A stretch of DNA of 64,000 nucleotides from Planctomycetaceae bacterium (GTDB lineage: Bacteria; Planctomycetota; Planctomycetia; Pirellulales; Pirellulaceae). Of the stretch, positions 1 through 64,000 are shown one piece after another. Positions within the stretch are counted from its first letter, which is position 1. Every line of letters begins with the position of its first letter. The notes beneath the pieces are model-generated. The model was given only the letters and a program-made list of their open reading frames with translations, searched no databases and was not told the DNA's origin. The stretch is from assembly GCA_018660825.1 (NCBI GenBank), contig JABJJO010000045.1, positions 17,505-81,504 on the forward strand, read 5' to 3'. The position numbers were made by a program, and so were the translations under genes.

Positions 1-692
1 TCGATGGTGAAAAACACTCTGTTGCTGACCCACGAATCCGACCACCTCAAATCGTCCTCGACCCGACACTCACAGCGACTATGCCTGCGGCCTTAACAGC
101 CAACACAGGATTAGATGCTCTTTGTCAGGGAATCGAGTCGATGTGGAGCGTACAATCCACCGTTGAATCGAGAGAGTATGCCCAACAAGCGATCTCTCTC
201 GCGTGGAATCATCTGCCTAGTGCGGTACATCAGCCAACACCACAATCCCGCCAAGGAATGTCACAAGCGGCCTTCCATTCTGGCCAAGCCATCAACATCT
301 CTAAGACAACAGCGCCGCATGCTATTTCTTACGGTATCACCTCCAGCTATGCGGTGCCACATGGCCGCGCGGTCGCGTTAACGATCGCAGCGTTTTTTCA
401 AGCAATTCTCGATCGTCTAACCACGCATTGCATCGACCCCCGCGGCAGCGAACACGTACATAATGTGCTCACAAACATTGCAAACCAGTTAGGCTGTGAC
501 TCGCCCAACGCCGCGCCGGCGAAAATCCGGCAATTTATTGAATCATTAGATTGCCCTACGAAGCTATCACAAGTCGGAGTGACTGAGTCTGAGCAATTAG
601 AGGCACTCATCAACAAAATCAATCTCGAGAGGCTGGCCAATTTCCCCGTACAGCTCGATTCCGCGACCATACATGAATATCTCATGCCATAG
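1..692 (+). CDS. Iron-containing alcohol dehydrogenase family protein, C-terminal part (5' end outside window); phosphonoacetaldehyde reductase-like
   Basis: Frame open from base 3 (DGEKHSVADPRIRPPQIVLDPTLTATMPAALTANTGLDALCQGIES...KTTAPHAISY...VPHGRAVAL); Fe-ADH metal-binding blocks recognisable. Confidence 0.75.
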   Translation, partial: DGEKHSVADPRIRPPQIVLDPTLTATMPAALTANTGLDALCQGIESMWSVQSTVESREYAQQAISLAWNHLPSAVHQPTPQSRQGMSQAAFHSGQAINISKTTAPHAISYGITSSYAVPHGRAVALTIAAFFQAILDRLTTHCIDPRGSEHVHNVLTNIANQLGCDSPNAAPAKIRQFIESLDCPTKLSQVGVTESEQLEALINKINLERLANFPVQLDSATIHEYLMP

Positions 693-732
693 CATTCTTG
701 GTTGAACCCGAGTCGCACCGTGGCGATTTGGT

Positions 733-2109
733 TCATTCGTGTAATTTTTGCCACGTGATCGTCACAGTAAATTCCGGATGCGTTAGCCCCGTCGTAATTT
801 CATAGGAATCCAAACCAAAATCGAGCTGAAACGCGACTGGCTGCCCTACAGGGTCATCGCCATTAAAGTCATCATCCCAGACTTCGATCGTGCCGCGGGC
901 AATACCCGGCAACAGCTTTCTTAAATCTTTGGCCCCCCACGATGCGGTTAGCCCATCATCCGCCTCACTCGACTCAAACAACTCTTTACCTTCGATGTCT
1001 TTTATTTTGAAATACAGATCCGGTTCTTTTTCACCCAAGGCCGGAATATTCTCCTGAGCGACAATCTTGACTTCTTTCATCCGCAACGCCACCCCATATC
1101 TTGGCCGGTCAAACCCCTCATAGTTTTTAGCGCGAAGGCTCTCGATCAAGTCTGAATCCGTTATCGAACCATCGTCCGTTTTTTCAAATTGATAAATCGT
1201 CGATAAATATTGGGCCACCGATTTAGACATTCCATGTTGAATGACACTGCCGAGGATGTAACCCATACGCGCCGAGTGCACGACGCGATGCGATTTTTTG
1301 ATTCCCTCCACGTCACAACGATACTTAAAATTGTATGGTGTAACCGTCAAATGGTCTCGCGACTCTAGGTTGACAACTTCTTCGCTAAGTCCAATCCGTT
1401 CCGCCAAATCTTGAAAGGGACCACTAACATTCGGCAAAATGAATTGTTGTGCTTTACGCCATGGCCTAGTCATCGCCAAACCTTCATCATCATTGATGCC
1501 GTTGATTTCAGCCCAAAATCCTGGCACATTATCTGACGAAGGTGACAACGTAACGATTTGCCCAATGAGTTTTTGATTTGCCGGTGGACAATACACAGGC
1601 AATTCCACTTCCTTGTTTTCGGGATCCTCTAACACAAGGTATAAATGTGGCGTTGAGAGACAAATGACCATATCAATCGGATTTTTTAACTGAGACGCCG
1701 CCAGCAATGCTACGTTACCACCATGGCTGTGACCGATGACTGCAATCTTCTCGCCTTGGGCCGAATACTCAGCAATTTCACCCGCCAAAAACTTAGCAGC
1801 CGTTTTTCGCGCTTCGTGATTGTTCTTGCCACTCCATAAAAATTGGTGGACTGTCGAGCCCGAAACTAAGGCTCGTTTCACTTCGGATGCAAAACTGGTT
1901 TTTCCAGCTACAATCAACGGCCAATTTGAATTGCCATCAAACGTCCCGTGCACGATAAAAACTCGAACTGGTTTGTCATCAGCCTGAGCTGCTCCCAACG
2001 GAAATTCATGGTCAATCAGTGGAGCCTGAGCTGCAACAGGCAACGCGAACTGCCATGAGATTAACAATAGCACAGATAAACGTGCCAACTTGTACGGGAG
2101 GATCTTCAT
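733..2109 (-). CDS. Secreted alpha/beta hydrolase (lipase/esterase-like)
   Basis: Signal peptide; HGTFDGNSNW and nucleophile elbow IGHSHGGNVAL. Confidence 0.65.
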   Translation of the reverse strand: MKILPYKLARLSVLLLISWQFALPVAAQAPLIDHEFPLGAAQADDKPVRVFIVHGTFDGNSNWPLIVAGKTSFASEVKRALVSGSTVHQFLWSGKNNHEARKTAAKFLAGEIAEYSAQGEKIAVIGHSHGGNVALLAASQLKNPIDMVICLSTPHLYLVLEDPENKEVELPVYCPPANQKLIGQIVTLSPSSDNVPGFWAEINGINDDEGLAMTRPWRKAQQFILPNVSGPFQDLAERIGLSEEVVNLESRDHLTVTPYNFKYRCDVEGIKKSHRVVHSARMGYILGSVIQHGMSKSVAQYLSTIYQFEKTDDGSITDSDLIESLRAKNYEGFDRPRYGVALRMKEVKIVAQENIPALGEKEPDLYFKIKDIEGKELFESSEADDGLTASWGAKDLRKLLPGIARGTIEVWDDDFNGDDPVGQPVAFQLDFGLDSYEITTGLTHPEFTVTITWQKLHE

Positions 2110-2246
2110 ATCAGTATTCTAACGTTTCCTAGCCATCGAGCGACACCCGAAAAATATGTCCTGTAAATCAATAAATAACATGTCTATCGCCTGTTTTTCA
2201 AGTCTTTGTTACAATTTGCGACCGCACTTTTTGAGATTTAAATCCT

Positions 2247-5078
2247 ATGGCGAACAATCAGCAACATCACAAACAACGACGACTTCAAGTTGGCGAAAAA
2301 CTTGAAGATCGACGAATGTTGGCCTATGGTATCTGTGGTCGCGATTTTTCCGAACCAAATATCCCCAGTCACATTACTGCGTTTAATGACACGGTTCAAG
2401 TCGGTGAGGTGCTAGCGGGCATCAGTAAACGAACGCCGCGTGTTGGCCTTATCAATACACCCGCAACGTTGCCTCTCCAGTTCAGCCTATCTGCGGATAT
2501 TCTGACTACCGTTCAAAGCACAACGTTGCCTCGTTGCCAATCTCGCACCTTTCCCATCTCAGGCATTCTAACGTTAGATTATCTTGACGACCGCAACTTC
2601 AAATTTGCCGGTTTTGACGCAGCTCGCAACCTGTGGTTAATTGGTGAACGTATCAACGGACGTACTCGTATCCGTCAGTGGCTAAAAGAAGCCATCAACC
2701 GTGATCGCAGCTATCACGTCCAAATCAACATCAACGTTAATCAACTGCAACTCGTCGCCAATAATGAAATTAAATTAACCCATGCTTTCCCCAACATCGA
2801 CCGGAACAACCCCACTGGCCTAGGTGCGCTACGTAAAGCGCCAACTCAATTTCAAAATGTTGCCCTGACGGATTATTTTCCCGAGATCACTACCAACACG
2901 GATTCATTCAAAATCAAACCCCATGCGTCTGCGGTTGTGGATGTTCTGGCGAACGATCAGATCGCACAATCCATCGCTGCACAACTGACATTAACCGATT
3001 CCGTTTTTGCGGGCGGCACAGCAGCCATTGTTGACGACCAAATCCAGCTTACAACTGACGGCAGCTCCTTTGGCACCAAAACCATTTCTTACTCCGTCGC
3101 CGATCAATTTGGCCGCCGTGCAACCGAGCTGCTAGAAATTACAATCACCGCACCACTACCGTTATCACTCGACGTACTCAGTGGTAGCCAATACGGATTT
3201 AACGTTCTTCAGGGAAAAACGGAAACCATTACCGTCGCGGACTCGGGCATTTCACTGCATCGACTCACCGGAATTGAAACCATTGGTATAAGTGCTCCTC
3301 CAACCCATTTCGGCATCACCACGACGCTCGCTGCTAATCCTAACAACCAGCGGGTTAACCGTGGTGGTTACATTGTGTTTGATTTACAGGATCAAAACAA
3401 CTATCGATTTGCGGGAGTGCTTGCGGGCCGGCAAACGATTACGATTGGAGAAGTCTCCGATGGGCGAACTTTCTACCGCCGCCGTCTAGTTATCACTAAG
3501 CCCAATCCGTTTTCGTTTGATCTGCAGCTTGTCATCGATGGCCCCAAAACCCGCTTGATCGTCAACCAAGACCAATACATTTCACATCAATTTGAATCTG
3601 ATGTTACAGGCGGGCTTGTTGGGCTTAAAGGCCATCGTCGTGGATCCCATTTCCAAGGTCTTGAAATTCTTGAGTTCAGTGCGATCGATGTTGCTGATAT
3701 ACAAGGCATTGTTAACGTTTCCGTTCATGAGCAAGCAGTGCTCGAAACCGTCTTGCCAGAAGGAGCGACCTATCTTAGTGCCGCCGCGGAAAACGGGAAT
3801 ATCCTCATCGAGAACAATCAACTGGTATATACTGCTGCTAACCATCACTGGGGGCCAGACAATGTGGAGGTTTCAATTTTGCTCGCTTCCGGTGCCAGAC
3901 AGTCGCAAACGCTCACTGTCAACGCCGGCATTACATTCCCGATGGAAAGCCGCCTCGTATACTCTGACTACCTCGAAAACCCTGATTTACAGTCACAAAA
4001 AGGGCTGAGGATAGAAGGCCACAGTTTTTTTCAAAATCCTACCGGCGACATTGCTCATGACAACACTATCGACGTCAGTGATTTCACTCTCGTCCACTTT
4101 ACGGACGAGCTACCTGAAGACTTCGATATCAGAATACAACTCTCGAACCCAACAAAATTTAACTACGAGCCTGAGCTGATCGTCTTTGATTACGTAGACG
4201 CGCTTAACTACAAATTCGCAGGTCTAGAGTACGCAGAAAAAGGGACCTCCGGTTTTTCGCTCTGGGAATGGGTTGCCAATAAGTTCTTTGATAATGCAAC
4301 CACAAAATGGTTGGTAGGCGAAGTCATCAACGGTGAAAGTCACGTCTATCGCCACAACATCAAACATATGGATCTAACCAACGGCACTCACGTAGTTGTT
4401 AAAGTCCGCGGCAATACAATGTACTTAAGCGGCGCAGGAAAGCGGGTCAACAAGTACGCGTTCGACACACCCCTTAATCGAGGTCAAGTTGGAGTATACG
4501 CACCGACCTCACAACCATTCTTTTACGACTTGCGAGTACTCGAACCCGACTCCTACAACAACAAACACCGCGGCATCAAAAGTATTCAACATAACACCGC
4601 ACTCTCTCCTGCTCGCTGGACAAGGAACTCGACAGATTCCCTGTTTGAAGTCCAACCCAGCCTAACAACCCCATCTCTTAATCTCGCTACGGTACCACTG
4701 AATAGCCTCAAATCAACAATTTCCACAACAATCACCATTCCGCAAATCCCTGGGCTGGCCGCGAACGGTTTTATCGTTTTCGATTATCAAAACATTGATT
4801 CATTTAAAGTCGCTGGTATACGGGTTGGGATCGGCGATCTTTTGATTGGGCAATTTCGTGACGGTGTGCTAATCAAATTGAAAACCCGCGAATTGTCGTT
4901 AAACACTCAAACTGCTTACCGCCTAGATCTTACACTTGAATCCAACAGAGCCCAAATATCGCTCGACGATCACTATTCCATTGCTTATGACTTCAACGAT
5001 TACTTACTCGTAAATCCCGTCGGCGTCGGCACGCTGCAAAGCTCCGCATTCTTTACAGCACCCGAAATCTCGCAGTAG
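2247..5078 (+). CDS. LEPR-XLL motif secreted protein with cadherin-like region and four repeated LamG-like/beta-sandwich units
   Basis: N-terminal KLEDRRMLA (LEPR-XLL type); VVDVLANDQ cadherin-like segment; repeated F(D)Y.D..N(Y/F)KFAG...(W)LIGE..(N/D)G motif. Confidence 0.7.
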   Translation: MANNQQHHKQRRLQVGEKLEDRRMLAYGICGRDFSEPNIPSHITAFNDTVQVGEVLAGISKRTPRVGLINTPATLPLQFSLSADILTTVQSTTLPRCQSRTFPISGILTLDYLDDRNFKFAGFDAARNLWLIGERINGRTRIRQWLKEAINRDRSYHVQININVNQLQLVANNEIKLTHAFPNIDRNNPTGLGALRKAPTQFQNVALTDYFPEITTNTDSFKIKPHASAVVDVLANDQIAQSIAAQLTLTDSVFAGGTAAIVDDQIQLTTDGSSFGTKTISYSVADQFGRRATELLEITITAPLPLSLDVLSGSQYGFNVLQGKTETITVADSGISLHRLTGIETIGISAPPTHFGITTTLAANPNNQRVNRGGYIVFDLQDQNNYRFAGVLAGRQTITIGEVSDGRTFYRRRLVITKPNPFSFDLQLVIDGPKTRLIVNQDQYISHQFESDVTGGLVGLKGHRRGSHFQGLEILEFSAIDVADIQGIVNVSVHEQAVLETVLPEGATYLSAAAENGNILIENNQLVYTAANHHWGPDNVEVSILLASGARQSQTLTVNAGITFPMESRLVYSDYLENPDLQSQKGLRIEGHSFFQNPTGDIAHDNTIDVSDFTLVHFTDELPEDFDIRIQLSNPTKFNYEPELIVFDYVDALNYKFAGLEYAEKGTSGFSLWEWVANKFFDNATTKWLVGEVINGESHVYRHNIKHMDLTNGTHVVVKVRGNTMYLSGAGKRVNKYAFDTPLNRGQVGVYAPTSQPFFYDLRVLEPDSYNNKHRGIKSIQHNTALSPARWTRNSTDSLFEVQPSLTTPSLNLATVPLNSLKSTISTTITIPQIPGLAANGFIVFDYQNIDSFKVAGIRVGIGDLLIGQFRDGVLIKLKTRELSLNTQTAYRLDLTLESNRAQISLDDHYSIAYDFNDYLLVNPVGVGTLQSSAFFTAPEISQ
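2566..4870 (+). repeat. Four divergent protein-level repeat units within the LEPR-XLL protein (about 2566-2660, 3370-3480, 4175-4340, 4770-4870)
   Basis: LDYLDDRNFKFAGFDAARNLWLIGERINGR; VFDLQDQNNYRFAGVLAGRQTITIGEVSDGR; VFDYVDALNYKFAG...WLVGEVINGE; VFDYQNIDSFKVAGIRVGIGDLLIGQFRDG. Confidence 0.7.
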
Positions 5079-5184
5079 CTCTGCTTGCTCGGTCGCAATC
5101 AAACGCCAAAAACTTGCGCCCACCTGTAAGATTACTGCAGTACAATAAATAATATACCATCTTCGTCTCAAAGGTAATTCTATT

Positions 5185-6942
5185 ATGTCTTGTGCACGCC
5201 TGCTTGCCGTTTGCTGTCTAATTATCACACCCTCGGCAAGCTCAGCTCAATCCAATTTCCACGATCTGTTGCCTGAGTCCACCGCTGCAGTACTCCAAAT
5301 CCAAGAGCCCGGAGAGATTCTGCAGCAGATTTTAACCCACCCCGTCATCAACTCCGCGTACGATACTGGGCTCTATGACGAACTCTTACAAGACGCCCAA
5401 CGAGCGCAACTCGAGACACTGCGAAACAAAATCCAAGACATCACTGGTTTGCCGTGGGATAACGCCATTAAACAGGCAACCTCCGGCGGAGTCCATCTAG
5501 CCTTCGACCCACCATCAGAAGGTATATTGTTGGTTCTCCGCGGCGACGAAGTTGTTCTCGATAAAGTCTTTGATGCTGTGCTCAGCGTAATAGAACCTTT
5601 AGCGCTCTTGAGTGGTAATCCTCTTAAAAAAGGTGAATATCGGGAGGGCATCATCGGCTACCAAATTCAAGAAATCCGTTTTGCAAAGAAAGCGGGCACG
5701 CTCGTCGTCACCAACTCGCGTGACCTCGGTCGATTTGTACTCGACCAACTTATTGATCCGACAACGCATCCCACTTTTGCCTCAAACAAAAATTACCAAG
5801 AAGCCACAGTGGTTTCCAAGCCACAACAGCACACGGCTTGGTTTTGGGCAGACGCAAAGTTACTGCAGCAAAACAACGGGCTCGACCAACTAAACCAAGC
5901 CATGCGACAAAATATGCTGCTCGAGCTGCTTGCAGGCGGACTTGTCAATCAACTCGCAAAATCACCTTACATAACAGCAACCATTGATTTTGATCATCAA
6001 CATTTAAAGCTGGATTTCACAACGGCCCACGATGCCGAGTGGATCCCAGAATCGCGGAAATACTTTTTCGGAGAAGACGCCCAAGGATCAGCGCCAAGCT
6101 TACTGCTTCCCGCGGATACCATTGCCAGCATTTCAATGTTTCGCGATTTCTCACCGTGGTGGCTCCTAGCGCCGGACCTCTATGATGATGATGTGAATGA
6201 GGGTATCGCCCAAGCTGACACCACACTCTCCACGTTTTTTTCCGGAAAGGATTTCGGGCTCGACATTCTCGGAGCCCTCGAGCCCGGCGCACAATTGGTT
6301 GTCACGGATAACCGATTTAAAGACGACGCGCCTCAACCTGACATTATTGTTCCAGCCTTCGCGATTGTCGGTACACTACAAGACTCAGAAACAATGCAAG
6401 CGGAATTGCGACGCATTTTCATCAACTTTGTTGGTTTTCTAAATGTCGTAAGCGCGATGGAAGGAAATCCACAGCTCGACATTGAATTGGTGGACAACAA
6501 AAAAGACCGTATCATCACCACCTCGTTTATTCCACCTCTGGCGGGACAACCCATCTCTATTCAATACAACTTTTCGCCGACAATAATATTCAAGGACGAT
6601 AAGATCATCCTTTCAAGTACACGTTTACTCGCCGAAACACTGCGCGATGGCAGCCATGAAGAAGAAACTACCAAACGGAACAGTAACCGAGCCAACTGGA
6701 CAACCAACAGTCATCTGACGCTATTAGCCGATCCATTGGCTACCATCCTGCAAAAAAACAGAGAGATTTTGATCACCAACAACATGCTTGAAAACAGCAC
6801 CGCTCGAGAGGAAGCCGAAACGCAAATTGACTCGCTCATTGCTATGGTTCAACTCACAAACTCGCTCGATATCACGATTAAATCCACTTCCAAACAACTC
6901 GCTTTATCATTCGAGCTCAAATTTCAGCCGGACGACAAATGA
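5185..6942 (+). CDS. Exported protein of unknown function
   Basis: 585-aa ORF with signal peptide; stop overlaps next start (ATGA at 6939-6942). Confidence 0.6.
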   Translation: MSCARLLAVCCLIITPSASSAQSNFHDLLPESTAAVLQIQEPGEILQQILTHPVINSAYDTGLYDELLQDAQRAQLETLRNKIQDITGLPWDNAIKQATSGGVHLAFDPPSEGILLVLRGDEVVLDKVFDAVLSVIEPLALLSGNPLKKGEYREGIIGYQIQEIRFAKKAGTLVVTNSRDLGRFVLDQLIDPTTHPTFASNKNYQEATVVSKPQQHTAWFWADAKLLQQNNGLDQLNQAMRQNMLLELLAGGLVNQLAKSPYITATIDFDHQHLKLDFTTAHDAEWIPESRKYFFGEDAQGSAPSLLLPADTIASISMFRDFSPWWLLAPDLYDDDVNEGIAQADTTLSTFFSGKDFGLDILGALEPGAQLVVTDNRFKDDAPQPDIIVPAFAIVGTLQDSETMQAELRRIFINFVGFLNVVSAMEGNPQLDIELVDNKKDRIITTSFIPPLAGQPISIQYNFSPTIIFKDDKIILSSTRLLAETLRDGSHEEETTKRNSNRANWTTNSHLTLLADPLATILQKNREILITNNMLENSTAREEAETQIDSLIAMVQLTNSLDITIKSTSKQLALSFELKFQPDDK

Positions 6943-8297
6943 ACAACATTGATCCAGCATGGGCTTGGTCTCAGTTCAAGTCAACTAATAGACAACCCTG
7001 GGGCCTCACGCAAGCGGCACACCTATACCGCCGCTCAGGATTTGGCGCGGGACGTGGTGAATTACAACGCGCGGTTGCTGGTGGTGTGCAGCGATGTGTC
7101 CAACAAATATTGCATGACAACCAAGAGTCACAGTCATTTCAAGATGAAATGGCACTTATGACTCGTAGCATTGTCTCAAGCGGTAACTTGCAATCTCTTG
7201 CCACCGCTTGGCTGTATCGAATGCTCAAGACGACCGACCAATTACACGAGAAAACGACGTTGTTTTGGCACGGCCATTTTGCGACCAGTGCTGACAAAGT
7301 CCAAGATGCTTTTATGATGCAACAACAAAATGACCTGTTGCGCAAACATGCCATCGGTGATTTTAGCGAAATGGTTCAAGCAATATCACAAAACCCCGCC
7401 ATGCTGCTTTATCTCGACTCCGCCAATAACCGCAAGACACACCCTAACGAAAATTTCGCTCGGGAATTAATGGAACTGTTTTGCTTGGGTGAAGGGAATT
7501 ACACGGAACAAGACATCCGTGAACTAGCCCGCTGTTTTACTGGCTGGGAAGTTCGCAACCGTGCGTACCGCTTTAACAAATACCAACACGACTTTGGTAA
7601 AAAGGCATTTCTCGGGACCCAAGGAGAACTAACAGGACAGCAAGCCATTGCACATGTTATCTCCACTCCGGCGGCGCCTCTGTTCATTGCTCGGAAACTG
7701 GTCCAATACTATGTGATGGACGAGCCCGCGGCACCCGAGGAACTACTTGCTCCGCTAGCTAAGCGGTTGCGTAAAGATAAATTTCAAATCCGTGGAACCT
7801 TGGAGATGATATTTCGTAGCAACTTGTTTTACTCCGAGCATGCCGTCGCGCGAAAAATCAAATCACCCGTCGACATGGTCGTCGGAATCATGCGCGGATT
7901 GTCGATCAAAACCGACCTAACCCAGGTTGCCCAGCGGTTACAGGAAATTGGCCATGGTCTCTACTTTCCGCCAAACGTAAAAGGCTGGGACGGAGGCCGA
8001 ACGTGGATTAATTCATCAACACTCCTAGGACGATCAAATTTGATGCATGCACTTATCCACTCAGAAACCACGACATTTGGCAATACGTCGCTACAAGCGC
8101 ATCTGCAGCACAACCGTATCCACAGCTTGGCACATGCCGCAACCTATTTTTCAGATATGTTTTGTGCTGTACCATTAGCCGACAATTCCAAATCACAGTT
8201 GGTTGCAAGCTCGCAACAAGAGACCAACAACACCGAACAACAATTCAAATCGCTTTTACACCAGGTCGTGTCACTCCCCCAATTTCAACTCGGTTAA
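6939..8297 (+). CDS. DUF1800 domain-containing protein
   Basis: LTQAAHLYRRSGFGAGRGEL...WHGHFATS...NENFARELMELFCLGEGNYTEQDIRELARCFTGW typical of DUF1800. Confidence 0.88.
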   Translation: MNNIDPAWAWSQFKSTNRQPWGLTQAAHLYRRSGFGAGRGELQRAVAGGVQRCVQQILHDNQESQSFQDEMALMTRSIVSSGNLQSLATAWLYRMLKTTDQLHEKTTLFWHGHFATSADKVQDAFMMQQQNDLLRKHAIGDFSEMVQAISQNPAMLLYLDSANNRKTHPNENFARELMELFCLGEGNYTEQDIRELARCFTGWEVRNRAYRFNKYQHDFGKKAFLGTQGELTGQQAIAHVISTPAAPLFIARKLVQYYVMDEPAAPEELLAPLAKRLRKDKFQIRGTLEMIFRSNLFYSEHAVARKIKSPVDMVVGIMRGLSIKTDLTQVAQRLQEIGHGLYFPPNVKGWDGGRTWINSSTLLGRSNLMHALIHSETTTFGNTSLQAHLQHNRIHSLAHAATYFSDMFCAVPLADNSKSQLVASSQQETNNTEQQFKSLLHQVVSLPQFQLG

Positions 8298-8301
8298 TAA
8301 A

Positions 8302-9549
8302 ATGCACCACTCATATATTTCCCGTCGACGCCTGCTGCAAAACACCGCGACGACATCCGCAATTTTAGCCGGTTCTACTGTTGGGGCCGGCCTGCCACAG
8401 TTCTTGTTAAATGCAAGTGAAAACCAAGACGCCGATTCTAACGACAATGTGCTCGTCGTTATCCAGCTTTCCGGAGGCAACGACGGTCTTAATACGATCG
8501 TACCTTTCAAAAATGACCGGTATTATGCAGCGCGACCGACCTTGGCCATACAGCAAGATCAAACGTTAAAGCTAAATGACGAGCTAGGGCTGCATCCAGC
8601 GATGACCGCTCTGGCAAATTTGTACGAAGCTGGCACGTTGGCGATCATTCAAGGAGTGGGTTATCCCAATCCCAACCGTTCGCATTTCGAATCCATGGAT
8701 ATTTGGCACACATGCCGCCGCAAAACTCAACAACGCGATCATGGTTGGATTGGGCAATCGGTCACAACGGCATTACCCACATCACAAAGTACGCCGATCC
8801 TGCACCTCGGCGCCGAAAAGCAACCATTGGCGCTTGCAGCTCCCACGCCACGGGCTATCTCAATTCGCTCTTTGGAACAGTTCAAGCTCCGTGGAAATCA
8901 ACAAGCGATCGCCGCCGCAGTAGCGCAAGGGCAAGCCTCCGACCCGGCGGAAAAAAACAATGGTTTGCTGGATTTCATACAGTCTTCAACCTCAGCGGCT
9001 CTAAAAACGAGCACGGAACTCATTAAATCCACGGCCCAAGATGTCAAGCGAAATGGTATGGTTACATACGCCGACACTGCGTTGGCCCAAAAACTACAAA
9101 CAACTGCACAATTGATTGACAGCCCGTTAAATACCCGAGTTTACTATGTCACACTTGACGGATTTGACACGCACGCCCAACAAGCCAATGCACATCAAGT
9201 CCTCAGTGGACAATGGTCGAATGCGCTTGGAGCATTCATTGCCGATATCAAACAGCGTGGGCACCAACAACGAGTAACCGTTATGGTCTTTAGTGAATTT
9301 GGACGACGCATCGAGGAAAACGCCAGTAAGGGCACCGACCATGGTACTGCAGCGCCGATGTTTTTAGCAGGCGCGGCTGTTAAAGCTGGAGTCCATGGCG
9401 CGCACCCGTCGTTGGACGACATCCAACAGGGAGACCTCAAGCACGCCTTCGATTTTCGCCAAGTCTATGCAACCGTACTCGACTGGATGGAATGGGATTC
9501 CGCCACTGCGTTAAATGGGGAATATCCAACCCTACCTTTGTTCCTATAG
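8302..9549 (+). CDS. DUF1501 domain-containing protein (Tat signal)
   Basis: Likely start ATG 8302 (MHHSYISRRRLLQNTATTSAIL); LSGGNDGLNTIVPF...FSEFGRRIEENASKGTDHGTAAPMFLAG; follows the DUF1800 gene, a common pairing. Confidence 0.88.
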   Translation: MHHSYISRRRLLQNTATTSAILAGSTVGAGLPQFLLNASENQDADSNDNVLVVIQLSGGNDGLNTIVPFKNDRYYAARPTLAIQQDQTLKLNDELGLHPAMTALANLYEAGTLAIIQGVGYPNPNRSHFESMDIWHTCRRKTQQRDHGWIGQSVTTALPTSQSTPILHLGAEKQPLALAAPTPRAISIRSLEQFKLRGNQQAIAAAVAQGQASDPAEKNNGLLDFIQSSTSAALKTSTELIKSTAQDVKRNGMVTYADTALAQKLQTTAQLIDSPLNTRVYYVTLDGFDTHAQQANAHQVLSGQWSNALGAFIADIKQRGHQQRVTVMVFSEFGRRIEENASKGTDHGTAAPMFLAGAAVKAGVHGAHPSLDDIQQGDLKHAFDFRQVYATVLDWMEWDSATALNGEYPTLPLFL

Positions 9550-9676
9550 CGGCACTAAAATAGATTTGCCTATTAACGGCATTCAGCATGGACTATCATT
9601 AACAAACGACACTCAATTAGTTGCCACACCACCATCTATTTGTGTTAGTAGTGTGGGGCAATCACGGAATTTTACG

Positions 9677-11101
9677 ATGCTCAGTTATCAGCACAAAACC
9701 GACTTGACGCTGTGCGATGGAATGTCGAGGCGGGAGTGGTTGCGCGTCGGTGGCATCGGTTTAGGCGGACTCAGCCTCAGTTCACTGCTAAACAACCGAG
9801 CGCTGGCGGGGACTCGACGGGTACCGTCTGATCAAGGCACTAGCTTTGGCAAAGCAAAATCTGTTATCGTTTTCAACTTAAATGGTGGCGTACCGCAGCA
9901 TGAAACGTGGGATCCTAAACCAAATGCCCCGGAAGAAATCCGCGGCGAATTTGGCGTGACCTCCACTTCAACGCTAGGCTATCACGTCGGCGAATTAATG
10001 CCGCAAGTTGCTAAATTAACCGACCGCTTGGCAGTCTTGCGGGCAGTCGTTACCCACGACAACAACCATTCCTCGAGTGGTTACCAAATGTTAACCGGCG
10101 TTGAACATATTCCTCTCAGCCGAGAAAATGCGTTGCCGGTCGCGCCAAATCTGTCACCTAGTCTAGCGGCGATGGTTCGAGCGTTACGAAAAGACAAAGG
10201 CTTACCTTCGGCAATGGTCATCCCCGAACATATTTGGAACAACGGCAACATACCGTGGCCCGGACAAATGGCGGGAGTACTTGGTCGCCGTCATGATCCC
10301 TGGCTCATCAAATGCCACCCGCAAGAAGATCGTTTTGACGTACCGGGTATGTCCTTGCCTGAAGACATATCAGCGCAGCGAGTGCTTAACCGCAAATCGC
10401 TACTGGATCAAATCAATCAACAAGGTCATTCGCTACAAGGGACCGACGTTGTACAAGATTTCAAACGCCATACCCAAAAAGCATTCGATTTATTGGGGTC
10501 AGCGGCAACTGGTAATGCGTTTGATTTGAGTCAAGAAACTTCTGCGACTCGCGATCGTTATGGGCGCAGTCGTTTCTCCCAAAGCTGTCTGTTAGCTCGA
10601 CGCTTGGTTGAATCCGGTGTTTCATTGGTACAAGTCAACTGGACCCGCGTGATTGATGAAAACAAATACGAAAACGGTGGTGGGTGGGATACTCATAAAA
10701 AACACAGCCAATCGCTGAAAGAGCATTTGATGCCCGTGATGGATCAAACACTAAGCGCTTTAATCGAAGATCTTGAGCAGCGAGGTTTGTTGGACGAAAC
10801 CTTAGTGTTAATCCAAAGTGAATTTGGGCACACCCCCAAATTCAATGCTCGCGCTGGCCGCGATCATTGGGGTAGTGCTTTTTCGATCGCTATGGCAGGT
10901 GGCGGAATTCAAGGCGGAGTCGTGCATGGTAAGACCGATGCACACGCGGCTTTCCCAGTAGACGACATTGTACGCCCACGAGACATCTTAGCTACCGTCT
11001 TTCATCTATTGGGGTATGAACCTCACACAGAAATCCTGGATCCGCTTAACCGCCCCATTCGTATCAGTCACGGCAAAGTGATCAACGAAATCCTCGGCTA
11101 A
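9677..11101 (+). CDS. DUF1501 domain-containing protein (Tat signal)
   Basis: Likely start 9677 (track ORF from 9515); SRREWLRVGGIGLGGLSLSSLL; FNLNGGVPQHETWDPKPNAPEEIRGEFG. Confidence 0.88.
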   Translation: MLSYQHKTDLTLCDGMSRREWLRVGGIGLGGLSLSSLLNNRALAGTRRVPSDQGTSFGKAKSVIVFNLNGGVPQHETWDPKPNAPEEIRGEFGVTSTSTLGYHVGELMPQVAKLTDRLAVLRAVVTHDNNHSSSGYQMLTGVEHIPLSRENALPVAPNLSPSLAAMVRALRKDKGLPSAMVIPEHIWNNGNIPWPGQMAGVLGRRHDPWLIKCHPQEDRFDVPGMSLPEDISAQRVLNRKSLLDQINQQGHSLQGTDVVQDFKRHTQKAFDLLGSAATGNAFDLSQETSATRDRYGRSRFSQSCLLARRLVESGVSLVQVNWTRVIDENKYENGGGWDTHKKHSQSLKEHLMPVMDQTLSALIEDLEQRGLLDETLVLIQSEFGHTPKFNARAGRDHWGSAFSIAMAGGGIQGGVVHGKTDAHAAFPVDDIVRPRDILATVFHLLGYEPHTEILDPLNRPIRISHGKVINEILG

Positions 11102-11113
11102 GGGCATCTACCA

Positions 11114-12463
11114 TTAATATTCGTAATCCGGATTCAAACCTGGTTGTGGGATATCGTAAGTACCATCTGCAGCTGGCTTCAGCAGTGAATCTCCGTCGAG
11201 TGTGAGGTCGGCTAGGCCCTCACCAAAATCATGATCGCAGGCAAGCATGTCTTCGATAGTCATCGTCTGTCCGGTATGAGCAGCCATGCGACCCATCGAA
11301 GTGACAAGGCTAGCCATCGTACCACGTTGCGCTTCGTTATAATCTTCATCATTGCGAATCGCATGGATCAAATGATTCCATTCCAATTGATAAGGATTCG
11401 GTTCTGGCTTGCCCCAGTCCCACACAATATTCTCTTTGGTCATTACATGCCCCTTAAAGATGCGAGCTTTGGAGGGCGCATGTCCTGATTGAGAAATCAC
11501 GGCGGAGCCTTTGGTGCCGTGAGCGTAGCTGGCAAACTCTTTGTGACAACCCGGCATCGTACGCCCGTTCATCAATAGCTTAGCTCCATCCTCAAACGTG
11601 TATTCAATCGAATAGTTATCAAAGTTTTGATCAATATTGTCACCTCGGTAGTGACGACCACCGGCGGCCTTGGCTTCGATCGGCCACGCATCTTTTATCC
11701 AGCAGCATTCATCAATGTTGTGGATCAAGAAGTCAGAAACGGCCCCGCCACTGAGCCACAAAAAGCCATGAAAGTTTTTAATTTGATACATCAAATCGCT
11801 GATACCTTCTGGCTTGGGAGGGACAGCAGCATAGCCCGTTGGTCCGGCCATGCGGTATGCTCGCATCATTGTAATATCGCCGATTTCGCCATCTCGAACG
11901 CGTTGAAACAGTTCGCCGCGAGCGTCACAATGGCGACACATCAAACCAACGCCAACTTTCATTCCTTTTTCAACGGATTTTTCAGCCAACGCGAACATGC
12001 GTTTGCTACCAGGGCCGTCTACGGTGACCGGTTTTTCCATGAACACGTTAAGTCCCTTTTCGATGGCATAGGTAAAATGTAACCAACGAAAAGCAGGAGG
12101 AGTGGTCAGGACCACAATATCGCCTGGACGCAGAACATCCATAGCTTTTTTGTAGCCTTCAAACCCTAAAAACATGTTTTCTTTGTCAACTTTAACCGTC
12201 TTCGGAAACCGGCGTACCAAACTTTCGTAACTTGCTTTTTGCCGGTGTTCAAATACATCGGCCATTGCCACAAGTTGAATATCTTCATTGGGAACAGAAA
12301 GAGCGTTTGAAATTGCACCGGTGCCGCGGCCGCCACAACCGACAATGGCCAATCGAATAGTACCCTCACCAGCAGCATGGACTGCTTGCACACTGCTCAA
12401 CACACCCGCCGTAGCAGCGGTTGTTTGTAAAAATTGACGGCGTGATGGTTTTGGTGCGCTCAT
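11114..12463 (-). CDS. Gfo/Idh/MocA family oxidoreductase (Tat signal)
   Basis: SRRQFLQTTAATAGVLSS; LAIVGCGGRGTGAI; EKPVTVDGPGSKRM. Confidence 0.88.
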   Translation of the reverse strand: MSAPKPSRRQFLQTTAATAGVLSSVQAVHAAGEGTIRLAIVGCGGRGTGAISNALSVPNEDIQLVAMADVFEHRQKASYESLVRRFPKTVKVDKENMFLGFEGYKKAMDVLRPGDIVVLTTPPAFRWLHFTYAIEKGLNVFMEKPVTVDGPGSKRMFALAEKSVEKGMKVGVGLMCRHCDARGELFQRVRDGEIGDITMMRAYRMAGPTGYAAVPPKPEGISDLMYQIKNFHGFLWLSGGAVSDFLIHNIDECCWIKDAWPIEAKAAGGRHYRGDNIDQNFDNYSIEYTFEDGAKLLMNGRTMPGCHKEFASYAHGTKGSAVISQSGHAPSKARIFKGHVMTKENIVWDWGKPEPNPYQLEWNHLIHAIRNDEDYNEAQRGTMASLVTSMGRMAAHTGQTMTIEDMLACDHDFGEGLADLTLDGDSLLKPAADGTYDIPQPGLNPDYEY

Positions 12464-12492
12464 GTTTTTCCTTTTCCCTTTTTCGTTATCGT

Positions 12493-13587
12493 TTATTCGT
12501 TGAATTCTTTTGGATTGTCTTTGTCATGCTGTGCTGGTTCAGATTTATTCCACTTATTTTTGAGTTCTGCAGCGGACGGCATTCTCAATGGCCTAACTAT
12601 CCGAAACCCAACATGTAGTGCATCTGTATGATACCAAATACTTTGGGGTATCTGTGGATCTTGTTCTTTCCAATCTTCTGTCGAGGCTACTCGTACAGCG
12701 CTGCGCAACTGTGCCGCTTCGTCTTGCCAACTGCCACCTCGTACTGTCCGAGGAAACAAAATGGCCGGAACACTTAACGGGTTGTTCAGTTGTTTGCCAA
12801 GCTTGGCATAACCCGCTTCATCGTATTGATCCAACACCCATTCGGAAACATTGCCGTGCATGTCGTGTAGGCCCCAGGGGTTGGGGAGTTTCTGTCCAAC
12901 TTTTTGGTATTGTTCGCCAGCGTTATCGTAAAACCAAGCGTATTCACCAAGTTTTTTTACATCGTCACCAAATGAATAGGCCGTGGTTGTTCCCGCGCGG
13001 CAGGCGTATTCCCATTCCGCTTCGGTTGGCAGTCGATAGTACCGCCCAGTTTTTGCGGTGAGCCACTGACAAAATGTTCTCGCGGCATGTTGAGTCATGC
13101 AGATCGCGGGATAACTGCGCGTCCCCATGCCAAATGACATATCGGTGTAGGGCGCAGTAGGTTTTGAAATCGTTAGCGGTTCTGCTAGTAGATCACGAGC
13201 ATTTGCTTTCTTGCCATAGACTTTGCGAATTTGAATATCGATATCCGACATCCACACGTCATAGGCATTCCAAGTGATTTCCGTCTTGCCCATCCAAAAC
13301 GGTTCTAACGTCACTTCTCGCTGCGGACCTTCATCAGCACGGCGTTGCTTTTCAGTGGCGGGACTACCCAGCAAGTATTTGCCGCTGGGAATCGGCAGCA
13401 TTTCAATTTTCACGCGCGTATGTTCGATGATTTCACCATACGGCTTCATTTCATCCTCTGTCTCAGCAACTGCAGTTGGGATTTCAATAACCGTCGGAGA
13501 TTTTTGGGCCGCTAGAATATCCGCACAGGCAATTATTACAAATAAAACTGCAAGTTTTTGTTTCATCGTCATAATAGTAAGCAGCAT
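12493..13587 (-). CDS. SUMF1/FGE-sulfatase-domain secreted protein (no catalytic cysteines)
   Basis: GKYLLGSP...EVTLEPFWMGKTEITW...RLPTEAEWEYACRAGT...NPWGLHDMHGNVSEW...VRGGSWQDEA. Confidence 0.85.
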   Translation of the reverse strand: MLLTIMTMKQKLAVLFVIIACADILAAQKSPTVIEIPTAVAETEDEMKPYGEIIEHTRVKIEMLPIPSGKYLLGSPATEKQRRADEGPQREVTLEPFWMGKTEITWNAYDVWMSDIDIQIRKVYGKKANARDLLAEPLTISKPTAPYTDMSFGMGTRSYPAICMTQHAARTFCQWLTAKTGRYYRLPTEAEWEYACRAGTTTAYSFGDDVKKLGEYAWFYDNAGEQYQKVGQKLPNPWGLHDMHGNVSEWVLDQYDEAGYAKLGKQLNNPLSVPAILFPRTVRGGSWQDEAAQLRSAVRVASTEDWKEQDPQIPQSIWYHTDALHVGFRIVRPLRMPSAAELKNKWNKSEPAQHDKDNPKEFNE

Positions 13588-13676
13588 AAGTTTATTGTGT
13601 TGTTGAAAAAGTCTCTGCCATTATAAATCGGGACCAATGTAAGGCACAAGGCGACCGTGCTTCAGGAGTAAAGCAC

Positions 13677-14468
13677 CTACCAAGCAGTCCAGCCACCATC
13701 AACTAATAGATTTTGGCCCGTGACGTAACTGCTCGCATTACTACATAGAAAAACAATCGCGCCCTTCAACTCCGACGGGCTACCCATCCGCTTCATGGGA
13801 CTCTTTTCAATCAAACGGTCAACCAAACCAAGCGGTGCCTTGTCGCTTGGAAATGGTCCTGGACTTAAGCAATTGACGCGTACATTATCCGTTGCCCAAT
13901 AAACGGCTAAGTGCCGCGTCATATGAACCACTCCACCCTTAAGCGCGTGATAAGCCACTGGGCTCGCCTCACTAATATCCTGATAAGCATCTGGGTAAGA
14001 ACCAACAACTCCGTACATCGATCCTATATTTACAATGCTCCCCTGTTCCTTACGAGCAACCACATGGTCACGACATTCCCGCGCTAACAAAAAGTAACCC
14101 GTCGCATTCGCTAGCTGCTCATCAAAATGTTGCTGATCCGTCGTGGTTAAATCTTTGGCATTGCCACCTTGTCCGTTGTTCACCAAAATATCAACTTGAC
14201 CCGCTAACTCCACAGCCCTCGCAAACCCTGTCATAATTGACTCTTCGCTTTTATGATCCAACTCCACCCCAAAATGTGCTTGCGCACCCGGTAACGCTGC
14301 GGCAGCCTCTTCCGCTCTCGCCAGCGCGCGACTCGTGATGACAACTTGCGCACCAGCTTCTGCAAGAGCACGAGACATCGCGGAGCCTAGGTAACCCGTC
14401 CCACCGGTGATCAAAGCTACCTTGCCGTGCAAATCAAACAATGAATCAATCGTTGGTTCAAACGTCAT
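13677..14468 (-). CDS. SDR family oxidoreductase
   Basis: GKVALITGGTGYLGSAMSRALAEAGA; NNGQGG; YHALKGG; SSYVTGQNLLVDGGWTAW. Confidence 0.9.
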   Translation of the reverse strand: MTFEPTIDSLFDLHGKVALITGGTGYLGSAMSRALAEAGAQVVITSRALARAEEAAAALPGAQAHFGVELDHKSEESIMTGFARAVELAGQVDILVNNGQGGNAKDLTTTDQQHFDEQLANATGYFLLARECRDHVVARKEQGSIVNIGSMYGVVGSYPDAYQDISEASPVAYHALKGGVVHMTRHLAVYWATDNVRVNCLSPGPFPSDKAPLGLVDRLIEKSPMKRMGSPSELKGAIVFLCSNASSYVTGQNLLVDGGWTAW

Positions 14469-15484
14469 CTTGGTACCTCTGTTGAAGTCACATCAATATC
14501 AATCCACGCCCGCTGTTTGTTCGACTCAAGCATCGCTAAACTCGCCTGGAGCGTATTATTTGCCTCGGCGATCGTACATGTTACTTGACCTTGTCCCGCT
14601 AGGGCATCTAAAAACATTTTAGCTTGAGCAACGAAGCTATCGTCCCGCTCCAACTGACATTCTAATAACACTTCCCAAGGCTTACCGGTTTCCGTCATTT
14701 TCAATAACCGTTGCGTATGATATTCCAGCTTCAAAATCGTCTGCTGGCAGATTATTTGAATCGTTGTTTCGTTAGCTCGCTGATGTTGATTCAACGACCA
14801 ACTCGACATAATCTCGCCATGCCGTGCTAACACATGCACCGTATCTTCGACCGTAACGCCCGGTAACACCAAATGATTGGCATCTGTGACCAGCGAAGTC
14901 ATCGGCCCAATCAACCATTGCATTGTATTGACGCTATGTGTCATAGCATCTTGAATGGCACCACCACCGGAATCGTGCCGAGTGTAATATATATCCCGGT
15001 AGGCGGGCCTAAAAAATGGAAAGTCCTGCCCGCCGACGAATGTGGCTTGAACGACTTGGTCTGTATCCGCTAATCCACTAATCTCCGCTCGTAATCGCTG
15101 CACCAACGGATGACATCGAGTCACAAAAGCGACACCTACCGTAAGCGAATTCAACTCCGCCAACTCACACAATCCATCAATACCTTCAGTATTGGTGCTT
15201 AATGGTTTTTCGATCAACAAGTGAATCCCGGCGCTGGCCAACTCGCGGGCCAGCGGAATATGCAGATCCGCCGGTGTACAAATGACCGCTGCATCGGGAC
15301 CCGCTGCAACAGCGGTTGCGAAATCGGAAAAACAATGTTCAATTTGATACCGCTCAGCAATCGACTCTCGCAACTCATCGTTGACTTCGCAAAATATAAT
15401 TTCACAGCGACCAGTATTTTGAAAACAACGCAAATGACGTTCACCAATGGAACCGACGCCAATAATCAATATCTTCGGATGCAT
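14465..15484 (-). CDS. Gfo/Idh/MocA family oxidoreductase
   Basis: ILIIGVGSIGERHLRCF; LLIEKPLSTNTEG; 4-bp overlap with the SDR gene. Confidence 0.88.
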   Translation of the reverse strand: MHPKILIIGVGSIGERHLRCFQNTGRCEIIFCEVNDELRESIAERYQIEHCFSDFATAVAAGPDAAVICTPADLHIPLARELASAGIHLLIEKPLSTNTEGIDGLCELAELNSLTVGVAFVTRCHPLVQRLRAEISGLADTDQVVQATFVGGQDFPFFRPAYRDIYYTRHDSGGGAIQDAMTHSVNTMQWLIGPMTSLVTDANHLVLPGVTVEDTVHVLARHGEIMSSWSLNQHQRANETTIQIICQQTILKLEYHTQRLLKMTETGKPWEVLLECQLERDDSFVAQAKMFLDALAGQGQVTCTIAEANNTLQASLAMLESNKQRAWIDIDVTSTEVPR

Positions 15485-15490
15485 CTGTAA

Positions 15491-16255
15491 CTATTCCAAT
15501 GTCGACAATTCAGCAGCGTTCTTTTCTAGCATTTCTTTGAGCACCATAAATTCACCGCCATAAGCGAGCAAGCGAGCGCCTTGATCATACCGTTTTTTTC
15601 CAACTTCGATATCTGCGATCGGCAATCCCCAAGGTTTATTGTATTGTTTACATAAGGCGGCGACTTTTTCGATGGCTTGCTCGAGATCAAAATCTGCTCC
15701 ACACCGTTCAATCCGTAAGCCTAAATCTCCCGGGCCAACAAAAATACCATCAACACCTGTGGTCGAAATAATTTCTTCGGCATTTTTCACAGCAGCCAAT
15801 GTTTCAATCTGCAAAATCAAAAAGGTCTCATCATTGGCCGCGTGCGTGTATTGCAAGCCGCCTGAAAGATAAAAGTCGCTATCTAAACCGGCCGAATCAA
15901 TGCCGCGGTCGCCTAGCGGCGGAAACTTAGTGCAATCTCGCAAATATCGGGCTCGTTCTCCATCATTGACATGCGGACACATTAAGCCAGATGCACCATC
16001 TTCGAGGTATCGGTATAGTTGTGTTTTGTCCGTCGTTGGCGATCGCAACATGCAGTCAATATCCGCTAAATGGAAAAAAGCGAGTAACGCTTGAATTTCT
16101 CGGTTCTCCCAAGTGCGATGCTCACAATCCAGCCAGATACAATCGAATCCAGCGGCGGCGGCATGCCGAACATAGGACGGTATGAAATGCCCCAAGGCAC
16201 AAATTTTTACTACTTCGTTATTTCGGATCTTTTCCAGAGTTTTACTTTTCCGCAC
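15491..16255 (-). CDS. HpcH/HpaI aldolase family protein
   Basis: GFDCIWLDCEHRTW; ETLAAVKNAEEI; VDGIFVGPGDLGLR. Confidence 0.85.
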   Translation of the reverse strand: MRKSKTLEKIRNNEVVKICALGHFIPSYVRHAAAAGFDCIWLDCEHRTWENREIQALLAFFHLADIDCMLRSPTTDKTQLYRYLEDGASGLMCPHVNDGERARYLRDCTKFPPLGDRGIDSAGLDSDFYLSGGLQYTHAANDETFLILQIETLAAVKNAEEIISTTGVDGIFVGPGDLGLRIERCGADFDLEQAIEKVAALCKQYNKPWGLPIADIEVGKKRYDQGARLLAYGGEFMVLKEMLEKNAAELSTLE

Positions 16256-16499
16256 TGTTGAGAGTCCTTATTTCATAGTGTTTGGTTTCATTTTGTTATT
16301 TAACGGATGCTAACGAATACAACCCTTGCCTGAGAAACTCAAGGTGTGCCGCAATTAGCGAACTATCGTAATATATAATAATTGTCAGGCATAAGGTACT
16401 ATTGGTTACTCGTTGGTTCGTAAACAAACTCAACCAATCTCTGACCTGACTCCAACTTCCGATCAATAACATTTCGTCATCCTACTGGAATCCTAGCAT

Positions 16500-18365
16500 T
16501 TGAAAATTCACAGTCTATTGCTCGCCGTGTTAACGCTCTTGCTTTTTTCTCCAATGGTGAGCTTGCTGGCAGCGGCAGATACAGCCGAAATTTCGACAGC
16601 CAAGGGAATCCACTCGCTAGATTTTGTCGTATTGGGCTTTTACATAATTGGCACTATCTACCTCGGGTACTACATTTCTAAGCGGCAAAAAAACCGTGAT
16701 GACTATTTTACCGGCGGTGGCAACATGAGCCCGTTGTTAATTGGTGTTTCATTATTTGCAACCTTGCTTAGCACAATTTCCTACTTAGGGATGCCTGGCG
16801 AAGCGGCCGGCAAGGGACCTATTACATTTATTGGCTATTTAGCACACCCACTAATTTTCCTGTTAGTCGGCTTTTTAATGCTTCCTTATTATATGAAGCA
16901 CAAAGTAACAAGCGCTTATGAACTGCTTGAAATGCAGCTCGGGTATTCTTTTCGTGTACTTGGCGCATGTCTCTTCCTGACACTACGACTCATCTGGATG
17001 GCCGTACTATTACACTTCGCTGGCGAAGCGATGGTCACGATGCTCGATGTCGATCACAAATGGATCACACTCGTTGTCGCCATCATTGGGCTGGTCGCCA
17101 TTATCTATACGTCGATGGGGGGACTCCAAGCTGTCGTCATCACTGACCTGATGCAAACTCTATTGCTATATGGTGGAGCGGTGACTGTACTCGCGGTCGT
17201 AACCATCAACTTTGGAGGGCTTTCATGGATACCCACAGAATGGCCGAGTGATTGGAAACCCCAGCCAGTCTTACCCGAAGGACTTTCGACACGTGTGTCT
17301 TGGATCGGTTCGTTGATCACTACACTCGTTTGGTATGTTGCCACACTCGGTAGCGATCAAACTTCCGTACAACGGTTCATGGCAACCAAAGATGCAACAA
17401 CAGCCCGCAAAGCTTTGCTTTATCAATTAGGCCTCTCAATCATTGTTACTGGCACCCTGTGTTTAGTAGGCATCGCCTTGATGGCACATTACCAGAAGGA
17501 AAAAGCCGCGTTGCCGGTGCAGCAAACAGCCAACATTAACATGTATTCCGATTTAAATACTAATTTTCAAATTGACAATAAGCGATTTCCTAATGACGCT
17601 GAAATCCAAAAAGAGCTGCAATGGAATGCCGCAACATTGAAACAAACTAGACGTGATTTAATCGGTTCCGATCAATGGTTCCCGCGTTTCATATCTCAAG
17701 AACTTCCAATCGGACTAACAGGTTTAGTAATCGCAGCGATGTTTGCTGCGGCCATGTCGAGTATGGACTCCGGTGTAAATTCTATTACAGCCGTGGTCAT
17801 GTCTGATTTTGTCGAGCGACTACGGAAAAACAAATTGAGCGACAAACACCATTTGAAAATCGCGCGGTTGATCGCTATCGGCGTTGGAGTTGTTGTTGTT
17901 TTTGGTAGCGGGCTTACGGAATATATCGAGGGAAACATAATCGCCGTCACTCAGAAATCCGTCAATTTATTAACGACGCCTATTTTTGGATTGTTCTTTT
18001 ATGCCATCTTCGCCAAACGTGTACATCCCACTGGTGTTTGGGCTGGCACGATTGCAGGCACCTTAACAGCAATCCTTACCGCGTTTAGTGGACAAATCTG
18101 TTACTGGCTCTATCTCAATCATGGCTTTGATCCAATCGCGGTTGGCGGTGTCATCGCACAGGGAATTGATGATTCAACCGGCATTCCGTTTGAGTATTGC
18201 ACCGACCCCGTCTCGTTTCAGTGGATCGGTCCATTTGCTTTGTCAATCAACTTGGCTGTCGGAATGACTGTGTGCTATCTATTGCCAAGATGGAGCAAAC
18301 CCACCCCGAATACTCTAGGAACCAATTTACCGAGAGTCCCTGAGTCCACTAAAATCGATAGTTGA
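16500..18365 (+). CDS. Sodium:solute symporter family protein
   Basis: Multi-TM SSS protein: GYYISKRQKNRDDYFTGGGNMSP; YTSMGGLQAVVITDLMQTLLLYGG; AAAMSSMDSGVNSITAV; TTG start. Confidence 0.88.
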   Translation: MKIHSLLLAVLTLLLFSPMVSLLAAADTAEISTAKGIHSLDFVVLGFYIIGTIYLGYYISKRQKNRDDYFTGGGNMSPLLIGVSLFATLLSTISYLGMPGEAAGKGPITFIGYLAHPLIFLLVGFLMLPYYMKHKVTSAYELLEMQLGYSFRVLGACLFLTLRLIWMAVLLHFAGEAMVTMLDVDHKWITLVVAIIGLVAIIYTSMGGLQAVVITDLMQTLLLYGGAVTVLAVVTINFGGLSWIPTEWPSDWKPQPVLPEGLSTRVSWIGSLITTLVWYVATLGSDQTSVQRFMATKDATTARKALLYQLGLSIIVTGTLCLVGIALMAHYQKEKAALPVQQTANINMYSDLNTNFQIDNKRFPNDAEIQKELQWNAATLKQTRRDLIGSDQWFPRFISQELPIGLTGLVIAAMFAAAMSSMDSGVNSITAVVMSDFVERLRKNKLSDKHHLKIARLIAIGVGVVVVFGSGLTEYIEGNIIAVTQKSVNLLTTPIFGLFFYAIFAKRVHPTGVWAGTIAGTLTAILTAFSGQICYWLYLNHGFDPIAVGGVIAQGIDDSTGIPFEYCTDPVSFQWIGPFALSINLAVGMTVCYLLPRWSKPTPNTLGTNLPRVPESTKIDS

Positions 18366-18389
18366 ACATCCCAGCAAAAATTACTTCCG

Positions 18390-19703
18390 ATGACGTCTGT
18401 TGAACAAAACAACCTCGATCGAATTGTCTACCTTACAAGTGGCGCTGCCAACATGTATTGCGGCAGCTGCTTGCACGACAACACTTTAGCGCGTGCGTTG
18501 AATGCCGCTGGAGTGGAGACACTCTTGGTGCCAACGTATACGCCAATCCGAACTGATGAGGAAGATGTCAGCATCGACCAGGTATTTTTTGGTGGCATAA
18601 ACGTGTTTCTGCAACAAAAAATACCCCTGTTTCGACACATTCCCAAATTCATAGATCGCATGCTCGATGCCCCCTGGTTGATACGACGAGCCACTGCTCG
18701 TGGGATTGAGATTAGCCCTCAAGCACTTGGGGCTCTAGCAGTTTCCATGTTGAAAGGAACAGCTGGAAACCAGCGTAAAGAAGTCCGGCGGCTAACAAAA
18801 TGGTTAGTCAATGATATCAAACCGAGTGTTGTCATCCTGAGCAACCTTTTAATCGGCGGGTGCATCAGATCGATCCGGCAACACGACATACCCGTGATTG
18901 TCACACTGCAAGGCGACGACATCTTCTTGCAAGATTTGAGGGAACCCTATAAGAGCCAAACGCTGAGACTCATGCGCAACTTGGCCAAGGAAGTCGATGG
19001 GTTCATTGTACAAAGCAAGTTCTACCAAGAAGCAATGAGTGACTTATTTGGAATACCCAAATCCAAAATACAAGTCGTGCCGCTCGGCCTAAACCTCGAA
19101 GGATTACTTGAGCCTCAACCACGCAGCACAACTAGTCCCCGCACCATCGGTTATTTGGCGCGGATGTCAAAGGAAAAAGGCTTGCATATTCTTGTCGATG
19201 CATTCATTCAGTTAAAGCAACTTCCAGACACCGAGGATATTCAGTTGCTGTTAGCCGGTTGGCGAGGAACAACAAATCAAGAATATGCTGCTGCCGAACT
19301 CGGCAAATTAGATGCCGCTGGATTAGGAAACGACTACAACGATTTGGGTACGGTGGATCACACTCAGAAACAACAATTGCTTAACAACATCGATCTACTT
19401 TGTGTACCAACGGTTTATCAAGAACCCAAAGGTTTGTTTGCACTCGAAGCGATGGCCGCGGGTGTACCCGTTGTTGTGCCGGAACATGGTGCATTCCCCG
19501 AAATGTTGGCCGACCTTGAAGGTGGCATCTTGTTTGAGCCTGGTAATATCACCGCGTTAGCACAATTGTTGCATGGGCTACTTGAAAACCAAATAAGTTT
19601 GGCTGAGTATGGCAATCTGGGACGCAGAAACGTTTCCGCCCGCCGTGATGCAAACACCATGGCTAGCAATACAATCGCTGCTATTTACAAACTGCTACAT
19701 TAA
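18390..19703 (+). CDS. Glycosyltransferase family 4-type protein
   Basis: GAANMYCGSCLHDNTLARAL; GYLARMSKEKGLHILVDAF; CVPTVYQEPKGLFALEAMAAGVPVV. Confidence 0.85.
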   Translation: MTSVEQNNLDRIVYLTSGAANMYCGSCLHDNTLARALNAAGVETLLVPTYTPIRTDEEDVSIDQVFFGGINVFLQQKIPLFRHIPKFIDRMLDAPWLIRRATARGIEISPQALGALAVSMLKGTAGNQRKEVRRLTKWLVNDIKPSVVILSNLLIGGCIRSIRQHDIPVIVTLQGDDIFLQDLREPYKSQTLRLMRNLAKEVDGFIVQSKFYQEAMSDLFGIPKSKIQVVPLGLNLEGLLEPQPRSTTSPRTIGYLARMSKEKGLHILVDAFIQLKQLPDTEDIQLLLAGWRGTTNQEYAAAELGKLDAAGLGNDYNDLGTVDHTQKQQLLNNIDLLCVPTVYQEPKGLFALEAMAAGVPVVVPEHGAFPEMLADLEGGILFEPGNITALAQLLHGLLENQISLAEYGNLGRRNVSARRDANTMASNTIAAIYKLLH

Positions 19704-19729
19704 TCCGCATGTCGCTGAGGCTGTGCAAA

Positions 19730-20236
19730 CTATCTGTGGGGCACAATCATGCAAGTCATGCGACGCCCATGTTGTACCGGCGTCTGTTCGATCTTGCCGT
19801 GTTCAGACAAGTCCTTGACAACGTCGTCCATCACTTTACGACCTTCGTCAATGTGAGCCATCTCGCGGCCGCGAAACTGCACGGTGATCTGGACTTTGTC
19901 TTTGTTATCAAGAAACTTCTTAGCTTGATTTACTTTGAAATCAATATCATGTTTTCCCGTCTTTGGCCGCAGGCGTACTTCTTTTGTTTTCGAGCTATGT
20001 GCGGTATTCTTATTCGCTTTTTTCTTTTTCTCGTATTTGTATTTACCGTAGTCCATAATCCGACAAACCGGTGGATTTTCATTCGGAGCGACTTCGACTA
20101 AATCTAGGCCAGCTTCAATGGCAATTTCTTTAGCTCGGTCAGTCTCAATAACTCCTAGTTGCTCCCCATCATGGTCGATGACGCGGATGGGTGAAATTCG
20201 AATATAGTCATTAACACGAGGTGCGTTGCGATCGAT
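19730..20236 (-). CDS. infC: Translation initiation factor IF-3 (proposed AUC start at 20236-20234; track ORF extends to TTG at 20281)
   Basis: [29 protein letters not shown]...[28 protein letters not shown]...[20 protein letters not shown]. Confidence 0.93.
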
Positions 20237-20399
20237 GACGGGTGTCCTTTTTATAAAACATGGAATAGCTTCGTGGAACAAACGATTCCACCTATTACTT
20301 TATTCTATCGATAATTTGTTTAAATGGGGAAGCGGCAAAACAAAAAACATCCATTCTCACTAACGTTTTTTGGAGCCTTTTTACGCCATTGGTACTAAT

Positions 20400-22400
20400 T
20401 TAGTACTCGTTTTGCGAACCTTTGGCCACGAAACCTGCACTGCCACTAAACGACTGGCGAACAACCCGATCCTTTATCTCGGTCTGCAGTTTGGCAATCG
20501 CCTCGACAATTGGCACCGCTCCCAAATCGCCTTCAATACGATCACGAATAGCCACTTGCCCCGATTCCATTTCTCGTCCACCAAGAATGAGCATGTAGGG
20601 TATTAATTCAAGCTGCGCATCTCGAATTTTCGCGCCAATCTTCTCTGCTCGATAATCCGTGCCCACACGTAACCCAACCGCTTTCAATTGTTGCTCGACC
20701 TGTCGCCCGTACTCTTCAAATTTTTCACTAACTATCAAAACTCGCACTTGTTCTGGTGCTAACCATAACGGGAAGGCGCCAGCAAAATGCTCAATCAACA
20801 TTCCAATGAACCGTTCCATCGACCCCAACGGTGCGCGATGAATCATCACTGGAATATGGGACATGTTATCTGTGCCAACATACTCCAAAGCGAAGCGTTC
20901 ATCACTTGGTAAATTGTAGTCCAGTTGAACCGTACCAAGTTGCCATTCCCGTCCTAAGCAATCCGTCAGTACAAAATCTGCTTTCGGGCCATAGAAAGCT
21001 GCTTCGCCTTCTTCACACTCAGCTTCAATTCCTAATGTTTGACAAACTTCAATCAGTGATTTTTCAGCATGGTCCCACAACTTAGGTGAACCAACATATT
21101 TGTCACTTTGTGGATCACGAAATCCTAAACGCACACGGTAGTTATCCAGCCCTAGGCTCTTAAGTACAAACTGCGTCATCTCGATGCAGCCCATAAACTC
21201 CGCAGGAACTTGATCGGCTGTACAAAAAATATGCGCGTCGTCCTGCGTGAAGCCACGAACTCGCGTCATCCCGTTTAATTCACCTGATTGTTCATTTCTG
21301 TAAACCGTTCCGAATTCCGCCAACCGTAAAGGTAACTCACGATAACTACGCGGGTTAGCTTTATAAATCATAATGTGATGCGGGCAATTCATTGGCTTAA
21401 GTAAGTACTCGTTGCCATCTTCCATTTTTATTGGCGCGAACATGCTGTCTTTGTAGTACGGATAATGTCCCGACTTTTCATACAAATCTATTTTGCCAAT
21501 GTTCGGTGTATAAACTGGTTGGTAACCCCGGTTCTGCAGTTCATCGCGAATGAAGTTTTCCAGAGTGCTGCGAATAATCGCTCCTTTGGGTTGCCACAAA
21601 ATCAAGCCGGCACCAACGAGGGGGCTGATCGTAAACAGATTGAGTTGTTTACCCAATGTGCGGTGGTCACGGCGTTTGGCCTCTTCGATAAGAACCAAAT
21701 GTTCTGCTAGATCTTCCTTGTTGAAAAATGCCGTCGCATATACCCGTTGCAGCTGTTTGTTACTTGAGTCGCCTTTCCAGTAGGCGCCGGCAACGCTTAA
21801 CAATTTGTAGGCACCCACAGCGCCTGCGGAGGGGATGTGAGGGCCGCGACAAAGGTCAATAAATTCACCTTGCCGATAAAACGACAATTGATCGTGGTCC
21901 GCTAGGCCCTCACTGATATGCTCGACTTTATATTCTTGAGCAAGATCTTCCACGATATCAATCGCTTCTGTGCGTGTCGTCTCAATCCGTTCAAAAACCT
22001 CATTCGCTTTAATAATCGTTTTCATCTCAGCTTCGATCGCTGCGAAATCTTCTTCGCTTAATGCATGCTCAAGATCAAAATCGTAGTAAAAACCATTTTC
22101 GATCGTCGGACCAAACGCAAGTTGCACACCTGGAAATAACTTCATAATGGCTCGAGCCATTATATGTGCAGCCGAATGGCGCATCACACCCAATGCTTCT
22201 GGGTCTTTTTTTGTCAGAATTCGTAGTGCGACACTTTGACCATCGTCGATAACGAAGTCTAAGCCAACAATCGTATCGTCGACTGCAGCTGCCAAGGCTG
22301 CTTTTGCTAGGCCAGGACCAATTTCTGCGGCTATTTGGCCAGGGGTAATTGATTCAGAATATTCTCGAGTGGAACCGTCAGGTAAGGATACCGTAAGCAT
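20400..22400 (-). CDS. thrS: Threonine--tRNA ligase
   Basis: TGS domain; [62 protein letters not shown]. Confidence 0.96.
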
Positions 22401-22421
22401 GGCGCAAGCCTTCTTTTAAAT

Positions 22422-22461
22422 GTTTGTTGAACAAACGCGTTCATCGCTACAAAAAATGAAC
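22422..22461 (-). promoter_or_regulatory. Candidate thrS 5' leader with two tandem hairpins
   Basis: Minus strand: GTTCAT-TTTTTGTAGCG-ATGAAC then GTTTG-TTCAA-CAAAC, just upstream of the thrS Shine-Dalgarno GAAGG. Confidence 0.4.
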
Positions 22462-22623
22462 TTACCGTTTAAGCGTTGTTGCTCAGCGTTACTGGTGGAG
22501 TATAGTATTAGGTAGTAATTTGGGTAAGGTCGCTTTGCTCTTTACCACAGAAAACTACTGTATGAACGTCTTGAACATCAAAAACATCGTCCATGTTTCT
22601 CAATACATTTGAAGGTATTTACA

Positions 22624-22863
22624 ATGAAACCATTTATAAACAAGCTTATTGCAATCGCAACGCTAACTACCATCGTCTCCATCACTGGATGTAACAACCA
22701 AGCGGTGGAAACAAACGTCCCAACGGAAACTAAACCTGCTGCGTCAGTAGACCCAGCGGCATCGATCAAGAACATCAAATCGAACGTGCAAGGCACACTC
22801 GACCAAATCAAATCACGTGATCAGGGGCTACAAGACCTTGCTAATGGCGTGGATGAGAAATAG
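22624..22863 (+). CDS. Small predicted lipoprotein
   Basis: MKPFINKLIAIATLTTIVSITGCNNQ: signal plus lipobox (SITGC). Confidence 0.6.
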   Translation: MKPFINKLIAIATLTTIVSITGCNNQAVETNVPTETKPAASVDPAASIKNIKSNVQGTLDQIKSRDQGLQDLANGVDEK

Positions 22864-23013
22864 AGCAGTGTAATAGATGTCCTATACACAATTTCGATGT
22901 TTTCATCACTATTCTGAGTTGTTTTACCCCTTTTCGAATTTTTAGCACGCGTCTACAATAGTAAGCTTCCCCCTTGGATTATTTTAAGTAAACCGTAACT
23001 AGATAGAAAAACA

Positions 23014-23217
23014 ATGCCTAAACAAAAGACCCATAAGGGAACCAAAAAGCGTTTTCGACTATCTGCTAAAGGCAAAGCGAAGCACCGTAGTGCTGGTACA
23101 AGCCATTTAGCTGGAGCCGTTTCCAAAAAACGTAGACGTAATCTGCGTGGAACGACGGTTCAAGCCGAAGTTGACGAAAAGAAGATCGCTCGAGCCCTCA
23201 ACGGCTACAGTAACTGA
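23014..23217 (+). CDS. rpmI: 50S ribosomal protein L35
   Basis: MPKQKTHKGTKKRFRLSAKGKAKHRSAGTSHL; next to rplT. Confidence 0.94.
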   Translation: MPKQKTHKGTKKRFRLSAKGKAKHRSAGTSHLAGAVSKKRRRNLRGTTVQAEVDEKKIARALNGYSN

Positions 23218-23330
23218 TTTTCGCAACTCCTGCAGCTTCAGCGCAGCGGGACAATAACTCGCTTGTGTTTCCCGAATATCTCAATCGATATTCAAACAAG
23301 ACAATTTGACAACTAAAAGTAACATACTCC

Positions 23331-23412
23331 GTTGCGTGGGCAGTAGAACGTTTTCCTAAAGTGCATAAAAACACTTTATATATGGAAAAGGCCTGACGTA
23401 ACCCACTGCGAA
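23331..23412 (+). promoter_or_regulatory. Candidate structured leader of rplT (L20-leader-like)
   Basis: Nested helices TTGCGTGGG/CCCACtGCGA, TTTTCC/GGAAAA, TAAAGTG/CACTTTA ending just before the SD AAGGA and the rplT ATG (23429). Confidence 0.55.
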
Positions 23413-23428
23413 AGCAAGGAATTAGAAA

Positions 23429-23785
23429 ATGAGAACTCGTAAAGGTGCCGCGCGTACCAAAGCTAAAAGACGTCTATTTAAACGTGCCAAAGGGAATGCT
23501 GGGGGTCGTAGCCACCTAATTCGGACCGTAAAAGAAACACTCATCCGCTCCGGTGCGTACTCCTTTCGTGACCGTAAAGTCCGAGCCCGAGATTTCCGCC
23601 GCTTATGGATCACTCGTATCAATGCCGCTTGTCGCGCTCATGACCTACGTTACAGTCAATTCATTAACGGCTTGAATAAAGCTGACATTGAATTGGATCG
23701 TAAATCACTTAGCGAAATGGCAATTCATGACCCAGCAGCATTTGAAGCCGTTGTCGAACTTGCCAAAGCTGCTCTTGCCGCATAA
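23429..23785 (+). CDS. rplT: 50S ribosomal protein L20
   Basis: [37 protein letters not shown]...[12 protein letters not shown]. Confidence 0.96.
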
Positions 23786-23817
23786 CACTTAGATTTCGCA
23801 CAATAAGTACCGCACTC

Positions 23818-23857
23818 GAACAGGAGAGGCAAGTCGCAAGACTTTTCTCTCCTGTTC
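23818..23857 (+). terminator. Strong hairpin between rplT and pheS (terminator, attenuator or processing site)
   Basis: GAACAGGAGAG-gc-AAGTC-gcaa-GACTT-tt-CTCTCCTGTTC then TTATAT; 11 bp perfect plus 5 bp. Confidence 0.6.
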
Positions 23858-23905
23858 TTATATCATTTATCTATATAAATACGTTTCCTTTCAACAACCA
23901 CCATT

Positions 23906-24937
23906 ATGGCACTGCAAGATTTCCTTGATCAGCTCGACGAACTGGGCACCGCAGCGGAAACCGCTTTTGGCGACGCTGCCGACACTGTAGCATTAGAAGC
24001 GGCTCGCGTTACCTTTTTAGGTGCGAAAAAAGGCCAACTCAAATCCATTCAACAACAAATGGGCTCCATTGAGCGTGCAGATAAACCTACGGCGGGCAAG
24101 GCATTTAACGCGACCAAGGGTCGTATCGAAACTGCCTTTGAAGCCGCTCAACAGCGCAGCAACAACACAGACAGCGACAGTACCGCGAGCATCCAATTTG
24201 ATGCATCGTTGCCCGGCACCACATTTCGCTGTGGCAATGTCCATCCAATTACACAAACCATCGAAGAATTAAAAGACATCATGGGTCGACTTGGGTTCTC
24301 CATTGTCGATGGCCCCGAAATTGAAGATGACTGGCACAATTTTGTTGCGCTAAATATCCCCGACGACCATCCCGCTCGAGATCCGTTGGAAAACTTCTAT
24401 CTAGCAACGGCGGATGCCATCAGTGGCGATAAAAACCCTGTCGGATTGTTGCTGCGTAGTCAGACGAGCACCGTTCAAATTCGCGTCATGGAAAAAACGG
24501 CGCCGCCAATACGTATTATTTCGCTCGGCCGAGTCTATCGCCCAGATACCGCTGATGCAACACATTATCCAATGTTCCATCAAATCGAAGGTTTGATGAT
24601 TGACACCGACGTTTCGATGGCAGACTTAAAAAGCGTTCTGCGATTGTTTGCAACAAGCTACCTCGGCGATGATGTTACTATTCGCTTTAGACCTTCCTTT
24701 TTTCCTTTCACTGAACCTAGTGTGGAAGCTGATTATTACTGGAATGGTCAGTGGGTTGAGTTTGGCGGAGCAGGGATGGTAGACCCCAATGTACTCAAAG
24801 CCGTGGGCTATGACCCCGAAGAAGTTACTGGGTTTGCCTTTGGGCTAGGAGTCGAACGCCTCTGTATGCGGCGGCATGGTGTTACCGACATTCGCGAATT
24901 TTACAAAAATGATGTACGCTTCCTCGCACAATTCTAA
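23906..24937 (+). CDS. pheS: Phenylalanine--tRNA ligase alpha subunit
   Basis: [76 protein letters not shown]. Confidence 0.96.
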
Positions 24938-24989
24938 TTTCATTTTCAATACACTTTTATTGCCTTTTATTACAAAGTGATCCTGAATC

Positions 24990-27035
24990 ATGCTCGTTTC
25001 CTGGGACTGGCTTAAACAATATGTTGCTCTCGATATGGATCGGGAAGAGTTGGAAAACCGACTCGCTATGTCCGGCCTTAACCACGAAGGTTCGGAACCC
25101 GTAGGCAGTGACATTGCCATTGATCTAGAAGTAACAAGCAATCGACCCGACTGTTTGGGACACATCGGCGTAGCTCGTGAAATCGCCGTCCTTTACAACC
25201 AAACGCTGAAACTGCCAAACCCGCAGCCGGCTGCCAGCGGCCCTGATGTAAATACCGATTTTAGTGTTTCCATTACAGCCCCCGAGTTGTGTCCTCGTTA
25301 CACTGCAAGAATCATCCGCGGCGTCACCATTAAAGACAGTCCAACGTGGATACAGGATCAGTTGCGAACCGTTTTCTTGCCAAGCAATCGAGATTGGAAA
25401 CCAATCAACAACGTCGCTGACATTACCAACTATGTTTTAATGGAAGCCGGTCAACCACTACATGCCTTTGATCTGGGCAAACTCGCCGGCGCACAAATCA
25501 TCGTACGAGCGGCAGAGCAGGGTGAAAAATTTACAGCGATCGATCATCGAGAATATGAATTACAGTCCGAGATGTGCGTTATCGCGGATGGGGACAAATC
25601 CCTCGCCATTGCCGGAGTGATGGGAGGGGCTGAAACCGAAGTCGGTGAACAAACTGTTGACGTACTTATCGAATCCGCTGATTTTACAGCGCTGTCAATT
25701 CGGGCGACATCACGCGCGTTAAATTTACATAGCCCGTCTTCGTATCGCTTTGAACGTGCCTTGGATCCTGCCGGAGTTGATTGGGCCAGCCAGCGCTGCT
25801 GCGAATTAATCCTCGAACACTGTGGTGGCACACTAGACGCTGGCGTGATTGAAGCGGGCAAATCAACCTGGCACACAGAACCCGTTGTATTGCGGTTATC
25901 TCAGATTGAGAGAATCCTCGGCATCAAAATTGACACTGCCGAAATTCGCGCTATCCTAATCGCACTGGGGAACTCCGAATCCGCTAGTACAGCGGAATCC
26001 ATCACCGTTATCCCACCAAGTTGGCGGCGGGACCTCACGCGTGAATGCGATCTGCTTGAGGAAATCGCCCGCATCCACGGCTACGAAAGAATACCCGAAG
26101 ATGTGGGAGTGCCGATGGCCGCATCGTTTCGCAGCGATGAGGATCGAGTGGCTGAAGTTATTCGCACAACGCTAACAGCAACCGGCTTTGATGAGTCACT
26201 TACTGGGTCTGTTGTACCACTCGCTTGGACGAATCAATTCACCCCGTGGGCAACGACGACTCCACTACGTACCATTTCACCAATGCTACAAGGAGCGGAT
26301 GCCTTACGTACAAGTTTGACGCCGAGCTTATTAGAAGTGCGACGAATCAATCAATCGTTGGCAAATCCAGCCATCGAGTTATTCGAAACTGCAAAAGTCT
26401 ATCTACCTCAAGCTGAAGGTTTGCCCGAAGAACAGAAGACGGTCGGGCTTACCAGCAGTGGAGATTTTTATCATCTCAAAGGTGTCATTGAAGCCTTACT
26501 GGCTAAACTTAAAATCACCACGCCTTTATCCGTAGCAGATGCTGGAGAACAATTTGATGGGTTGCTGGACAACCAACAACGCTGCACTTTGTTACTCGGT
26601 GACAAACCCCTGGGATTCTTAGGCCAAATATCCAAACCGGGACTCAAAGCATTTTCACTGAAGACCGCTGCGATGGTCGCTGAATTAAAAATGGATCTGT
26701 TGGTCGATTTAGCTGCTTTGATTCCGCAACATGAAGATCTTAGCGCGTTCCCTGCAATATCGCGGGACCTGAATGTTGTGCTACCAGAGTCTATCCGCTG
26801 GGACCAACTACAAGCGACTGTCAAACAAGCCGCTGGGGAAGCCTTGGAAGTCGTCGGCTATCAAGAAACATATCGCGCTCCTGACCAAGACGGAGCAAAT
26901 ACGAAGCGGGTTTTGTTCAACATAAAATTCCGCCGCGCGGACGCCACCATGACTGGGGAAGAAGCAGACGCTATACGCGACACAATTGTCCAAGCGATCG
27001 CTGCCAACCACAACGGCAAACTACTAGGCGTGTAA
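24990..27035 (+). CDS. pheT: Phenylalanine--tRNA ligase beta subunit
   Basis: MLVSWDWLKQYV; TSNRPDCLGHIGVAREIA; ADITNYVLMEAGQPLHAFDLGKL; C-terminal anticodon-binding region. Confidence 0.96.
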   Translation: MLVSWDWLKQYVALDMDREELENRLAMSGLNHEGSEPVGSDIAIDLEVTSNRPDCLGHIGVAREIAVLYNQTLKLPNPQPAASGPDVNTDFSVSITAPELCPRYTARIIRGVTIKDSPTWIQDQLRTVFLPSNRDWKPINNVADITNYVLMEAGQPLHAFDLGKLAGAQIIVRAAEQGEKFTAIDHREYELQSEMCVIADGDKSLAIAGVMGGAETEVGEQTVDVLIESADFTALSIRATSRALNLHSPSSYRFERALDPAGVDWASQRCCELILEHCGGTLDAGVIEAGKSTWHTEPVVLRLSQIERILGIKIDTAEIRAILIALGNSESASTAESITVIPPSWRRDLTRECDLLEEIARIHGYERIPEDVGVPMAASFRSDEDRVAEVIRTTLTATGFDESLTGSVVPLAWTNQFTPWATTTPLRTISPMLQGADALRTSLTPSLLEVRRINQSLANPAIELFETAKVYLPQAEGLPEEQKTVGLTSSGDFYHLKGVIEALLAKLKITTPLSVADAGEQFDGLLDNQQRCTLLLGDKPLGFLGQISKPGLKAFSLKTAAMVAELKMDLLVDLAALIPQHEDLSAFPAISRDLNVVLPESIRWDQLQATVKQAAGEALEVVGYQETYRAPDQDGANTKRVLFNIKFRRADATMTGEEADAIRDTIVQAIAANHNGKLLGV

Positions 27036-27079
27036 TGCCCGCACGCAATGTTTGTGTGAATTCGAATAAATTTGTGGTC

Positions 27080-27550
27080 TTACTCGCGGGCATTCAATTC
27101 AAAGATGACTTCCACTTCCGTGGTAATATTTCCAGGTAACGAGCCCATGCCGACGGCACTGCGCGCACCAACGCCGTTGTCGGGACCAAAAACCTCAGCC
27201 ATTAAATCGCTGAACCCATTGATGACTTGGGGGTGTGTGGAAAAATCTGCCGTACAGTTCACCATGCCGAGAGTTTTAACGACACAACGCACTCGGTCGA
27301 GGCTACCAAGATTTGCTCGCAGCGTTGCTAAAATCGCAAGGCCAACTTGCCGAGCTGAATCATAGCCGTATTGTTCATCCACTTCAGAGCCAACTTTTCC
27401 TGTCATCATCGTGTCGTCCGCTTTAAGAGGACCGTGACCAGACACGTAGCACATATTGCCGGTGATTAAGACAGGTTTGTATACACCGCCAGGCTTTGGA
27501 GCGGTTGGTAATTCTAGGCCGAGTTCTTCTACACGGGCTTCTGCGCTCAT
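27080..27550 (-). CDS. RidA family (YjgF/YER057c) protein
   Basis: PTAPKPGGVYKPVLITGNMCYVSGHGPL...AILATLRANLGSLDRVRCVVKTLGMVN; GARSAVGMGSLPGNITTEVEVIFE. Confidence 0.85.
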   Translation of the reverse strand: MSAEARVEELGLELPTAPKPGGVYKPVLITGNMCYVSGHGPLKADDTMMTGKVGSEVDEQYGYDSARQVGLAILATLRANLGSLDRVRCVVKTLGMVNCTADFSTHPQVINGFSDLMAEVFGPDNGVGARSAVGMGSLPGNITTEVEVIFELNARE

Positions 27551-27648
27551 CTTCTGGTCTCTCTATATATTAGTTTGCTTTTGATTGTTGTAATACTGGA
27601 ACTCTATTATCGGTACTCCGGCGCACGATGAAAGACCGGGTGGCTGTT

Positions 27649-28044
27649 TTATTTATAGACGTCTGCCGGATCAACGACTCGCTCAGCAATCACTCGGAGG
27701 CCAGCCGTCGTCACTTCTCGAAAAAAACAACTCCGATAGCCTTCGTGACAAGCGACCCCTTGTTGTTCGACGCTTAATAAAATCGTATCGCGGTCACAGT
27801 CAACGTAGATCTTCTCTACTTTTTGCACATGGCCACTTTCTTCGCCTTTGCGCCACAGTTTTTCACGGCTACGGCTGTAATAAACAGCGGTACCCGTATC
27901 GCAGGTCTCGCGGTATGCCTCTTCGTTCATATACGCCATCATCAATATTTGATGCGTTTTTGAGTCCTGTGCAATTACGGGTAGCAAACCACCGTTTTTA
28001 TTGAAATCGGGGCCCTTTGCAGAGCTTTCACATTCAGATTCCAC
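27649..28044 (-). CDS. hisI: Phosphoribosyl-AMP cyclohydrolase
   Basis: [73 protein letters not shown] start. Confidence 0.95.
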
Positions 28045-28102
28045 GTGTTTTCCCTTAAATATTGTGTTTTCACTATTCTGCGGCTAACACAAGTAAGTAT
28101 GT

Positions 28103-28148
28103 GGTTTTCTATCGAGGCTGTCTACCAGAAAACCGAAGCCTCCTTTTT
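28103..28148 (+). promoter_or_regulatory. Interleaved helix pair (pseudoknot or switch topology) ending in a T-run, upstream of the HTH gene
   Basis: GGTTTTCT(28103-28110)/AGAAAACC(28127-28134) and GAGGCT(28114-28119)/AGCCTC(28137-28142) followed by CTTTTT. Confidence 0.45.
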
Positions 28149-28290
28149 AGATATTTTAAAAGTTTTTTGGCAAATTATCCGTTTTATAGGGAACGCGCGG
28201 AGCAGCAAGAGCATCCAACAAACACAAATAGCAATAGAAGAATCGCGAGCTGGGCAAATTTCGCATTCAAAACTATAAAGGACTTTACCT

Positions 28291-28884
28291 ATGGCGACCG
28301 CCGACATCAACTTCCACTTACTAGAAGCCATCGCACCTGCTGCATTGCGTTCTGCAATGGTAGCGAAGCGAGTTAAAGCAAATACCGCGGCTAAACCAAA
28401 GCGTTTTTCGAAAGACGTAGACCAAGCAGATCAAACGGTTAACCGCATCGCACTTGTGCGACAACAACAAGAAATGTCACTCCGTAGTGTCGCTCGCCAT
28501 ACCGGAATCGATGTGCGCACATTACGTAAGCAAGAAAAACCAACGGCAAATCTAACTCTAATCGAACTAACCAATTGGGCCGATGCGTTGGGTGTACCAG
28601 TCAAAGATCTGATTGACGCCCCTGGGCAAGGACTTGCCAGTCCCATTAAGCAACGAGCCGAGTTAATTCGCGTTATGAAAAGCGCGGTATCAATCCAAGA
28701 AAACGCTGATTGCGAGAGCATGCAAGCTTTTGCCGATACGCTCGTTAACCAGCTCATCGAATTAATGCCGGAGCTCGATGGTGTTTCCGCGTGGCCAACC
28801 TATGGTCAACGGCGCGGTTCCGAAGAAGTAGGGCGCACTGCTGAACAATATGTGCCTGTGCATGTTGCCGGCGCCGCCAGCTAA
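28291..28884 (+). CDS. Helix-turn-helix (XRE-type) transcriptional regulator
   Basis: QQQEMSLRSVARHTGIDVRTLRKQEKPTANLTLIELTNWADALGVPVKDLI. Confidence 0.75.
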   Translation: MATADINFHLLEAIAPAALRSAMVAKRVKANTAAKPKRFSKDVDQADQTVNRIALVRQQQEMSLRSVARHTGIDVRTLRKQEKPTANLTLIELTNWADALGVPVKDLIDAPGQGLASPIKQRAELIRVMKSAVSIQENADCESMQAFADTLVNQLIELMPELDGVSAWPTYGQRRGSEEVGRTAEQYVPVHVAGAAS

Positions 28885-28889
28885 ATAGG

Positions 28890-28936
28890 TGCGCCGCAGC
28901 GCAAGGGCTTTCCCATAGGACTAATTTCCTAATGGG
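28890..28936 (+). terminator. Two consecutive hairpins 3' of the HTH gene
   Basis: TGCGC-CGCA-GCGCA (28890-28903) and CCCATAGGA-ctaatt-TCCTaATGGG (28912-28936). Confidence 0.4.
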
Positions 28937-29104
28937 CATAAATTGTTGGTTGGGTTTTTTCAAAACTGTAACAACTAATAGCCTTGCGAGGTTACCACTA
29001 CAGCAAAACGTCAAACCAGACACGATCACCTACTGCGGTTTTGCAAACTTGCGCTCTTCGATACAATGACGGGGATATAAAACCCGTTTCTCTTTAGTGC
29101 CCGC

Positions 29105-31240
29105 ATGTCAACACCCCGTCGCATACTCGTAACCTCCGCTTTGCCTTACGCAAATGGCCCCATTCACATTGGCCATCTCGTAGAATATATCCAAACGGAT
29201 ATCTGGGTGCGATTTCAAAAACTGCGCGGCAACGAGTGCATCTATATATGTGCCGATGACACACACGGTACGGCGATCATGATGAGCGCCCAACGCACTC
29301 AATGTACTGAAGAACAGTGGATCAAACAAATTCAACAAGAACACATGCGGGATTTCGCTGGCTTCCAAATCGAATTTGATAATTACGGCAGCACGAATTG
29401 TCCCGAAAACTATGCGCTATGCAAAGAGTTCTGGCAAGCTTTTAAGGATGCTGGGCTCATAGAACAACGTGAAGTCACCCAATTATTTGACGACCAACAG
29501 GGCATTTTCTTGGCCGATCGATTTGTCCAGGGTTCGTGCCCCCATTGCGATGCAGAAGATCAATATGGCGATAGCTGTGATCAGTGCGGAGCGACCTATA
29601 GTGCCCGCGAACTCAAGAATCCCACCAGCACGTTAACTGGCTCAGTTCCCATTGAAAAATCAGCTGACCATCTGTTTATCATGATTGAACAGTTGCACGA
29701 GTTTCTGTCAGACTGGTCACAATCGGGTGAACATTTACAAACGGAAATTGCAAACTATCTACAAGGACATTTTTTGCACGAGCCGTTGCGCGATTGGGAT
29801 ATTTCACGACCCGCTCCTTACTTTGGTTTTGAAATACCCGATCATCTAGGTCACTTTTGGTTTGTTTGGTGGGATGCACCCATTGGATATATCGCTTCCA
29901 CCCAACAATACTGCGCTCGCACCGGCGGAGATTTGAACTCATGGTGGAAAAACATCGACACGGAAATCCACCATTTCATCGGTAAGGACATCACGTATTT
30001 CCACACACTTTTTTGGCCTGCTATGCTTAAGGTCGCCGACTACACATTGCCAACAAAAGTACATATCCATGGGTTCCTTACCGTGGGTGGTAAAAAGATG
30101 TCGAAACGCGACGGCACATTCATCAAAGCCGAAACTTATCTCAAACATGTCGACCCCACATATCTCCGGTATTTTTATGCTTCCAAGTTGAATGGAAAAG
30201 TTGATGACTTGGACCTCAACATCGAAGAATTCGTTGCCAAAGTTAATTCCGATCTGGTTGGCAAAGTAGTCAACCTTGCTAGTCGGACTGCTAAATTCGT
30301 TCAAGAGCTTGGTTTGGCCACAAAGTACCCAGATGATGGAGGGCTATTTGCCCAAGGGGCCGCAGCCGGAGAGGCGATTGCTGAGGCGTATGAATCGTGC
30401 AATTACAATCTAGCCATGCGACTTATTATGGAATTGGCCGACGAAGCAAATCCATATGTGGAAACACACGAACCCTGGAAGTTGCGGAAAGATCCCGCCA
30501 GACAGGATGAACTGCAAAACATCTGTACCGTCGCCATTAATCTATTTCGACAGATCATTATCTACCTTAGCCCCGTCCTACCGGAACTAGTTGAAAAAAC
30601 AGAATCCCTACTCGGCGAACAACTCAATAGCTGGGAACAAGCCAAAATACCGCTAACGGGAAGTCCCGTTGCTAAATTTAACCACATGCTAAAACGACTC
30701 GAAAAGAAAGATCTCCAAACTATGATCGACGAAACACGTGAAGAAAACGATGCTCAAGCCGCTGACGCTGCTAAATCTATGGCTAATCCGCCTGCCGAGT
30801 CTACGGAGAATCAGCCAGCCCCTCCCGAAACGGATGATGCTGCCACGGAACCTACCGTGGACCACCCATACTCCGATAGCGATCAACCGCTTAAAGATGA
30901 ACCGTTGGCCGACGAAATTAGCTTTGATGACTTTATGAAAGTCGATCTGCGCGTTGCTCGAGTGGTTAAAGCCGAACATGTCGAAGAGGCCAATAAATTG
31001 TTGAAGTTGACCCTCAGTTTAGGTGGCGATGAAACTCGCCAAGTATTCGCAGGTATTAAACAAGCTTACGATCCAGCAGATCTAGAAGGTCGTCTCGTCA
31101 TCATGGTCGCCAACTTAGCCGCTCGAAAAATGCGGTTTGGCCTCAGTGAAGGCATGATTGCTGCCGCGGGTCCTGGTGGTGAAGAAGTATTCATGCTGGC
31201 CATCGACGAAGGCGCCCTCCCTGGGCAACGTGTGCACTAA
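29105..31240 (+). CDS. metG: Methionine--tRNA ligase with C-terminal tRNA-binding (EMAPII/Trbp111-like) domain
   Basis: [24 protein letters not shown]; Zn knuckles CPHCD...[17 protein letters not shown]-terminal [16 protein letters not shown]. Confidence 0.96.
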
Positions 31241-31261
31241 AAACTGGCTGGCTCTCTGTCA

Positions 31262-31690
31262 TTACATCGATTGCTCGATGCGGTCAGCAATGATTTGTAG
31301 CATGTCGTTATGGATTCCTAACGGTGCCGTGACCACACAACACGTTTGTGGATGGTTGGCGGCGGCTGCCGAAGCGAGTGCCGGGATGTGCTCGTGCCAA
31401 TGGCGGCCGGGGGCTAAAAAGTAGGGATGCACAATAATATATTTCGCCCCGTGACTAACGCAGTTGTCATAAGCAGCGGCCAAATCTGGCTGAGCTAGTT
31501 CCATATGAGCCGGCTCAACGATTTCATAATCCTCGGATTCTTTAAAATTCTGCGCAACTGTAATAACATATTGATTGCTTTCTTCTCGGCGTGAACCATG
31601 ATCGATAATGATAATTCCAATATCAGTCGTAACAAGATCAACTGGCCAATCGCCTTGAATGTCAATTCGTTGAGGAAGAGGGTCGGTCAT
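31262..31690 (-). CDS. CbiX/sirohydrochlorin chelatase-like protein
   Basis: IGIIIIDHGSRREESNQ; ELAQPDLAAAYDNCV; IIVHPYFLAPGRHWHEHIPAL. Confidence 0.75.
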   Translation of the reverse strand: MTDPLPQRIDIQGDWPVDLVTTDIGIIIIDHGSRREESNQYVITVAQNFKESEDYEIVEPAHMELAQPDLAAAYDNCVSHGAKYIIVHPYFLAPGRHWHEHIPALASAAAANHPQTCCVVTAPLGIHNDMLQIIADRIEQSM

Positions 31691-31781
31691 GATTATTGAA
31701 TGTTGCCAAAAGCGTAGCTAGTTTGTCTATGATGTGACTATTATAGTGGTTCAATAAACGTTTCCGCAAAGCCCCCCACCC

Positions 31782-32534
31782 ATGACTGCGCCTATTTCAA
31801 TGTCACAGAATCCCGCCATCACTATTGATGATCTAAGCATGCAGTACGGCGACGCTACAGTATTAGACTCTGTTTCCTGTGACATCCCCGCGGGTCAATG
31901 GGTCTCCATCGTCGGACCATCTGGCTGTGGCAAATCTACATTGTTGCGCTGCGTTGCTGGACTAACCAACCCAACCACGGGAATGGTTCAGCTTGGCGGT
32001 CAACAACCAGCTTTTGTGTTTCAAGATCCTACGCTGCTTCCTTGGCGCAGCGCTGCTGACAATATTCAATTACCGCTTGAACTCGAAGAACAATCTATGG
32101 AAAACCGGTCTGATCGGATACTACAGGTTGCGCAGTTAGTCGGACTTGACGCTACCGATATCAACAAATACCCGCGGGAACTATCGGGCGGAATGCGGAT
32201 GCGTGTCTCCATTGCTCGAGCCTTGGTGATGAAGCCTAACGCGTTGCTGCTCGATGAGCCATTTGCTGCACTCGATGAAATACTGCGACAACAACTGAAT
32301 CAAGAACTACTTCACATCTGGCAAACGCAACAAATGACGGTCTTGTTTGTAACCCATAATGTCACCGAGGCTGTTTATCTAAGTCAACGAGTGTTAGTAC
32401 TCAACGCCAACGGGACCGTGGGCGGTGATGTTGCCATTGATTTGCCCGCTGATCGAGTCCCAGCCATCCGCAATACACCTCCGTTTCTTGAAAAAACGGC
32501 CGCAGTGACTCGTATCCTACAGGAGGGTTTATGA
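31782..32534 (+). CDS. ABC transporter ATP-binding protein (nitrate/sulfonate/taurine/pyrimidine-precursor type)
   Basis: Walker A GPSGCGKST; LSGGMRMRVSIARAL; LLLDEPFAALDE. Confidence 0.9.
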   Translation: MTAPISMSQNPAITIDDLSMQYGDATVLDSVSCDIPAGQWVSIVGPSGCGKSTLLRCVAGLTNPTTGMVQLGGQQPAFVFQDPTLLPWRSAADNIQLPLELEEQSMENRSDRILQVAQLVGLDATDINKYPRELSGGMRMRVSIARALVMKPNALLLDEPFAALDEILRQQLNQELLHIWQTQQMTVLFVTHNVTEAVYLSQRVLVLNANGTVGGDVAIDLPADRVPAIRNTPPFLEKTAAVTRILQEGL

Positions 32535-33313
32535 AAACAAAACTCTCAATTTCGGTAGTCCTCTACCCAATTATATTTCTGTTGCTACTCTTAGCGGTGT
32601 GGCAAACTGCAGACTGGATATGGAAGATTCCTCGGATTCTGCTGCCCAGTCCTTGGGAAATCATAACGGTCTGCAGCAAGCGTATCGATGACCTATGGAG
32701 TGCTACGCTGATAACAGCCCAAGCAGCCATTTCGGGGTTTGCCTTGGCTATGGTGATTGGAACGACACTCGGCTTATTATTCTCCGTGTCAAAAGTTGCT
32801 CGCCGAGGCGTATACCCATACATGATCTTTTTGCAGACAGTTCCTATCGTCGCCATCGCCCCATTGATCATTATTTGGTTTGGGGGCGGTATGACCAGTA
32901 TTGTGATTATCGTTACCGTGATTAGCCTTTTTCCCATCGTAACAAACGTAACTACGGGCCTCCGTACTGTGGATGCGGGCCTGTTAGATTTGATGACATT
33001 GTATCAAGCAACGCCATATCAAGTTCTTTTCAAAGTACGATTACCCAATGCCATCCCCTATTTAGTCACTGGAGCAAAAATATCCAGCGGGTTGACGATT
33101 GTTGGTGCCGTCATTGGTGAATACCTGGCTGGACATGGCATCGATGAACAGGGACTAGGGTATTACATCTTTATGGGCAGCCAAAACTTTAAAACCGAGG
33201 TCTTGTTTGCGTCAATTTTTCTATCTTCGCTGCTCGGCGTGACTATGGTCACCGCTGTTGCTGTCATCAGTCGCACTCTGCTCGCTCGCTGGACTTTTCA
33301 GCTCGAACGATAA
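32531..33313 (+). CDS. ABC transporter permease (BPD-type, Ssu/Tau/ThiX-like)
   Basis: ATGA overlap with the ATPase; VRLPNAIPYLVTGAKISSGLTIVGAVIGEYLAG. Confidence 0.9.
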   Translation: MKTKLSISVVLYPIIFLLLLLAVWQTADWIWKIPRILLPSPWEIITVCSKRIDDLWSATLITAQAAISGFALAMVIGTTLGLLFSVSKVARRGVYPYMIFLQTVPIVAIAPLIIIWFGGGMTSIVIIVTVISLFPIVTNVTTGLRTVDAGLLDLMTLYQATPYQVLFKVRLPNAIPYLVTGAKISSGLTIVGAVIGEYLAGHGIDEQGLGYYIFMGSQNFKTEVLFASIFLSSLLGVTMVTAVAVISRTLLARWTFQLER

Positions 33314-33394
33314 TCGGGCTGTATTTAATTCCCGTTGCAGTGATATACTTCGCGGCATTAAAGACACTCATTTGTTTGCTAAGCGGAAAATACA

Positions 33395-34879
33395 ATGCGG
33401 CGTACTCCCCTATATTCCTGTCGGTATCTAATCCTCTTCTTGCTAATCTGCAGTTGTACAACAACAGTTCAAGCTCAATTTTTCCCCGGATTGGGATCAC
33501 CCACTAGCAACGAAAGCGCCAATGGCGATACGGGTGGTGAGGATACGCGAACAACGATTGAAGCAGAGATTAAAGAGGTCCAGAAGAAAACAAATGCCTT
33601 CGAAAGCGAGTTGGAAAAATACCAGAGCCTCGAACAAACGTTTCGTGAAAAAATGCCTGAGTACCTGCTGACAACTCGGTTTTTGCTGGCCGACTATCAG
33701 TGGATCAGTTGCTTTATATTAGTGTTCTTAGGTTTATTTGTCGACGTAGCGGTTCGATTTCTGTTGAGCGCCTTCGTACGGTTCGCTCGAAAAGATAGCC
33801 GATTTGGCGATACAGAGTCCGATAAACTCGCCGAGCGAAAAGTTTGGAAGCCAATTGGTTTGCTAGCACAAGCAGCGACGTGGTACTACGGTTCCTGGAT
33901 CATTGGCTTCCCGTTAGGACTCATGAAAGTGCTCGCCGTCGGCTTAAAACTATTTACCGTCTTTGCCGCTGTCTGGACAACCTTTCGCATCATTGATTGG
34001 CTCGCTGGGTTTATCGCTCGCAAAGCACTTGGTACAAAAACAAAATTCGATGATTTACTCGTTCCGCTTATCCAAAAATGTTTGAAGACCTTCGCTGTCT
34101 GTACTGGCGTCGTTTTTTTCGCGGACGTGTTTGACCTCGAAGTAACCGCCATCGTTGGTGGTCTAGGGCTTGGGGGGGCGGCTCTTGCGTTTGCATCTCA
34201 GGACACACTTAGCAACCTGTTTGGTTCCCTTACCGTCTTGGCGGATCGTCCGTTTGAAATCGGCGACTGGATTGTTTCTGATGGAGTCGAAGGTACGGTT
34301 GAAAACGTTGGCATGCGAAGTACTCGAGTGCGAACTTTTTATAACTCGTTGATTACCTTGCCCAATAGTCGCCTGACGACCTCGGTGGTAGACAACATGG
34401 GTCGCCGTCAATTCCGCCGCTTCAGTACTTCCATTGGCGTGCAATATGATACAACTCCCGAGCAAATCGACGCGTTTTGTGAAGGGATTCGAGAAATCAT
34501 TCGCCGGCATCCCTACACGCGTAAAGATTATTTTCAAGTGTATTTAAACGGCTTCGGCGCGAGTAGCGTGGATATTTTGCTGTATATGTTTTTTGAATGC
34601 GGCGATTGGCCGACGGAATTACGTGAACGCCATCGTTTGCTTATTGATGTGATGAAGCTTGCCGAAAAACTTGGTGTCCAATTTGCATTTCCAACTCAAA
34701 CATTACATATGTTTCAAGAAGACAACAATGTCGACTATGCATCCTTGCACTACGATGACCCCCACTCGCACGGACAAGGTGCCGCTAGTTCTGTGGCCGG
34801 ACCACACATGTCCAGAGAAGATTATCCGCCCATTGAAGCGGTCTCTGCGAAGTCCGGGGCAGCGGAAATGGGCGGCTAG
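33395..34879 (+). CDS. MscS family mechanosensitive ion channel
   Basis: GGLGLGGAALAFASQDTLSNLFGSLTVLADRPFEIGDWIVSDGVEGTVENVGMRSTRVRTFYNSLITLPNS. Confidence 0.93.
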   Translation: MRRTPLYSCRYLILFLLICSCTTTVQAQFFPGLGSPTSNESANGDTGGEDTRTTIEAEIKEVQKKTNAFESELEKYQSLEQTFREKMPEYLLTTRFLLADYQWISCFILVFLGLFVDVAVRFLLSAFVRFARKDSRFGDTESDKLAERKVWKPIGLLAQAATWYYGSWIIGFPLGLMKVLAVGLKLFTVFAAVWTTFRIIDWLAGFIARKALGTKTKFDDLLVPLIQKCLKTFAVCTGVVFFADVFDLEVTAIVGGLGLGGAALAFASQDTLSNLFGSLTVLADRPFEIGDWIVSDGVEGTVENVGMRSTRVRTFYNSLITLPNSRLTTSVVDNMGRRQFRRFSTSIGVQYDTTPEQIDAFCEGIREIIRRHPYTRKDYFQVYLNGFGASSVDILLYMFFECGDWPTELRERHRLLIDVMKLAEKLGVQFAFPTQTLHMFQEDNNVDYASLHYDDPHSHGQGAASSVAGPHMSREDYPPIEAVSAKSGAAEMGG

Positions 34880-34887
34880 TAGCTTGC

Positions 34888-35874
34888 CTATTCGTGACCA
34901 GTTGCTGTTGTAAACGCCTTGCTAACATCCAGATTTTTATCAACGAGATCAATTTCTGCTAATTGATCTCGCAGTTGCGTCCAACGTTGCTGTGTCATGT
35001 CGCCTAACTGTGCAGCAGGCATTGCATCCGGCAAGCACAAGTCCTTAAGCACGGTAGCACCATAGTCTAAAATCTCTAACCCCATCTCTTCATTTTGTTG
35101 ATGGATCGCCGCATTTGTTTTCTCGGGCGACTCTAAATACGTTTGCCATCCTTGCTTGCTTGCACGAACCATCGCTGCAACCAACTGGGGCTTAGCGTCA
35201 ACTGTATCACTACGGGTTATTAGCAAGCTCGCATAGGGATTAAACCCCAATTCCGAGACCATCAATACATGCGGGTCGCCGCCTTGCTGCTCAGCAATAA
35301 ATGGTTCGCTGAACACGTATCCTTGCTGAGCAAAATTATCGTCATTCAAAAAGACTGTCATGTTGCCTGGATAACCGACCACTCGCACACCCTCAAGTGA
35401 TAACTTTTTCTGCATATACAAAGCAAACGCTCGACCCGCACTCAAGGCCACCGTCATATTTTGCAGTTGATCCAACCGCTTGATACCAGACGACGCATGT
35501 ACCATGATACACCGCGGACTCATCTGAATTGGGGCAAACAGTGCTGTGACTTCCGCTTCTTGATTTCTTCCCGTAAGTACTTGGTCTGCATTACCAACCA
35601 CAAACGTTGTTTGATTTGCAACCAATTTTTGAATCACAGGACTTCCTGGCCCACCGGGAATGATTTCCACATCCAATCCTTCGGCAGCGAAAAATCCGTG
35701 TACCAACGCTGCATAATAACCGCCATGCTCCGCCTCCGGAAACCAATTTAACTGCAATGTCACTTTCGTAAGCGACTTGCCATCGGTGGCGGTCTCACTA
35801 CAACCAACATTCAACACTAAACTCGCCGTAACAAACAAAATCCAGCGACAAATCACTTCGAACATTTTAGACAT
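34888..35874 (-). CDS. ABC transporter substrate-binding lipoprotein (NMT1/THI5-like, SsuA/ThiY/RibY-type)
   Basis: Lipobox VLNVGCSE; VTLQLNWFPEAEHGGYYAALVHGFFAAEGLDVEIIPGGPG. Confidence 0.85.
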   Translation of the reverse strand: MSKMFEVICRWILFVTASLVLNVGCSETATDGKSLTKVTLQLNWFPEAEHGGYYAALVHGFFAAEGLDVEIIPGGPGSPVIQKLVANQTTFVVGNADQVLTGRNQEAEVTALFAPIQMSPRCIMVHASSGIKRLDQLQNMTVALSAGRAFALYMQKKLSLEGVRVVGYPGNMTVFLNDDNFAQQGYVFSEPFIAEQQGGDPHVLMVSELGFNPYASLLITRSDTVDAKPQLVAAMVRASKQGWQTYLESPEKTNAAIHQQNEEMGLEILDYGATVLKDLCLPDAMPAAQLGDMTQQRWTQLRDQLAEIDLVDKNLDVSKAFTTATGHE

Positions 35875-35979
35875 TTATTAACTCAAAACTGAAAAAGCTA
35901 CACTCTTTTAACAGATAAACGGTACACATCGTTAGTCATTATAGGGTATCATCTAAGGAGTAGACATTTTTTCGGAGAT

Positions 35980-36999
35980 TTGATCATGGAACATATTATA
36001 GGTTTAGAGGGTGGTGGTTTCGAAGTCTTTTTGTTCGTTATCTTGGGGTTCGGGGGCATCGTCGGCTTAGTCGTATTCATCATCGCATTGAAATATGGCG
36101 CGCTTTGGTTCGAGGGCTTTAATTGTGGGGCACGAATTGGATTGCTTGAACTCGTAACTATGGGGTTCCGACAAGTAGATCAAAAATCCATGATGAGGGC
36201 TAAAATCCAAGCGGTTCAGGCTAATCTACCGACCGAAGCGAACGCTCGCGGCGATACGGTCCTCGACGGTAGCATTGTCACCACTCAACGACTTGAAGCA
36301 CATTACTTAGCCGGCGGCAATATATTACGAGTCGTGGAATCGTTAGTTGCTGCCAATAGTGCTGGCATCGATCTTGAATTTGATCAAGCCGCAGCGATCG
36401 ACCTTGCTGGACGAGATGTCGTGGACGCTGTTCGTACCAGTGTCGAACCTAAAGTCATTCATTGCCCCGACCCAGAACGCAGCGGGAAAACGTTTTTGAG
36501 CGCTGTCGCTCGTAATGGCGTCGAGCTAAAAGTACGAGCTCAAGTTACCGTGCGTACCAATCTTGCGCAATTGATTGGGGGAGCAACAGAAGAAACCATT
36601 ATTGCTCGAGTCGGTGAAAGCATCATCTCCTCAATCGGATCCGCCGATGGGCATGCCGCTGTACTTGAAAATCCAGACATGATCACCAAGGCCGTACTAG
36701 AACGAGGTTTAGATTCACAAACCGCTTTTGAAATTGTCTCGATTGATATTGCTGATGTTGATGTCGGCGAAAATATCGGATCGCGATTACAAGCAGATCA
36801 AGCGGAGGCTGATACGCGGGTCGCGCGTGCTCAAGCTGAACAACGTCGAGCCGAGGCTATCGCCGTTGAACAGGAAATGAAAGCAGATGTTGTCGCCAAT
36901 CGGGCCAAGCTAGTACTCGCGGAAGCCCAAGTGCCGCTGGCAATGGCCACCGCATTCCAATCCGGAAAAATTGGATTCGCTGAAGGATCTCCATCGTGA
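35980..36999 (+). CDS. floA: Flotillin-like protein FloA
   Basis: [94 protein letters not shown]. Confidence 0.9.
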
Positions 37000-37820
37000 C
37001 TAGAAGCCTCGTTCTGACGATTGCAACTGTGATCAGTTGTCTGTCATCGGCTACCATTCAGGCACAACAACCGACCGAAAACCAACTGGCACTGCTAAAG
37101 ATTTTTCGCAGCGAATTCGTTGCGCTGGGGCCCGGCACCAAACACTTTAGCAAGACATTCCAAATGGGTGGCAGCAAAACTGCAGCGTCGCTTGAACAAC
37201 CTCAACACAGCGTAGCCATTGCATATAATTTTTCCGTCGCTCGCTACGAAATTCCTCAAAACCTCTGGGAAGTGGTTATGGGCAGTAACCCTTCTAAATG
37301 GAAGGGACCACGAAACTCCGTTGAAATGCTCTCCTTTGCCGAGGCCCAAGATTTTTGTCGCAAAACGACTCTCTTGATGAGACAGGCAAAGTTGATCAAG
37401 GGAAACCAAATCGTTCGTTTGCCGTCAGAAGCTGAATGGGAATATTTCGCTCGCGCGGGAACGGAAACAATCTACAGCTTCGGTGATTCCGTTGACAAAC
37501 TAAATGACTACGGCTGGCACACAGGAAATGCCGCGGGGAACGATCCCCCTGTCGGTGCAAAGAAACCAAACCCCTGGGGGCTCTATGATATCCACGGGTA
37601 TTTATGGGAATGGTGTTTGGACACCGGTCACAATGACTACGATCAAGCGCCCTCAGATGGCTCCGCTTGGATTGCGACGAAGAGTAAAACTCGCATCGCT
37701 CGCGGCGGAAGCTGGAAAGATAAGCCGCTGAAGCTGACTAGCAGTTTTCGTTTTATCGTTCCCGCTGACCATCAAGACGACGCACTGGGGCTGCGCTGCG
37801 TATTGACTGCTGAAAAATAG
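36996..37820 (+). CDS. SUMF1/FGE-sulfatase-domain secreted protein (no catalytic cysteines)
   Basis: FQMGGS...[22 protein letters not shown]...[24 protein letters not shown]...[15 protein letters not shown]...[13 protein letters not shown] start overlapping the floA stop. Confidence 0.85.
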
Positions 37821-37843
37821 CTCTCGTAATCGGAAACATCACT

Positions 37844-39124
37844 ATGAACAACAAAAACCGTCGACAATTTTTGGCTACCAGCGGTGTCCTTGCTACAACA
37901 CCCTATTTCTTTACCAATGTCGATTTATTCGCTCAGGAAAACAAATCTAAAAACGACAAGCTTAACGTGGGTAACATTGGTGTCGGCGGGCGGGGGACTG
38001 CCATCGCTAGGCAATCACTCAAACTCGGCAATCCCATTGCTTGCTGTGATGTCGACAAAAACCGAGCAGCTGCATTTTCCAAAAACTCCGGCAATAACTG
38101 TGCTATCTATCACGACTACCGTGAATTGCTTGACCGAGATGATATCGATGTTGTTACCATTGGGACACCTGATCATTGGCATGTGAAAATTGCTATCGAA
38201 GCGCTGCGGGCTGGTAAAGATGTTTACTGTGAAAAACCACTTACGCTAACCATCGAAGAAGGTATCCTCGTCGGCAAAGTTGTCAAAGAAACCGGCAAGG
38301 TTTTTCAAGTCGGTACCCAACAACGAAGTGAATATGGCGGACATTTTTTGAATGCGGTGGCCATTTGCCAACTCGGTTGGATTGGTGATGACCTAAACGC
38401 ACTTTCCTCGGTCGGCACTGCTCGAAAAGGCGGACCGTTCACTCCCTCAAAATCTCCCGATCACCTCGATTGGAACATGTGGCTTGGCCCCGCGCCAGAA
38501 ACACCTTATATCACCGAGCGAACCCATTATCAGTTCCGCTGGTGGCTCGAGTACTCCGGGGGCCAAGTAACCGACTGGGGGGTACATCACACGGATATTG
38601 CTATGTGGGCTCTTGGTCTTCAAAACACGGGCCCAACAACAATCGAAGGAACCGGTGCCTTCGATAAGCGAGAGAACTGCTACAACGTCGCCCACACTTT
38701 TGACACCCTGATGACATTTAAAAATGGCAGTACTATTAATCTCACGAGCGGAAAAAATGAGCTTATTCTTTCAGGCTCCAAGGGAAAAATTCGCGTCAAT
38801 CGGGGAGGAATCACGGGGCAAATTGTCGATCAAATAAAAGACAATAAGCAGATGCAAGAAATCCTTGCCGCTAAGGTACAAGAAATCTATCGCGGCCCCG
38901 TAACACCACACATGGTCAACTTTTTCAATTGTGTAAAAAGCCGAAAATTGCCGATTTCGGATGTGTTCACGCATCACCGCAGCGTCAGTGTTTGTCACCT
39001 CGCAAACATCAGCATGCTCTTGAACCGAAAATTGACTTGGGATCCCAACAAACAAGATTTCGTGGGTGATCAAGAAGCTAGCAAAATGATCTCACGCGAA
39101 AAACGAACAGGATTTGAAATCTAA
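37844..39124 (+). CDS. Gfo/Idh/MocA family oxidoreductase (Tat signal)
   Basis: NRRQFLATSGVLATTPYF; VGNIGVGGRGTAIA; TPDHWHVKIAIEALRAGKDVYCEKPLTLT. Confidence 0.92.
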   Translation: MNNKNRRQFLATSGVLATTPYFFTNVDLFAQENKSKNDKLNVGNIGVGGRGTAIARQSLKLGNPIACCDVDKNRAAAFSKNSGNNCAIYHDYRELLDRDDIDVVTIGTPDHWHVKIAIEALRAGKDVYCEKPLTLTIEEGILVGKVVKETGKVFQVGTQQRSEYGGHFLNAVAICQLGWIGDDLNALSSVGTARKGGPFTPSKSPDHLDWNMWLGPAPETPYITERTHYQFRWWLEYSGGQVTDWGVHHTDIAMWALGLQNTGPTTIEGTGAFDKRENCYNVAHTFDTLMTFKNGSTINLTSGKNELILSGSKGKIRVNRGGITGQIVDQIKDNKQMQEILAAKVQEIYRGPVTPHMVNFFNCVKSRKLPISDVFTHHRSVSVCHLANISMLLNRKLTWDPNKQDFVGDQEASKMISREKRTGFEI

Positions 39125-39212
39125 ACCATTTCAATCCATAATGATTTTCACTAGGCGTGCACACAACGACTCGCGGTATTTACTTCTCTCTTCTCATCAA
39201 CAAGCTATTACT

Positions 39213-40526
39213 ATGCGCAACATCTACCGCTTTCTCTATGTTCTACCATTGCTGGTAACGGCGCTCTTCATCACTGGTTGTGATTCCGAAGAAGAAACGC
39301 CGCCGCTACCGCCAATTGTTGAAGATACACCCACTACGGACAATCCAGCAAGTGCAACAGGGACTCCGAGCACGACACCAGTAACGAACATTCATGGCAG
39401 TAACTCAGCAGATACCTCGGTTATTCTAGATGACTTCCAGTTCGCTGTTCTGGCACGGCCCACAAAACTCATGACGTCCAAACTCGTTGCTCCAATCATG
39501 GAAGCTTTGTTGTCCGACACCGCAGGCAATCAAAATCCACTAAACCAATTACAAGCTCAGACCGGAATTGCTGTTACTCAAATCGATCGAGTGTTGGTCC
39601 TTGGTAACATTCCAATTCCGAAACAAATTGACGCAGCTACTACTTATGAGCGGCATGGGAACGCGTTTGAACCCATCGAAACCGCACCGGCAGATGAAAA
39701 TCAACCTGATCCTGAAACCACCGTTGAACCCGCGATCGACGAACCCGCTACTAAGAAACCGCCGACCATGAAATATGGGGCGGTTATTACGTTGCTCGAC
39801 GGGACAGATATGGACGCACTCATCGCCAAGTTAAAAGAAGGTGGATTTGAAGTGACAACGGTAGACGGCACGGAAATCTGGCAACACAATTTTAACGAAG
39901 AGTTTGCCGTTCACATCAAAGATAATTCAACGATCATGTTGGGGTCAAAACCTGAGCTATTGCAAATGGTCGCTGGCAACGGCGGTGATAATGCACTAGC
40001 CGAACTTGTCTCTTCTCTGAGCGGAGATAATCTGCTTGTTGTCGCAACTGAAACAAAGTCGGTTTTTGACTCCGTCCCAGATTGGGCATTCAACGAACTT
40101 TTCGCCGAGACACCTCAACTTGCACCCGTAGTCGCTTTCATGAAAAACGTTAGCTCATCGGCGATCGCCATCAACCCTGATTCTGACACCCCCATCTTCA
40201 TCGAGCTCATGACACCCGATGAGGAAACGACGATCGACGTATTTACACAGGTTAATTTCTTTGCTGCGCTTGGAAAGAGCATTTTGCCAAATCAAGTACT
40301 GCAATTTGAAAACAACCCCAATGCTGAACCAGAAATGATTGAGGCATTAAAGATGGCCAACACACTTGTGCAAAACCTTAGTTTGACGAAAACGGACAAC
40401 ACCATTACGGTTTCCTTAAAGACCAATGGCGAGTTACGTGCACAAATAATTAAATTCATTAAAATGCGGGTCGCAAATGCCAAAGAGAACGCTGTCCTGG
40501 AATCGCCCGAAAGCATCCCGCAATAA
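39213..40526 (+). CDS. Predicted lipoprotein of unknown function
   Basis: Likely start 39213: MRNIYRFLYVLPLLVTALFITGCDSEEE (lipobox); acidic Pro-rich insert. Confidence 0.6.
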   Translation: MRNIYRFLYVLPLLVTALFITGCDSEEETPPLPPIVEDTPTTDNPASATGTPSTTPVTNIHGSNSADTSVILDDFQFAVLARPTKLMTSKLVAPIMEALLSDTAGNQNPLNQLQAQTGIAVTQIDRVLVLGNIPIPKQIDAATTYERHGNAFEPIETAPADENQPDPETTVEPAIDEPATKKPPTMKYGAVITLLDGTDMDALIAKLKEGGFEVTTVDGTEIWQHNFNEEFAVHIKDNSTIMLGSKPELLQMVAGNGGDNALAELVSSLSGDNLLVVATETKSVFDSVPDWAFNELFAETPQLAPVVAFMKNVSSSAIAINPDSDTPIFIELMTPDEETTIDVFTQVNFFAALGKSILPNQVLQFENNPNAEPEMIEALKMANTLVQNLSLTKTDNTITVSLKTNGELRAQIIKFIKMRVANAKENAVLESPESIPQ

Positions 40527-40584
40527 CATGTTTGCAATTTCTACGCTTTCTATGTTTCGCTTTCTACAGGAACGATTGACCAAG

Positions 40585-43500
40585 ATGAAACTATCTACCA
40601 TCGCCGTTTGTTTTTGGGCTGCATTATGTTTGTCCACCTCAGCTGCTGACCACACATATAACTGGTCCGCCACGCACTCACGAACTTGGGCTGGCGCCGA
40701 CTTTTGGGCGAACCGTTTACAAGATTGGGCCGTGCGTAATGGCCGCTTGGAATGTATCGCCGACCAATCTCGACTCGGCGTTCGCACCTTGCATACACTG
40801 ACACATCGATTAAACGATCAAACGGGACGATTTCAACTCGACGTAACTCTCGGACTCACAAATGATAATCCGGCCGCAGTGAACCACCATGGTCTAGCGG
40901 GATTTTTAATCGGTGTCGGTGGCGATTCCATGGACTACCGGGCGGCAGCAATCGTCCACCAGTACCGTGGTCTTGGAGCGGGGATACTTGCGGGTGTACG
41001 CCCCAACGGTTCTCTGGTCATCCAGGATTTCGAACAACTCGGATCTCTACAGCATGTCGCTGATGTGCCCAGCGGCACATTAAGCCGCGAGAAATGGAAG
41101 ATCGTCGATGTTGATAGTTTTGAAACTGGATCACCAGCTGCGAATATCCTCGACGGCAATGACAATACAATCTGGCACACGCAATGGAAAGCTGCCAAAC
41201 CGAAACATCCCCATCACGTTACAATCGATATGGGTCAAGCAAATGTGATTAATGGCTTTGCCTACCAACCTCGGACAAGCAACGTTACTGGGCGGATTTT
41301 AAAATACTCATTTTATATAAGTGCTGACGGTGAAACTTGGGGCGACCCCGTTGCCACTGGTTCACTGCCCGAGGGCGGAGAACTTCAGCAAGTATCCTGC
41401 AAAACCGTCAAGGGTCGATTTCTAAAACTTGTCGCTCTTTCATCGCATTTGGATCGACCCAGCACCGTGATAGCCGAATTCTATGCCTTGGGACAACAGG
41501 GGGCTGTTGTCAAACCTGCTCCCCCTGTCGTAGATACACTGGCCGGACACCGTTTACGATTATATGGTTTCGTACGTCCAGAGGAAAATCAGGCAACACT
41601 CACACTCGATTTGATCAATATAGCCAGTGGCGACGTCGTACAGAGCCTCTCTTACAAAACGGAGCCCGCGCGTCTTATTGGCAACGTGGCACTTGTATCA
41701 CACCCTGGTCAGGCATCCGATACACATCCTGGATGTCGATTTTGGTTTCAAGATTGGCAATTGCGGGGAAATAAAATATCTGCATTTTCGCAGCAACGCT
41801 TAGGTCCCATAATCGGAGCACAACATACAATAAGTCGTAAACGACTGAAGCTAACCGCACAATTGGCGCCCATCGGGGCCGACGACGTTCAAGAAGCGCA
41901 TTTAGACGTCCAACGCGATGAGCAATGGGTTCGCGTGGCGACGACTACGATCATCGTTCCTGGGTACACCGCACCGTTTGCGATTGATAATTGGGAGTCG
42001 GATAAAACGACACCCTATCGAGTGGTCTATGAAACCCGCGATCGCAGCGGTCAGTTACAAACCTCGGTGTTCGCGGGCACGATCCGTCGAGATCCGGTCG
42101 ACAAACAACAAATCGTTGTTGCTGGCTTTACGGGTAACCACAATGTCTCGCACAGTATCGGACGCCAACCGTTCGACTGGCGAAACGGCATGTGGTTTCC
42201 TCATCAAGAAGTCTCCGACCACGTCACCGCGCACAAGCCCGATGTGTTATTTTTCTCCGGCGATCAACTTTACGAAGGTCGCAGCCCAACGTTCCCGGAT
42301 ACTCAAAACATTCTGTTAGATTATCTCTACAAATGGTATCTCTGGTCTTGGGCATATCGAGACCTGACTCGCGACATTCCCACCGTGACGATCCCCGATG
42401 ACCACGATGTATTTCAGGGAAATGTGTGGGGCGAAGGTGGCCGCAAGGCGACCCGAGATCATTTTGGTGGATATGTGCACCCGGCTGAGTTCGTAAAAAT
42501 GGTCGATCGCACTCAAACTAGTCATTTGCCGGATGCTTACGATCCCACCAAAATTGATCAAGGCATTGGTGTGTACTATACCCAGATGACCTATGGTCGC
42601 ATTAGCTTCGCTATCCTAGAAGACCGTAAATTCAAGTCTGGTTGCGCCGGGCGCCTGCCTCCCACCGGAACGGCTCGACCAGATCACATTAACAATCCCA
42701 AGTTTGATGTCTTAAAAGCGGACGTCCCTGGATTAAAGCTATTGGGCGATCGGCAACTCACATTTTTGGAAGATTGGAGCGGCGACTGGCAGGGAGCCGA
42801 TATGAAAATGGCTCTGTCTCAGACCATTTTCGCGAACATGGCCACACATCACGGCGGGGGTTTGCAGTATTTGATCGCCGACTTGGATTCCAACGGTTGG
42901 CCACAAACCGGCCGCAATAAAGCAATTAGTGCTTTGCGTAAAGGATTTGCGTTCCACCTAGCGGGTGATCAACATCTGGCCACCATCGTGCACCACGGCG
43001 TGGAAGAACATAACAATTCCATTTGGTCCTTTTGTGTGCCCTCGATCGCCAATTTTTACCCGCGGATGTGGCAACCTAAAGTTGCGGGAGCAAATCGTCC
43101 GACAGGAGCACCGACGTGGCAAGGCGAGCATTTCGACGGATTTGGCAATCGAGTGACTGTTTATGCAGCAACCAATCCTGGACCAGACATGGGACACGAA
43201 CCTAAAGCGTTGCATAATGGTATGCCAGGATATGGAATCGTCATCATGGATAAAGAAAAGCGGACAATAAAAATGGAATGTTGGCCACGATTCGCAGATC
43301 CAACGGATCCCACTGCACGCCCCTATCCGGGTTGGCCTAAAACAATTAGCCAAACCGATAACTACCTTCGAAAAGCGGTGGCGTTCTTGCCAATGATTGA
43401 AACTGACATTGATAATCCGGTCATCCAAGTCCTTAATGACCAAACAGCAGACGTCGTTTACACAATTCGCATCAACGGCCGACAATTCAGCCCCAAAGTC

Positions 43501-43623
43501 TTTGCCGCGGGAACATATACCATCGTTGTCAGTGAACCCGACAAACAATGGTCGCAATCGTTTAAGAATATCGAATCGACACCGGGTGCCAATGGAAAAA
43601 TCGAGGTGACTCTAACCCCTTAG
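40585..43623 (+). CDS. Discoidin (F5/8 type C)-PhoD-like metallophosphoesterase fusion, secreted
   Basis: FETGSPAANILDGNDNTIWHTQW...ISADGETWGDPV...RFLKLVAL; VLFFSGDQLYEG...VTIPDDHDVFQGN; signal MKLSTIAVCFWAALCLSTSA. Confidence 0.8.
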   Translation: MKLSTIAVCFWAALCLSTSAADHTYNWSATHSRTWAGADFWANRLQDWAVRNGRLECIADQSRLGVRTLHTLTHRLNDQTGRFQLDVTLGLTNDNPAAVNHHGLAGFLIGVGGDSMDYRAAAIVHQYRGLGAGILAGVRPNGSLVIQDFEQLGSLQHVADVPSGTLSREKWKIVDVDSFETGSPAANILDGNDNTIWHTQWKAAKPKHPHHVTIDMGQANVINGFAYQPRTSNVTGRILKYSFYISADGETWGDPVATGSLPEGGELQQVSCKTVKGRFLKLVALSSHLDRPSTVIAEFYALGQQGAVVKPAPPVVDTLAGHRLRLYGFVRPEENQATLTLDLINIASGDVVQSLSYKTEPARLIGNVALVSHPGQASDTHPGCRFWFQDWQLRGNKISAFSQQRLGPIIGAQHTISRKRLKLTAQLAPIGADDVQEAHLDVQRDEQWVRVATTTIIVPGYTAPFAIDNWESDKTTPYRVVYETRDRSGQLQTSVFAGTIRRDPVDKQQIVVAGFTGNHNVSHSIGRQPFDWRNGMWFPHQEVSDHVTAHKPDVLFFSGDQLYEGRSPTFPDTQNILLDYLYKWYLWSWAYRDLTRDIPTVTIPDDHDVFQGNVWGEGGRKATRDHFGGYVHPAEFVKMVDRTQTSHLPDAYDPTKIDQGIGVYYTQMTYGRISFAILEDRKFKSGCAGRLPPTGTARPDHINNPKFDVLKADVPGLKLLGDRQLTFLEDWSGDWQGADMKMALSQTIFANMATHHGGGLQYLIADLDSNGWPQTGRNKAISALRKGFAFHLAGDQHLATIVHHGVEEHNNSIWSFCVPSIANFYPRMWQPKVAGANRPTGAPTWQGEHFDGFGNRVTVYAATNPGPDMGHEPKALHNGMPGYGIVIMDKEKRTIKMECWPRFADPTDPTARPYPGWPKTISQTDNYLRKAVAFLPMIETDIDNPVIQVLNDQTADVVYTIRINGRQFSPKVFAAGTYTIVVSEPDKQWSQSFKNIESTPGANGKIEVTLTP

Positions 43624-44828
43624 TCCTTCGTCTGAGGCCCATTTACGGCAAATTCCATAATCCGTATTGCCCAGCCCTGACTTTGGGCGTCGGAAGCCTT
43701 ACTAATCCGAACAGTTAAAACATGGGGGCCCACATTCAGATCTTCCGCGAAAATAACAGTTCGTGGGTAATGCAGGCCTCGGCTATGACGATGGTACAAA
43801 TTAACGGTTTGCCATGAACCACCATCCACTTGTACTTCCACGACTCCGGCATCGGGACCTGCTAGAACAAAGGCTCCCATAAACGTGCCCTGAAATGTAA
43901 AACGAAATTCACTCCCTGGTTTTTGCCCATGGAGTAACGGTGCACCGCCAAATCGATTACGGAAACCTCCTTTGATCTCTTTCCATGCTGGCTCCGAAAA
44001 TCGCCAATCCGTTCCCCGCTGGGCTTTTTGCGGGCTGACAAAATGTCCATCCACATAGCTCTTGGCGTCCAATAGGACCTCCGGTTGAAAATGAGGCGTG
44101 ATACGGTTTACTGGTTTCTCCCACCCCTGCTGCAGTAGTTTGACCAGCATCAAATGACAAATAGCATTCCCGTGAGGTTTCGGATGCACGCCGCCATACA
44201 TAGCCCATGTTGTTGTTTTTGAATCAATCAACTGGGTAATTTCACTGCAGAGGTCACTTGTAGAAATACGATGATGTTTGCAAACGGCATTATGTGCTTC
44301 CATCGATACAGGCATCTTCCCTTGCCGAAGTCGATCCATCATCCCCGGATTGGCAAAATGCGTCACTATGATATCCGCCTGCGGATTATGTCGACGTACT
44401 TGAGCAATCATCCCTTCCATGCCACGTACGGCATGCGCAAAATCAAATCCCGCATCCTGATCATCATTTACAGCAAACTCAATAAACAGCAAATCCACCG
44501 GACCTTTTGACAGAACATCCCGCTGTATTCGGTACGCGCCTGTCATTGAACATGTCGAGGCAATACCGGCATCGGTAAAAGTGAATTGTGTTACAGGAAA
44601 TTGTTGCTGTAAATAAGCACTCATTAACGGTCGATACCCGTTCATTTCGGTGATACTACCGCCAATAAAGGCGACATGTCCCCGCTTGGTAGACTCAAAC
44701 ACAAATTTGCTATTGGTCAACGATCCCCGCAGGTGATAATGGTCATCCGAAACATTTGGCAATTCCTCAGCGACAACATTGGTGGAGATTGTCAGCAAAG
44801 CAATGCACATAATTTGCAGATAGGTCAT
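43620..44828 (-). CDS. SGNH/GDSL hydrolase family protein, secreted
   Basis: HVAFIGGSITEMNGYRPLMSAYLQQQFP; LLFIEFAVND; VHPKPHGNAICHLML. Confidence 0.82.
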   Translation of the reverse strand: MTYLQIMCIALLTISTNVVAEELPNVSDDHYHLRGSLTNSKFVFESTKRGHVAFIGGSITEMNGYRPLMSAYLQQQFPVTQFTFTDAGIASTCSMTGAYRIQRDVLSKGPVDLLFIEFAVNDDQDAGFDFAHAVRGMEGMIAQVRRHNPQADIIVTHFANPGMMDRLRQGKMPVSMEAHNAVCKHHRISTSDLCSEITQLIDSKTTTWAMYGGVHPKPHGNAICHLMLVKLLQQGWEKPVNRITPHFQPEVLLDAKSYVDGHFVSPQKAQRGTDWRFSEPAWKEIKGGFRNRFGGAPLLHGQKPGSEFRFTFQGTFMGAFVLAGPDAGVVEVQVDGGSWQTVNLYHRHSRGLHYPRTVIFAEDLNVGPHVLTVRISKASDAQSQGWAIRIMEFAVNGPQTKD

Positions 44829-46276
44829 CAGGCAATAATCTCATTAACAATTCGGGCATCGGATACGACCAGCTTTTGTTCCTGGCCGTTATGTAAATAA
44901 TACAGTTCGTTATGATCAAGTCCAAAGAGGTGCAACACGGTGGCTTGATAGTCATTGGGTTTTACAATATTTTCCACAGCCCGATGTCCGACATCATCTG
45001 TGTTTCCGTAGGTCATGCCGCCTTGAATCCCACCTCCGGCTAGCCACGTGCTAAAGCCCTGCCCATTATGATCGCGGCCACCTGTCTTCGGATCCCCTTC
45101 CATAACGGGCAGTCTTCCAATTTCGCCCCCCCAATGCACAAGCACCTCATCTAACATCCCGCGCTGTTTTAGATCTTTTACTAATCCCGACGAGGGAACA
45201 TCAGTCTTGCGGCAAGCACTGGGGAGTGTATTAATCAGATTCGTATGGTTATCCCATGGCTGCCCTGAATGAAACAATTGCACGAATCGTACACCACGTT
45301 CCACCATCCGTCTAGCGATCAGACAGCGCGTACCATAATCCCGCGTGACCTCTTGATCAATGCCATACAATTGCTGTGTCGCTTTGGTCTCCTGGGAAAT
45401 GTCGAGGGCTTCACTGGCCGAATCTTGCATCCGTGCTGCCAATTCATAACTGGCAATTCTCGCTTCCAAATCGTGTTCGCCCGGGTGTTTGTCCAAATGT
45501 CGCCGATTGATTCTATTAAGGAACGAGAGATTGGAAGCTTGCACGGTCCCTTGTAAATGTGCCGGCGCCGCCAGATTAAGAATTCGTGGTTCTTTCGGTC
45601 GCAGAACCGTGCCCTGAAATAAAGATGGCATCCAGCCATTGGACCAGTTATGCGTGCTGTCCACTGGCGTTCCAGCCGGATCGGTAAGCACCATATAAGC
45701 GGGCAAGTTCTGCGAGATCGAGCCCAGCCCATAGGTGATCCAACTGCCCAGCGATGGTCGTCCGGTTACCCCGGCAATACCAGCATTCATATAACGGATT
45801 GAAACCTCATGGCCATTATGGCCCGTGTGCATTGAACGAATGACACAAACATCGTCCACGATAGAACTCAACCCAGGCAATAGCTCGGAAATTTCTGTGC
45901 CGCATTCACCCTGTTTACTAAATTTGAAGCTGGAACCCTTCAGCGTCTTGGTCGCCCGTTTAATAAAGCTAAAGCCAACTTCGCCGTCATAGGTTTTCCC
46001 ATCCAGTCGTGTCAATTCCGGTTTGGGATCCATGAGTTCCATATGGGCAGGACCGCCATGCTGAAATAACGAAATCATCGCTTTGGCGGTTGGGTGACCA
46101 TGCGGCTTGCGCGGATGCATATCATAAGTGACAGGCGCCTGCTGTACATTCTTGGGTACAGCCAACAGGTTCTCTTCCCCCAACAACGTTGCTAATGCGA
46201 CCATGCCCACGCCCATCGCATTTTCCGACAGAAATTGACGACGATTTACTCCCAGGTTTGTTCCAGTGGGCAACAT
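44828..46276 (-). CDS. DUF1501 domain-containing protein (Tat signal)
   Basis: NRRQFLSENAMGVGMVALATLLG; ISLFQHGGPAHMELMDPKPEL; GRDHNGQGFSTWLAGGGIQGG. Confidence 0.93.
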   Translation of the reverse strand: MLPTGTNLGVNRRQFLSENAMGVGMVALATLLGEENLLAVPKNVQQAPVTYDMHPRKPHGHPTAKAMISLFQHGGPAHMELMDPKPELTRLDGKTYDGEVGFSFIKRATKTLKGSSFKFSKQGECGTEISELLPGLSSIVDDVCVIRSMHTGHNGHEVSIRYMNAGIAGVTGRPSLGSWITYGLGSISQNLPAYMVLTDPAGTPVDSTHNWSNGWMPSLFQGTVLRPKEPRILNLAAPAHLQGTVQASNLSFLNRINRRHLDKHPGEHDLEARIASYELAARMQDSASEALDISQETKATQQLYGIDQEVTRDYGTRCLIARRMVERGVRFVQLFHSGQPWDNHTNLINTLPSACRKTDVPSSGLVKDLKQRGMLDEVLVHWGGEIGRLPVMEGDPKTGGRDHNGQGFSTWLAGGGIQGGMTYGNTDDVGHRAVENIVKPNDYQATVLHLFGLDHNELYYLHNGQEQKLVVSDARIVNEIIA

Positions 46277-46279
46277 CTT

Positions 46280-49200
46280 TTACTCAATATATAAAAATTG
46301 ATTAGATCCCAGTAAGGCCTGGCAATAGTTTGTCATCGCCTGCGATAAGGGGTTTTTGTGGTTTTCTGTGCGAAGTAATTCAACTTGTTCACGAATGAAG
46401 TCGACGGATAATTTAAGCTCATCGATCGTGGGGCGGCGGCCATATGCCAGCAACCAACCGTAAGCGACTTGTTGCGATACGGTGGCATTTTGCTCAAACG
46501 ATGATACTTCGAGCGGGCCGTGAAAGTCGCTGTGCGAATCCCATGTCCGCTCCCCATCTGCTGCCGCGAATGTTATTGTGAATTTATTGGTAAAGCCGTC
46601 TGAGGTGTGTGTTGCTTGAGAATCGATGATCGTGTCAATGGTATCCCCCACCTCAACCTCTATCGAAACTTCGTACTTCTCTTCTGTATTGTGAACCGCC
46701 CATGTACCACTTTCACCAGTGCGGCTGCTAAAAAGCGTCATGCTAACACCGTCACCATTATCCGTGGCATGCTTCAACATCCCAGTAATCGTGACTTGCC
46801 CCGACACGGGCGAAGTCCAACGACGAATTGGTTTGTATTGAGGTGTAGCCGCATGACCGCCGCTGGCTGTGATTAACGAATAAGATATCGTCTTGTCTGG
46901 CAATTCTTCGCTGCCGCTCCAACGCCCTTTGCCAAAATAAGCGAAATCGGTAAACGATATTTCTGCTTGTTCATCCCCAGCACTCGCTTGAATCGAGCCA
47001 TGCCCGTATCGCCACGGATTCGGATTCACCAGATCTTGTGGTAATAGCGTTAGCTTTACACTTTTGACTTCTTCTTCCGTAATCGTCGTAGCAGCCTCAA
47101 TATTCAATCGCTGGGCAAATGCGTCGGCGAACCCCAATATAAATTCACTGTTCATTAACATCAGAGACTGTGTTGCGACGGTGGAATTATTACGATCCGT
47201 GCAATTCACTTCCATTACAGGCGCATCAAATGATTTGAGTATCGCGACCGGTTGTGTCCGACGCACTTGGATGTATACACTCCGCCGCTGCTTGTCACCT
47301 GTGACAACAATTTGCCCTGCAGCGTCTGCCGAAACACTGACTGACGGGCCAAACAACGTTTTATTCAACCGTCCACTTACAGCGAGGACCGAATCACGAA
47401 TTGTTTCCGCTTCGAGTCGATGCACGGGGAAATGAGAATAATATCGATTTGAGCCATCAATACCATCGGCCACCGGCGTGCGCAAGGACTGTTGCCGATA
47501 GACGGTCGACGTCATGATCTTGCGATGCAGGTGTTTAAGGCTCCACCCCTTAGACATAAATTCATCTGCCAACCAATCTAATAGCTCGAGATTACTTGGT
47601 TTCGTACCAAGTTTTCCAAATTCGCCGGTGGTCGACACCAAACCTTTGCCAAAATGTAACATCCAAAATCGATTGACAAGTACGCGTGCAACTAATGGAT
47701 GGCGGCCACTCGTTAAGTACCGTGCATAAGCTAATCGACGTCCCGACGAGGGTAAACTCGGGTCGTTATCCGTAATTTCTAACGGACTATCTGCCGCAGC
47801 CGCAACCTTCAATCCACCTGGCTTGACCTCATGTTGCGGTTGGCGATAATCGCCGCGATAAAACAACAAAGTCGGATTTATTTTTTGTTGCTTTTCGGTA
47901 ATAGCTCGAACATATTTGTGTTCCGGCTTTTTCGCCCTTATCTTTGCGATGTCGGCAGCCATCGCCTTGAGTTTATCAGCGTGGGGTTGGTTATATTGGT
48001 ACAAAACCCCCGGACTTAACTTAGCAATATTTGGATTATCTGCTAACGCCTTCTTATGTTCTGCGGTGCGTTTATCAACTGCCGTACTATGGGCTTCCTT
48101 TAATAAAGCCCGCTTGGACTCTTCCACTTTGCCCAGTTCCAGCTTTAACACTTCCGCCATAAACTCGCTTTGCTTTTCATTGCGTTCTTTTACCTTCACT
48201 GCCGCCTGTTTTTCAACTTCGGCAGCTTTAGCATGATCTTCATCGGTATACAGCGATATGGCGCGACCACTCGGTACATGCCACTGCTGCGGATCCAAGG
48301 CCGGCTCAAACACCGCACGAATACGGTAGTAGTCCTCTTGGGAAATCGGGTCATAACGATGGTCGTGACATTGGGCACAACCTACCGACAAGCCCAATAG
48401 AGACGTGGACACCATTTTGATCGTGTCGGTAACAACTTGATTACGAACAACGTCATTATTCTCTTGTCCGGTACCATCAGCGACCATTCGCAGAAAACCG
48501 GTCGCTGTTAGGCGTGCAATTTCGTCGTCAGTCATATTTGAATAGGGTGGAGTAACCAGTTCATCACCGGCCAACTGCCAAACAACAAATTGATCGATCG
48601 CCATATCACTATTAAAGGCTTTAATTACCCAATCCCGATACTGGAATGCCCATGTTCGTACTTGGTCACTGTTTGAATATCCCTCCGAATCAGCATAGCC
48701 CGCGATATCCAGCCAATGTCGCCCCCACCGTTCACCATAATGCTCCGACGCCAGCAGACGATCGATTGCTTTTTCCCACGCATCACTATCTTTATCGTCT
48801 AAGAACTGTTGAATCTGTTTGGGCGTAGGAGGTAAACCTGTCAAATCCAACGCTGCCCGCCTAATTAATGTTTGACGATCAGCGTCAGCAGCAAAACTCA
48901 AATCATGCTGTTGCATCGCTGCTAGCAACAGTGCATCAATCGGAGTCCGCACGCGATCCGCTTTAGTGATCGATGGCACGGCAGGGCGGACAATGGTTTG
49001 AAATGCCCAATACGCTCGTTCTTCAGCACTAACACCTAAGCCTGGGCCAATGGATGCGGGTTCGGGGCGGGCTGTTTTTGCACCCTCTTGGATCCACTGC
49101 TGTAAGATAGCAATTTTATCTTCTGGCACACGATGATCGCCGGGCGGCATCTCACCACCCTTCACGCGCTCCAGCAAATAACTCCCAGCAGCATCTCCTT

Positions 49201-49462
49201 TAACAATCGCAGGACCTGAATCACCACCCTGCTCCATGAAATGCACGAGCCGTAAATCAAGCTCGCCGGACAATTTCTCGGTCGCTCCATGACAATCAAA
49301 ACAGTATGTACGAAACAGCGGCCGGATGTCGCCTTCAAAGGTGAGCTCTCTTTCATCGGCTAGACAAGAAGCACTCACACAAACAACTGCGGCTGCGGTC
49401 AAAACAAGTTTTTGTAATATACGCATAGGGGAATGTTTTAGGGGGGGCAGAAAGAGCAGCAA
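46280..49462 (-). CDS. PSD1 and planctomycete cytochrome c / DUF1549 / DUF1553 protein (start probably 49426)
   Basis: [96 protein letters not shown]. Confidence 0.93.
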
Positions 49463-49547
49463 ATCGACACCAGGCTAGGCGTTCCGTTTACCACTATCCT
49501 CTATAATAGCGAACAACCACCCCTATAACAAATACCTCTTTTGCGGT

Positions 49548-50969
49548 GTGAGCAATTCAAACATGTCTGTAGTACTCGGTTTAGACATTGGAACAACCAC
49601 CATTACCGCCTTAGCGCTCGATGCCAATCTCGGGCGAACCATTGCTTGCCACAGCGTTGCCAACAACACACAAACAATTCAGCCGGCGAATGACCCCCAA
49701 GGTCGTAGTGAATGGGATGCACCATTGATATTGCAGCGTGCAGGTGACTGTCTGCGTGAAATCGCTCAAGAACTTGAAAGCCGCGCTGCTGAAATCTCTG
49801 GCCTAGGAATCACTGGGCAGCAACATGGCGTTGTCTTAGTCGATCAAAATCTACAATGTGTCACACCCTATATCAACTGGCAGGATCGCCGTGGGGAATT
49901 GTCTGCCCGCGACCTTAATGGTAACCACGATACGTTTATCGATTTTGCCCACAGTCTTATTGGTACTAATGCGCAGCAGCGGCACGGCTGCAAACTCGCC
50001 ACCGGCTATATGGGATGCACGCTCGCTTGGTTGCATCACTATGAGTCTTTGCCCAACGATTGCACTGCCGCTTTTATTATGGACTACATCGCAGCGACAT
50101 TTGCAACCAGCAAGATAGTCAGCAGCCCGAGCAGTGCTGCTAGCAGTGGGATTTTTGACATTCATCAACAGGGCTGGGACCTAAACTCCATCAACGCATT
50201 GGGACTATCTTCGGATATTTTTCCCGCTATTGGTAAGGCTACCGAGGTACTTGGTAACCTCAGCGAAGAGTGGGCGACGACCATGCACTTACCAGCGGAA
50301 ATCCCAATCTTCGTGGCCAGTGGAGATAATCAAGCGAGTTTTATGGGCACTGTAACGGATCCCGAGACACAACTACTTATAAACGTCGGCACGGGAGGAC
50401 AGGTTGCGATGTACAGCGAAACCGCCGTTGATCATCCAGATTTGGAAGTACGCCCATTTCCAATGGGCGGATATTTGCTAGTGAGTGCGGGGTTGTGTGG
50501 GGGTCGCAGTTTTGCGGAACTCGAACGATTTTTCGCAACAACGCTGCATGACTTCACCGGCAGTGCCCCCAAAGACAATTTGTTTAATCAAATGTGTGAC
50601 CTGGCCGGCGAGATCCCCGCGGGCTCCGACGGTTTGCGATGCTCGCCCTTGTTCACCGGCACGCGCAGCAGACCAGAAACACGAGCCTTTTGGGAGCACG
50701 TTGGACTGGACAATTTTACCGCGGGACATCTTATTCGAGCATTGCTCGAAGGTATGGCCCGCGTGTTTGGCGAAGGGTATACAATGATGAAAGAGGGCAC
50801 TGGGCGGGAAATGACTAACATCGTCTGTGCTGGCAACGGTTTGCGGGAAAACGCCTTGCTACGTGAATGCGTTGAACTAGAACTCCAGTTGCCACTACAC
50901 GTAGCCGCCGCGCGGGAAGAGGCTTGTATCGGTGCTGCTATGATCGCAGCCGCCGGGCTGGGAATCTAA
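49548..50969 (+). CDS. FGGY-family carbohydrate kinase
   Basis: VVLGLDIGTTTITALALD; GLGITGQQHGVVLVD; INVGTGGQVAMYS; VCAGNGLRENALLRECVE; alternative ATG at 49563. Confidence 0.85.
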   Translation: MSNSNMSVVLGLDIGTTTITALALDANLGRTIACHSVANNTQTIQPANDPQGRSEWDAPLILQRAGDCLREIAQELESRAAEISGLGITGQQHGVVLVDQNLQCVTPYINWQDRRGELSARDLNGNHDTFIDFAHSLIGTNAQQRHGCKLATGYMGCTLAWLHHYESLPNDCTAAFIMDYIAATFATSKIVSSPSSAASSGIFDIHQQGWDLNSINALGLSSDIFPAIGKATEVLGNLSEEWATTMHLPAEIPIFVASGDNQASFMGTVTDPETQLLINVGTGGQVAMYSETAVDHPDLEVRPFPMGGYLLVSAGLCGGRSFAELERFFATTLHDFTGSAPKDNLFNQMCDLAGEIPAGSDGLRCSPLFTGTRSRPETRAFWEHVGLDNFTAGHLIRALLEGMARVFGEGYTMMKEGTGREMTNIVCAGNGLRENALLRECVELELQLPLHVAAAREEACIGAAMIAAAGLGI

Positions 50970-51013
50970 CGGCCGCGCGGGACGGGCTCCTTCAAATCGT
51001 TTCCCCAGCACCC

Positions 51014-53785
51014 TTAACGATGATCCCAATGGCTATACAAAACGTCCGTCAAGCGTTTCGCGATCTCTGGATTTGTTTCCACTAAATTATCAAGCTCGTG
51101 TGGATCTGTCGTCAAATTATATAATTGCGGGCCTGCGGCTTTGTCGACATGCGTGGCTTTATATCGATTCACAATGCCGTCATAACTCAATAACAACTTA
51201 TAATCACCTTGGATCACCCAGCGATATAACAACGTCTTGTTGATGTCATCCAAATCGATGATGTCATGTGCATAGGATTCACCGAACAGCGCTTTATGAC
51301 CAGAAATCGTGTTTTGGGCGACAGCGACAAGATTCTTTCCAGCCATTGCCGAAGTTCGCTGCGAGCCACAAATTTCTAGAATAGTCGGTACAATATCAAT
51401 ACTGCTCACAAGTTGTGATCGCATTCCAGGCCGCACTTGGCCGGGCCAGCGAACCATTATCGGTGTACGCGTACCACCTTCGTTAGCGGTCTGTTTCGAG
51501 CGGGGGGCATATTGCGTTCTCCAGCCTGTTGGCAATTTCATGCCCGGCGTCCGTTGAATCCAGCCATTGTCGGTCACATAAATAACCACCGTGTCCTTAC
51601 GCAATCCCCGTTGATCAACAAAACTCAGCAGCTCACCACAGGTTTCATCGAACCAATCACACATAGCGTAATATTTTGCTAGTTGCACTGACCGTTGTCC
51701 ATCCAAGTACTTATCTAAGATCCGTTTCGGGGGAGTGTGCGGAGTGTGTGGCAGGAACGGCGCGTACCACACAAAAAACGGTTTCTCTTTTGCCTGGGCT
51801 TCTTCAATAAATTCTTTGACTGGCGCCAAGCCTTCGCGGCCAATCTTGAGCCCCAAGTCACCGTGCCGACCGCCACGTGCTGGATCACCATGGGTCATGC
51901 CATGCGTAAAGCCACCGCGACTGTAGTGACCTTCCCACCACTTGCCGCTCTGATGACTCAAATATCCTTGCTCGCTTAACAATTGCGGGACCGTTGCATG
52001 TTTATCAATATTTGCAATCAGCTTATTGCGGAGTACCTGATATTCGCCAGGCTGCGCCCCAGGTCCCAGCGGAGCTGGATCATTGCCGACGATGCGGTGT
52101 TGATGCGGGTACAAGCCAGTAATCAACGTTGCCAATGAACTGCGACATAATGCCTGCGGAACATAGCCGCGTTTGAATGTGGCGCTTTCTCGAGCGAGCT
52201 GATCTAGGTGCGGTGTTTGAATTACTGGATGCGCCATGAAACCGTAATCTGTAAAAGACTGGTCATCTGAAATCAGCAATATCACATTGGGCTGAGAGGA
52301 CTCTTTGGGTGGACTCGGTTTTCGAAGTGGTGCAACCGGTGGCTTCTTTGTCGGCGGTTTTTTAGCCGCCCGTAAATCAGTCCGCGTGGGAATTAACTCG
52401 TGGCTATATTCACCACCATAGGATTCTCTCAGGGTGGCATTTCGCTTGCGCATTTGCTGCAAACGATCTTGATGTTGGGGGTCTTTTGCTAAATTTCGCA
52501 GTTGATCAGGATCTGTCTGTAAGTCATGCAAGAATTCAAAATCATGTTCAAAATAACTCGCGTAAACCCACCGCTGCCCGCGGACACCTTCCCATTTGGG
52601 AATGCGGCCCGGCACGTGAAACAGATGTTCACAAAAGAAATCCTGCCGCCAAGAATTCAATTGCCGCCCTGCAACTAGTGCATTCAACTCGTGGCCTTGG
52701 TATTGTTCTGGCAAATCGATCCCGGCAGCCGCCACAAAGGTGCTAGCCAGATCTATATTCAACACGACTTCGTCGCGAACCTGCGGTTTGAGATCACCAC
52801 GCGGATCATGAATAATCAAGGGGACTCGCAGCGACTCTTCATAATGAGACCATTTTCCCGCAAAGCCTCGCTGACCCATGTAATAACCATTATCGCCGGT
52901 GTATATAACAATCGTATTTTCAGCAAGGCCTGCCTTTTCAAGCGCTGCCGCCACTCTGCCCACCACATGGTCGATTCCACTGAGCATCCGATAATACGAA
53001 CGTATGTTTTTATCATATTTTTCGGCTGTATCCCAACGCCAGAAATACCGTTCGCGATTTAGGCTCGTGCGAAGAAATTCCGGTTGGCTTGCAAATATAG
53101 CTGGGTCCGAAAGGCGTGGCGGAGGGATCTCACCATCACGGTACATTCCATCAACAACTTTGGGCCAAGGAAAATGGTCAACTTTATCTCCATCTTCCGC
53201 ATGTGTTGCATTGAAGCTGATTGATAACATGAACGGCGCGTCACCGCTGCTCTGAATAAACTCAATGGCCGCATCACCTGCTAGCTGAGTCGTATGGCGC
53301 AACGTACCGTCGGGCTGTTTTTTAAAATAAGGCCCGCGGTTTATTGGCCGGAAGAAGTCAAAAGCCTGGTCGGTTCCACCCTGGAATCCAACTCCAAACT
53401 TGCCCACAAAACCTGTGCGATAACCATTTGCTTTCAGCACCGCTGGGTAACTGTTCTTGACAAGATCTTGAGCGATCGGAGGAGTACCGAAGGTATAGTG
53501 ATGGGTGCGTTCGACAAGTCCCGTAAAAATAGACGCTCGGCTCGCCGCACAAATAGAAGTCGTGACAAATGCATTTGTAAATCGCGTGCCGGCGGCTGCG
53601 AGTTTGTCGATATTGGGTGTTTTTGTTATCGGGTGGCCATAGCAACCAAGTTGGTCATTACGCTGATCATCCGCTAGGAAGAATACAATATTGGGCTGCT
53701 TTGCAGCGAGTATTAAATTACCGCTGCTAGTGACCAACCCAAAAGCACACAACGCATACAACAACCACTTATGGAAACTAGACAT
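51014..53785 (-). CDS. Double-domain sulfatase (two tandem sulfatase domains in one ORF)
   Basis: N-half: QPNIVFFLADDQRNDQLGCYGHP...TSICAASRASIFTGL; KPP/PSPP linker; C-half: QPNVILLISDDQSFTDYGFMAHP...PQALCRSSLATLITGLYPHQ. Confidence 0.88.
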   Translation of the reverse strand: MSSFHKWLLYALCAFGLVTSSGNLILAAKQPNIVFFLADDQRNDQLGCYGHPITKTPNIDKLAAAGTRFTNAFVTTSICAASRASIFTGLVERTHHYTFGTPPIAQDLVKNSYPAVLKANGYRTGFVGKFGVGFQGGTDQAFDFFRPINRGPYFKKQPDGTLRHTTQLAGDAAIEFIQSSGDAPFMLSISFNATHAEDGDKVDHFPWPKVVDGMYRDGEIPPPRLSDPAIFASQPEFLRTSLNRERYFWRWDTAEKYDKNIRSYYRMLSGIDHVVGRVAAALEKAGLAENTIVIYTGDNGYYMGQRGFAGKWSHYEESLRVPLIIHDPRGDLKPQVRDEVVLNIDLASTFVAAAGIDLPEQYQGHELNALVAGRQLNSWRQDFFCEHLFHVPGRIPKWEGVRGQRWVYASYFEHDFEFLHDLQTDPDQLRNLAKDPQHQDRLQQMRKRNATLRESYGGEYSHELIPTRTDLRAAKKPPTKKPPVAPLRKPSPPKESSQPNVILLISDDQSFTDYGFMAHPVIQTPHLDQLARESATFKRGYVPQALCRSSLATLITGLYPHQHRIVGNDPAPLGPGAQPGEYQVLRNKLIANIDKHATVPQLLSEQGYLSHQSGKWWEGHYSRGGFTHGMTHGDPARGGRHGDLGLKIGREGLAPVKEFIEEAQAKEKPFFVWYAPFLPHTPHTPPKRILDKYLDGQRSVQLAKYYAMCDWFDETCGELLSFVDQRGLRKDTVVIYVTDNGWIQRTPGMKLPTGWRTQYAPRSKQTANEGGTRTPIMVRWPGQVRPGMRSQLVSSIDIVPTILEICGSQRTSAMAGKNLVAVAQNTISGHKALFGESYAHDIIDLDDINKTLLYRWVIQGDYKLLLSYDGIVNRYKATHVDKAAGPQLYNLTTDPHELDNLVETNPEIAKRLTDVLYSHWDHR

Positions 53786-53898
53786 TTCACTTGTACTGGC
53801 AATGAATGCCAGCCCCCGTTTGAATTAATTTAGAACACGAATGTGCCGACGTTCTCTATCATCCGTTAATACACACAGATCACGCGTGGCTATAATCG

Positions 53899-55200
53899 TT
53901 AGCTAATCGTGAGACGTTCTTCCCAGCCTTCATGATATTCGCGCTTCCAGAGTGCGGCAGCTTCTTTATCGCCAAGCACACGCCCCGTTTTTGCATCACA
54001 ATCTACGACTCGACCAACTCGGTGAGCAATGTTCCCTAAATGGCAGAGCAGGGTACTGCGATGACCAATTTCGATTTCGGCATTTAGGTTGGACGCATCC
54101 CCTGCTTGGATGCTCTTGATGAGGTTATCCACATGTTCCGGCTGGCCCTGTCCGCTACTGGCAGTTTTAACTTCTTTGTTGCCGCCATCCTTAACCGTAT
54201 ATCCACCGGCACTGTGGAATTCGATAGAGCCTTTATCGCCATAAACGGTAACAAATCCGTCACCATTTCGATTGCAACTGCTGCCTAACCAAGTTACATG
54301 CCCTTTGTCACCGAATTCATAAGAAACGGTATTGGTGTCTGGCGTTTGTTGGTCATCGTCGAAGTAGTAACGATCACCAGTCGAAGTAACACGAGTAGGG
54401 AATTCTGCTTGTAGTGCCCAACGGGCCATATCCAAGGTGTGAATCCCATTATTGCCAAGTTCGCCATTGCCATAATGCCAGAACCAGTGCCAATTGTAAT
54501 GCACACGATTATCTACATAGGGTTGTCGCGGAGCGGGACCTTGCCAACGTTCATAATCAATATGTGCTGGAACTTCCACGGGTTTACCGGTGCCAATACT
54601 TCCGCGTTGGCTGAAGTAATAACAGTTCACCGCATGTACTTTCCCAATACCACCGCTATGAATGAAGTCCATCCCTTCAATAATCGCGGGACTGCTACGA
54701 CGTTGGGTGCCAATCTGCACACACACGTTATTTTTGCGGGCCGCCGCAATTTGTTGTTCGCCTTCCCAAGGATTTTGACAACACGGTTTCTCAACATACA
54801 CATGTTTACCCGCTTCCGCTGCTACGATAGTCGCTGGTGCGTGCCAGTGATTTGGCGCGGCGCACACTAAAATATCAATTTCGTCATCCGCGATAATATC
54901 TTCCCACTTGGTAATCGCTTTCGGTGTGTATCCAACAGCTCCTTGGACTAGTTTCGCAGCACTGGCAGCTCGCTGATTATCCACATCACACACATACTTC
55001 ACAACAACATCCGAGTGTTTAGCAAATGTATCTACCAAACTCCGGCCGCGCTGCATCCCCATCACGCCAACGACTAGTTTGTCATCAGCTTTGTTCGCCT
55101 GCACCGTACTAGACGCAACCGCAGTTGTTGCTACAGCACTCGCTGCCAAAAAATCGCGCCGCTGTATTTTTTGCTGGGGGGTGTTATTCGGTTTTTTCAT
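53899..55200 (-). CDS. Gfo/Idh/MocA family oxidoreductase (Tat signal)
   Basis: QRRDFLAASAVATTAVAS; VVGVMGMQRGRSLV; APNHWHAPATIVAAEAGKHVYVEKPCCQNPWEGE. Confidence 0.9.
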   Translation of the reverse strand: MKKPNNTPQQKIQRRDFLAASAVATTAVASSTVQANKADDKLVVGVMGMQRGRSLVDTFAKHSDVVVKYVCDVDNQRAASAAKLVQGAVGYTPKAITKWEDIIADDEIDILVCAAPNHWHAPATIVAAEAGKHVYVEKPCCQNPWEGEQQIAAARKNNVCVQIGTQRRSSPAIIEGMDFIHSGGIGKVHAVNCYYFSQRGSIGTGKPVEVPAHIDYERWQGPAPRQPYVDNRVHYNWHWFWHYGNGELGNNGIHTLDMARWALQAEFPTRVTSTGDRYYFDDDQQTPDTNTVSYEFGDKGHVTWLGSSCNRNGDGFVTVYGDKGSIEFHSAGGYTVKDGGNKEVKTASSGQGQPEHVDNLIKSIQAGDASNLNAEIEIGHRSTLLCHLGNIAHRVGRVVDCDAKTGRVLGDKEAAALWKREYHEGWEERLTIS

Positions 55201-55261
55201 TTTATTACCTAGAGTTCATCTCTCAAAATACTTTTTTAAACGGACACGATCACTAAACGAA

Positions 55262-56602
55262 TCACATCAATTCACGGATTGGCGTTGGATCACTAACAAT
55301 ATGAGTGGGCCTGCCCTGTGGAGTATACAGTAGTTTAGCAGGATCGATGCCAAGTTTAGCATAAACCGTGGACACAAAATTTTCTGGGCTCTTTACATTT
55401 TCAAATGCGGAATAGCCTTTGCGATCCGTGGCACCCACGACGACACCGCCGGGAGTGCCACCACCAGCCATTAACACACTCATCGCGTTAGCCCAGTGAT
55501 CACGGCCGACGGTCGTTTGCCCAGACAATGTTGACAATTTCGGTGTTCGCCCGAATTCACCTAGGGCTAACACTAGCGTATCTTCCAACATGCCACGTTC
55601 ATCTAGATCTTCGATGAGCGTCGCTACCGTTTGGTCCCATGACGGCAAGCGGGTACCGAGTGCGCCAAACAAATTCGAGTGGCTATCCCAGCCCCCGTCG
55701 TACACGGTGACAAACGGTACACCCGCTTCGACCAAACGACGCGCTAGCAAGCATCGTTGGCCGAAGGAGTTGCGATAATATCGATCCCGCATTTCCTCCG
55801 GTTCCAACGAAATATCAAAAGCACGCTGCGCTTCAGGCGATGTAACTAAATTAAAACCTTGTTCATAATAATCATCTAAGGCCGCTGCCGGATCGCCGGA
55901 CGCGGCATTATTTAAGCGCTGCATTTTATCAAGCAACAGTCGAACATCTCGCCGCGATTGAAAATCACCTTCCGTTAATCCTTTGGGAACAGCAACATCG
56001 CGTACTCGAAAATTTGGTTGGTGGGGATCATCCGCAACAACAAACGGCGCATGATTGGCGCCTAGGAAGTTAGGCCCACCACTACGCGACATGCGGGGCA
56101 TTGAGAAATAGTTGGGCAGGTTGGTTTGACCGCCTAATTCGTGACTGACCACAGATCCAATGCTCGGGTGAAAACTAACAAATGCGCCACATCCCACGGG
56201 AATGCGCGGCGGCGCACCGGTTGTCATATAGTGATTGCCGGCTCCATGATTGCCTTGGTTGTGGCGAATGGAGCGAATCATCGCATATTTATCGCTAATC
56301 GCCGCCAAGCGTTTCATATGTTCCGAGTAATGGATGCTCGTGTTACAGGTTGCGACGGTACCAAAATCACCACGGATTTCAGTCGGAGCATCGGGTTTGG
56401 GATCAAACGTTTCAAAATGTGTGGGCCCGCCATCCATCCAAATCAAAATACAGCGTTTAGCCGATTGTCGACGTGGACCATCGGCGACCGCAACAGCTTG
56501 ATTGCGCAAGGCGTTTACAAGGCCGCCGCCAAACAGGCCGCCCAAGCCCAATTTGAGAGAATGGCGGCGAGTGATTCCGGCACAGTTCGAATATTTCGTC
56601 AT
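55262..56602 (-). CDS. DUF1501 domain-containing protein (Tat-like signal)
   Basis: TRRHSLKLGLGGLFGGGLVNAL; CILIWMDGGPTHFETFDPKPDAPTEIRGDFG. Confidence 0.93.
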   Translation of the reverse strand: MTKYSNCAGITRRHSLKLGLGGLFGGGLVNALRNQAVAVADGPRRQSAKRCILIWMDGGPTHFETFDPKPDAPTEIRGDFGTVATCNTSIHYSEHMKRLAAISDKYAMIRSIRHNQGNHGAGNHYMTTGAPPRIPVGCGAFVSFHPSIGSVVSHELGGQTNLPNYFSMPRMSRSGGPNFLGANHAPFVVADDPHQPNFRVRDVAVPKGLTEGDFQSRRDVRLLLDKMQRLNNAASGDPAAALDDYYEQGFNLVTSPEAQRAFDISLEPEEMRDRYYRNSFGQRCLLARRLVEAGVPFVTVYDGGWDSHSNLFGALGTRLPSWDQTVATLIEDLDERGMLEDTLVLALGEFGRTPKLSTLSGQTTVGRDHWANAMSVLMAGGGTPGGVVVGATDRKGYSAFENVKSPENFVSTVYAKLGIDPAKLLYTPQGRPTHIVSDPTPIRELM

Positions 56603-56752
56603 TATTTATTTTGCCAATGGCTTGTGAGAACAATGGGATCGATGTCTCTATAATATCGGATAACTCCATATTGGGCGAAGGTTAATCACGACACTTTTTC
56701 TCCTAGTTATTCCCCCATTAGGGTTATTTGGAGCCTATTAACCGTGACTTCG

Positions 56753-57748
56753 CTACTCTGCTTTAGGCCACAAGGCGTATCCAGCAACTTTGGTGCGCAC
56801 TTGCCACAACGTTTTTCCAGCGGTTATATATAGAGTTTTCATGTCCGCGCCCCCAAAACAACAGTTGGTAATCATATCCTCGGGAACTTTAATGATTTCC
56901 AACAGCTTGCCTACTGGTGAAAACACGTAGACCCCAGCGATATTGTCAAGATTTTGTAGTGGGTATTTTCGGTTCGCGCCGGCGGTCACATAGAGGTTAC
57001 CAACACTGTCCATACACATTCCATCGCCGCCCCGCCCAGCACCGAAATCATGCAACTCGCGTGCTTTACCGGATGCGAGCCCCGCCTCATCTAGAGCAAA
57101 CGCCCACAGCTTTCGTTGCGGCACGGTTGGGTTGTTGTCAACGACATAAAGCGTTTTTTCATCTTGCGTGATTGAGATGCCATTGGGACGAGAGACTGTT
57201 TTATTGTCCAGGATACGAACTAAGCCCGTACCATCTGAATTCACTCGATAAACACCTTCCACCGTCAGTTCCAACATACTGCGATCCGGCGAGTAGTAAG
57301 GATCGGTAAAATAGATTCTGCCCGACTTATCAATACATAAGTCGTTCAGGCTGTTGAAGCGATCACCTCCATAGTTATCCGCTAGGACTGTCTGTTTTTT
57401 ACTGATTGGATCAATACGAACCAATCGCCGGCCGCCGAGGCCACCTTTTTCGTTTCCCTGACAAGCAATCAAAAACCCATGAGCATCAAACATCAATCCG
57501 TTTGCACGACCACTGGGATTTAAGAAGGTGTCCGCTACGTCGGCACCTGGTGCCAGACGTAAAATGCGATTGTTTTGAATGTCGGTATAGAATACTGAGC
57601 CATCGCGATGATAGGCAGGGCCTTCGGTAAATACTAATTCATTGACCGAAGTTACCTCGGACTCGACGATGCCGCTTTCCTGAGCTGCGAGTGAATACCA
57701 GGAGCACATGCTCAACAAAACCGCCAACACTTTTGCTTGTCTGACCAT
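56753..57748 (-). CDS. SMP-30/gluconolactonase/LRE family protein, secreted
   Basis: FTEGPAYHRDGSVFYTDIQNNRILRL; RANGLMFDAHGFLIACQGNE; SLNDLCIDKSGRIYFTDPYY; ATG at 57748 has SD AAGGA (track ORF uses TTG at 57757). Confidence 0.9.
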   Translation of the reverse strand: MVRQAKVLAVLLSMCSWYSLAAQESGIVESEVTSVNELVFTEGPAYHRDGSVFYTDIQNNRILRLAPGADVADTFLNPSGRANGLMFDAHGFLIACQGNEKGGLGGRRLVRIDPISKKQTVLADNYGGDRFNSLNDLCIDKSGRIYFTDPYYSPDRSMLELTVEGVYRVNSDGTGLVRILDNKTVSRPNGISITQDEKTLYVVDNNPTVPQRKLWAFALDEAGLASGKARELHDFGAGRGGDGMCMDSVGNLYVTAGANRKYPLQNLDNIAGVYVFSPVGKLLEIIKVPEDMITNCCFGGADMKTLYITAGKTLWQVRTKVAGYALWPKAE

Positions 57749-57849
57749 CGTGGACAATCCTTTTTATGAAATAGACCTGTTTATATCACGTCTATTTTAC
57801 AACGGATTGAACGCCAATATTAGTGGTGCGGCGAGGCGGATTACCGTGA

Positions 57850-58641
57850 CTAAGAAACTCGAATTACGGTAGCCTCATACGTGCCGTCATCGTGCAGATC
57901 AATGATGCGAAACCCTGGTGGTAAATCTTCCGTAGCGAACTCCGCTGAATTCACTTTGAATTGAACCGATGTACTCGGCGTCGTTACAACCGTCGCTTGA
58001 AACAACTCCGTCTGAAATTCTTGGTGCACATGACCACACACCACTAGCTTGATATGCTCGAACCGCTCCACGAGATTGGCAAACGGAATGAAAGAGAGTA
58101 GCCCTAATTTATCAACCCACTCGCTGCCAACAAACACGGGAGGATGGTGCATAAACAATACCGTCGGTTGATTCGACGATTCTAAACGACTCTCTAGCCA
58201 TTGCCATTGGGGTCCATTTAAATCACCTTCGACTGCCCCATCTAAAAGTGTGTCCAGCCCAATCAATTGCCACTCGCCCACTTCATCGACAAACGTCACC
58301 ACTGCGGGGCAACCATTAATCCGATCACCGAATGCCTCACGCATTCCATCACGCATGTCGTGATTACCAGGTATCACCCGTAGTTTGTCTTCCCACGGCG
58401 TCAAGATTTCACGAACCATGTGGTAGGCATCTGGCCCTTCTTCGTGGACCAAATCACCCGTAACAATCATACGATCACATTCCATATAATTGTCTTGGAT
58501 TAATCGCAAAACACGTTTTAGCGAATCATGGGTCTGGCAGCCAAGCAATTCCTCCGACGGATTCGTCGATAGATGTGTGTCGGTAATTTGTACGATTCGC
58601 GCCACAGTCGGATTTCCTAGCTTCCTATTTTCCCGGCTCAA
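57850..58641 (-). CDS. Metallophosphoesterase (CpdA-like cyclic nucleotide phosphodiesterase family)
   Basis: RIVQITDTHLS; MIVTGDLVHEEGPDAY; VIPGNHDMRDGMREAF; VLFMHHPPV; LVVCGHVHQEF. Confidence 0.8.
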   Translation of the reverse strand: MSRENRKLGNPTVARIVQITDTHLSTNPSEELLGCQTHDSLKRVLRLIQDNYMECDRMIVTGDLVHEEGPDAYHMVREILTPWEDKLRVIPGNHDMRDGMREAFGDRINGCPAVVTFVDEVGEWQLIGLDTLLDGAVEGDLNGPQWQWLESRLESSNQPTVLFMHHPPVFVGSEWVDKLGLLSFIPFANLVERFEHIKLVVCGHVHQEFQTELFQATVVTTPSTSVQFKVNSAEFATEDLPPGFRIIDLHDDGTYEATVIRVS

Positions 58642-60760
58642 CCTCTTTGGGAACCGTTGTTATAAACAATGGTTTGCTGCTATACGTCGCTTTCATCACA
58701 AAATTTAGCGATATGTTTGCCATCACGCTAACTTGCTGTCTTTCGACCTTTTCTATTTTATCATCGGCAACCAACGTAATATGACCTTTGGTTTCTTTGC
58801 CGGTAATTAAGATTTTACTTTTGCTGCCGTCCAACTTAACCCCTTTTGGCAGTGTATCTCCCCATACTGAGCTAAGATGTTTGAAAAGTACATCTAAGGA
58901 AATATTCTTGTCAAATCCTTCTGCGCGTGTCATTTCAACATCAATCCGCACTTCCTCGCCTGGCCTCAGCGTAATTTCTTGCGTGCTCAATTTCAACGAT
59001 TGAATGTCACTCGGCGCCTGAACCGAGACCGTATGCACCTCGACTGGAAAATGATTGCGGCCACCGCCGGGCATATACGTTTCTTGATACGCAAGTGCGT
59101 CCACTTCAACAACATCTTCCTCGTCACCGTCCACTGCAGTACCATAGATCCGCACATTGGCTGCCCCCAACGGCGCACCCTTGGCCGCTTGGAAAATAAT
59201 GCATCCATCAGCCGCATCCCCAAGAATCCGACCGGCAAAAGCAGTCACGCCGGTTGGCATCCCAGAAACATGAAGTTGCACTTCACCGGTAAATCCGTTG
59301 AGCCGCTTGGTACGGCAGAATACAACACCTCCCGTACCTGGCGAAGTCAGGGTCTTGGCCGTATCTAACAACAATTCAAACGAGGGGCGGCTATGCGTAA
59401 TCTCCAACGCATAAACAAACTCAGCACCACCACGTAAGTGGCGATCATAGACAGCGATATAGTAAATGCCGTCGTTGGGTACAACATAGTTCTCGATCCG
59501 CGAATCCCAATAAGTACGCCGTCCAAACTGAAAATCATCCGCCGTTTTAAGCTGCCCGCCTGCTGAATTTTCTAACACCAAATAACTATCAAGCATCGAT
59601 TGCCGACGTCGAGCGATTATTTCAAACGATATTTTGTCCCCCTTTTGGGCTGCAAACTGATAATAATCAATATCCGCTTCACTGCTAACGCGACCATTAA
59701 TGACTGCCGGTATTTGAATCGGCTGAGCATGTTCTTTGTCATTGTTGTCTGTGGTGGACTCCAGCAATATGGTTTCCTCTGAAACATAAACCGCCACCGG
59801 ATCAAACACTTGTTGTTCATCCTTCAAGGACAGCATTTGTGGCCCCAGAGGCAACCCTGTAGTAACTGGAACATATGTAATCATCTTGTCAGTCGGCACA
59901 CTCTCACCAATCAATTCAAACGTCGTCGGCTTCGTCGCAGAAATTGCCAGGGGGAAAACATTGGTGGCAAACGGTCGATTTAACACGTCGATAGCGTAGT
60001 TCCAATATTTGTTGCCCGTAAAACGCACATCTCGAACTTCGAGGTAATATTCCCCCACTTGCTTAAATTCAACCACCATAAACGGATCCGCCGCAAAATA
60101 ATTATCATTGGCCGCGATGGTCGAGCCCTGACTGTTTTTGATCGTAATCATCGGGTCCGCGTGTTTCTGAAGATCATGAATACGATCTTGCAGTCGCATG
60201 CAGCGGCAATGAAAAACTAACTGAGTTGGAGCGTCAATTGAAAACTTAAAATAATCGCGGTCTTCTACCTTCTCAATCACTCCGGTAAGCGTTGCTGGAA
60301 TCTCAAACACCATCGCTTTTTCTGACGAATCTGATTTGAGATCTTCAAAAACCACCTTGTCCCGTGTCACCACAATTTGGCCAACGGTGCTCACTCCGCG
60401 GGGAGTCAATAACTTGAACTCTCGAACTCCCGGAGCGGCGTTGGCCGTTGCGGTAAATCTAATTTTGAGTGTGGTGAGCGACGGTTCCGTCGGCTTTACA
60501 CCTTCTTTCACTGGGGGCAACTCCGGATGAATCACTTCACCAGACAACCCCTCACCCGAGATGATAACTTGATTCGCTCCCCACATGCTGTAACGTGATT
60601 GAACTTCTAGCTCACCCGTAGTGCCGATTTGGACCGCGATTGGCTGCAACGTCATCAACATTGGATACGATGTTTGCGCTTGTACCCCGATTGCAAAGAA
60701 AAGGCCAAATAAAAACGTGCCAGCGAGTCGCTTCACGATCACACTCCTCAAAGATAGCAA
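58625..60760 (-). CDS. Secreted protein with bacterial pre-peptidase C-terminal (PPC)-like domains
   Basis: GVIEKVEDRDYFKFSIDAPTQLVFHC; GRVSSEADIDYYQFAAQKGDKISFEIIARR; downstream of a DUF1549 gene. Confidence 0.7.
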   Translation of the reverse strand: MLSLRSVIVKRLAGTFLFGLFFAIGVQAQTSYPMLMTLQPIAVQIGTTGELEVQSRYSMWGANQVIISGEGLSGEVIHPELPPVKEGVKPTEPSLTTLKIRFTATANAAPGVREFKLLTPRGVSTVGQIVVTRDKVVFEDLKSDSSEKAMVFEIPATLTGVIEKVEDRDYFKFSIDAPTQLVFHCRCMRLQDRIHDLQKHADPMITIKNSQGSTIAANDNYFAADPFMVVEFKQVGEYYLEVRDVRFTGNKYWNYAIDVLNRPFATNVFPLAISATKPTTFELIGESVPTDKMITYVPVTTGLPLGPQMLSLKDEQQVFDPVAVYVSEETILLESTTDNNDKEHAQPIQIPAVINGRVSSEADIDYYQFAAQKGDKISFEIIARRRQSMLDSYLVLENSAGGQLKTADDFQFGRRTYWDSRIENYVVPNDGIYYIAVYDRHLRGGAEFVYALEITHSRPSFELLLDTAKTLTSPGTGGVVFCRTKRLNGFTGEVQLHVSGMPTGVTAFAGRILGDAADGCIIFQAAKGAPLGAANVRIYGTAVDGDEEDVVEVDALAYQETYMPGGGRNHFPVEVHTVSVQAPSDIQSLKLSTQEITLRPGEEVRIDVEMTRAEGFDKNISLDVLFKHLSSVWGDTLPKGVKLDGSKSKILITGKETKGHITLVADDKIEKVERQQVSVMANISLNFVMKATYSSKPLFITTVPKEVEPGK

Positions 60761-60767
60761 TCTTCTG

Positions 60768-63260
60768 TTATTGGATATAAATGAATTGTTTGGAATTGAT
60801 TAATGCCCACAAGAGGTCTTCGCAACCTTCTTTGATAGTAGGCGCTTCGGAAACAATTTGTTTGCACAGAACCTGTTCGTCCACCGTCGCCGCGCGAGAC
60901 AGTGTCGCCATAAAAATATGAGCGATGACTTCCTCAACAGGAGCTTCCGCTGCTAACAATTTTCCTAAGTGGCTCTGCGGGTCACTAATTTTTTTTGCAA
61001 TTGTATCGCCGTTGAGTGTGTGCAACGCCTGTGCCAAATTCTCATCCGGTGCACGCTCGCACTCACAAACACTCACACGCAACGGCTTTCCAAATGTCTT
61101 CAAAAAGTAGTTCGGGTAATTCGTGTCCGGTAATTCAATCGCCAGTGTCCCCGGTGGTAAATCCTTAAACTTCGTCGCCGTTCCCGTCGCCGTGTTGATC
61201 GCATCGAGCAAGGATTCAGCTGGCATTCGTTTCGCATGATAAAATGCGTAGTATTTACCTGCCGACGCATTCATTTCCGTCGGTTCGGAACCTAGTTGGT
61301 ATGTTCGCGACGTCATAATAACCCGAATCAGCTGTTTTAAATCGTAACCGCTTTTTTCAAACGAAGTGGCAAGCGCGGCGAGCATTGCTTTATTGCTCGC
61401 TGGATTGGTAGATCGCATATCATCAACCGGTTCTACGAGCCCCCGTCCCATCAAATAGCGGACATACCGATTTACCACACTTTTGGCAAACCATGGGTTT
61501 TGGGTAGACGTCAGCCAAGAGGCCAGCGGAATCCGGCGATCCAGTGAATGCTCGATGACGTCGCCATGTAGAACTGTCGGTTTCATTGTTTCCCGCGTGC
61601 GCGGATGTCGTACGTCACCTGTTGGATTTACGACAACGACCCTCTCTCGACCAAACAACCCAAACTCTTCGCTGTTCTTAGTGCCTACTCTCGAGAAGAA
61701 AGCAGCCATGCCATAATAATCCGCTTGGCTGTAGCTTTCGAACGGATGATGGTGACACTTGGCACACTCAAGTCGGATGCCCATAAATAACTGCGATGTC
61801 GCCTCCGTTAAGTCCGATGAATTTTTATTGATCTGATAGTAATTCGCGGGACCATTCATATACAAAGATCCGCGCGCCTGAATTAGGTCTTTCACAAATT
61901 CATCAAATCCTCGATTAACTCGAAACGATTCGCGGATCCAATTGTGTAACGACCACATCCCTTGTTCACCAAGCGTCGCGGAGCTGTTGCGAATCAGGTC
62001 CGACCATTTGAGTGTCCAATAGGCCGCAAAGCGATCATTAAAAACATCTTGCGTCGGATCGCCCGTAAGACCTAATAGTTGATCTATCAACTTGGTGCGT
62101 TTATCAGGATCGTCCAAATCTAAAAACTGTTGTGTCTCGGACGGTGTCGGCAAGCCGCCGATGGCATCGAGGTAAGCGCGGCGGACAAATGTTGAATCAT
62201 CACACAGCAGGGAAGGTTGAATTCCTAATTCTCGGAATTTCTCGCCCGCAAATTTATCCACTAAGTTGTCTTCCGACCACTCCTGCAGGTCGACCTCCGC
62301 ATGATATGGAATCGTCACCATAAACGTCGTTGCTTGACCTTCAAACCGCACCATGACACCCGCTTGGCCCCGACCCAGTGTTTCTACTAATCCAGCCGTT
62401 GAAACCTTCAAGAGTCCATCATCCAATGAATCATATCGCGCCAACGCGGTTACATCTCGCGTGGTCCCATCGGAATAGGTCGCTCGGATTTGAAGCTGTT
62501 GCATGCTACCGACTTCAGCAACACGGCGACCAGGTGTAGCTACTAGGTCGACTACTTCCGGTGAGTCCTTCGCCGGGCCTTGAGCACCACCGCGAACCCA
62601 CTGAACCAAGGTGTTATACATCACTGAACCAACCTTGAGCCGTTTACCACCACCGTGAGGCAATCGCGCCGTGGGTTTCAAAACAAACAAGCTATTCTCA
62701 GGACGAATATAGTCCACTCGCCGTTCTAATTGATCCTTTACAATCGCTGCGAAATCTTTGCTTGGATCATAGCCAAAGACAGAAAGCACAAATCCCCCTT
62801 TGCCATGCTGACTCGCGTGGCAAGCTCCCATATTACAACCCGCTTTGGAAAGAACTGGTTGGACACTGTAGTGGAAATCTACCTCCGGGTTTTCCGTAAT
62901 GTCAGCAACAATTACAGATACAATCCTCTTGCTGCGGCCGACTCGAATCTGAATCTCGGCCGTGCCATTAGCAACCGCTAATAACAAACCCACTTGATCT
63001 ACCGTCACGACATCCACATTCGAGGATGTATATTTCGCGGTGTGTGTTAAGTCAGCGCTGTCTATCCGAATTTCATCCGACTTGGTCGCTGTGATGACTA
63101 ATTGAGCCTGAGCAAAATTACCGTTGAGTAATACTTTGCTCGGCAGCACGGCAAATTTAGCTGCCGCCGTCACCTCGGCTGGAAGCAAAGCCGCCGAGAG
63201 GAGGCTCAACGCCATGATCATCGTGCAGTAATTATTTTTCATTGTTCCGTGCGTTGGCAA
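60768..63260 (-). CDS. DUF1549/DUF1553 domain protein with N-terminal Ig-like region and haem c-type motifs
   Basis: SKAGCNMGACHASQHGKGGFVLS; DDSTFVRRAYLDAIGGLPTPSETQQFLD; LECAKCHHHPFESYSQADYYGMAAFF. Confidence 0.92.
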   Translation of the reverse strand: MPTHGTMKNNYCTMIMALSLLSAALLPAEVTAAAKFAVLPSKVLLNGNFAQAQLVITATKSDEIRIDSADLTHTAKYTSSNVDVVTVDQVGLLLAVANGTAEIQIRVGRSKRIVSVIVADITENPEVDFHYSVQPVLSKAGCNMGACHASQHGKGGFVLSVFGYDPSKDFAAIVKDQLERRVDYIRPENSLFVLKPTARLPHGGGKRLKVGSVMYNTLVQWVRGGAQGPAKDSPEVVDLVATPGRRVAEVGSMQQLQIRATYSDGTTRDVTALARYDSLDDGLLKVSTAGLVETLGRGQAGVMVRFEGQATTFMVTIPYHAEVDLQEWSEDNLVDKFAGEKFRELGIQPSLLCDDSTFVRRAYLDAIGGLPTPSETQQFLDLDDPDKRTKLIDQLLGLTGDPTQDVFNDRFAAYWTLKWSDLIRNSSATLGEQGMWSLHNWIRESFRVNRGFDEFVKDLIQARGSLYMNGPANYYQINKNSSDLTEATSQLFMGIRLECAKCHHHPFESYSQADYYGMAAFFSRVGTKNSEEFGLFGRERVVVVNPTGDVRHPRTRETMKPTVLHGDVIEHSLDRRIPLASWLTSTQNPWFAKSVVNRYVRYLMGRGLVEPVDDMRSTNPASNKAMLAALATSFEKSGYDLKQLIRVIMTSRTYQLGSEPTEMNASAGKYYAFYHAKRMPAESLLDAINTATGTATKFKDLPPGTLAIELPDTNYPNYFLKTFGKPLRVSVCECERAPDENLAQALHTLNGDTIAKKISDPQSHLGKLLAAEAPVEEVIAHIFMATLSRAATVDEQVLCKQIVSEAPTIKEGCEDLLWALINSKQFIYIQ

Positions 63261-63291
63261 TAGTTTCTAGTGTATTCGCAGACACGCGTCG

Positions 63292-64000
63292 TTAATTCAA
63301 AGCCCACGCAATCGCATTCTTCAACAACACGTTCATGGTTTTTGTATCAAAATCTTTGATGTGCCCGAGGGATGTATAAAAAGCTCGCCCTCCAAAAATT
63401 GTCTTATTCGTCCAAGCGATTGGCTCCATTGGTTTCCCCGGTATTGTGCCTGACAGTATCGCCTGGGTGGAACTTGACAACGGATTTACCTGATACAGCG
63501 ACCCTATCGTGGTGAAATCTTTGAGGTCAAGGCCGTTAAGAATCTCGTGCTGGCACAACGCCGCAACGGTTGTCGTTTTTCCGTTACCGTGGTGATTCGC
63601 ATAATTCCCTCCCCAAATCTCTTGGTCAAATTTTTCCCAAGCCACTAGGCCTTCCGGCGGCGCTTCACCTCGTAACGAAAACGCATGGCTTGCTGTTCGA
63701 ATACCAACCACTGGTTTGCCATTTTCCATATGCTGTCGGACTGCCTGTAGTTGGTCCTGTGGAAGAACTCGGCGGCGAATACTAATCAGTAGTAAATCCG
63801 CCTGTGTGATCGCGGGGATCGAATTGGGTAAAGCATTGCGTTCGCCTTGGCCATCTTCATCACAATGAACAATCGTCACTTTGTAATCTTGCCCCAGATG
63901 CTCTAAAGCAAATCGCGGCAAAGATTCGTTTGTTCGATATTCGCGTTCAGCAATCAGGATAACAACGTGCTTTCTGGTATCTGTTGAAAATACAAACGGC
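63292..64000 (-). CDS. ThuA-like (glutamine amidotransferase-like fold) protein, N-terminus beyond window end
   Basis: Frame open to the window edge (...KHVVILIAEREYRTNESLPRFALEHLGQDYKVTIVHCDEDG); YANHHGNGKTTTVAAL; YTSLGHIKDF. Confidence 0.75.
   Translation of the reverse strand, partial: PFVFSTDTRKHVVILIAEREYRTNESLPRFALEHLGQDYKVTIVHCDEDGQGERNALPNSIPAITQADLLLISIRRRVLPQDQLQAVRQHMENGKPVVGIRTASHAFSLRGEAPPEGLVAWEKFDQEIWGGNYANHHGNGKTTTVAALCQHEILNGLDLKDFTTIGSLYQVNPLSSSTQAILSGTIPGKPMEPIAWTNKTIFGGRAFYTSLGHIKDFDTKTMNVLLKNAIAWALN

Follow-up and report, generated by a model that had tools for sequence, protein, structure and literature searches.

Between rpmI and rplT of a Pirellulaceae metagenome assembly, we identified a two-helix RNA element (23332-23401 of the window, the whole 64,000-nt stretch of DNA analyzed here) with a conserved, covarying structure, an invariant core and a tie to rplT. 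The element is most probably an L20 autoregulatory leader in the rpmI-rplT mRNA, at which, as judged from sequence comparison, L20 would bind a mimic of its 23S rRNA site and block rplT translation. The gene order on the + strand is rpmI, a 211-nt spacer, rplT, and then pheS and pheT, and a hairpin with a U-rich tail located 3′ of rplT probably acts as an intrinsic terminator that ends the rpmI-rplT transcript and separates it from pheST. The genes infC and thrS (19730-22400) lie on the strand opposite to rpmI-rplT, and thus the usual infC-rpmI-rplT operon is split here. Coordinates of all features are collected in the table.

Table. Features of the rpmI-rplT locus and of the RNA element in its spacer (window coordinates).
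Feature	Position	Strand	Evidence or remark
rpmI (ribosomal protein L35, 67 aa)	23014..23217	+	ORF; tblastn to relatives' rpmI
P1 lower 5′ strand UUGCGU, partner 23396-23401	23332..23337	+	covarying helix 1; covariance model match 23330-23406
P1 upper 5′ strand GGGC	23338..23341	+	both G-C pairs in 73/73
Unpaired 5′-side strand AGUAGAACG with invariant AA (23347-23348) and C23349	23342..23350	+	AA 73/73, C 72/72
P2 5′ strand UUUUCC, extended by lineage-specific UAAAGUG (23357-23363)	23351..23356	+	
P2 3′ strand GGAAAA, 5′ of it CACUUUA (23372-23378) and a UAUAU bulge	23384..23389	+	
G-GCCU-G: invariant G23390, GCCU paired with GGGC, bulged G23395	23390..23395	+	
P1 lower 3′ strand ACGUAA	23396..23401	+	covariance model match, covariation
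Shine-Dalgarno (SD) AAGGA of rplT	23416..23420	+	14 nt 3′ of element end (23401)
rplT (ribosomal protein L20, 118 aa), presumed ligand and target	23429..23785	+	ORF; rplT located in 143/148 relatives
Hairpin with U-rich tail 3′ of rplT, likely terminator ahead of pheS	23818..23857	+	-27.3 kcal/mol, z = -9.0

The consensus of the element reads P1-GGGY-(2-9 nt)-AAC-P2-G-RCCU-P1′. In the window copy, the conserved outer helix P1 joins TTGCGTGGGC (23332-23341) with GCCTGACGTAA (23391-23401), leaving G23395 bulged, and its two invariant G-C pairs, G23339-C23393 and G23340-C23392, are flanked by G23338.U23394 on one side and on the other by C23341-G23391, the pair above them, which covaries from C-G to U-A. 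The core reads GGGC-AGUAG-AACG. All segments quoted in the original prediction were found where it had placed them and the element itself is real; its structure, however, is corrected here relative to the first drawing. The two inner helices proposed, TTTTCC/GGAAAA and TAAAGTG/CACTTTA, both exist and form P2, which is conserved and covaries, but the TAAAGTG extension is restricted to the window and its closest relative. Although the sequence permits the proposed outer helix TGCGTGGG/CCCACTGCGA in the window and a sister genome, no other member of the genus or order can form it; it was therefore rejected as not conserved, and the pairing of GCGTGGGC with GCCTGACGT in P1 takes its place. With the conserved P1 at 23332-23341/23391-23401, what had been described as a large asymmetric internal loop becomes a mostly one-sided loop formed by AGTAGAACG of the 5′ strand, since GGCCTGACGT is base-paired. 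The conserved element also stops at 23401, 14 nt ahead of AAGGA, rather than 3 nt before the SD as first thought. Immediately 5′ of the SD, within 23402-23415, lies a TGC-GAAA-GCA tetraloop hairpin, which in the rest of the genus is found 3′ of the SD. An alternative fold, in which CCCAC directly 3′ of the element pairs with GTGGG of P1, is available in the window and the sister genome only.

The folding energy of 23320-23430 exceeds that of shuffled sequences (z = -2.5, with 4/200 shuffles as good), a modest value that is suggestive and not decisive alone. For the window copy, the best fold containing P1 and P2 reaches -25.1 kcal/mol versus -25.7 kcal/mol for the free minimum, a rival fold; these energies are nearly equal, so the choice of P1 rests on cross-species comparison. 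Two alignments were used for this, a seed of 34 sequences aligned by MAFFT without the model and a larger set of 73 sequences aligned with the covariance model, the counts of the latter leaning towards the structure because the model was used to build it. Double changes were found in 14/17 pairs in both alignments alike. In the 73-sequence alignment, 387 double-change cells were counted versus 140.9 in shuffles, the covariation score was 0.656 versus 0.215 shuffled, and 86.5% of the cells were paired versus at most 54.4% when the partner was slid by 1-3 columns; the seed, in which the model played no part, gave the same picture (82.2% versus at most 55.7%). Pair 12-97, for example, switches from C-G to U-A. 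This indicates that both helices, P1 and P2, covary strongly. Against this background of change, the two consecutive G-C pairs and the AA of the loop were retained in 73/73 sequences, and the C after the AA and the G after P2 each in 72/72. Compensatory changes, on whose presence in relatives' spacers the original prediction had staked its candidate L20 leader, thus proved abundant and, together with the tie to rplT and an invariant core carrying two features of the L20 site, support that proposal. A chance folding without function would be compatible with the modest z-score taken by itself; for the conserved core it is refuted by the covariation, and excluded also by the distribution described below, which leaves it a practically negligible probability.

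To follow the element across relatives, rplT was located in 143/148 of them as well as in 80 contigs of public genomes, and upstream regions were compared among the loci retrieved. By covariance model or strict pattern, the element was present in 88/109 distinct Pirellulales rplT upstream regions, while 12/109 gave a loose match only and 9/109 nothing. The strict pattern, comprising the core and a 5-bp P2, was matched in 63/92 listed loci versus 1.35 in shuffles, or about one chance match per 90. Within the nearest genus, GCGTGGGC..AACGTTTTC..GAAAAGGCCTGACG is nearly unchanged and the rest of the spacer is poorly conserved, and among relatives P2 varies in length, the linker spans 2-9 nt, and the distance from the end of G-RCC to the start codon has a median of 31 nt. 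Carriers in culture include Rhodopirellula solitaria, Rhodopirellula sallentina, Botrimarina and Aeoliella, which makes the L20 leader hypothesis testable.

The covariance model found a single match in the window (23330-23406, E = 7e-7), and one in the whole of its own genome. Across 147 genomes of the order it gave 45 matches at E ≤ 0.01, and 20 of the 21 at this threshold for which the position of rplT is known sit directly upstream of that gene. In a phylum sample searched with strict filters, matches fell in Pirellulales genomes only, and the model found none in 40 rplT regions of other Planctomycetia groups. One weak pattern match in another Planctomycetia order (locus L138) was judged to be chance. 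Other Planctomycetia families (L127-L156) have long rpmI-rplT spacers (55-321 nt) that lack the Pirellulales element, and these may hold a different L20 leader.

L20 leaders are known in three unrelated scaffolds, those of Gammaproteobacteria, Firmicutes and Deltaproteobacteria. If the present reading is true, Planctomycetota would contribute a further scaffold built around the two recognition features of the others, which would make this a clear example of one protein site having been invented repeatedly. The Pirellulales element is probably such a separate L20 leader scaffold, apparently undescribed, independently evolved and confined to Pirellulales, with a one-sided AAC loop between freely covarying helices and with rplT alone, instead of rpmI-rplT, under its control. 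A search of the open-licence literature (subscription journals were outside its scope) found no planctomycete leader for L20 or any ribosomal protein. Two consecutive G-C pairs and an AA dimer are common to the known L20 leaders and to the rRNA site (PMC7247131), and the same two features, the AA being unpaired, are invariant in the Pirellulales element; such a two-feature signature is small. Closest in kind is L20-Deltaproteobacteria RF03126 (Eckert and Weinberg 2020, PMC7247131), likewise a small leader ahead of the L20 gene with two G-C pairs and an AA dimer and a proposed rRNA mimic; its part-consensus, however, is the hairpin CcGcGaGGAAauGUCUCCCCuUgCgG, whereas the Pirellulales AA is part of a one-sided loop that separates two covarying helices. 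RF03126 had no match in 9/10 Pirellulales genomes, and in the tenth a single partial match, below threshold, lay elsewhere in the genome.

In E. coli, translation is repressed when L20 binds to an H40-H41 imitation; the site is placed before rpmI and represses rpmI, with rplT being reached via translational coupling (PMC6962249). Unlike that operator, which consists of a pseudoknot site and a second site, the Pirellulales element is a simple nested two-helix RNA placed after rpmI and directly before rplT, and its nested P1/P2 structure accounts for the covariation without a pseudoknot. The Firmicutes L20_leader RF00558, whose mRNA is bound by L20 at a junction of helices similar to the rRNA site of the protein, would be similar in that L20 binding is also predicted for the Pirellulales element; it is, however, located upstream of infC and, as established by mechanistic study, acts via a rho-independent terminator (PMC6097659). 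The Pirellulales element sits between rpmI and rplT. Transcription attenuation in the Bacillus subtilis style is very improbable for it, since in most relatives it is near the start codon (the median of 31 nt given above), and neither a terminator nor a sigma-70-like promoter was found between it and rplT in the window. RF00558 itself had no match at E ≤ 10, and no intrinsic terminator was found by the element; the original prediction had likewise set it apart from the Firmicutes leader, and the lack of matches to the Rfam L20 models bears this out.

For comparison with 23S rRNA, sequences were drawn from relatives, as the assembly's own genome has no 23S gene. Eight Pirellulaceae copies of the 23S site were examined, and two stacked G-C pairs (Rfam positions 1071:1165 and 1072:1164) were read off one copy and are sequence-conserved in the others. 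The 3′ strand of these pairs is followed by a short linker, GAUAAUG, and then by AACGGG (in one copy, AUCGGG), that is, it continues GAUAAUGAACGGG. The leader thus resembles H40-H41, to which the original prediction had proposed to compare it, in that one strand of two stacked G-C pairs is connected on its 3′ side to AAC by a short linker. It differs in that the order of the G-C strands is reversed (GG then AA in the leader, CC then AA in Pirellulaceae 23S), in that its linker is variable (2-9 nt), and in that P2 has no counterpart of conserved sequence. One rRNA reads GAUAAUGAUCGGG, and the AA of the leader is not yet matched to one particular rRNA AA. Identity of exact sequence was rejected, as an exact-match search gave only short chance words. 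The mimicry is therefore structural, a topological resemblance in which the G and C strands have changed places. Because of this and of the ambiguous counterpart of the AA, L20 binding, and with it repression of translation initiation, is what we infer, in the case of binding strongly.

Under the L20 leader reading, the two stacked G-C pairs atop P1, the short one-sided loop and the AAC leading into P2 would imitate the H40-H41 docking site, such that L20 in excess of free 23S rRNA would bind the mRNA copy. Bound L20 would hold P1 and P2 together about 20-30 nt 5′ of the start codon and would deny the 30S subunit access to the start of rplT; given the median spacing of 31 nt, P1 stabilized by the protein would end about 20-25 nt ahead of the start codon, at the edge of a 30S initiation complex. 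With no terminator ahead of rplT and the element close to the start codon, translational control is the simplest reading, and the position 3′ of rpmI implies that the L20 gene would be controlled and L35 not directly repressed, unlike in E. coli (PMC6962249). Invariant unpaired nucleotides show recognition by something and the sequence does not name the partner, so a conserved rplT leader that binds a small molecule or a different protein (e.g. L35 or another assembly factor) was also considered; this is unlikely, given that the only occurrence of the element in its own genome is upstream of rplT, that its core fits the published L20 determinants (PMC7247131), and that Rfam scans of the window and the spacer matched no family, riboswitches included. 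A ligand-free stability or processing element, for instance a stem related to RNase III or RNase E that sets the ratio of rplT to rpmI, would suit an intergenic position between two ribosomal protein genes that are presumably transcribed together, and a P2 of variable length, yet such a stem would need neither an invariant one-sided AAC loop nor two fixed G-C pairs within freely covarying helices, and we consider it quite improbable.

In one sub-lineage (loci L055, L058 and L062), a second hairpin, GGGTTCC..GGGACC, occurs 3′ of the element and ahead of the rplT start codon, where it possibly masks the SD; shorter GGTTCC tracts are present in loci L066 and L075.
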